Shown: piece by piece, positions 1 to 37,218 of the stretch
Layout: each line of letters starts with the position of its first letter
Numbering within the stretch: the first letter of the stretch is position 1
DNA from: Hyphomicrobiales bacterium
GTDB taxonomy: Bacteria > Pseudomonadota > Alphaproteobacteria > Rhizobiales > Rhizobiaceae
Direction: 5' to 3'
Assembly: GCA_021775455.1 (NCBI GenBank)
Contig: JAJFHU010000037.1
Span: 1-37,218 of the forward strand
DNA: 37,218 bases
The notes under the pieces: generated by a model
What the model was told of the DNA's origin: nothing
The model's database searches: none
What the model saw: the letters and a program-made list of their open reading frames with translations, nothing else
Program-made: the position numbers and the translations under genes

Positions 1-138
1 AATGGCGTATCCACTACAATACAAAACGCCCACATTCATCGCTTGGCTACAAACCGCCAGCACCAGAATCCATCATCCACTTGCATGAAAGGATAACCAT
101 GAACTAACATTCAAACTGGACCAATCAATTGGGGCAGG

Positions 139-3018
139 TCAAGTTCCATCCTCAACAATTATATGTTCAATATTTTCGTATGTTTGATTTAATACAGACG
201 TAATTGCTTCACGCAGATAGTAAAGATTTTGGCCGTGAGTTCTAGTGATTATGGAAACCTTTGGGATAGCTCCTTTTCCTGCATCCCGCGATAATGGCAC
301 ATTGTAACCATCCCGGCACATATCATAATCCAAACCTGCAAATGGAAACGGCACCATGGACGTTGGTCTGTTGCTATTAACAAAGTGCTCTTTATCCTCT
401 TGAAATTTTGAATACGCTATTTGAAAAGAATTTAGTCGATTTGCATCTTGCTCCGTGGAAAGCAAACCTTCGATTATAGCCTGTCCTTCTTCTCTTTCCT
501 CTGATGTGCCGTAACGAGAGCGGATAAGTAAATTTGCTGCTATTGAGCCAGAAAGTTGATGCGGGCGAACAGCCTGATCCTCAAGATCCACATGATGAGT
601 TACTGTAACCCAAGGTATATATTTTAGCCCGAACCCATTTCCACGAAGTCTATACGATAATTCAACGTCTTCTCCATACATAAAGATTTTGGTTTCGTAT
701 CCACCTACACGTAAATATGCCGATTTCCGCAATAATACACACGCGTGACTAGACCAACTGGTGTCCAATGTAACCGGATCATAATACTTCGGATGCTCAT
801 ATGGACATTGCCGCAATTCCCAACTTGCGACGTTTAAGTCATCAGCAATACCATGATTCACGATTCCCTGGATGCTTTCCTTATGAAACTCCAGATCGAC
901 ATTTGTGACCAGGACAAATTCATCTCTGCTTTTGCGAATCGCCATATCATGACCACTACCAAATCCCTGATTTTTCAATTTCAGTAATTTTACGGAATTA
1001 TAACGCTTGGAATTTTTCTCTTTGTAATCAATTAAAAATTTATTCGTTCCATCCGACGATCCATTGTCAACAATTATTAAATTAATGTTTTCTGTAGGAA
1101 AAGATTGTTTTTCCAAAGATTTGAAAAAAATTTCCAACCATTTTTTTGAGTTATATGTAACCGCGCTTACAGTTATATTTGTATTTCCTTCGGATTTAGT
1201 TTTGCTGTTTGCTCGATATGATATGTGCCATTTGGACCCTAATACTTCTTGACGATACGGTATGATATAGCTGGAAAAATTGCTTGCATTGGGTTGCCCA
1301 TCGTCTTTTTTGCCGACTAATCTTTGCCTCAGAAGGATTGCTTTTACTGCGGAGTTCAGTCCTACAAATCCATTGCTTCGCCACACTTCCATGGCTTTTG
1401 CAACGCTTGAATTCAAACCATCACCTCTATTGATTAATTCAAACAAATTGGGACCGCATAATACAATGAGCCTGCCGATATCCTTCAGAATTCTGAAGGG
1501 CTTAGTAATTTTCCAACTTGTCGAATTTCGATAGGCTTGATGGGTTGTTTCAAGTTTCCCCCACGCTAATTCAAGTGCTCGATCCTTTGCATCAATTTGC
1601 CCCTCGAATTCAGCTTCAAGAGCTTTTTGTCGAGCAATTCCTTTTTCATGTTCGCATTGCAGTTCAGTAAGTTGGCGTTCAATTGCCTTCTTGCCAGAAA
1701 CCTCTTTTTGCAGTTGCTTCACATCTGCTTGCGCGTCGACGAGTGCTCGATCCTTTGCATCAATTTGCCCCTTGAATTCAGCTTCAAGAGCTTTTTGTTG
1801 GGCAACTACATTTTTATGCTCCACTTGCAATTTTGATAATTTCCGTTCATTTGATTTCTTGGCCGAAACCTCCTTTTTCAGTTGCTCCACATCCGCTTGC
1901 GCATCGACAAGCGCTTGATCCTTTGCATCAATTAACCCCCCGAACCCCGCTTCAAGAGCTTTTTGTTGGGCGATTGCTTTTTCAAGTTCGCATTGCAGTT
2001 CGGTTAGATTGCGTTCAATTGCCTTCTTGCCAGAAACCTCTTTTTGCAACTGCTCCACATCCGCTTGTCGCTCGACCAAGGAGCGGTTGGCCAGATGAGC
2101 TTCTTCAAGAACAGCATTCAAAACCGGTTTCGCTGAAAGTATTACCGATTGAATGTGGTCCAAAGTTTCTTTGGCATTCCGTGTTCCTTTTGCAGAGCGC
2201 AACTTATTAACTGCTGAATAGGCATCACCGGCCCACCCACGCAGATGAGGATCCAGCAATACCTCCTCATCACTGCGAGTGTGGTGCCGCAGTCTTGCAT
2301 CCAGGAATTCGTTGATTTCTTTTTCAGTTTCCCTAAATGAATGAGGAAACTCCATACCAAATTGTTTCTGGATGGACTTGACCTCACCCTTCCAGTCAGA
2401 CAAAACTTCATCATATCCAACGATTGCTCGCTTGTGTGCCCGTGTTTCTCTTTCGGCACAAAGAATATGCGACAACCAGAGCAATGCAGCATCGGTCCGT
2501 GTGTATTTGTCAAACCAGTTGTTCGTTCTTTCCTCGAGTGAACGGGAAACTTCCAACGGGTTTCGAAAGGACAATACCGGCTTCACCCCAATCCCGTCTT
2601 GCTGCAATGCATCGATGAAAAAACCTGCAAATCGGCAAACTCGCGGATCCTTTATGACAAACAGTTCGCTATCTGGACATTCTGAATTTACAATCTCCAA
2701 AATGTCGCTCTGAATTGTTTCCCGCCGGGCTGTTGTGAGTTTGGTGAAATCCAGCGGTCTCCAATCATGCCAACTGGAGTCCAGTTCCTCCAACAATTGG
2801 TCGTGATAATCTACCAGACGTTGTGGTTCCCAATGCCCCTTTTCGTTATCGGCGCTCGAACCCATCAAATTCTTGGGCAAATCCGCGCCCATTAGGCTGA
2901 GAACACGCGTCAGTGCGCTTGTTCCGGAACGGTGCATTCCGAGCACCAGCAAGCAAGTCCTTTTCCCTGAAACTTGTCTTGATGTTTTAAATTTGGTTTT
3001 TCCGCTCACTTTAACCAT
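139..3018 (-). CDS. Sulfotransferase-like / coiled-coil / GT2 glycosyltransferase fusion, C-terminally truncated
   Basis: Multidomain enzyme of about 959 residues, probably acting on surface polysaccharide. Residues about 20-240 look like a sulfotransferase-type P-loop domain (LVLGMHRSGTSALTR, then FVIKDPR and LSFRNP). Residues about 305-490 are a charged coiled coil made of three tandem 56-residue repeats. Residues about 614-810 form a GT2 domain (AVTYNSKKWL, IIVDNGSSDG, TNVDLEF, GEDVELSYRLRG). A further GT2 domain begins near residue 918 (KVSIITRTHG, TSVLNQTYENIEHIIVEDGT) but the stop codon follows EDGT at once, so nearly all of it is missing. I chose ATG at 3018, with GGGAA about 11 bases upstream, over an upstream TTG. 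Domain assignments are confident. Activity, and whether the truncated protein is functional, are not known. Confidence 0.85.
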   Translation of the reverse strand: MVKVSGKTKFKTSRQVSGKRTCLLVLGMHRSGTSALTRVLSLMGADLPKNLMGSSADNEKGHWEPQRLVDYHDQLLEELDSSWHDWRPLDFTKLTTARRETIQSDILEIVNSECPDSELFVIKDPRVCRFAGFFIDALQQDGIGVKPVLSFRNPLEVSRSLEERTNNWFDKYTRTDAALLWLSHILCAERETRAHKRAIVGYDEVLSDWKGEVKSIQKQFGMEFPHSFRETEKEINEFLDARLRHHTRSDEEVLLDPHLRGWAGDAYSAVNKLRSAKGTRNAKETLDHIQSVILSAKPVLNAVLEEAHLANRSLVERQADVEQLQKEVSGKKAIERNLTELQCELEKAIAQQKALEAGFGGLIDAKDQALVDAQADVEQLKKEVSAKKSNERKLSKLQVEHKNVVAQQKALEAEFKGQIDAKDRALVDAQADVKQLQKEVSGKKAIERQLTELQCEHEKGIARQKALEAEFEGQIDAKDRALELAWGKLETTHQAYRNSTSWKITKPFRILKDIGRLIVLCGPNLFELINRGDGLNSSVAKAMEVWRSNGFVGLNSAVKAILLRQRLVGKKDDGQPNASNFSSYIIPYRQEVLGSKWHISYRANSKTKSEGNTNITVSAVTYNSKKWLEIFFKSLEKQSFPTENINLIIVDNGSSDGTNKFLIDYKEKNSKRYNSVKLLKLKNQGFGSGHDMAIRKSRDEFVLVTNVDLEFHKESIQGIVNHGIADDLNVASWELRQCPYEHPKYYDPVTLDTSWSSHACVLLRKSAYLRVGGYETKIFMYGEDVELSYRLRGNGFGLKYIPWVTVTHHVDLEDQAVRPHQLSGSIAANLLIRSRYGTSEEREEGQAIIEGLLSTEQDANRLNSFQIAYSKFQEDKEHFVNSNRPTSMVPFPFAGLDYDMCRDGYNVPLSRDAGKGAIPKVSIITRTHGQNLYYLREAITSVLNQTYENIEHIIVEDGT
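1573..2076 (-). repeat. Three in-frame 168-bp tandem repeats encoding coiled coil
   Basis: Three consecutive 168-bp units (1573-1740, 1741-1908, 1909-2076) each encode 56 residues of pattern QADVxQLxKEVS...QKALEAxF...IDAKDxAL. The sequence GATCCTTTGCATCAATT recurs at 1581, 1749 and 1917, exactly 168 bp apart. The units are similar but not identical. They extend the linker between the sulfotransferase-like and GT2 domains, and copy number could vary between strains by recombination. Confidence 0.9.
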
Positions 3019-3105
3019 TATAATTTGATTCCCACAATCACACAAAATGGTATTTACATTTTATAAATGGATATACAACCTTATATAAATAGATATTTGA
3101 TAAAA

Positions 3106-4131
3106 TCAATTTTGCCGGGATAATCGCCGCTTAAAACCTTCTGACAACAGCTTCCACATCGTCGGATATGCTTTTTCCATAGTTAAAAGTTGGTTTGCGT
3201 CAGAAATCGATATGGTCATTTCTTTTTGAATTTTGCGCCTATCTTTCAAAAGTGGATGCAATTCCAGAATAAAACCCAGAAAACCCTTTATTATGGATAA
3301 TGGATGGCGCAGATGCAGGAACATGTACACTTGCCCATACAAAAGCTTTGGCGCATGCAACAAAAGAAGCCGGGCAGGAATGCATTTTAAAAATATATAC
3401 AATCTGTTTCGAACCGTCAGTTCGACGTAAAGCTCAGACTTGATGCCAGACCCATGGCTCTTGTGAAGAACCCTGGCTGCTGGCGAAAACAGATATTTGT
3501 AACCAAGCAAACGGCCACGCAATCCCAAATCCACATCTTCAAGGTATGCAAAAAAACGAATATCAAAACCACCAACGGAATTCAAAAAATCACGACGATA
3601 CAAAGCTGCACCTGCGCATGGGGAAAATATTTCCATTTCATGTTGAAAATCTTCAACTGGTTCGCCATGCCCGTTCTTGGTCGCTATTCCATACCAACTC
3701 AGTGAATCTCCGGCATCGTCCACCAGTGACGGATTGTCCATCTGGATCATCAGTGAATTAATTGCGCCAACTTCCGGGCCGCAGGAATCCATTCGTTTGA
3801 CCAAACTTGAAAGCCAGTCTGGAAATACTTCTGTATCTGAATTTAAAAGTGCAACGTATGGGGTATCCGATCGCTCGATACCAACATTCGCAGCATTCGC
3901 AAATCCAGTATTCTCGTTTAATTTTTCCACATGAACCGGAATTGATCCGGACTGGATATTATCAGCCGATCCATCGACCGAACCATTGTCCACTACAATG
4001 ATTTTGAACTCTCGATACGTTTGCCTGTCCAAAGCTTCGATACAGGGGGTCAGCCACTTTTTCCCGTTCCAGTTGGGAATGACCACTGTTACCGGTACAT
4101 CTTTTTGTGGTCTCGAACGCGACTTACTCAT
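3106..4131 (-). CDS. GT2 family glycosyltransferase (rhamnosyltransferase-like)
   Basis: 341-residue inverting GT-A glycosyltransferase. The N-terminus shows the nucleotide-sugar fold (VTVVIPNWNGKKWL, IIVVDNGSVDGS), followed by a DxD-type motif in LLNSDTEVFPDW and the acceptor-side motif FFAYLEDVDLGLRGRLLGY. A positively charged amphipathic C-terminal region suggests association with the inner membrane face. It probably adds a sugar to a lipid-linked surface glycan (O-antigen or exopolysaccharide); donor and acceptor cannot be read from the sequence. It lies 87 bp upstream of the fusion gene on the same strand, so the two are probably cotranscribed. ATG at 4131 has only a weak ribosome binding site. 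It is divergent from the GT2 gene at 4302. Confidence 0.88.
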   Translation of the reverse strand: MSKSRSRPQKDVPVTVVIPNWNGKKWLTPCIEALDRQTYREFKIIVVDNGSVDGSADNIQSGSIPVHVEKLNENTGFANAANVGIERSDTPYVALLNSDTEVFPDWLSSLVKRMDSCGPEVGAINSLMIQMDNPSLVDDAGDSLSWYGIATKNGHGEPVEDFQHEMEIFSPCAGAALYRRDFLNSVGGFDIRFFAYLEDVDLGLRGRLLGYKYLFSPAARVLHKSHGSGIKSELYVELTVRNRLYIFLKCIPARLLLLHAPKLLYGQVYMFLHLRHPLSIIKGFLGFILELHPLLKDRRKIQKEMTISISDANQLLTMEKAYPTMWKLLSEGFKRRLSRQN

Positions 4132-4301
4132 GACAGCCCAAAAGATTCAACCCAGATAAACAACCGACCAGAAATTATAAGAGTGGCGGGTCGTTTCCAT
4201 TGCAATTTGGCGGTTGGGCCCTGACATACCTGCCGAAGCCCTTGTGTCCCTGTCTAATTCATTGCAGGGATAAATCAAATCTAAATCCAGGTGGGTCGAT
4301 T

Positions 4302-5207
4302 TTGAAACTGGCGATTGTAATCATCAACTGGCGAAGCGAACTCCTGACGCTGGAATGTATTCGGGGTCTGAAAAGCTGGAAACGGTTGAAACCGCAGATC
4401 ATTGTTGTGGACAATGAATCAACACCCCAAAGCAAACAAGCGTTTCTCTCAGAACTCAAATCAAGGAACATTTTGGAAAACAAGATTAATTTGGGATACA
4501 CAGGCGCATCCAACCAAGGCATTGCCCATGCCTTGCAAAATGGTGCGAATTTTGTCCTTCTTCTGAATACCGACGCCAAGGTTGATGAAAATTGTATTGA
4601 ACACCTTTTGCAGTCAATCGCCAACAACGGAAAAATCGGGGTAATCGGGCCGGTTCTCAAGGAGCGTTTTCGCGGACAAAACAGTTACATGATTGGCGGA
4701 AGAAACATTGCGGAACATCGCCATACCAGAACGGTTCTTTCACCCGAACAATTCGATAACCGGACTTTCAGGGATTCGATTGATGTTGATTATGTGCCAG
4801 GAACCGTATGCCTGATCAGCAGGCCTGCCTTGGAAAAAACCGGCGAACTTGATGAGCAATATTTCTTTAGCGGTGAAATCGCGGATTTCTGCAGGAGAGC
4901 GCAGGATGCGGGATTTCAGAACTGCATCGCGACAGGCGTAACCGCCACTCACGATGTTACCAAGACATCATCAAGTATACGACAAACCATCTATACCTAT
5001 TACAATTTCAGGAACCGCTTCCTGTTTATCCAAAAACACGAAAATCACCGGAAATTGTGGTTCTATTCGATATGGATAGTTCGCGGTTTGGTGGATATTG
5101 CAAAGTCTGTCGCATCGGGAAAATTCCACCAGGCAAGGGCCATCGCAATGGGCGGATTTGACGGAATAGCCGGCCGGTTTGGCAATCAAAATGATCGACT
5201 GAATTAG
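4302..5207 (+). CDS. GT2 family glycosyltransferase
   Basis: About 301-residue GT2 enzyme. It shows LAIVIINWRSE, QIIVVDNEST, the DxD-like LLLNTDAKV, VPGTVCLISR and the variant acceptor motif FFSGEIADFCRRAQDAGF, where ED-V-DL is usual. I place the start at TTG 4302 because AGGTGG lies 7 bases upstream and the GT2 beta strand begins two residues later; an upstream TTG at 4200 would add 34 residues with no GT2 similarity. It is transcribed divergently from the GT2 gene at 3106-4131 and converges on the GT4 gene at 5222, leaving 14 bp between stop codons. Likely a surface-glycan assembly enzyme; substrate unknown. Confidence 0.83.
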   Translation: MKLAIVIINWRSELLTLECIRGLKSWKRLKPQIIVVDNESTPQSKQAFLSELKSRNILENKINLGYTGASNQGIAHALQNGANFVLLLNTDAKVDENCIEHLLQSIANNGKIGVIGPVLKERFRGQNSYMIGGRNIAEHRHTRTVLSPEQFDNRTFRDSIDVDYVPGTVCLISRPALEKTGELDEQYFFSGEIADFCRRAQDAGFQNCIATGVTATHDVTKTSSSIRQTIYTYYNFRNRFLFIQKHENHRKLWFYSIWIVRGLVDIAKSVASGKFHQARAIAMGGFDGIAGRFGNQNDRLN

Positions 5208-5221
5208 TTCAGCCAGATCAT

Positions 5222-6229
5222 TCAGGCACGGTAAATAGTTTGATAGGAATTCACCATCTTCCGAGCATCAAAATATTCCATATCCAATTTTGCCACGCGC
5301 CTTGAAAAAGCATTTTGATCATCGCGGATTGCCGATATGGCATCAAGTATGCAGCCCGAATTAACCTCATCCAGAATTACACCGCAATTATTGCTTTTGA
5401 CAAAATCAGCCATCGGGATCGCATTGCTCAAAATGACCGGATTACCCGCCATCAGGGACTCCACCAAAGAATTGGGAAAAGCCTTGATTATGTCGCCCCG
5501 TTTCGATGCGAGAATCGTAGCGCTCGTCTTTGAGAAATGTTCATTAATATCAACTGCCCGATTGACCACATTGACCTGATCGGCAATTCCAAGAGCAATT
5601 ATCCGCGATTGCAGGCCTTGCTCAAGAAGCCCCCGCCACAGCAATGTGAGATGCAAATTTCTATCTTGTTTCACGGCTTCAAGAATAGCGTCGACACCTT
5701 TTTCATCAAATTGCTGCTCGGACCACGGAGCAGAAGCCATTAACAGATGGAATTTCTTTTGTGATCTATTCTTTGTACAACGGACTATATGATCCAACGG
5801 AATTCCCGGGTGAACAATCTGACCATTGGTCAGACCCCAGGAATTGAGTGTTCCAAGATCCCGTTCATTGGAAACCACAATCGCTTTCAGTCGTTTAAAA
5901 AATCCAGTATCTCTGGGTTTCTTGTCTTTATTCAGTGACGCTGTGACTGTGTACACAATTGGGTTTTTCACAAGGCGCATAAATGGGAATGGATACAAAG
6001 CCGGAAAATGAACGTGGTTTATTGCGTGTGTTTTTTCATAAGTCCAAATTTTATGAAGTTTATTCATTCCGCAAAACCGGGTCCGAATGACCCGCGCAAT
6101 TTGCCCCTTTGGGGATATATCCAGAATTGTGCCATCTGTAGCCTGGCGTAAAAGTTCTATCTCCTTGATAACCGCTTCCGTGCCTTCAATGACCGGCGGA
6201 TTTATCGGCAGCAGATAGAGCACAGTCAT
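5222..6229 (-). CDS. GT4 family (GT-B fold) glycosyltransferase
   Basis: 335-residue retaining glycosyltransferase of the GT4/WecA-independent RfaB-like type. The N-terminal half begins MTVLYLLPINPPVIEGTEAV. The C-terminal Rossmann half contains HLLMASAPWSEQQFDEKGVD and the nucleotide-sugar binding region AFPNSLVESLMAGNPVILSN, which corresponds to the EX7E region of the family. No signal peptide or membrane segment is evident, so it should act in the cytoplasm or at the membrane face. ATG at 6229 is the natural start. It completes a four-gene glycan block with the three genes to its left. The acceptor is unknown. Confidence 0.82.
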   Translation of the reverse strand: MTVLYLLPINPPVIEGTEAVIKEIELLRQATDGTILDISPKGQIARVIRTRFCGMNKLHKIWTYEKTHAINHVHFPALYPFPFMRLVKNPIVYTVTASLNKDKKPRDTGFFKRLKAIVVSNERDLGTLNSWGLTNGQIVHPGIPLDHIVRCTKNRSQKKFHLLMASAPWSEQQFDEKGVDAILEAVKQDRNLHLTLLWRGLLEQGLQSRIIALGIADQVNVVNRAVDINEHFSKTSATILASKRGDIIKAFPNSLVESLMAGNPVILSNAIPMADFVKSNNCGVILDEVNSGCILDAISAIRDDQNAFSRRVAKLDMEYFDARKMVNSYQTIYRA

Positions 6230-6326
6230 GGCATTGCCTTCGCTGATTCAGAATTTTGGCAAACTGCCAGTTAAGATTCAAAATCGCAACGTCCGAAAGA
6301 ATTTTGCCAAACCAAACGTCAACTAA

Positions 6327-7098
<772 letters not shown>

Positions 7099-7122
7099 AC
7101 TTTTAAAGGAAAGGCAAACCCA

Positions 7123-8532
7123 ATGAGTTCAGCCAGTGAAATTGTAAAACAGATGAAAGACGAGGACATCAAGTTTCTCGACCTGCGCTTTACCGATCCA
7201 AGAGGCAAGATGCAGCACCTCACCATGGATGCAGGCCAGGTGGACGAGGACATGTTTGCAGATGGCGTCATGTTTGACGGCTCCTCAATCGCCGGATGGA
7301 AGGCGATCAATGAATCAGACATGAATTTGATGCTGGACCCTGCAACGGCCCACATGGACCCGTTTTTTGCCCAGTCAACCATGGCCATTTTTTGTGATGT
7401 ACTAGACCCGACAACCGGAGAACCGTACAACCGCGATCCGCGCGGCACTGCCCGTAAGGCGGAGGCGTATCTTAAGGCAAGTGGCGTCGGTGATACCTGT
7501 TTCGTTGGTCCGGAAGCTGAATTCTTTGTGTTCGACGATGTGCGTTTTGCTTCCGACCCGTACAATACAGGTTTCAAGCTGGATTGCTCTGAACTCCCAT
7601 CAAACATGGATGCCGAATATGAAACCGGTAACATGGGTCACCGCCCGCGCACCAAAGGTGGTTACTTCCCGGTCCCTCCGATTGATTCTGGTCAGGACTA
7701 TCGTGGCGAAATGCTGAGCGTTCTAACCGGCATGGGTGTTGAAGTTGAAAAGCACCACCACGAAGTGGCCGCAGCTCAACACGAACTGGGTATCAAGTTT
7801 GACACATTGATGCGCAACGCTGACAAAATGCAAATCTACAAGTATGGCGTACATCAGGTTGCCCATGCATATGGCAAAACTGCCACGTTCATGCCAAAGC
7901 CTGTATTTGGCGACAACGGAACCGGAATGCATGTGCACATGTCAATCTGGAAAGATGACAAACCTACTTTTGCTGGAAATGAATATGCCGGTCTTTCTGA
8001 ATCATGCCTTTACTATATTGGCGGCATCATCAAGCACGCCAAGTCATTGAACGCGTTCACCAACCCGTCAACCAACTCCTACAAGCGTTTGGTGCCTGGT
8101 TATGAAGCACCCGTTCTTCTTGCCTACTCTGCGCGCAACCGCTCGGCCTCCTGCCGTATTCCATATGGTTCATCACCAAAGTCCAAGCGTGTTGAAATTC
8201 GCTTTCCTGATCCAATGCAGAACCCGTACCTTGCATTTGCTGCCATGTTGATGGCTGGCCTGGACGGTATCAAAAACAAAATCCATCCCGGTGAAGCAAT
8301 GGACAAGGATCTTTACGACCTTCCACCAAGCCAGCTTAAGCGTATTCCAACCGTATGCGGAAGCCTGCGCGAGGCATTAGAGAACCTCGCCAAGGATCAC
8401 AAATTCTTGCTTGAAGGTGGCGTATTCGACAACGACCAGATCGATGCTTACATCGAACTGAAAATGGAGGAGGTCATGCGCTATGAAATGACCCCTCACC
8501 CGGTCGAATTCGACATGTACTATTCAGTGTAA
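7123..8532 (+). CDS. glnA: Glutamine synthetase type I
   Basis: 469-residue ATP-dependent glutamine synthetase (glutamate + ammonia to glutamine), a cytoplasmic dodecamer. Family motifs are in order: [62 protein letters not shown] and VEIRFPDP. Tyr398 in KDLYDLPP is the adenylylation site of the GSI-beta subclass, so activity should be controlled by GlnE under PII control. ATG at 7123 follows AAAGGAAAGG. It is in the glnB operon and ends in a Rho-independent terminator at 8583. Confidence 0.98.
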
Positions 8533-8582
8533 AAATTTGCCGATTTGGAGCGCCAATTCGGTGCTCCACATTCTCCCACCTG

Positions 8583-8615
8583 AACCCCGGAACAGTGTTT
8601 CGGGGTTATTTTTAT
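8583..8615 (+). terminator. Rho-independent terminator of glnB-glnA
   Basis: AACCCCG at 8583-8589 pairs with CGGGGTT at 8601-8607. The stem can extend inward through GAACA/TGTTT, and TATTTTTATT follows. It lies 50 bp after the glnA stop. The T-rich tail overlaps the stop codon of the converging esterase gene. Confidence 0.88.
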
Positions 8616-9442
8616 TCAGATGCCAGTTCCCAACTTGCGGAAAGTTCACGTAGCTGGCGATCAATCCAGCCACTGGGAATAAAATGACCCCGCTGATGTA
8701 TATCCAGGCGAACTGGCTTTCCGCCGTTGCAATTTTCCCATGCATGACGGGTAAACTGGTCTTTGTCCGTTACACTCCAACCGGAAACTGTATCGGTGCC
8801 ATCGGCGCAACCATTCTTGTCCAGCCACAAACGGACTGTATGGGTTTTCTCCCCATTGGGGCCAAATGGATAATCAAGCACATTGTCCTTCAGTCCATGT
8901 ACATGACGCACATCAACGGGTCCGGTCGGGCATTTTTCGTACTGACTGGAAAGAGTCCCTGATATCGCAAGAATGCCCGCAATCTTGTCGCCATGTTGGC
9001 ATGCCAGCCGCCAGGCCATTGAGCTGCCCCAGGAGTAGCCGGAAACATATATGCGCGATGTATCAATTGGCCAACGCCGCTGCGCATCCTTCAGCACCGC
9101 AAGGGCAAATGGCACATCATCGGTATCAGCTTCCCAAAAGTCCCAACTGCGGTTGAGCCCATTCGGTGCAATCAACAGAAATCCATGTTCTTGAGTTGCA
9201 GGCGCAATTCGCGAGTGCTTTACGACAACTGTCCCCTGCCGTTTCCATCCGTGAAAATGCAACAGAACCGGCAGTTTGGTTTTCCCATCCCAGTTTTCTG
9301 GTTCAAGTGCATGATAACCACGGCTCCCAATTGGGCAGACAATTTGCCCGACGCAACGCTCTTCGGCGACTGAAGGAGTACTCGATGGAAAGTTGGATAT
9401 AAGTTGAACCATCATCAACAGAAAAATTGAGCCAAATCGCAT
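8612..9442 (-). CDS. Exported alpha/beta-hydrolase, LpqC / polyhydroxybutyrate depolymerase-like
   Basis: 276-residue esterase of the COG3509 type. A signal peptide (MRFGSIFLLMMVQLISN...PSVAEE) is followed by a serine hydrolase domain: oxyanion region LLHFHGW, nucleophile box GYSWGSS (Ser137), probable Asp186 in HGLKDNVLDYP and His253 in RGHFIPSGW. I chose ATG 9442 because it opens a signal peptide and has AAGG 8 bases upstream; the frame stays open upstream without a good start. Family members cleave polyhydroxyalkanoate, feruloyl or acetyl esters; the substrate here is not known. It converges on glnA and is downstream of the methyltransferase gene. Confidence 0.82.
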   Translation of the reverse strand: MRFGSIFLLMMVQLISNFPSSTPSVAEERCVGQIVCPIGSRGYHALEPENWDGKTKLPVLLHFHGWKRQGTVVVKHSRIAPATQEHGFLLIAPNGLNRSWDFWEADTDDVPFALAVLKDAQRRWPIDTSRIYVSGYSWGSSMAWRLACQHGDKIAGILAISGTLSSQYEKCPTGPVDVRHVHGLKDNVLDYPFGPNGEKTHTVRLWLDKNGCADGTDTVSGWSVTDKDQFTRHAWENCNGGKPVRLDIHQRGHFIPSGWIDRQLRELSASWELASE

Positions 9443-9551
9443 AAAATTGCCTTGAAAAGATTTTGGGCGAATAATTAACCACGTTGCATCATTGCCGTAT
9501 TCCGCCCAATCAACAAACTTCAATCCCTTGTGACGGCCGCAAAGCGCAGTC

Positions 9552-10004
9552 TCAAATCCAACGACGTACCATGAGCAGGTAATCGTCGAATTCCTTACCG
9601 AATTTGGTTGCAAGAATTTCTTCTTCAGGAATTATCTGGAAGCAGGTGATATACCAAACGAACACCGCAAGCGCAGCGACACCAGAAAAATTTCCAATCC
9701 AAATTACCCACCCGGACAGCACAAGCAGCAACCCAAGATACATCGGGTTTCGCGATATGCCGAAAACTCCGGACTTAACAATTTCACTCGATTTTTCCGG
9801 ATCACGTGGATCTATCTGGGTGCCAGCCTTTTTGAAGGTTCTCGCCGCGAGAATTGCCACTGCGAATCCCATGATTGCACACAAGATTGCCAACGGTGTC
9901 TGGCCTGAAAACTCAATTCCAAACGATGGAAAAACCAAATTCAATAACCAGACAACAGCAGCAAAAAACATGGCGACAATCGGTGGTGGGATTAGCAGTT
10001 TCAT
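9552..10004 (-). CDS. ICMT/PEMT-like integral membrane methyltransferase
   Basis: About 150 residues with four or five hydrophobic segments. The C-terminal half has the isoprenylcysteine carboxyl methyltransferase / phospholipid methyltransferase signature: VKSGVFGISRNPMYLG, then EEEILATKFGKEFDDY and VRRW. These bind S-adenosylmethionine at the membrane; bacterial members act on lipids or unidentified substrates. The ATG at 10004 lies one base after the cckA stop codon (TAG-G-ATG), so translation is probably coupled to cckA. Confidence 0.8.
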   Translation of the reverse strand: MKLLIPPPIVAMFFAAVVWLLNLVFPSFGIEFSGQTPLAILCAIMGFAVAILAARTFKKAGTQIDPRDPEKSSEIVKSGVFGISRNPMYLGLLLVLSGWVIWIGNFSGVAALAVFVWYITCFQIIPEEEILATKFGKEFDDYLLMVRRWI

Positions 10005-10005
10005 C

Positions 10006-12597
10006 CTAAGTTTTCTCAAGCATTTCTTTAACTGTTTCCGCTAATTCTTTGAGTGAAAACGGTTTTGCTAAAAATCCGAAATTACCACGTTCCTCTTCCG
10101 GCAGGTTTTTTGAAAACGCTTCTTCTGCGTATCCGGAGACAAATATGAACTTCAAGTCCGGGCGGGTTTTTCTAAGTTCCCGGAGCAAGGTTGGACCATC
10201 CATTTCCGGCATCACCACATCAGAAACAACAAGGTCAATCTCGTCTCCGATCTCATCGACAACCTCCAATGCCTCTACGCCACTTGCAGCTTGATGCACT
10301 TTGTATCCACGTGCAGCAAGTGCCCGGGAGCCAAAAGCCCTAACCGCATCTTCATCTTCGACCAACAATATGGTCGCATTGCCGGTGAGATCCTTGGCTG
10401 GTTCATCCGGTTTTTCTACAACTGCCTGAGCCCTTTCTTCCTCTTCGGTCACTTCGTGGCGAGGCAGGAATACCCGGAAGATCGTCCCCTTGCCCTGCGT
10501 GCTTTCGGGGAAGATGTAGCCACCAGTTTGTTTGATAATACCGTATACGGTAGATAACCCCAAACCAGTGCCCTTCCCGACTTCCTTAGTGGAAAAGAAC
10601 GGTTCGAAAATCTTGTCTACCACCTCCTGACTCATGCCGGTTCCCTGATCTTCAACTTCAATCAGTACGTATTCGCCCGGCAAAAATCCTTTGTATGAGT
10701 AGTTTTGTTTACTGCTTTCCGCATCAACATTTGACGTCCTGATTTCGAGCTTGCCGCCATTCAGCATGGCGTCACGGGCGTTCACCGCGAGATTTACAAT
10801 AACCTGTTCCAATTGCGAAATATCCACTTTCGTCGGCCACAAATCGCGACCGTGCTTCACTTCCAAATCCACTTTCTCACCCAGCAATCGATCCAGCAAC
10901 ATCCTCAAATCCGAAAGAACATCTGACAATTGCAAAACCTGTGGACGAAGCGTCTGGCGCCTGGAAAATGCAAGCAACTGGCGAACCAGGCTCGCCGCCC
11001 GGTTTGCATTCTGCTTGATATTCATGATGTCCTGGAATGATGGATCAGAAGGCTTGTGACTGGATAGCAGAAGATCGGAAAATCCAATAATTGCGGTAAG
11101 GACATTGTTGAAATCGTGCGCTATACCGCCTGCTAACTGGCCAACAGCCTGCATTTTCTGTCCTTGGGCAAACTGCTCTTCAAGCGCTCTTTGTTCGGTC
11201 GTTTCCATCGCGTAGATAATGACCCTTTCGTCATCCTTGTTAGCCTTGTTTTTCTTTTCAATACTCTCTGTATCGGCAACAGGGCTCACGAATAAACGAA
11301 CATGGCGGTCTGCGTTGCCTTCAATTGCAAGATCCACCGGCTTTATATCACCAAGATGCGCAAGGGCTTGCTGGAAGATATCCTTGAAATTGGCGCGGTC
11401 ATCCTTTGCCACTATCTTTGTGTATTTCATTCCATAGAACTGACCGGCATCTTTCACGATCGGCCCAAACATTTTCAGGAATGCCGCGTTGGAACGAACG
11501 ATTTCACCACTCTTGTTCAGGCTGGCAATCGCCAGCGGTGTAGAATTGAAAAAGCGCGCAAACCGAACCTCTGAGTCCCGCAACGCATCCTCTATTCCGG
11601 TATCCACCATTCGGTTTAAAACAAGCGTCCTGCTCGAACCCGGGGCGCCATCTTCTGCCGTCGGAATTTTGTGATAAAGCCTCACCGGCAGCAAAGTGCC
11701 ATCGCTTCTAATCATGTCCAGATCAACAACGAGTGTTGTCGGACCACCATCATCAGACTTGGGTGCTTCCAGCAGAGCGACATTGTCGCCAACAATTATG
11801 TCACTCATGTTGACCGAGCCAGATTCAAAGCGAGCCAAATCAAGTCCGAGCCAGTCCGCCAGTGTGGCGTTTATATATGCAAGCTTGCCGTTCGTCTCAC
11901 TTGAAAGAAACCCTGCCGGCGCGTGATCAAGATAATGGATGGCATCCTGAAGTTCCTTAAACGCATGTTCGTGCCGTTGACGGTCCATGGTCACATCTGA
12001 GACGTACCAGGCACTCAAAGGCTTTGCATAACCCGGTACTTCGATACCCCGCGCTCGCATTCTAAACCAGCGGGCACCTTCCTGGTCGTTCAGCAAACCG
12101 GATTGTACACGGAACTCCTCCACTCCACTGTCCAATACCTTGGCTGCATTCGATAAGCGATAGATTATGTCGGCGGCATCGGGAACGCGGGAAAATACAG
12201 CCTCAACGCTACCAACATCACTCGCCATTTCGGCACCTGTCATTTCGGCATATGCGCGGTTGGCGTAGACCACGCGCCCTTCAAAGTCGGTTACAACGAC
12301 ACCCGTATCCATGTCACCCACGAGCGTTTTCAGGAATTCGTCAGATCTGCGGCTGGATGAGAGCTGCACCATACCCAAAAGGAGAGCAAACAGAAAAAAT
12401 ACACCAACACTGGCAAAAACGCCAAGCACTGCCAGAAACATTGGTGCACCCAACCGTTCCTGACCGAATACGCCAAGAGCGGTCACGCCAACAAACAGAA
12501 ATATACCCAACAGTAGTAACCGGCCAACGCCAGACGATTTTCCGAGCTTGTCAACCACCGGCTCTGATATCACCGCGGTATCATTGTTTGCAGTCAT
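10006..12597 (-). CDS. cckA: Hybrid histidine kinase CckA (cell-cycle phosphorelay)
   Basis: 863-residue membrane sensor kinase/phosphatase that feeds phosphate through ChpT to CtrA. Two TM helices lie at about residues 26-44 and 53-78. PAS domains follow at about 85-210, 220-330 and 345-460. The DHp domain has His494 in GGIAHDFNN, the HATPase has [16 protein letters not shown] and [11 protein letters not shown], and the C-terminal receiver has Asp793 in [12 protein letters not shown]. This layout, and the [10 protein letters not shown] box with the fused receiver, are characteristic of CckA. I chose ATG at 12597 over a GTG at 12630 because GGAG precedes it and there is no RBS at the GTG. The upstream region contains a perfect CtrA box, suggesting feedback. 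Confidence 0.95.
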
Positions 12598-12717
12598 ACA
12601 CCAATTGCTCCGGGCTGTGATTCGTAGCACATACTTTAGCAGTGTTAGATAAATCTTGCCGCATTAGAATGTTCAAGTTCGCCTCGGTATCGACATGATC
12701 GCAATTTAGATGCACAT

Positions 12718-12732
12718 TTAACTTGGTGTTAA
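12718..12732. promoter_or_regulatory. CtrA box between cckA and the FliO-like gene
   Basis: TTAA at 12718-12721 and TTAA at 12729-12732 are separated by exactly seven bases, matching the full CtrA consensus TTAA-N7-TTAA. A second pair, TTAA-N3-TTAA, lies at 12749-12759. The site is 121 bp before the cckA start and 107 bp before the FliO-like start, in the divergent promoter region. Binding by CtrA is inferred. Confidence 0.75.
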
Positions 12733-12838
12733 TGCAAATATTGGCATTTTAAGGGTTAACAGTGCGGCTTGGGCATCCTAAATACACAGCGATTCCGATC
12801 TGCAAGTAATGGTGTGGCCATCAAAGGAGTAATTGCTT

Positions 12839-13609
12839 ATGGCTTGGTTACAGGCGCTGATTGGTGATGATAGCGCAATTCAACTGGTGTTGATAACAAT
12901 CGGACTGGTGATAGCTCTTATCGTGCTATTTTGGGTTTTTCGTAAAATTGTGGGCACACCGGCAAGCAGAGCTGCCCGAAATCGAATTCCGCGACTTTCC
13001 GTTACCGATGCCGCCGTTGTTGATGAAAAACGGCGACTCATCCTGGTTCGCCGTGATGACGTAGAGCATTTGTTGCTGATAGGTGGGCCATCTGATGTTG
13101 TTGTCGAGACAAATGTGATGCGCGCGCAGCAAAGAGACACGCGTTCGATTGCGCCAGCAGCGAAATCAGATAGTGCAGTTGCAGAAAGCAACAAATTTTC
13201 GACTCCGGAAAGTGTAGTTACCACCGCAACAGTAGCGGGTTCTGATGTAACTTTTGGAAGTCGGAAACCAGATACCACTGAGAAAGAAACACAACCAGAA
13301 ATTAAATCTGTTGAAAATTCCGCTCCTGTTGCATCAGAACCAACATTGACTGCTGCTACTCGTAATGACGGAGAGAGTGACGAATCGCCTGAAAATCCAA
13401 ATGTTGATCTGGAATCAAAAATTTCAGAGAAATTGGACGATACGTTGGCGACCATCGAGGTTAAATCAGACAACGATGATAAAACATCACAAAGCAGTGA
13501 CGATGGTGGTGAAATCTCGGTAGTTTCAAAATCCGATAGCAGTAAATCAGAAGATGAAATGCAAAAATTGTTGGACGAACTTGCATCAGAAGTTAAAGAG
13601 CCAGCTTAG
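12839..13609 (+). CDS. FliO-like flagellar biosynthesis protein with long acidic tail
   Basis: 256 residues. One TM helix lies at about residues 14-34 (IQLVLITIGLVIALIVLFWVF), followed by a small beta-rich domain (RNRIPRLSVTDAAVVDEKRRLILVRRDDVEHLLLIGG) typical of FliO, which helps assemble the flagellar export gate FliPQR. Residues about 95-256 are Ser/Glu/Asp/Lys-rich and low in complexity, probably disordered. The start is ATG 12839, with AAAGGAG 8 bases upstream. It is divergent from cckA across a CtrA box, consistent with CtrA control of flagellar genes. No other flagellar gene is in the window, so the function rests on the domain pattern. Confidence 0.72.
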   Translation: MAWLQALIGDDSAIQLVLITIGLVIALIVLFWVFRKIVGTPASRAARNRIPRLSVTDAAVVDEKRRLILVRRDDVEHLLLIGGPSDVVVETNVMRAQQRDTRSIAPAAKSDSAVAESNKFSTPESVVTTATVAGSDVTFGSRKPDTTEKETQPEIKSVENSAPVASEPTLTAATRNDGESDESPENPNVDLESKISEKLDDTLATIEVKSDNDDKTSQSSDDGGEISVVSKSDSSKSEDEMQKLLDELASEVKEPA

Positions 13610-13656
13610 AAAAGCCGGTTACCAAATTCGCCAATCAATCCTTTTAACATTGTTTA

Positions 13657-14076
13657 TCAATCGTCGCGATAGACTTTTTCGCGCCGTTCGTGGCGTTCCT
13701 GTGCTTCGATAGAAAGAGTAGCAATTGGCCTGGCATCAAGTCGTTTCAAACTTATCGGCTCTCCTGTCTCTTCACAGTAGCCGTAGGTGCCCTCTTCAAT
13801 CCGTTTAAGGGCAGAATCAATTTTGGAAATCAGCTTGCGTTCACGATCCCTCGTTCTCAATTCGATTGATCGGTCAGTTTCTGATGACGCGCGGTCAGCC
13901 GAGTCAGGCAATTTGTCACTGTGATCCTGCAATTCTGCTATTGTGGATCGAGTTTCTCTGAGAATATCTGACTTCCAGGTTTCCAGCTTTTTGCGAAAAT
14001 ATTCCTTCTGCAGTTCATTCATGAACCGCTCTTTTTCGCTCGGGCGATAATCAATATCCAAATCAACTTTGCCCAC
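13657..14076 (-). CDS. dksA: DksA-family RNA polymerase secondary-channel regulator
   Basis: 139 residues. DksA binds the RNA polymerase secondary channel and works with ppGpp in the stringent response. The coiled-coil arm spans about residues 20-95. The globular end reads YGYCEETGEPISLKRLDARP followed by IATLSIEAQERHE. Of the four zinc-finger cysteines of E. coli DksA only the first is kept; the others are Thr, Ser and Ala. This reduced finger is known in functional alphaproteobacterial DksA proteins. It converges on the FliO-like gene (47 bp). The ATG at 14076 is preceded by GAGGAG. Confidence 0.93.
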   Translation of the reverse strand: MGKVDLDIDYRPSEKERFMNELQKEYFRKKLETWKSDILRETRSTIAELQDHSDKLPDSADRASSETDRSIELRTRDRERKLISKIDSALKRIEEGTYGYCEETGEPISLKRLDARPIATLSIEAQERHERREKVYRDD

Positions 14077-14381
14077 GGATAGCTCCTCTGATGTGAACTG
14101 AAGCGGTGTATAGACCGCGATTCAAATTCTCACAAGTCGAAAGTTTGTTACCGGGCAAATTCTTTTGGTTTCAATCCCGCCAGGCCATCATGGCTGGACT
14201 TTGAATGGAGAATTTGGCTACTTCAAACAACTGCCCTGTGAGATTGGATTTCTTTTTTATCGGTAAGCTACTAAAGTCACGGATCGTTGATTCCAGGTTT
14301 GACATTGAAATACATTGCCAAAAATGCACCTATGGAATGCCTGCCCTGCTCGCTGGATAAGCTATTGTGGAATAATTATTA
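14077..14381. other. 305-bp divergent intergenic region between dksA and sixA
   Basis: Contains promoters for both genes. TTGACA at 14299-14304 is a good -35 for the plus strand, but I see no well-spaced -10. Near 14185 there is a short palindrome GCCATCATGGC. No ORF, tRNA or long repeat is evident. Confidence 0.5.
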
Positions 14382-14903
14382 ATGCTCCGACTATTTGTCT
14401 TACGTCACGCGAAATCTTCCTGGGCAGTGCCCGGGGCAATTGACATGGAGCGCGAGTTAAATGAGCGTGGATTTACTGACCTCGAAAAAATGTTGCAAGC
14501 AATTATCGAACAGCGTTTTCAACCGGATCATGTCCTATGTTCGACCGCAATTCGCACCAGGCAGACCCTAGAGGGTTTGAGATCAGCACTCAAATCCGAT
14601 GTAAAAGTCACCTTTGAATCGCGCCTCTATTCTGGCGGTACCAACGATTATCTGGATATTATTAAATCTCACCAAACACCCGAAAGCCTGATGATCATCG
14701 GTCACAATCCGATGTGTGGTAGTCTCGTAGCCAATCTCTATGGTTCCGGAAGCGAAAAATATTTCGCACGAATTGCTTTGAAGTATCCAACGGGTACGTT
14801 GAGTGTACTGGATTTTGATATTGGACAATGGTCAGAAATCAAAGGCGGTACTGGTGAGTTAAAAGCCTGCATGATGCCAAGAAAATTGGTGCAAGACCAG
14901 TAA
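14382..14903 (+). CDS. SixA-like phosphohistidine phosphatase (histidine phosphatase superfamily)
   Basis: 173 residues. The phosphate-binding motif LFVLRHAKSSW has catalytic His9, and the second catalytic histidine is His108 in IIGHNPMC. There is no signal peptide, so it is cytoplasmic. SixA dephosphorylates phosphohistidine on HPt domains or PTS proteins in E. coli; here the partner is unknown, although the window also encodes CckA and a single-domain HPt protein. ATG at 14382 has no good Shine-Dalgarno and follows an A/T-rich leader. Confidence 0.85.
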   Translation: MLRLFVLRHAKSSWAVPGAIDMERELNERGFTDLEKMLQAIIEQRFQPDHVLCSTAIRTRQTLEGLRSALKSDVKVTFESRLYSGGTNDYLDIIKSHQTPESLMIIGHNPMCGSLVANLYGSGSEKYFARIALKYPTGTLSVLDFDIGQWSEIKGGTGELKACMMPRKLVQDQ

Positions 14904-14949
14904 TCGGGCTTTATTTCTTGAATTGTAAATAATCCACGTGAACCGTTGG

Positions 14950-14975
14950 TTAACCATTTTTTGCAAGGATTAACC
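14950..14975. repeat. Direct TTAACC repeats upstream of the exported unknown gene
   Basis: TTAACC occurs at 14950-14955 and 14970-14975, 20 bp apart in the same orientation; the first is part of the palindrome GGTTAACC. The site lies 22-48 bp before the start at 14998. TTAACC contains the CtrA half-site, but the spacing does not match the full consensus. Confidence 0.4.
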
Positions 14976-14997
14976 TGAGCAATAATGGGTTTTTGTA

Positions 14998-15519
14998 ATG
15001 CGTATCTCCGGCTTTCTTCTAGTAGTCTGCTATTTTATCCTAAGTGTCGCTTCGGCATACGCCTCTGATGAAAAATTCTTTAAGTTAATCCGCGGGAGCT
15101 GGTCGGGTCCAGGCGAAATCGTCGCCGGGAAATACAAAGGCACAAAGTTCGTTTGCACCTTTGGTGGTGATTCGGTCAAACCAAAATCCGGTATGGAAGT
15201 CGACGGGTCTTGCAGGGTCGGCGTTTTCAACCAACCCATGAACGCTGAAATTACCAAAACTGCCGGAGCCTATATCGGCAAGTTTCTGGATGGGGCAAAA
15301 GGTGACGGAATGGATGTTACCGGCGGTCGCTATACAGATTCCAGGCTGGTGGTAGACATCAAGCGAAAAGACCTGGATGGTATCATGGTTGCAAATCTGA
15401 CTAACCCGAATCGTCTTAATGTTACGATTTCAGTGAAGCACCAGGGTAAATTAATACCTGTCATTGGCATGAGTCTGAACCGAAAATCCGATGCAATCGT
15501 TACCGGGTCAGTTAACTGA
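14998..15519 (+). CDS. Exported protein of unknown function
   Basis: 173 residues with a clear Sec signal peptide (MRISGFLLVVCYFILSVASA, cleavage near AYA-SDE). The mature part of about 150 residues is beta-rich, with LIRGSWSGPGEIVAGKYKG, two cysteines (FVCTF and GSCRV) that may form a disulfide, and a C-terminal LIPVIGMSLNRK. I do not recognise a named family; similar small periplasmic proteins are common in Rhizobiales. It overlaps the 3' end of folK by 8 bp in convergent orientation. Confidence 0.75.
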   Translation: MRISGFLLVVCYFILSVASAYASDEKFFKLIRGSWSGPGEIVAGKYKGTKFVCTFGGDSVKPKSGMEVDGSCRVGVFNQPMNAEITKTAGAYIGKFLDGAKGDGMDVTGGRYTDSRLVVDIKRKDLDGIMVANLTNPNRLNVTISVKHQGKLIPVIGMSLNRKSDAIVTGSVN

Positions 15520-16033
15520 ATTTGGCAACCCAATCGGTTCCTTCATATTCCATTTCCAGCGCAGGTTCGCCAAGTCCAGTCAGCAATTCACCAACTGATT
15601 TCCCGCCTATTTTGAGACCGTCATCAAGCGTCGCCAATGGCTCCAAAACAAATTGCCGCTCCTGCATTCTTGGATGCGGAATTGTCAGGTTCTCGTAGCT
15701 AACCATCACGTCGCCAAACAACAGAATATCCAGATCAATTGTTCTTGGCCCCCATCGCTTGGAACGAGTGCGTTTCAGGCTCTCTTCCGCTTCCAGGCAC
15801 TTATCGAGAAATGCCTGTGGCTCAAGGCTTGTTTCAAACTTGGCGCATGCGTTTAAAAACCAATCCTGATCGGTAATTCCCCATGGCGGTGTCTTGTAGA
15901 CAGGCGAAACAGCAACCAGTTCAACATCCGGTTCACTATCCAGAACATCAAGAGCCTTGGCCATATTCGACAATACATCGCCTACATTGCCACCCAAGCC
16001 AACAAATACCGGTTTTTTGCTTTTCACCATCAC
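15512..16033 (-). CDS. folK: 6-hydroxymethyl-7,8-dihydropterin pyrophosphokinase
   Basis: 173-residue HPPK that transfers pyrophosphate from ATP to 6-hydroxymethyl-dihydropterin for folate synthesis. Motifs are FVGLGGNVGD at the N-terminus, SPVYKTPPWG, and the diagnostic RWGPRTIDLDILLFGD followed by TIPHPRMQERQFVLEPL. Its start overlaps the end of folB by 4 bp (ATGA), so it is the third gene of a folP-folB-folK operon with coupled translation. Confidence 0.96.
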   Translation of the reverse strand: MMVKSKKPVFVGLGGNVGDVLSNMAKALDVLDSEPDVELVAVSPVYKTPPWGITDQDWFLNACAKFETSLEPQAFLDKCLEAEESLKRTRSKRWGPRTIDLDILLFGDVMVSYENLTIPHPRMQERQFVLEPLATLDDGLKIGGKSVGELLTGLGEPALEMEYEGTDWVAKFS

Positions 16034-16398
16034 TCTTGCGGATATTTCACGGTGACTTCTACATAATCCAGAACACCTGGAACCGGTGCATTGGGTTTAC
16101 GAATAGTGATTGCTGCTCGCTCGACAATGGGGCACTCTGCGCAAATTGCCCGGCCAACTTCCAATGCCAACGCCTCTATCAAAAATCGCCGCTTGCCGGT
16201 AATTATCCCTTCGATAATCTTGAAGGCAGTTCCATAGTCAACTGTGCCATCGATTTCGTCAGCTTCCACAGCTTTACCGCCGTCAACATCAAGAACAGCG
16301 TCGACAAAGAAACGTTGCCCGAGCGTTTCCTCTTCATTGTAAACACCATGACGGGCGAAAAAGGCACAATTCTTTAGCGTGATATTGTAAGTTGTCAT
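16030..16398 (-). CDS. folB: Dihydroneopterin aldolase
   Basis: 122 residues. It converts dihydroneopterin to 6-hydroxymethyl-dihydropterin and glycolaldehyde. Motifs are ITLKNCAFFARHGVYNEEE, the conserved DYGTAFKIIE and FLIEALALEVGRAI, and ITIRKPNAPVPG with the DYVEV end. The start is ATG 16398, 4 bp after the folP stop codon; an earlier in-frame start would overlap folP. It is the middle gene of the folate operon. Confidence 0.94.
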   Translation of the reverse strand: MTTYNITLKNCAFFARHGVYNEEETLGQRFFVDAVLDVDGGKAVEADEIDGTVDYGTAFKIIEGIITGKRRFLIEALALEVGRAICAECPIVERAAITIRKPNAPVPGVLDYVEVTVKYPQE

Positions 16399-16402
16399 TA
16401 TG

Positions 16403-17263
16403 TTATGCCCTACCCTGTTCCAATATCGCATCTGCCATTTGCAATGCCTGGCGATTAACCGCTACGTCGTGGACACGAAACAGTGCCCCACCTTTGATAC
16501 GTGCAATTGCACTAGTAGCCGCCGTCCCAATATCACGATTGTCGACCTCTTGTCCTGTGTAATGGCCAATAAATCGCTTCCGGGAAGTGCCCGTTAATAT
16601 CGGAAAACCAAATTCATGCAATTCTTCCATGCGCGCCAGTAATGCCACATTTTCATCGGGGTCTTTTGCGAAGCCGTATCCGGGATCCAGTACGATTTGG
16701 CCGTCTGTAATTCCCGCGTTTCCGGCAATCTTCAATGATTCATCCAAAAACTCATGCTGATCCCTGATGACATCGGGATCGCGCTCGCGCTCGCGACCGG
16801 TATGCATTATACACAGCCCGGTCTTGTGCTCTGCTGCAACTCTGACCAGACCAGAATCCTTCTGAAGCCCCCAGACATCATTTATGATATGGCACCCCTC
16901 CTTCACTGCAATCTTTGCAGTCTCTGCCCGGTATGTATCAACGGAAAGAATCGTATTCTTATGGTCCCGAAGCCTCCTTATGATCGGCAAAATACGTTCC
17001 AGCTCCTCCTCGACACTAGTTGCCTTGCTGCCGGGGCGGGTCGATTCACCACCAATATCAATTATCGATGCGCCTTCCGCGATCATCTGCTCAGCCTGGC
17101 TGACCGCCGCGTCAACACGATCAAACTTGCCACCATCAGAAAATGAATCAGGTGTCACATTCAAAATTCCCATAATGACAGCCGCCGGGCCAAGCGTCAG
17201 AGACTTTCCGTGTGCGAGTTGCCAGTCCCGCATGGCAAAAGGATCAAACGTATTCTTTGTCAT
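16403..17263 (-). CDS. folP: Dihydropteroate synthase
   Basis: 286-residue DHPS that joins p-aminobenzoate to dihydropterin pyrophosphate; target of sulfonamides. It has the TIM-barrel signatures GILNVTPDSFSDGG, IDIGGESTRPG, DPGYGFAKD and TGTSRKRFIG. First gene of the folP-folB-folK operon on the minus strand, divergent from the MFS gene at 17420. ATG at 17263. Confidence 0.97.
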   Translation of the reverse strand: MTKNTFDPFAMRDWQLAHGKSLTLGPAAVIMGILNVTPDSFSDGGKFDRVDAAVSQAEQMIAEGASIIDIGGESTRPGSKATSVEEELERILPIIRRLRDHKNTILSVDTYRAETAKIAVKEGCHIINDVWGLQKDSGLVRVAAEHKTGLCIMHTGRERERDPDVIRDQHEFLDESLKIAGNAGITDGQIVLDPGYGFAKDPDENVALLARMEELHEFGFPILTGTSRKRFIGHYTGQEVDNRDIGTAATSAIARIKGGALFRVHDVAVNRQALQMADAILEQGRA

Positions 17264-17419
17264 TTATGTCACTACTCATGAATGATGTTGAGCTGTCTAA
17301 AAGCTCCATCCAGTTCATTTGTTGAATTCCAAATGTTCACCTGCAACAGCAACATTCGGATTGGATGTCAAGCAATCAATCCGCTTTCAATTGTTTGGCA
17401 AGAAGTTTAATCAGGAGCC

Positions 17420-18616
17420 ATGACCAACGCCAACACACAGATGACGTTTTCAAGATCGTGGCAGACGCCTACGGGTCTCTTGATGGCAATGGCAGCGGCC
17501 ATGCAGGTAGCATTCGCTGCCTGGATGTTGATGACCAACAACTTTGCTTACGAGACGCTGTCATTCACTGGACGCGAGATTGGTATCCAGCAAAGTGTAC
17601 GGGAAATCCCCGGATTTTTGTCGTTTGCAGCAGTGTTTCTTCTATTTCTGGCTCGTGAACAGACATTGGCCTACATATCGCTCATACTGCTTGGTGGCGC
17701 TGCTGCGGTAACCGGGTACTTCCCCAGTTTTACCGGCTTTTTGATAACCACATTTATTTCATCAATCGGATTTCACTATTACGAAACAATGCATCAATCG
17801 CTTTCGCTGCAATGGCTTCCAAAAGCTACTGCACCTGCGATCATGGGCAAGATTTTGGCAATTGGATCAATCTCACAATTGGTGTGTTTCGGATTTGTAT
17901 TTATTGCATGGTTCTGGATTGGAATGCATTTCAGCAGCATATATTTGGTAACCGGCCTGGCGACTGTGGTTGCCGTCATTGCCATGTGGGTAATGTTTCC
18001 ATCGTTTAAGGACGGCATTCCGCAACACAAGAAAATCATTCTGAGAAAACGCTACTGGTTGTATTATGCCCTGACCTTCATGGGCGGGGCTCGACGCCAG
18101 ATATTCATGGTGTTCGCCACATTCATGATGGTTGAACGATTTGGTTTTCAACTGCATGAAGTCGCGGCTCTGGCTATCGCCAACGGTATTCTGACGATGC
18201 TCTTTGCACCTCTTATCGGACAATGGATTGTACGTTTTGGTGAGCGGCGGATGCTGACTTGGGAATATATGGGCCTGATTGCCGTATTTATTGCATATGC
18301 CTGGGTTCCAAACTGGTGGATAGCAGTCGGGCTTTATCTAATCGATCATGTGTTATTTGCGGTTGCCATATCCATGAAAACCTATTTTCAGAAGATTGCA
18401 GATCCGGCTGATATAGCCCCAACAGCAGGCGTGGCGTTTACAATCAACCACATAGCTGCCGTATTTATACCGGTAATATTCGGATTGATCTGGATATGGA
18501 ACCCGGCTGCAGTGTTTTTGGCAGGGGCTGCCATGGCATTTGTGTCGTTGACGTTTGCCCGCATGGTACCAATATCACCGGAAACAGGTAATGAATTTGT
18601 ATGGAGCAAAGGCTAA
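17420..18616 (+). CDS. MFS transporter of unknown substrate
   Basis: 398 residues with about 12 hydrophobic helices and a short cytosolic loop in the middle (SFKDGIPQHKKIILRKRYW). A family-like cytoplasmic motif is IGQWIVRFGERRMLTW between helices 8 and 9. Aromatic residues are abundant. There is no feature that tells the substrate. AGGAG lies only 2 bases before ATG 17420; ATG 17441 is an alternative start. The next gene starts 35 bp after the stop. Confidence 0.82.
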   Translation: MTNANTQMTFSRSWQTPTGLLMAMAAAMQVAFAAWMLMTNNFAYETLSFTGREIGIQQSVREIPGFLSFAAVFLLFLAREQTLAYISLILLGGAAAVTGYFPSFTGFLITTFISSIGFHYYETMHQSLSLQWLPKATAPAIMGKILAIGSISQLVCFGFVFIAWFWIGMHFSSIYLVTGLATVVAVIAMWVMFPSFKDGIPQHKKIILRKRYWLYYALTFMGGARRQIFMVFATFMMVERFGFQLHEVAALAIANGILTMLFAPLIGQWIVRFGERRMLTWEYMGLIAVFIAYAWVPNWWIAVGLYLIDHVLFAVAISMKTYFQKIADPADIAPTAGVAFTINHIAAVFIPVIFGLIWIWNPAAVFLAGAAMAFVSLTFARMVPISPETGNEFVWSKG

Positions 18617-18650
18617 CAAGCTCTCCAAACGCGGTCGAAGCGAGGCAATA

Positions 18651-19226
18651 GTGAGACGATTGGGTGTAATTTGCGGATTTGCATTACTTGCCGCCTGTAC
18701 CAGTGTTGGGCAACGCACCCAATTGAGCGTTGGTTATTATATCGTGGAAGGGCAAACATTTAGTCAACTTGATCGGCAAATATTACTGCATGGTCCCAAT
18801 GTAGACGGTGTCGGGAAGGCACTCGCTGCAACCAACATTCGAATGGTTCCAGACATACACTTTGCGGAGCTTGGTGATCAATGCGTAGTCAAAAAGGCCC
18901 GAATCAATGTGAAAGCAAAAGTAACTCTTCCCCGACACGGCAATTTGAGAAGCGCACGCAGTGAACTGCGCAAAGCCTGGAACAATCTCAAGCGTTACGC
19001 GGAATTACATGAGGCCGTTCATGTAGCGATTGCAGACAAGTTTGCCCTTAAGGTGGAAAAAGCAATTCAAATCCTGGAACCGCAAAATAATTGCGATGCA
19101 ATGCGCAGTAAAGTGTTGGAAATCTCAAAACAAATTATGCTGGAGCACGAAGAAGCCCAGCAGAAATTTGACGATGACGAACAAATACGCATCAAGAAAC
19201 TTATCACAAAGCAGGAAAACAGCTGA
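18651..19226 (+). CDS. DUF922-type lipoprotein, putative zinc metalloprotease
   Basis: 191 residues. The lipoprotein signal MRRLGVICGFALLAAC-T has lipobox LAAC with Cys16. The domain has a thermolysin-like HEAVH (HExxH, His120-His124) in YAELHEAVHVAIADKFA, as in the DUF922 predicted secreted Zn-dependent proteases; the SVGYYIVEGQTFSQL start also fits. I chose GTG at 18651, which has GAGG 5 bases upstream and gives a proper lipoprotein signal; ATG 18591 and TTG 18555 lie inside the MFS gene. It is probably cotranscribed with the MFS gene. Protease activity is not proven for the family. Confidence 0.78.
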   Translation: MRRLGVICGFALLAACTSVGQRTQLSVGYYIVEGQTFSQLDRQILLHGPNVDGVGKALAATNIRMVPDIHFAELGDQCVVKKARINVKAKVTLPRHGNLRSARSELRKAWNNLKRYAELHEAVHVAIADKFALKVEKAIQILEPQNNCDAMRSKVLEISKQIMLEHEEAQQKFDDDEQIRIKKLITKQENS

Positions 19227-19343
19227 CCTGATTGTAGAACTATTCCAAGATTGTTGGGCTTTATTCAGTAAACTCCTTGCCTTTTGTTGCCGTTTTTCTT
19301 AATTGACCGCCTTCAATGTTGTTTCAGGTCAGTTGAGTAAATC

Positions 19344-20456
19344 ATGAGCGAAAAAACTGTCGTCAATTCATGGAATGAATGGGATCCCCTAAAGCATGTA
19401 ATCGTAGGCAAGGCCGACGGTTGTTGTATTCCCCCACCAGAACCCGCGTTGGACGCAAAGGTTCCTGAAGACAGTGACATGCGCGGTCAATACGGCCCCC
19501 GCCCTCAGGAAACAGTAGACAAGGCAAATGAACTTCTGGACAATTTTGCAGACATACTTCGTAAACGCGGAATTCGGGTAGACCGCCCTACTCCGATGGA
19601 TTTCAATCAACACTCTTCCACACCGGATTGGCAAACTGATACCATGTTTGGATGCATGCCGCCGCGCGATGTGCTGCTGACTGTTGGTAGTGAAATCCTT
19701 GAAGCCACAATGTCGTACCGCTGTCGATGGTTTGAGTATCTGTGTTACCGGCCGCTTTTGCAGCAATATTGGGAAGAAGATCCAAAGATGCGCCATGAGT
19801 CAGCTCCCAAGCCAAGATTGACTGATGCGGATTACCGCCCGGATTATCTTTCAGACAAGATCGGCGTTGAAAAACGTCTTGAATGGACTGCGGACAAGTT
19901 TTTCGTAACCACCGAGGAAGAACCGCTGTTTGATGCTGCGGACGTACTGCGTTTTGGCAAAGATCTGGTAGTGCAACATGGTTTCACAACCAATTTGAAA
20001 GCAATCGAATGGCTGAGGCGCCACTTCCCGGATCATCGGGTTCATGCGGTAAATTTTCCTGGTGACCCTTACCCGATCCATATCGATGCAACTTTCACGC
20101 CCTTGAGGCCCGGCCTGATCATGAATAATCCGGAGCGTCGCCTGCCTGATGATCAGCGTGGAATGTTCGAACGCAATGGATGGGAAATTGTGGACTCAGC
20201 GCGCCCTGCACACAATTCACCGCCGCCACTTTGTTATTCATCGACTTGGCTTTCCATGAATGTTTTGGCACTGGACAGCAAAACCATCTGCGTTGAGGCT
20301 TCTGAAGTTCACCAGATGGACCAGCTCGACAAACTTGGCTTTGAGGTGGTTCCAGTTGGGCTTCGTGATGCCTACGCGTTTGGTGGTGGATTGCACTGTT
20401 GTACCGCAGATGTGTACCGCGAGGGAACCTGCGAGGATTATTTCCCGAAACAGTGA
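19344..20456 (+). CDS. L-arginine:glycine amidinotransferase-like enzyme
   Basis: 370-residue enzyme of the GATM/CyrA/SxtG amidinotransferase family, which moves the amidino group of arginine to an amine (glycine gives guanidinoacetate plus ornithine). The catalytic triad can be read by analogy with human AGAT: Asp197 in FDAADVLRFGKD, His246 in YPIHIDATF, and Cys352 in FGGGLHCCTADV. The N-terminus NSWNEWDPLKHVIVGKADG and the STWLSMNVLALD stretch are also family hallmarks. No signal peptide, so cytoplasmic. The flanking genes show no related pathway (no guanidinoacetate methyltransferase, NRPS or PKS). The acceptor amine is not certain. ATG 19344. Confidence 0.9.
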   Translation: MSEKTVVNSWNEWDPLKHVIVGKADGCCIPPPEPALDAKVPEDSDMRGQYGPRPQETVDKANELLDNFADILRKRGIRVDRPTPMDFNQHSSTPDWQTDTMFGCMPPRDVLLTVGSEILEATMSYRCRWFEYLCYRPLLQQYWEEDPKMRHESAPKPRLTDADYRPDYLSDKIGVEKRLEWTADKFFVTTEEEPLFDAADVLRFGKDLVVQHGFTTNLKAIEWLRRHFPDHRVHAVNFPGDPYPIHIDATFTPLRPGLIMNNPERRLPDDQRGMFERNGWEIVDSARPAHNSPPPLCYSSTWLSMNVLALDSKTICVEASEVHQMDQLDKLGFEVVPVGLRDAYAFGGGLHCCTADVYREGTCEDYFPKQ

Positions 20457-20502
20457 GGGGATGGCCGCAGGTTACGTCTAATTGAACCCGCGACTCCTGG
20501 TC

Positions 20503-20925
20503 CTAGAACCCTGCTCGGACGCATAGCAACTGCCGCATTTCTTCGGAGTTGCGCCTTTGATTTCCAGTAAATTGGTCGTGTTGCTGTTGCCATCTATGTT
20601 TTTCTTCTTTAGCTATGCTGAGTTGCGTTTCAAGGGCATTTATTTCACTGCCCAATATACTCAATTGAATTTCAAGGGTTGTTGCAACTGCACCTGCTGT
20701 TCCACTTTGTGGCCCCGGAATTGCTGAGCCCACTTCAGCAGCAATTTTTGCTTTTTCCAAACTGGAGAATCTTTCACGTTTTCCTCTCAGCTCATTAGCA
20801 AGTTGGTTAGCCTTTGATGTCGCGGTTTCATTTTTACTTTTTATTTGCCTAATCGTATCCTCGATATCCCTGTCAAATTGTCGTAAATCCCTACATCTTG
20901 ATGGATTTTTTTCTTTCTTGTTCAC
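20503..20925 (-). CDS. Small coiled-coil protein, unknown function
   Basis: 140 residues starting at GTG 20925, with a strong AGGAG 7 bases upstream. It is rich in charged residues and Gln and forms two predicted coiled-coil segments (about 12-62 and 85-125) separated by a glycine/alanine-rich turn, AEVGSAIPGPQSGTAGAVATT. No signal peptide or TM segment. I do not recognise a family. The good RBS and coding pattern support a real gene. It converges on the amidinotransferase gene and is divergent from the gene at 21030. Confidence 0.65.
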   Translation of the reverse strand: MNKKEKNPSRCRDLRQFDRDIEDTIRQIKSKNETATSKANQLANELRGKRERFSSLEKAKIAAEVGSAIPGPQSGTAGAVATTLEIQLSILGSEINALETQLSIAKEEKHRWQQQHDQFTGNQRRNSEEMRQLLCVRAGF

Positions 20926-21029
20926 AATAAAACTCCTGTTATGCTTACACTGAGCAAGAATACAATCGGTTTTGAGTGTGGGGATAATTTAGTGCGATTT
21001 TTTTCCAAACAATTGCATACTCGTTAAGC

Positions 21030-21773
21030 TTGGCAGTTGCGGTAACTGCATTTGCCACGCTTCATTTGAATACTTCTCCGGCAGCGGCATCACAAAATTC
21101 GACTTGGTCCTTTGAAGAACATCCGCATCCGCTTTACGATGAACTGACGGAAGAAGAGAAAAAAAATTCAGACGTGCTCGCAGAGTATCCGCTTGATGGA
21201 ATGAGTCCCTGTGAGGCTGATTTGCTGGCCACTTACGAAATTTATCTGCGCCGGTATCCGGGATTTCAAAAAAGGGGCAATGCTCGAACCAATTTTACCA
21301 ATTGGAAAAATTATATCGCTCACCAAAAACAAAATCGCGGCACCCTATGCATGTATAAAGTGCCATTCAGACGATTGGATGCAATTACTTTCGAGCCATA
21401 CGTGAGAAAGGATTTTTATTTTTGCGGGCAATATTCACGCATACCGTACACGCCGCTGGAACACGATGCTTACTTGTTGATTGAAGAAGCAATTTCCTAT
21501 GCAAAAACCGGACACTGGTCTGCAGTGACAACGCTTGTTGCTTCTCAAGGTGAAGATCATGTAATCGATCTCAACCCCGACATCGAATATTATTTCCGCA
21601 AGCTGATATATCCGTTTGCCGAAGATGTTGAACAAGACCGCGATACTTCCCACCTCGAACCTATGCTCAGCGCTGAGCGGATCAGGTTTCTGGATGATGC
21701 GGTGACAAAACGCGATTTTGAGGCTGTTGTGGACACAACCCCGCAATGCAAAACGCGAGCCGATTCCGAATAG
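21030..21773 (+). CDS. Putative exported protein of unknown function
   Basis: About 247 residues as drawn from TTG 21030. The N-terminus MAVAVTAFATLHLNTSPAAA resembles the core of a signal peptide ending AAA-SQN, but the usual positively charged n-region is missing. The frame is open back to a stop at 20985 with no ATG or GTG in frame, so the true start is uncertain (TTG, or ATT at 20997 or 21012). The mature part is acidic and aromatic-rich (FEEHPHPLYDELTEEEKK, YLRRYPGFQKR, EPYVRKDFYFCGQYSR). No family recognised. Confidence 0.6.
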   Translation: MAVAVTAFATLHLNTSPAAASQNSTWSFEEHPHPLYDELTEEEKKNSDVLAEYPLDGMSPCEADLLATYEIYLRRYPGFQKRGNARTNFTNWKNYIAHQKQNRGTLCMYKVPFRRLDAITFEPYVRKDFYFCGQYSRIPYTPLEHDAYLLIEEAISYAKTGHWSAVTTLVASQGEDHVIDLNPDIEYYFRKLIYPFAEDVEQDRDTSHLEPMLSAERIRFLDDAVTKRDFEAVVDTTPQCKTRADSE

Positions 21774-21799
21774 AGTGATACAAATCTAATAGTGCCGGT

Positions 21800-21961
21800 T
21801 TAAATGCCATTCATTATGACTTTGACATCACCACCATTTGCTATTTCAACAAATTCTCGCAAGGGCTCCACCTTGTCGATAACTTTCAACTTCCCAACCC
21901 ACTCTTTCAATAAATTGATCAAGAATAAATTCAAGTCAATGTTCTTGTATTGAAGATTCGG
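21800..21961 (-). pseudogene. Coding-like relic or 3' fragment, unknown protein
   Basis: A 53-codon open stretch on the minus strand, with a stop codon just before it (TAG 21964-21962), no start codon near its 5' end, and TAA at 21802-21800. It reads as a plausible protein C-terminus, for example NLFLINLLKEWVGKLKVID and ANGGDVKVIMNGI, with good hydrophobic periodicity. Family not recognised. It may be chance; the amino-acid pattern is the only support. Confidence 0.35.
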
Positions 21962-22012
21962 CTAATATGGTGCTGCCAATCGATTAAGATGTGCAAAACA
22001 CCGGAACCGGAT

Positions 22013-22102
22013 TCAAGAGCAAACCAATTTCCGAACTGCGTGGGTCATCAATGCAGCTTCGTGGAAACCCGATAAAATGAGCTTCAATTTTTTACGAAAG
22101 TA
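22013..22102 (-). pseudogene. Relic 3' end of a TrxB-like ferredoxin-NADP+ reductase gene
   Basis: Minus-strand translation gives KLKLILSGFHEAAL followed by MTHAVRKLVCS and a stop (22015-22013). This matches the C-terminus of the reductase at 24133-24729 (KLKLILSGFHEAAL, ATQAVRKVFG). Over 63 bp (22028-22090 against 24145-24207) I count 54 identical bases. Upstream of 22102 the frame soon meets a stop and the similarity fades. This is a duplicated, degraded gene end on the other side of the TPR-sulfotransferase gene. Confidence 0.85.
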
Positions 22103-22144
22103 TGGCACTTCCGTCCGATGAACGACATTCTGTTACAAAGTCAG

Positions 22145-24025
22145 TTAACCGGACAGAACAGCGGCCATAAAATCGCGATAAGGTGCGCTACTGTCACGAT
22201 CATCGCCTGATAATGTGACCTCCAAATCCGGTGTGGCAATGCCGCAAAGCCTGGCAACTGCATCAAGGGCGTGTTTTGGGTTTGCAACCATATCTTCGTA
22301 TTGGATCATGATACTGATTTCAGGATATTTTTTACAAAATACATCAATCATTTCATAGTACCAGCAAACGTGGTCGCGGATATTTACCAAGCTATATGCA
22401 TATGGATTTCCATACACAAACCGATGCATGAATATCCGTAGCATAACGTCTTCCAATGTGCGTTTAATGAATACAAATCGGCTATTTGGAATATGGTTTG
22501 TTGCAAACTCAACATAATTGATGTTGCGAGGATATGTGTTGGTAAAAATAGAATCATTCTCGACACGGGATTTCAATTCTGTCAGGTAATCAACCTTGAA
22601 AGACTCAACCTCGAAACCGGCATCTATTGAATACGGGCCTTCAATAGGCAAACCGGCTGATTGAAATCCACTTACCACAGCGCGTTCCAGTATGTCATTT
22701 TCAAAACCCCGCTTAACTCCGGGCAAACTGTTTGCAATGAGTTCCAGCGTAGATTTACCAGACCTTGAAGGCCCTAATATGTGAAGTGAAATTGGGATAC
22801 CCTCGATTAATTCGCTGCTTGTGGGTGCACCAGGTCCCTGCGATTTGCATTCCTCGAGAATTCCTGCATTTACCTTCATTTCTTTGGAGGCAATTTCGCT
22901 CAGATGTTTGTATTGCAGCTCGTTTGCCTGAATCAAACACTCCCATGCGTCCTTGTAACGTCCTTGATTGTGGTAAATTGCAGCTTTTGTGAAAGCGGCA
23001 ATCGAGTCAAAATTTTCCTGATCCTGACCAGGATTCGGAGATGCCTTGTCAATCAGCGGCAGGATATCTACGTTTATAAATCGGGCAGGAAGACGGCTAG
23101 TCGAGTAAAGATGTTCTATATCAATATTTTCCGGATTCCCCTGAATAGCATTTGAATAACTTTCCATCGCAGATTCCAATTCGCCAAGGTTTCTGAGCGA
23201 ATTACCCAAATTGTGATGTGCCTCAATACAGGAAGGATTGATTCTCAAAGCATTCCGATAAAAATCAATTGCCATATCATGATTACCGGCATCGGTGTGG
23301 ATCAACCCAAAATTGTTATGTGTATCTGGATCATCCGGATTGTATTGCAATACCATCTCCAAGGTGTTGATCGCTTCCTCGGATTTGCCTTGCAATCTCA
23401 ACACTCCTCCCAAATTGACATACGCATCTGTAAATCGGGGATTGATTTTGATAGCTTTTTTGTAACTGGTTGCAGCTTCTTCAAGTTCTCCCAATATTCT
23501 GTGAACCGTACCGAGATTGTTGTGTGCTTCGGGATAATCGGGTCTTAATGCCAGTGCTTTTTCAAAGGCGGGCACTGCAGTTTGTCCATCACCTGCATTG
23601 AGAAACGTAGTCCCAAGATTATTGTAAGCTTCGGCAAAATTGGGGCGAAGCTCGATTACCCTTTTGTAGCAGGCTATCGCTCTTTCATAATTTTTCATTG
23701 ATACATAGGCAGCCGCCAATATGTTGAACACCGGAAAAGACAGCGGAAACTGTCGGACAAGAACTCCACCGACCCGGATCACTTCGTTAAAATTACCGCG
23801 CTGAAACAGACCGAGAAGATTGTTGATTTGTTGTTGCGTTGGCCCCTTGCCAGGGTTACCGGAATTCTGACTTGGCATAGAAAGAGATTTCAGCCCCTGA
23901 ACGGCACGTTTGTTTTGCGGAAATCGTTGCAAAACCCACTGGTATAGCTCCGCAGCTGCTGAGGCCTCACCTTTTTTTGCAAGCCGTTTCGCCTTTGAAA
24001 GAATCTGATTAATTGACGTCGACAT
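22145..24025 (-). CDS. TPR-repeat sulfotransferase family protein
   Basis: 626 residues. The N-terminus MSTSINQILSKAKRLAKKGE is followed by about eight TPR units between residues 65 and 310 (for example AEAYNNLGTTFLNAGDGQTA and PEAHNNLGTVHRILGELEEA), a linker, and a C-terminal sulfotransferase domain from about residue 405 with the PAPS P-loop ILGPSRSGKSTLELIA and the second motif SRFVFIKRTLEDVMLRIFMHR. The TPR array probably positions a protein or glycan substrate. I chose ATG 24025; a TTG lies 15 bases upstream. Flanked on the left by a relic of the gene found on its right, so the locus has been rearranged. Confidence 0.87.
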   Translation of the reverse strand: MSTSINQILSKAKRLAKKGEASAAAELYQWVLQRFPQNKRAVQGLKSLSMPSQNSGNPGKGPTQQQINNLLGLFQRGNFNEVIRVGGVLVRQFPLSFPVFNILAAAYVSMKNYERAIACYKRVIELRPNFAEAYNNLGTTFLNAGDGQTAVPAFEKALALRPDYPEAHNNLGTVHRILGELEEAATSYKKAIKINPRFTDAYVNLGGVLRLQGKSEEAINTLEMVLQYNPDDPDTHNNFGLIHTDAGNHDMAIDFYRNALRINPSCIEAHHNLGNSLRNLGELESAMESYSNAIQGNPENIDIEHLYSTSRLPARFINVDILPLIDKASPNPGQDQENFDSIAAFTKAAIYHNQGRYKDAWECLIQANELQYKHLSEIASKEMKVNAGILEECKSQGPGAPTSSELIEGIPISLHILGPSRSGKSTLELIANSLPGVKRGFENDILERAVVSGFQSAGLPIEGPYSIDAGFEVESFKVDYLTELKSRVENDSIFTNTYPRNINYVEFATNHIPNSRFVFIKRTLEDVMLRIFMHRFVYGNPYAYSLVNIRDHVCWYYEMIDVFCKKYPEISIMIQYEDMVANPKHALDAVARLCGIATPDLEVTLSGDDRDSSAPYRDFMAAVLSG

Positions 24026-24132
24026 GTTATGAAGAACCAATTCTTCTTGGCAGGAAACGCCCGCTTATTGGCACGGTGTATATACGAGGTCAAGGACAGG
24101 TCGGGACTAGGGGTCGAGCAACCCGATAATCA

Positions 24133-24729
24133 CTAACCAAATACTTTCCGAACTGCCTGGGTGGCGAGAGCAGCTTCGTGGAAACCCGACAAGATGAGCT
24201 TCAATTTACCAGGATATGTGCACGCATCACCTATGGCATAAATGCCAGGCACCGAAGTCTGGAACTTCTCGGTGTCAACCTTGACAAGACCCTCTTGAAT
24301 TTCCAATCCAAAATTATTTACCGAATTGTTTTTTGATGATTTTCCAGTTTTGGTTCCCAAAATTCCAATCCCGGTAGTCACAATAACTGCAGTAGAAATG
24401 AACACTTCTCCATCGTTAGTTTTGACTTCAAATTTTCCATTGCCGGTTGAGTTTATTGCGGATACCTGCCGGTTGAAATGAAATTGCGGATCGTATGGCG
24501 CTGCCTGCTCCAACAGTCGTTCAACCAAATCTTCTGCGGTAATTTTTGGATATCCCGGAATGTCGTAAATCGGTTTATCGGAATAAAATGAAGATATTTG
24601 CCCCCCTGCATGGCTTGTTGCATCAATCAGATGACAACTCAATTTGAACAAACCAAGCTGAAACGCAGCAAAAAGCGCTACCGGCCCTGCACCAACTATT
24701 ACAACATCGGTTTCAATTACCGGCGTCAA
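24133..24729 (-). CDS. TrxB-like ferredoxin reductase lacking the NADPH-binding domain
   Basis: 198 residues against about 340 for full-length TrxB-like ferredoxin-NADP+ reductases. Residues 1-122 are the first half of the FAD domain (VVIVGAGPVALFAAFQLG, GGQISSFYSDKPIYDIPGYP, AVIVTTGIG) and residues 148-198 the second half (VKVDTEKFQTSVPGIYAIGD, ACTYPGKLKLILSGFHEAAL). The middle Rossmann domain with its GGGDSA-type nucleotide motif is absent and is replaced by a Ser/Asn-rich linker of about 25 residues (TKTGKSSKNNSVNNFGLEI). The frame is open throughout. The start is TTG 24729 after GGGAA. It lies 38 bp downstream of the ferredoxin gene. It may be a functional FAD protein using another partner or a decaying gene. 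Confidence 0.85.
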   Translation of the reverse strand: MTPVIETDVVIVGAGPVALFAAFQLGLFKLSCHLIDATSHAGGQISSFYSDKPIYDIPGYPKITAEDLVERLLEQAAPYDPQFHFNRQVSAINSTGNGKFEVKTNDGEVFISTAVIVTTGIGILGTKTGKSSKNNSVNNFGLEIQEGLVKVDTEKFQTSVPGIYAIGDACTYPGKLKLILSGFHEAALATQAVRKVFG

Positions 24730-24767
24730 ATTTCAATTCCCAACCGGGATATAGAAAAATTGGATAA

Positions 24768-25088
24768 TCAAGCCTGTTTTTCAGGTACGCGAACTATAAG
24801 TCCATCAAGCGCATCGCTGACCTTGATCTGACAGGACAATCGTGAATTGGGTTGAACCTCCCAGGCAAAATCAAGCATGTCTTCTTCCATTGCTTCCGGT
24901 GAACCAACGGTTTCTTTCCATGCATCATCCACATACACATGACAGGTTGCGCAGGCACAGGCACCACCACATTCTGCTTCGATTCCCGGCACAGAGTTTT
25001 TGATTGCCGTTTCCATAACCGTCGCGCCATTTGCGGCTTCAACTTCGAAACTATTTTCATCATGGGTGATGTATGTGATTTTGGCCAT
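24768..25088 (-). CDS. 2Fe-2S ferredoxin (adrenodoxin / FdVI type)
   Basis: 106 residues. The cluster cysteines are arranged C-x5-C-x2-C ([17 protein letters not shown]), with the last Cys in RLSCQIKV. It begins [21 protein letters not shown] and ends with [13 protein letters not shown], typical of the alphaproteobacterial FdxB/FdVI family that transfers electrons to P450s or serves Fe-S assembly. ATG 25088. Same strand and immediately upstream of the shortened reductase gene, suggesting that the two form an operon and may be redox partners. Confidence 0.94.
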
Positions 25089-25143
25089 TGACGCACCTAG
25101 CTGATAATAGAGAGATTACCCAAACAAGGCGGATTTAAACACT

Positions 25144-25165
25144 TGTGGGTTTGAGTCAACCCACA
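25144..25165. terminator. Perfect 8-bp hairpin downstream of the HPt gene
   Basis: TGTGGGTT at 25144-25151 pairs with AACCCACA at 25158-25165, with a 6-base loop. It lies 33 bp after the HPt stop codon on the minus strand and is followed in that direction by AGTGTTTAAAT, a weak U-tract. Probable terminator, though an operator for the ferredoxin operon is possible. Confidence 0.5.
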
Positions 25166-25197
25166 TCTTCAAGCGCCTCAGACAATTTGCCCTGGTA

Positions 25198-25542
25198 TCA
25201 GGCTAATCGAGACGATTTACACCGGACTTCGTTGGCAAATACTGCTATTCGGTCCAACTCCGCAGCCAATTCCCAATTTTTGAATTTGGCGCTTCTTTCA
25301 GCCGCGGCAGCAAGTTCACTCAATTTTGTTGCACCAATACCTTTGGCTGCACCCTTTATCATGTGTGCAACCCGTTTGATTTCAATTGAATCAAGCGCCT
25401 CCATTGCCATCTTCTTGTAGATCGGAATCTGACTTAAAAACAGGTCTAGTACTTCGTCTCTGAGATTCTCGTCCCCCATCGTCTGGTGCGCAAGAAATTC
25501 AAGATCGACTGGATCTTCTGGATTGGCAATTCGGCTCGTCAT
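25198..25542 (-). CDS. Single-domain HPt phosphotransfer protein
   Basis: 114 residues forming one histidine phosphotransfer helix bundle. The phosphorylated His60 lies in VAHMIKGAAKGIGA, and the following helix KLSELAAAAERSAK is typical of the family. No kinase or receiver domain is attached. I chose ATG 25542; the frame is open to a TTG at 25593 without a good RBS. It is divergent from the GPR-like gene across a perfect CtrA box. It is distinct from ChpT, which is a dimeric pseudo-kinase of about 200 residues. Its phosphorelay partners are unknown; CckA and SixA-like proteins are encoded nearby. Confidence 0.88.
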   Translation of the reverse strand: MTSRIANPEDPVDLEFLAHQTMGDENLRDEVLDLFLSQIPIYKKMAMEALDSIEIKRVAHMIKGAAKGIGATKLSELAAAAERSAKFKNWELAAELDRIAVFANEVRCKSSRLA

Positions 25543-25690
25543 TTTGGGTCCATATTCAAACTTAGCATTGGTCAAGCCACACCCTTGCACCAAATTTAAA
25601 TACCCTGATTAGCGTGAATTACAGGTTAACAATTTTTGATTAGTTACCCGGGCAAGAAGGGTTTTCCCGGTATTGTGGTGCCCAACATGG

Positions 25691-25705
25691 TTAACCAAGT
25701 TTTAA
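25691..25705. promoter_or_regulatory. CtrA box between the HPt gene and the GPR-like gene
   Basis: TTAA at 25691-25694, seven bases, TTAA at 25702-25705: a perfect CtrA full site (TTAA-N7-TTAA). It lies 112 bp before the GPR-like ATG and 149 bp before the HPt ATG. A further GTTAAC is at 25625. CtrA binding is inferred from the match and from the presence of cckA in the same window. Confidence 0.75.
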
Positions 25706-25816
25706 CTTGCATGAACAAGTAAAGGCGATTTTCTTGTTCAAATCTTCAAAATGTGCCATTTACACCGTATGCGGTATTAACCCGTGGTGGGTTTTAATTT
25801 TTCAACGAGGCATAGT

Positions 25817-28800
25817 ATGGCGCGTGATGCCAAAAAGCAGGAAAAACCTGATGAAGGAGCTCTCAAGGCTCTTGAGGAAGCGTTGACCATCAACTTTGAT
25901 GATGATGCGGAAAATAATTCCCGGGAAATTTTCCCCGAAGTTTCTGTTGGAGAACCGGATTTTCAGGATCTGGAAGACAAACTTGCAGCCGCCGCGATGG
26001 ATCTGAACAGTGAATTGGACATTGCTTCAACTGAAGATCCAGCTCTTACCCATCCAAATCCCCAATCTGGAGTAGTCGCTGCCGAGAAGGTTTTTCCTTC
26101 TGATATGACACCAATTCCCGCCAATGATGAACACGACGAACAACTCGCGCGGCTTCATCATCTGTTGCAGAAAAAGGCATCCGCGCGTCCGCTTTGGATA
26201 GCTTCATTTCTATCCGTCATATGGTTGGCTATCTGCGGTTACTACATTTATGGCAGTTTACTTCCGACTTTGGATACCGGGAAGCCACTCCTCAATTTGA
26301 TTAGCGATCCAACATTTCAGCTGAGTGCAGTGGCAGTTGTCGCACCGCTGATGCTCTTCTGGGCGTTTGCAATTTTAGTACGCCGAACCCAGGAAATGCG
26401 AAATGCCGCCGCTTCGATGAGCGAGGCAGCACTGCGACTTCTAAGACCAGATGAAGTTGCAACCGACTCCATTACATCCGTTGGTCGTGCAATCCGCCGC
26501 GAAGTCGCGGCGATTGGAGATGGCGTAGAGCGGGCGATTGCGCGAGCCGGAGAGTTGGAATACCTCGTTCAAAACGAAGTAATGAATCTTGAGCGTTCAT
26601 ACGGAGACTCTGAATATCGGTTGAAAAATCTGGTGCACGAGATTTCAGCAGAACGCGAAGAGATTATTGGACATGCAGAAAAGCTGAAGAATTCAATATC
26701 ACAAAGCCACTTGGGGCTAACGAGTGAACTGGAGACTGCTGGTGGCAAGATTGAGGATACCGCGAGACAAATTGCAGATCAGTTGACGCAATCCCTGGAT
26801 ATGGGACGAGATACCTTGTCCTCCAGCCTGAATGAAACTGGCGCGACGCTTATCTCAACACTGACGACGACAACCGAAGAGCTGAATAAGCGAATAGAAG
26901 CTGGCAGGTCAGATCTGGAATCCAACATCAGTTTAAAAGCGGGCGAAATTTCGGAAGTAATTAAGAGCGCTGGCAATGCAGTCGCCACACTTATTGATAC
27001 ACAGTCGGTCAATCTACAACAACAAAACAACCAGGTAACCCGCCAACTTGAGGATGCGCTGGCAATGCGTTCCAGCGAATTTGAAAGCCGCGTAAAGGAA
27101 GCCGGAGAAGTAGTTGAAGCAACTCTTAATGCCAAACTCAATGCAATTGATGCCAGTCTCAAGACCGGTGGCAGCAATCTTGTTGCTGCGCTTGGTACGC
27201 GCAGTGAAGCACTGGACAAGCTACTGAAAAAAAGGACCGACGCGATTGGAGAAGCGCTTGAAATTCGTTCAACCGAATTCAGCAGCCGTATCGCCGAAGC
27301 CGGTGAGCAAGTTCAGAATCAGATCGACATAAAACTTGATGCAATTGATGCAAGTGTAAAATCAGGCGGCAGTCAGTTGGTCGCTGCACTTGGCACTAAA
27401 ACAGAAGAACTTGATAAAGTACTGAAAAACAGCAGTGAGGCCATTGGCAAGACAATGGAAGGCCGCCTTTCAGGTTTTGATACCGCGCTAACCGGGCACG
27501 TGAATAGCGCTGTTGAGAAAATGCAGGCGCAGACGCTGACTTTGGAGCGAAACACCCGTGCAGTTGGTGATATCATAACGAAGCGAACAAAAAGCGTTGA
27601 AAACGTTATTAAGCAAGGCACGATTGATCTCGCGAAGACCATTGACGATAGCGTGGATATGATTTCCACCAAATCCACTGACATGACGAATGTGTTGGCG
27701 CAACGTGCGAATGCCATTCATGAAAGCCTGGGTGAGAATCTTGCTGCTTCTCAACGAACTTTGGAAGATAAAACAAAAGAGTTCAACGACCTCCTTTCCA
27801 ACCGCATGAATGAACTTTCGGGTATCATTGAGAATGATGCGAAGCCGGTGGTGACTGCAATCGAGAGCGCAGGTAAAGCAGTTAACAACAAGATTACCTC
27901 CACGCATAATCAAATCGCAAATGAATCAAATGTATTGTTTGCACGATTGGGAGATTCGACAGATCTACTCAAGACCTTGATTGAGAAATCATCCTTCAAC
28001 CTCGGCAAGATGCAAAAGGATCTGGACGCCGGTTCCCGACGTTTCGCAGAGTCAGTTGTAGACACCAAAAGGAAGATTGAGCAATCCAGCGAAATTGCAC
28101 AAACCGTTGAAAGTAACCTGTCCGCCACGTCATCCCATTTGCTGGAAGGTATGCAAAAAATTGCAGATAATTTAAATGAACAAAGCAATTTCCTTCAGGA
28201 TGCAACCCGCGTAATTGATGCCGCCCAAACCAACTTTGAATCGACACTGGAATCAAAACAGGAAGATTTGGAGAAACTTGCGGTTGGGCTGGTTGCCCGT
28301 AGTGATGAAATTATCAAAACCATGTCGTCGTTTGGCAACATGATCACAGCGATGATTGATGACGTAAACCAGAGAACCGCGGGCGTGGGTGGTGCGGTTT
28401 CAGCTGAAGTTTCTGCGGCAATTGACGATGCAACTGGTCGTTTTTCTGAAGCAGTTGAAGCAATGCGAGGTGCAGCGGCAACAGTTCGCAATGAACTTGA
28501 TGAAACCCGCATCCAGATGCGTCGTGGAGTTCTGGAACTACCGGACGAAACACACAAAAGTGCTACAGCAATGCGCAGGGTTGTCGCCGATCAGGTTGCT
28601 GCATTGCAGGAGCTTTCCGAAATTGTTCAAAAATCAGGGAAAATGTTGGACGCAACCGCCGCTCCAACGCTAAGCGCGCCACCGCAATCAGCACAATCAT
28701 CCGAGGCGGCAGCCCCTGCACAACGGCAGTTTCCACCACGCACTGCATTATCAAGTCAGTCCGTGCCACCGCCTATGCCACCAAGGAATACTCCGCTAAG

Positions 28801-29386
28801 GCCCGTTAGTCAGCAAGCACCCGCACCGGCAAATGCACCAAATGTTGGAACCCAATTGCGGGGATCTGCAGATCCAGTTACTGCTTATGCCCCTCCACAA
28901 GCACCGGTCAATCCGCAAAAGGAAGGATGGGTCAGTGATTTGTTGCGGCGCGCTTCCACCACAGACTCACAAGGAAATAGCACGCAACAACAAACGCCGC
29001 AGTCGGCACCGCAGAACCCTGCACGCTCACCACTCCATGTCGTTGAATCATTGAATTCACTTTCGATGGATATTGCGCGGGCAATTGATCACGAGACTTC
29101 TGTAGATTTGTGGGAGCGCTATCAGCGAGGTGAGAGAAACGTATTCACTCGCAAGCTTTACACCATGCAAGGGCAGCAGGCATTTGATGAAATCTCCGGC
29201 AAATACCAGCAGGAAGCAGAATTTCGCGCTGCTGTGGATCGTTACGTTGACGATTTTGAGCAACTTCTTAGCGATGTTGCGCAAAATGATCGTGACAACA
29301 TGATGACTCAAACCTACCTGACTTCAGACACTGGCAAAGTCTATACCATGCTTGCACATGCCTCTGGCAGACTGGGTAACGGATAA
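25817..29386 (+). CDS. Large membrane coiled-coil protein, growth pole ring (GPR/RgsE)-like
   Basis: 1189 residues. An acidic N-terminal region (1-120) is followed by two TM helices (about 126-146 and 165-185) and then a very long alpha-helical, apolipoprotein-like coiled coil (about 190-940) containing 66-residue repeats. A Pro/Ala/Gln-rich linker (950-1060) leads to a conserved C-terminal domain (about 1072-1189) with DIARAIDHETSVDLWERYQR, GERNVFTRKLYTMQGQQAFD and YLTSDTGKVYTMLAHASGRL. That end and overall plan match the growth pole ring proteins of Agrobacterium and Sinorhizobium, which organise unipolar growth, although those are nearly twice as long. ATG 25817 (CGAGG 7 bases upstream) was chosen over GTG 25784. 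A CtrA box lies upstream. Confidence 0.8.
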   Translation: MARDAKKQEKPDEGALKALEEALTINFDDDAENNSREIFPEVSVGEPDFQDLEDKLAAAAMDLNSELDIASTEDPALTHPNPQSGVVAAEKVFPSDMTPIPANDEHDEQLARLHHLLQKKASARPLWIASFLSVIWLAICGYYIYGSLLPTLDTGKPLLNLISDPTFQLSAVAVVAPLMLFWAFAILVRRTQEMRNAAASMSEAALRLLRPDEVATDSITSVGRAIRREVAAIGDGVERAIARAGELEYLVQNEVMNLERSYGDSEYRLKNLVHEISAEREEIIGHAEKLKNSISQSHLGLTSELETAGGKIEDTARQIADQLTQSLDMGRDTLSSSLNETGATLISTLTTTTEELNKRIEAGRSDLESNISLKAGEISEVIKSAGNAVATLIDTQSVNLQQQNNQVTRQLEDALAMRSSEFESRVKEAGEVVEATLNAKLNAIDASLKTGGSNLVAALGTRSEALDKLLKKRTDAIGEALEIRSTEFSSRIAEAGEQVQNQIDIKLDAIDASVKSGGSQLVAALGTKTEELDKVLKNSSEAIGKTMEGRLSGFDTALTGHVNSAVEKMQAQTLTLERNTRAVGDIITKRTKSVENVIKQGTIDLAKTIDDSVDMISTKSTDMTNVLAQRANAIHESLGENLAASQRTLEDKTKEFNDLLSNRMNELSGIIENDAKPVVTAIESAGKAVNNKITSTHNQIANESNVLFARLGDSTDLLKTLIEKSSFNLGKMQKDLDAGSRRFAESVVDTKRKIEQSSEIAQTVESNLSATSSHLLEGMQKIADNLNEQSNFLQDATRVIDAAQTNFESTLESKQEDLEKLAVGLVARSDEIIKTMSSFGNMITAMIDDVNQRTAGVGGAVSAEVSAAIDDATGRFSEAVEAMRGAAATVRNELDETRIQMRRGVLELPDETHKSATAMRRVVADQVAALQELSEIVQKSGKMLDATAAPTLSAPPQSAQSSEAAAPAQRQFPPRTALSSQSVPPPMPPRNTPLRPVSQQAPAPANAPNVGTQLRGSADPVTAYAPPQAPVNPQKEGWVSDLLRRASTTDSQGNSTQQQTPQSAPQNPARSPLHVVESLNSLSMDIARAIDHETSVDLWERYQRGERNVFTRKLYTMQGQQAFDEISGKYQQEAEFRAAVDRYVDDFEQLLSDVAQNDRDNMMTQTYLTSDTGKVYTMLAHASGRLGNG
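27065..27460 (+). repeat. Two 198-bp in-frame tandem repeats in the GPR-like gene
   Basis: 27065-27262 and 27263-27460 encode two 66-residue units with shared segments RSxEFxSRxxEAGE, LxAIDASxKxGGSxLVAALG and LDKxLK. The nucleotide sequence GCAATTGATGC recurs 198 bp apart (27143 and 27341). They are the best-preserved part of a longer, more diverged repeat array. Confidence 0.85.
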
Positions 29387-29392
29387 AGAATA

Positions 29393-30379
29393 TCAAGTAC
29401 GAAGCGCTTTTTCCAAAATTTCCGGATCAACATTTCCACCCGAGACAACAACGACAATTGTTTCACCCTTCCAGCCAAGAGCATGCTTTAACAGGGCTGC
29501 CAGAGCTACAGCTCCACCCGGTTCGCACACCAGCTTTAATTCTTCAAATGCAAATTTGACCGCACCCAATGCTTCTTTGTCTGTGACGGTGAGCCCATCA
29601 GCCAATAACTTTCTGTTTATTTCAAAGCCCTTCTGACCGGGACTTGGGGACAGAATTGCATCACAAACAGACCCGGACAATTTTTCATTCTGCAAAATTT
29701 CGCCGGCCAATAGCGAGCGCCGATAATCGTCAAATTCCAAGGGCTCAACTGAATGAATTTTCATTTTCGGAAAGTAATGACTGAATGAAAGAGCACATCC
29801 TGCTGTTAGTCCGCCTCCACCCGTACACAATAAAGCGCGATCTGGAACCAAACCTGCTTCCCTCAATTCCCGTGCCGCTTCCATACCGGCTGTTCCCTGC
29901 CCTGCAATGACATACCCGTTATCATATGGATGAATGAAGACACCACCAGTCTGCTGGCATATGCCTTTGGCAATTTCATCTCGATCTTCATTTGTTCTGT
30001 CGTATAGAACCACTTCAGCGCCATAACTGCGTGTTCGTTCGATTTTGATCCTGGGAGCATCTTTCGGCATTACGATTGTTGCCGGGATTTCGAAAATTTG
30101 AGCGGCTGAGGCTACACCTTGGGCATGATTGCCGGACGAGCATGCAACGACACCGGCTTTACGTTCCGCGATACTGATATTGGAAATGGCGTAAAATGCG
30201 CCCCTGAATTTGAAAGAGCCTGTTCGTTGTAGATTTTCAGGTTTGATAAAAACCTTTCCAGCAACCAGCGCATCAAGTTTCGGATTACGCAATAATGGAG
30301 TTTTGTATGCCTGTTCTTGCAATGTTTCGGCCGCATTCTGCACGTCTTCAAAATTTGGAATAAACTCTTTCATTGGCAT
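29393..30379 (-). CDS. PLP-dependent threonine/serine dehydratase
   Basis: 328 residues of the fold-type II PLP enzyme family. The Schiff-base lysine is Lys57 in TGSFKFRGAFYA. The phosphate/substrate loop is CSSGNHAQGVAS, and the PLP phosphate cup is LLCTGGGGLTAGC. There is no C-terminal ACT domain, so it is catabolic or short biosynthetic type rather than the classical feedback-regulated IlvA. It converts threonine to 2-oxobutyrate or serine to pyruvate; related dehydratases and racemases cannot be excluded. ATG 30379 follows GGAAAG. It converges on the GPR-like gene with 6 bp between stops. Confidence 0.88.
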   Translation of the reverse strand: MPMKEFIPNFEDVQNAAETLQEQAYKTPLLRNPKLDALVAGKVFIKPENLQRTGSFKFRGAFYAISNISIAERKAGVVACSSGNHAQGVASAAQIFEIPATIVMPKDAPRIKIERTRSYGAEVVLYDRTNEDRDEIAKGICQQTGGVFIHPYDNGYVIAGQGTAGMEAARELREAGLVPDRALLCTGGGGLTAGCALSFSHYFPKMKIHSVEPLEFDDYRRSLLAGEILQNEKLSGSVCDAILSPSPGQKGFEINRKLLADGLTVTDKEALGAVKFAFEELKLVCEPGGAVALAALLKHALGWKGETIVVVVSGGNVDPEILEKALRT

Positions 30380-30530
30380 TCAACTTTCCATTGCATGCTT
30401 GTGTGTTTCCAATTACCGGGCTACATCACTATCTTCAACAAGACTGCATATTTCTTGATGTTTGCGGAGCAATCGCAAACCAAACAATTGGTATTTTACA
30501 GGAATCAACATTCCTTATTCTGGAACGGTT

Positions 30531-32858
30531 ATGACAAAAAGCAAAAAAACCTACAAACCCTCTAACGAACTTGAAGAAGGTGCACTGTTTTATCACGCCA
30601 ACCCAAAGCCGGGTAAGCTGGAAATTGCAGCTACCAAACCGTTGGGCAACCAACGTGATCTTGCGCTGGCTTACTCGCCCGGTGTTGCTGCACCGTGCCT
30701 TCACATCGAAGCTGATCCTGAAATGGCCGCCGTTTATACGATACGCAGCAACCTTGTAGCCGTTGTATCAAATGGAACAGCCGTACTTGGCCTCGGTAAC
30801 ATCGGCCCCCTTGCCTCCAAACCGGTTATGGAAGGTAAAGCGGTACTGTTCAAGAAATTCGCGGACGTAAACGTATTCGATATCGAGGTAGATGAAACAG
30901 ATGTAGAACGCTTTTGCGATGTAGTTGCTGCGCTTGAACCTACCTTTGGCGGTATAAATCTTGAGGACATCAAGGCACCTGAATGTTTTGAAATTGAAGA
31001 GCGCCTGCGTGAAAAAATGGGTATTCCGGTATTTCACGATGACCAGCATGGCACGGCCATTATTGTAGCAGCCGGTGTCCAGAACGGACTGGAACAAGCT
31101 GGTAAAGATATTAGCAAAGTCAAAATAGTAGCTTCTGGCGCGGGAGCAGCCTCCATTGCTTGCCTAAATTTGCTGCAATCGATCGGCGCCAAGAAAGAGA
31201 ATATCTGGGTCTGTGACCGTGAAGGTCTGGTTTACGAAGGTCGAAATACGGGAATAGACAAGTACAAAAAGGCATATGCGCAAAAGTCTGATCACAGAAC
31301 ATTGGACGATGTTATTGGCGATGCGGATGTGTTTGTTGGATTGTCGGCAGCGGGCGCACTGAAACCAGAAATGGTCAAGAAGATGGCCAAACAGCCGCTA
31401 ATAATGGCGTTGGCCAATCCGACACCGGAGATCATGCCGGAATTGGCAAGGAAAGCATGTCCAGACGCGATGATCTGCACCGGTCGTTCTGATTACCCCA
31501 ATCAGATCAACAATGTCCTCTGTTTTCCTTTTATTTTTCGCGGCGCCCTCGATGTTGGTGCAACGACCATTAACGAACCCATGAAAATCGCTGCGGTTGA
31601 GGCGATTGCAGGTCTGGCGAGGGAAGAACCATCTGAAGCTGCTGCCGGAGCTTACGGAGGCAAAACACCGATTTTTGGCCCCGACTATCTTATCCCATCG
31701 GCATTTGACCAGCGTTTGATCATGCGCATTGCGCCGGCGGTTGCAAAAGCTGCCATGGATACTGGAGTAGCCACGAGACCGATTGAAGATTTCGATGCCT
31801 ACCACGACAAACTGAACCGGTTTGTTTTCCGAACCGGAATGGTGATGAAACCAATCATCGAGAAGGCATCATCCTCTACCCTCCAGCGGGTGATTTATTC
31901 GGACGGAGAAGATGAACGGGTACTGCGCGCAATCCAGATCGCGATGGAAGATCATATTTGTCAGCCGATTTTGGTTGGAAGGCCTGACATCATCTCCATG
32001 AGGCTAAAGCAGTTTGGGCTACGGATTAAGCCGGGAAAAGATTTTGAGGTAATAAATCCACAACAGGATGATCGTTACCGGGATTATGTGAGCACGCTTC
32101 TTGAGGTTGCGGGTCGTAACGGTATTACGCCCAGTGCTGCAGAAACCATTGTAAGGACAAATTCCACCGTCATTGCTGCAATTGCGCTGGTTCGTGGCGA
32201 TGCAGATGCCTTAATTTCCGGTTTGGAAGGGCGTTTTATAAGGCATTACCAGTTTATTGATCAAATTGTTGGTCGAAACCCGGGTGTACGATCTTTGTAT
32301 GCCTTGAGCTTGCTGATCGATCAACGAACCGCATTGTTCATGACTGATACCTATATCACGGAGGATCCGGATGCCGAACAAATTGCCGAAATGACAAGGC
32401 TGGCTGCCAAGGAAATAGCAAGATTTGGGATTGTACCAAAGGCCGCCTTGATGTCTGCGTCTGATTTCGGCTCTCGCCCAATGCCAACATCAAAGACGAT
32501 GCGCCAGGCAGCAGAGATACTTTTTGAAACTGACCCGAATCTTGAAGTAGACGGCGAAATGCACGGTGATACAGCGCTCGATGAGATCATTCGAAACAAG
32601 GTGTATCCCCTGAGTCGCCTAAAAGGTAAAGCAAACCTGCTGGTGTTTCCAAATCTTGATGCTGCCAACATCACCATGAACGTAGTGAAGGCAATGACCG
32701 ATTCTCTTCATGTGGGACCGATAATTATCGGTGCAGCCAAACCAGCGCACATACTCAACCCAGCGGTTACTTCCCGTGGTGTATTGAACATGAGTGCGCT
32801 GGCAGCAGTACAAGCCATCCAGATGGAGGAGCAAACCAAGCAACACAAATTGTTCTAA
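30531..32858 (+). CDS. maeB: NADP-type malic enzyme with phosphotransacetylase-like domain
   Basis: 775 residues. The N-terminal malic enzyme domain (about 1-430) has [32 protein letters not shown] and the nucleotide-binding [16 protein letters not shown]. The C-terminal half (about 445-775) resembles phosphotransacetylase ([29 protein letters not shown]), but this region is usually regulatory rather than catalytic in MaeB proteins. It decarboxylates malate to pyruvate with NAD(P)H formation in the cytoplasm. ATG 30531 has GGAACGG upstream; the ORF extends further 5' without support. It is divergent from the dehydratase gene. Confidence 0.94.
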
Positions 32859-33005
32859 AAACAAGACATGCTCAGCAGATTTGCAGCAAATGCATTGAAT
32901 TGTCGTAATCGACAAGTATGGTTTAAACACAGGGTGCAAGATTCGGTCAGGGGATGTGTTTTCTTCGCTCTGCAACCGGTCAAATATGCGAGTGTATGCC
33001 ATTTA

Positions 33006-34163
33006 ATGCGGTTAGACATGTATCAAATCAGGCGGATAATACTGCTGAACATATACAATGTATTTCAAGTGATTGCGTCTGGATTGATTTTGACGCTCCT
33101 GTTTGTTCCACCAGCACACGCCCAAAGCAATGCATGCAGGCAACTGGCAGCTCGGTTGTCAGCGGTATCGGTCGGAAACAATGCAGATACGTCACCTCAG
33201 TACCGTGAGTATGACGATGCTATCAGACAGCAAAAGATCCAACTTAACAAAACCATGAAAATTGCCAAGCGAAGCGGATGTTTGCGGCGCACGTTATTTG
33301 GATTTGGAAAAAAGAGCGGTAGATGCGGCAGAATTCTGGATGGCATCGAGCGCATGGAAGAAAATCTGCAATACCTTCAAAACACCAGGAATCAATACTC
33401 ATCCTCAGGCGGAAACGCGGCCCAGCAACGCAATCAAATTCTGAAGGAAATGCAACAGCGGCGATGCAATGTTTCAGGTGTTGTGGACACTAGAGAGGCG
33501 TCAACAAAACCGCGCCGCAGATCGCTTGTTGAACAGATATTTGGTGTCCGCACTTACGGTGATGACGGGCGCCGAGGTGTTGACGAATATGGCGTCGATC
33601 TTGGTATCGCCAATAAATACAACACGTTTAGAACCTTGTGTGTCCGCACCTGTGACGGGTACTATTTCCCGATTAGTTTTTCGACGGTACCTGAACGCTT
33701 CAACTATGATGAGTCTGTGTGCAGCGCGATGTGCCCTGGCACTGAAGTGGAATTATTTCATCACCGTATGCCGCTTGAGGACAGTGAAGAGATGATCTCA
33801 TACCGGACTTCCCTCCCCTATGCGGAGCAACCGTTTGCATTCAGCTATCGCAAAGAGATCAACAAGGAATGCGGTTGCCGGTTTGCAACTTCAAACCTGA
33901 CCGAGATTGCTGGTGCTGAACAATCAGCAGATCCCACCCCAAACAAACCGGTGGTTAGAATTGGTGTTCCGGTTTCGCGTCCCCTGATCGCGCTGGATCC
34001 CGACAGCCGTGAAAACAAGGCCGGTAATTTATCACTTGCCCAAATTGCGTTGATGATTGAGCGTTCAATCACAGTTGCAGAATCCGGCAATTCCAATCAG
34101 ACTGATTTGGCTGAAAACCGGAAAGTCAGGATAGTCGGACCAGCGTTTTATCCCGTCCAATAA
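33006..34163 (+). CDS. DUF2865 family exported protein
   Basis: About 385 residues. The N-terminal hydrophobic signal ([18 protein letters not shown], cleavage AHA-QS) is followed by a cysteine-containing helical domain ([28 protein letters not shown]) and the DUF2865 core ([20 protein letters not shown], with further Cys in [15 protein letters not shown] and KECGCRFAT). DUF2865 is almost confined to Rhizobiales and its function is unknown. ATG 33006 was chosen because it precedes the signal peptide; ATG 33018 is an alternative. Its last 38 bp overlap the 3' end of gltX in convergent orientation. Confidence 0.85.
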
Positions 34164-35484
34164 GTGGCAGGATTTTATCAAGTTCCGGACCATGTTCCTT
34201 ACCCGTCAATGCCTTTCGCAAAGGCATGAACAAAGATTTTCCCTTGCGGTCGGATTTATCCTTAACTTTGGCAATCCAGCCAGACCAGGTTTCGCTATCC
34301 CAGGGTTCTTCTGGCAGGAATCCGGCGGCCAGTTTTATAAATTCGGCATCCTGTGGATCAATGACAGGTGTCGCCTTCTCTATAACTTCCCACCAGTCCT
34401 GCGCTTCTTTTACGAAAACGAGATTGTCGCGAATAGCCAACCAAAACGTCTCACCTCCAACAACACCGAGTTGATCAAGTCGTTCAGAAACATCCTGAAA
34501 TTCCAGATTGTGAACCAGACGCCTGTTCAGGCTGGCAAGTTCCGCCGGATCAAATTTGGCAGCAGACTTTGTTATCGATGTCGGATCGAAGCGTTCCGCA
34601 AGTTCAGCCATGTCAGACATTGGCTCCACCGGTCCCGATGTTCCTGTCAGGACTGCCAGAGAAACTACCGCCATTGGTTCGTATCCCGCTTCTGCCAATG
34701 TATGCAGCGAAAGAGAACCCAGCCGCTTTGACAGCCCCTCGCCGCTTTCGGTGGTAAGAAGATTGTGATGGCCAAAATTTGGAACTTTCCCGCCAAGGGC
34801 CTCAAAAATCGCTATCTGAACACCAGTATTGGTCACATGGTCGTCACCCCGGATTATATGCGATATCTCAAAATCAATGTCGTCAACTACGCTTGGAAGC
34901 GTATAAAGGTAAGTACCATCGCCCCGTATCAAAACCGGATCAGAAATCGAAGATAAATCGACTGTCTGGGTTCCGCGAATTACGTCGTCCCAGTGAATTT
35001 CAGTTCTCTTTGGATTGAAGGGATCCCGATTATAGTTGGGCAAAAGAAAACGCCAATGCGGATTGATGCCTTCTGCTTCCAGCTCTTTTCTTTGTTCGTC
35101 ATCGAGGCGTAGTGCAGACCGGTCATAAACCGGAGGAAGACCCCTTGCAGCCAACCGTTTTCTCTGGCGGTCCAACTGATCTGGCGTTTCATAACATGGA
35201 TAAAGAAGGCCGGACGCTTTCAACTTGTCCGCAGCCGCATCATGAACCGATTTTCTCTCACTTTGACGTTCAATGCGGTGAGGCTTGATACCGAGCCAGG
35301 TCAAATCACGGTGAATTCCCTGAACATACTCTTCCTTCGAACGCTCAATGTCGGTGTCGTCAAAACGAAGGATAAATTCTCCATTGTTCTGGAGTGCATA
35401 CAGCCAGTTAATCAAGGCAGGTCTTGCGTTGCCAATGTGAATATTGCCGGTTGGTGAAGGGGCAAAACGTACTCTGGTCGTCAT
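34126..35484 (-). CDS. gltX: Glutamyl-tRNA synthetase
   Basis: 452-residue class I aminoacyl-tRNA synthetase charging tRNA-Glu (and possibly tRNA-Gln in bacteria using the transamidation route). The signature [20 protein letters not shown] has the HIGH-type motif HIGN. The second ATP-binding motif is GLSKRLG where KMSKR is common. [14 protein letters not shown] and WRFLLPN are also present. Alphaproteobacteria often carry two gltX genes; the shorter anticodon domain suggests that this is one of such a pair. ATG 35484, 12 bp after the MFS gene stop on the same strand. Confidence 0.93.
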
Positions 35485-35496
35485 GTTATGAAATGC

Positions 35497-36723
35497 TCAC
35501 ACGCTTGAAACTACTAGTCGGCGCGCTGTCACGCCACGGGTTACAAACAGCATTAATGCGCTGGCTGCAAGACAATAGATGCCCATTGTGCCAACCTGTA
35601 GCGGATAACTTATCCCGATGTCGATCAGAAAACCTGTTACGCCGGGGCCGAGCGCCGTACCGAACACCATCATCGCAATTACGATTGAACGCACGGAACC
35701 CAAATGCTTCGTACCGTATATCTCCGGCCAAAGCGCTCCGAACAAAGTTGATGATACACCATAGGAAATTCCCAGAAGACCCATGAAGATAAACATTGCA
35801 TAGGCTTGGTCAAAATATGCCAAGACCAGACAGGCTGCGCCAAGGGGTATCAGGAATACCGGTAGCAGAGACACAGCGGATAACCGGTCCACAAGGTAAC
35901 CGCTAATGAGGGCGAATGCGAATGTCAAAATGGCCATGACAGTAAATGAAAGCGCAAAGGTTTCTGCATCCCACGCCCTCAATTCGACCAGATAAATCTG
36001 GTGAAAGAAAATGGTTGTTCCGATGAAACTCGGGCACAAAACGCCCAACATTGTCAGCCAGAAATACTTGTCCTGCAGCACTTCAGCCCGCGTCCAGTGC
36101 CTTGCGGCTGTGTGGCGTTCTGCGGGATCGCTTGCCCTGGGCACTCTTTCCGTCCGCATCAACAAATAAACAACAGGCAGCGCCACGAACAGCAAAGCAG
36201 CAGCAGACAATAGCCAACTGTTACGCCAACCTACCCAAAGTACCGTATAAATGAATACAATCGGAAGAATTGCTTCCCCAACCTGATGCCCTACCACTGC
36301 TACGGAAACTGCCTTTCCCCGTTGTGCGGAATACCAGCGACCCATGGCCGTCATCGATGTATGGGTCATCATTCCCTGCCCAAAAAGGCGAAGTGCATAG
36401 ATCGTTAAAACCAACAAAACCAAAGAGTGCGAAAATGCCATTGAAACACAGGCAACTGCAAGTGCGGGTGCTATAATCAGTACCGTCAACTTTACTGAAA
36501 TCCGGTCTACAATCTTCCCCACATACGGAAGCGTCAATGCACTTGCCAACGTGGCGAGCATGTAAAGCCCACCAAAATCACCGTGGGAAAGCCCGTACTC
36601 ATTTCGAATATCGCCTGCCGATAGTGAAATGAAAAACGTTTGCCCAAACGAAGAAAAAAACGTCAGGAGTAAGCCACCCAGCAGCCAGCGAACATTTTGA
36701 TAAAGGAAGATAGAAAAAGGCAT
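35497..36723 (-). CDS. MFS transporter
   Basis: 408 residues with 12 predicted TM helices. Motif A-like loops are GKIVDRISVKL after helix 2 and GYLVDRLSAVS after helix 8, as in the oxalate:formate antiporter / monocarboxylate transporter type. The substrate is unknown. The start at ATG 36723 is supported by a TGATG overlap with an upstream 30-codon ORF; an in-frame TTG at 36750 has no RBS. It is upstream of gltX on the minus strand and probably cotranscribed. Confidence 0.88.
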   Translation of the reverse strand: MPFSIFLYQNVRWLLGGLLLTFFSSFGQTFFISLSAGDIRNEYGLSHGDFGGLYMLATLASALTLPYVGKIVDRISVKLTVLIIAPALAVACVSMAFSHSLVLLVLTIYALRLFGQGMMTHTSMTAMGRWYSAQRGKAVSVAVVGHQVGEAILPIVFIYTVLWVGWRNSWLLSAAALLFVALPVVYLLMRTERVPRASDPAERHTAARHWTRAEVLQDKYFWLTMLGVLCPSFIGTTIFFHQIYLVELRAWDAETFALSFTVMAILTFAFALISGYLVDRLSAVSLLPVFLIPLGAACLVLAYFDQAYAMFIFMGLLGISYGVSSTLFGALWPEIYGTKHLGSVRSIVIAMMVFGTALGPGVTGFLIDIGISYPLQVGTMGIYCLAASALMLFVTRGVTARRLVVSSV

Positions 36724-36815
36724 CAAGCCGCTATACGCCAGATTGGCCAATTTTCAAGGAAAAACTGAAGCAGCGCAATTTGTTTTACTCTGAACTGCAT
36801 ATTAACCGGCATCAT
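36723..36815 (-). CDS. Translationally coupled 30-codon leader ORF
   Basis: The ORF begins ATGATGCCGGTT at 36815 with a good AAGGAG (36831-36826) 10 bases upstream, and encodes 30 residues (MMPVNMQFRVKQIALL..., ending WPIWRIAA). Its TGA overlaps the ATG of the MFS gene (TGATG). The MFS gene has no Shine-Dalgarno of its own, so this small ORF probably provides initiation by coupling. The peptide is amphipathic and aromatic-rich. Too short for family recognition. Confidence 0.6.
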   Translation of the reverse strand: MMPVNMQFRVKQIALLQFFLENWPIWRIAA

Positions 36816-37218
36816 GGTTTACGTGCTCCTTACTTTAATACGCCGTTGCAGGCTCTTTTTTTCTTTCCGCCAAACCTTCGGCAATTTTTATCCCCTCCAG
36901 TGCTTCGCCCTGTCGCGCCTTTTGATGCCGTTCGTGGGCTGGTAGTTTAATTTTTGTACAATCCGCCGTCACTCGCTACGCTCGCTTCCCCGGACCCCCC
37001 CCGCCAATTTGCCCACATGAAATCATTCACGCGCCAGCATTGCCGCCGTGTCATACTTTGGTATCCGCCAGGCCTTTGGCCGACGTCCGTTCGCAGGCTG
37101 GCACTTTCGCTGGTCGCGAAAGCTTGCCCTGCCACGGAGGGGATTTCCACCCCAATTCACAAACTGCGGGACCTTTAAACGATGGTCGGCGCATGCTTGA
37201 TCAAAAAACAGACCTCCG
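36816..37218. other. Right-edge region of distinct composition, no recognised gene
   Basis: About 400 bp. The part from 36900 on is GC-richer than the rest of the window, with an 8-base C run near 36995 and the phrase CACTCGCTACGCTCGC. Short ORFs exist on both strands, but none looks like a known protein. It contains hairpin-capable segments (for example GCACTTTCGCTGGTCGCGAAAGC near 37099-37121). It may be a relic of a mobile element or a structured non-coding segment. Confidence 0.4.
36835..36972 (-). CDS. Possible small ORF or relic upstream of the MFS leader
   Basis: 45 codons from GTG 36972 to TAA 36835 on the minus strand, in which the last 30 residues are protein-like (HERHQKARQGEALEGIKIAE, GLAERKKEPATAY). 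Its stop lies 3 bp before the Shine-Dalgarno of the 30-codon ORF. No ribosome binding site is seen before the GTG, and a stop lies just upstream. It could be the 3' end of a damaged gene; no family recognised. Confidence 0.3.
   Translation of the reverse strand: MTADCTKIKLPAHERHQKARQGEALEGIKIAEGLAERKKEPATAY

Follow-up and report, generated by a model that had tools for sequence, protein, structure and literature searches.

Reductases of the thioredoxin-reductase (TrxR)-type fold are known as proteins of two domains, one for FAD and one for NAD(P)H, and in the ferredoxin-NADP+ reductase (FNR) of B. subtilis a C-terminal extension takes part in the contacts with both NADP(H) and ferredoxin. The reference structure for the alignments below is PDB entry 5ygq, which we take to be RPA3954 of R. 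palustris. The R. palustris FNR has an FAD domain made of residues 2–122 and 255–344, with the NADP(H) domain at residues 127–250 (PMC9137726, in extract). The B. subtilis enzyme stacks Tyr50 against the si-face of FAD and hydrogen-bonds N3 through Asp57 (PMC10526003, in extract).

The window, i.e. the whole stretch of 37,218 nucleotides that was analysed, contains a much shorter relative of these enzymes, and the features relevant to it are:

24133..24729, minus strand: FNR lacking the NADPH domain, 198 aa, TTG start (open frame, domain alignments)
24768..25088, minus strand: FdVI/putidaredoxin-type 2Fe-2S ferredoxin, 106 aa (PF00111 over cut-off)
25198..25593, minus strand: Hpt-domain protein, upstream of the ferredoxin (family recognised in 9/21 contexts)
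22145..24040, minus strand: TPR-sulfotransferase gene that separates the remnant from the short FNR (none similar in the other 20 contexts)
22025..22099, minus strand: 25-codon remnant of an FNR C-terminal end, without C-terminal extension
18555..19226, plus strand: DUF922 gene (frequent neighbour of the family's ferredoxin-FNR site by BLAST linkage)

The coordinates, strand, 198-residue length and open frame that the first-pass annotation gave for the short gene are all correct, and the GAGP, GGQ and IGD motifs it named are present. The protein consists of a first FAD half (residues ~1–124), a linker (~125–135) and a second FAD half (~136–198), and ends without a C-terminal extension. It aligns with 5ygq at residues 2–123 and 251–318, and a profile built from 24 short forms aligns at 1–128 and 253–341; residues ~129–252 (5ygq numbering), corresponding to the NADP(H)-binding domain, are absent from all 24. 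Because these alignments coincide with the published domains, the absent segment is the NADP(H) domain, with cuts close to the domain boundaries, which confirms the earlier reading that both FAD halves had been kept and the pyridine-nucleotide domain was gone. The Ser/Asn-rich linker reported there is real in the window protein, but alignment of the 24 short forms indicates that it is peculiar to this genome. Compared with a thioredoxin-reductase-type FNR (EC 1.18.1.2), the short FNR has both FAD-domain halves with intact motifs and lacks the NADP(H)-binding domain. Cys32 and Cys170 are the only cysteines of the window protein, which has no second domain, and the CxxC disulfide that ferredoxin-dependent flavin thioredoxin reductase (FFTR) carries in such a domain was not found in it. 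Neither Pfam nor NCBIfam holds a family of its own for the short FNR; only parts of Pyr_redox_2 and of other FAD families match, and each of the listed NCBIfam matches scores under its own cut-off.

Contiguous matches in three other genera (E 1e-47 to 1e-55) argue that the window gene is not a product of chance. An assembly error was considered and rejected, given the open frame, the synteny of the neighbourhood and the repetition of the short form in separate genomes. Among the own genome and 60 relatives the contiguous short form is present in four of 61, and no full-length FNR was seen in G000, G021, G025 and G026, with all candidates scored. Within the family, taken here to be the Rhizobiaceae of GTDB, 153 of 394 genomes match at 1e-15; of these, 24 have a single contiguous short match and 129 have two or four matches, and the remaining 241 genomes match neither form at that limit. 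The 129 genomes counted as full-length are those with two or four matches, split hits among the matches listed, and they include short frames in G333 and G229 and an odd range in G306. The 24 short-form genomes, in each of which the short frame is open, span ten genera: g1 (window only), g11, g15, g16 (five genomes), g52 (two), g78 (seven), g81, g99, g108 (four) and g125. None of the 394 genomes matches as both short and full-length, a count that rests on seven candidates scored per genome and is not proof. Named short forms are those of Rhizobium sp. GN54, Brucella cytisi and two Rhizobiales isolates, two of which have the same protein sequence as the copies in G294 and G178. Outside the family, no contiguous short form was found in samples of the order (397 and 297), the class (385) and the phylum (309); two of these searches had a limit of 1e-53, which would miss part of the g108 type, and the other two used the profile of the 24 short forms at 1e-48. 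From family to phylum, 7–10 candidates per genome were scored. Plasmids gave three partial matches and no short form. The first-pass annotation had allowed for a strain-specific deletion, should the close relatives all carry a full-length gene here. In the genus of the window only G008 has a full-length FNR at this site and the other ten relatives examined have neither form, several genomes being incomplete; short forms are, moreover, present in 23 genomes of nine other genera, and the short form is therefore not specific to one strain. The sequences show that the NADP(H) domain was lost from an FNR of the thioredoxin-reductase type and that what remained, the FAD domain, has been maintained in one family as a conserved protein.

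A NADPH domain might still be supplied in trans by another protein, in which case the pair would remain an NADPH-dependent FNR. Such a split is conceivable given that the domains of low-weight thioredoxin reductases are joined by two antiparallel strands (PMC12796991, in extract), but it is exceedingly improbable here: out of 45 PF07992 matches in the own genome only the window gene lies in a frame of fewer than 300 codons, and no NADPH-domain gene was recognised beside the short gene except that of Fpr, a plant-type NADPH:ferredoxin reductase, in g108.

The residues Gly13, Gly15, Gly42-Gly43-Gln44, Tyr49, Asp56, Gly167-Asp168, Lys175 and His184-Glu185-Ala186 are invariant in all 24 short forms, and Tyr49 and Asp56 align, with an offset of one, with Tyr50 and Asp57 of the B. 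subtilis enzyme. The C-terminal extension, judged by eye on the alignment, is present in 16 short forms, partial in one and absent in seven (the window, G025 and five of g16). We infer that the short protein would fold as an FAD flavoprotein that no longer uses NADPH.

Trees built on the FAD columns separate the short forms, as a single clade, from the full-length FNRs (SH-aLRT 98; 74 rows, 24 short), and a careful tree gives this clade UFboot/SH-aLRT values of 100/98 (58 rows, 20 short); the short-form branches are long and unequal. The 24 short rows of the larger tree and of the residue comparison represent 23 of the 24 genomes (without G178) plus the Brucella cytisi copy. The full-length rows derive from 93 given loci, with 15 that did not match the pattern and three duplicates left out, and the careful tree omits 16 of the 74 rows, including the short forms of G025, G256, G294 and G405. 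Short forms carry Ala18, Gln24, Ala169 and Cys170 where most full-length FNRs have Gly, Glu, Ile and Asn. Gln24 is found in 24/24 short forms versus 3/50 full-length proteins, and Ala169 in 22/24 versus 0/50. Cys170 (19/20) and Ala18 (18/20) characterize the ferredoxin-linked short forms, with 0/4 each in the Fpr-linked ones and 3/50 each in full-length proteins. It could be argued that the window gene arose within its genus by deletion from a G008-type full-length gene, that the other short forms arose separately and that long branches mimic one clade. In this direction point the full-length gene that G008 keeps at the same site, the different linkers of the short-form lineages and an AU test that does not reject the window and the G008 full-length protein as a clade (p 0.413). 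Nevertheless, the window and G008 ferredoxins are 91% identical and the FAD halves only 52% and 60%, which is far for a recent deletion; with the single short-form clade in both quick and careful trees and the shared substitutions that are rare in full-length forms, independent deletions appear quite improbable.

The ferredoxin encoded upstream has a Fer2 domain that contains CX5CX2C and another Cys, as expected of the FdVI/putidaredoxin type. Among solved structures its best match is 3hui (E 1.1e-47), ferredoxin VI following at 2e-35, and against the ISC ferredoxin equivalog TIGR02007 it reaches 72.7 bits, the curated cut-off being 132.1. From its stop to the start of the short FNR there are 38 bp, in agreement with the annotation, and the pairing, whose conservation the annotation suggested checking, recurs in related genomes: 20 of the 24 have the short gene directly behind a ferredoxin, at a spacing of −23 to 153 bp. 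A ferredoxin also lies no more than 250 bp from the full-length FNR in 45 of 59 readable loci (from 65, six of which did not match the pattern), and ferredoxin-FNR therefore looks like the old arrangement. The ferredoxin neighbourhood of the short form is inherited from the full-length FNR and alone is weak evidence of function. In a comparison of 19 short-linked, 42 full-linked and 14 unlinked ferredoxins (read from 19, 44 and 21 loci, respectively), restricted to columns more than 70% conserved in both groups, no well-conserved residue separates short-linked from full-linked copies, so there is no sign of ferredoxin co-adaptation.

The slot behind the ferredoxin holds a full-length FNR, a short FNR or neither in the 21 contexts compared, and the one genus of the window, with the contexts L231, L232, L233, L234 and L236, shows all three states: short (window), full-length (G008) and no FNR. 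These three states within a genus suggest recombination or loss at the site. Over 63 bp the DNA of the remnant at 22025..22099 is 85.7% identical to the last part of the short gene; a second short copy probably ended here, its tail perhaps left behind by the event that placed the TPR-sulfotransferase gene at this site. Other genes surround the locus. A coiled-coil-like gene of 1200 codons (25784–29386, plus strand) has Apolipoprotein-domain similarity below the Pfam cut-off, and its family is found near the site in 17/21 contexts. A gene of 370 codons (19344–20456, plus strand), presumably for an amidinotransferase, has weak Arginine deiminase-domain similarity below cut-off and relatives near the locus in four genomes of the same genus.

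In genus g108 the arrangement is different. In all four genomes the short gene lies directly behind the gene of a plant-type Fpr, with 29 to 41 bases between the matches, and the ferredoxin gene is elsewhere in the genome; the genetic partner of the short gene has changed here from ferredoxin to Fpr. The fpr-short stretches span 4194–5677 in L237, 7353–8833 in L254, 6623–8118 in L255 and about 4626–6091 in L256. The gene order is cysG, cysI, DUF934, fpr and short FNR in G349 and G413, and only fpr and the short gene were recognised in G118 and G256. The Fpr of the own genome matches the FPR structure 2bgi, which we take to be from R. capsulatus, at E 1.3e-130. Among 76 hand-picked genomes, searched at a limit of 1e-20 (the match in G013 is partial), Fpr is present in 24/24 with the short form, 19/19 with neither form and 22/33 with a full-length FNR. 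All 11 genomes without Fpr have a full-length FNR, and Fpr is present in 43/43 without one. As to the presence of Fpr, the short form behaves like the absence of FNR, and on these counts it does not appear to be a replacement for an NADPH:ferredoxin reductase. Since 241 of 394 family genomes match neither form and all 16 of these that were examined have Fpr, the short protein is dispensable for core ferredoxin use.

The selective constraint on the short family was estimated from 50 pairs that cover g52, g78, g81/g99, g108 and g16, the last together with two named relatives; there is no value for the window gene or for g11, g15 and g125. Values of dN/dS are 0.08–0.35 in 46 pairs, and four pairs yield none; ferredoxin-linked pairs range from 0.08 to 0.26 and g108 pairs from 0.20 to 0.35. 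For comparison, seven full-length FNR pairs give 0.04–0.07 and ferredoxins 0–0.11. Most short pairs have dS >1, and the nine with dS <1 give 0.10–0.26. With 0.08–0.35 against 0.04–0.07, the short family is constrained, by this estimate about three times less than its full-length parent. This laxer constraint is what would be expected if the short form were a relic, an FNR that can still fold after the deletion of a domain but does little, and that is gradually disappearing now that Fpr has taken over its work; the Fpr found with every short form, the long and unequal branches, the many family genomes with neither form and the remnant of another FNR copy in the window agree with it. However, a relic is unlikely in view of the frame open in all 24 short forms, the dN/dS of 0.08–0.35 in measured pairs from six genera, the near fixation of Gln24 and Ala169 and the g108 short gene kept in a new position directly behind Fpr. 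Because the short form recurs in ten genera beside electron-carrier partners, the gene is probably intact in function and encodes a flavoprotein that has taken on a different task.

Its gene adjoins that of ferredoxin in nine genera and that of Fpr in one, and the short protein therefore most likely works on the Fpr-ferredoxin chain. The earlier idea of a compact FAD-ferredoxin couple drawing on electrons other than those of NADPH is borne out in part, in the gene order of the 20 genomes and in the loss of the NADPH domain; if the short protein is redox-active, its electrons must come from elsewhere than NADPH because that domain is missing. Fpr, being the partner gene in g108 and present in every short-form genome, suggests a chain from NADPH through Fpr and ferredoxin to the short protein. 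We consider it an even chance that the protein is a flavoprotein fed by this chain and passing electrons to an acceptor via its FAD. In such a scheme Fpr would use NADPH to reduce the 2Fe-2S ferredoxin; the short protein would dock reduced ferredoxin through the old FNR surface and collect single electrons on its FAD; and an acceptor reaching the flavin face once used by nicotinamide would take them over. Sulfite reductase (CysI), a lead that comes from the cysG-cysI-DUF934-fpr operon of g108, might be the acceptor, as might some other reaction in the metabolism of sulfur or of iron-sulfur centres. A ferredoxin-dependent sulfite reductase of R. pomeroyi has been assayed with Fd, FNR and NADPH (PMC13188885, in extract).

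The protein might, on the other hand, act as a redox reader that binds FAD and ferredoxin (or Fpr) and has no metabolic acceptor, its redox state or docking reporting on the ferredoxin pool or modulating Fpr-ferredoxin traffic. The short gene adjoins either member of the Fpr-ferredoxin pair, no dedicated acceptor gene was recognised travelling with it in the contexts compared, the Hpt gene lies near the ferredoxin in 9 of 21 contexts, and ThnY is a published ferredoxin reductase acting as a regulator (PMC3771892, in extract). Yet no DNA-binding or signalling domain was found in the window protein, the Hpt family is not specific, being near the site with a short FNR, a full-length one (G008) or none, and ThnY is a different kind of protein. 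A reader is thus rather unlikely, and for a protein on the Fpr-ferredoxin chain the role of an electron acceptor from ferredoxin is favoured.

With somewhat less than even confidence, the short proteins can be proposed as a separate class of ferredoxin-driven flavoenzymes: a lone FAD domain in series with Fpr, its vacated nicotinamide face serving a substrate or partner that the parent enzyme did not have, perhaps one of sulfite assimilation. If so, a further ferredoxin-consuming step would be added to soil and plant-associated bacteria. If an old excision left a conserved FAD-only descendant, it would also be a natural experiment on the FAD domain alone, and with ten genera and full-length sisters at the same site the question is directly testable. 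An FNR devoid of the NADPH domain was not found described in the literature searched, partly among the matches listed and with subscription journals thinly covered.

Among known systems, the thioredoxin-reductase-type (homodimeric) FNRs of R. palustris (5ygq) and B. subtilis (3lzw/3lzx) are the most similar. The short protein shares with them both FAD halves, the GAGP, GGQ and IGD motifs with the next helix, the si-face Tyr, the N3-contacting Asp and the gene position behind a 2Fe-2S ferredoxin. It differs in the missing NADP(H) domain and, in the window copy, in the missing C-terminal extension that covers the FAD re-face; by the test of the NADP(H) domain, the predicted protein is no longer an FNR of this type. 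FFTR is likewise a TrxR-fold flavoprotein that has ferredoxin as electron source and cannot use NADPH (PMC12796991, in extract), the ferredoxin supply of the short protein being a proposal. FFTR, however, keeps an NADPH-like domain and, in it, CxxC, both of which the short protein lacks. ThnY of Sphingomonas macrogolitabida, a regulator of tetralin degradation controlled by a ferredoxin, is also a ferredoxin-reductase-like flavoprotein (PMC3771892, in extract). It differs in being an iron-sulfur flavoprotein, composed of a 2Fe-2S, an FAD and an NAD(P)H domain. The folds of ThnY and of plant-type Fpr are not known to be related to that of the short protein. Fpr, the proposed feeder of the same ferredoxin and the adjacent gene in g108, keeps the NADPH domain that the short protein has lost.
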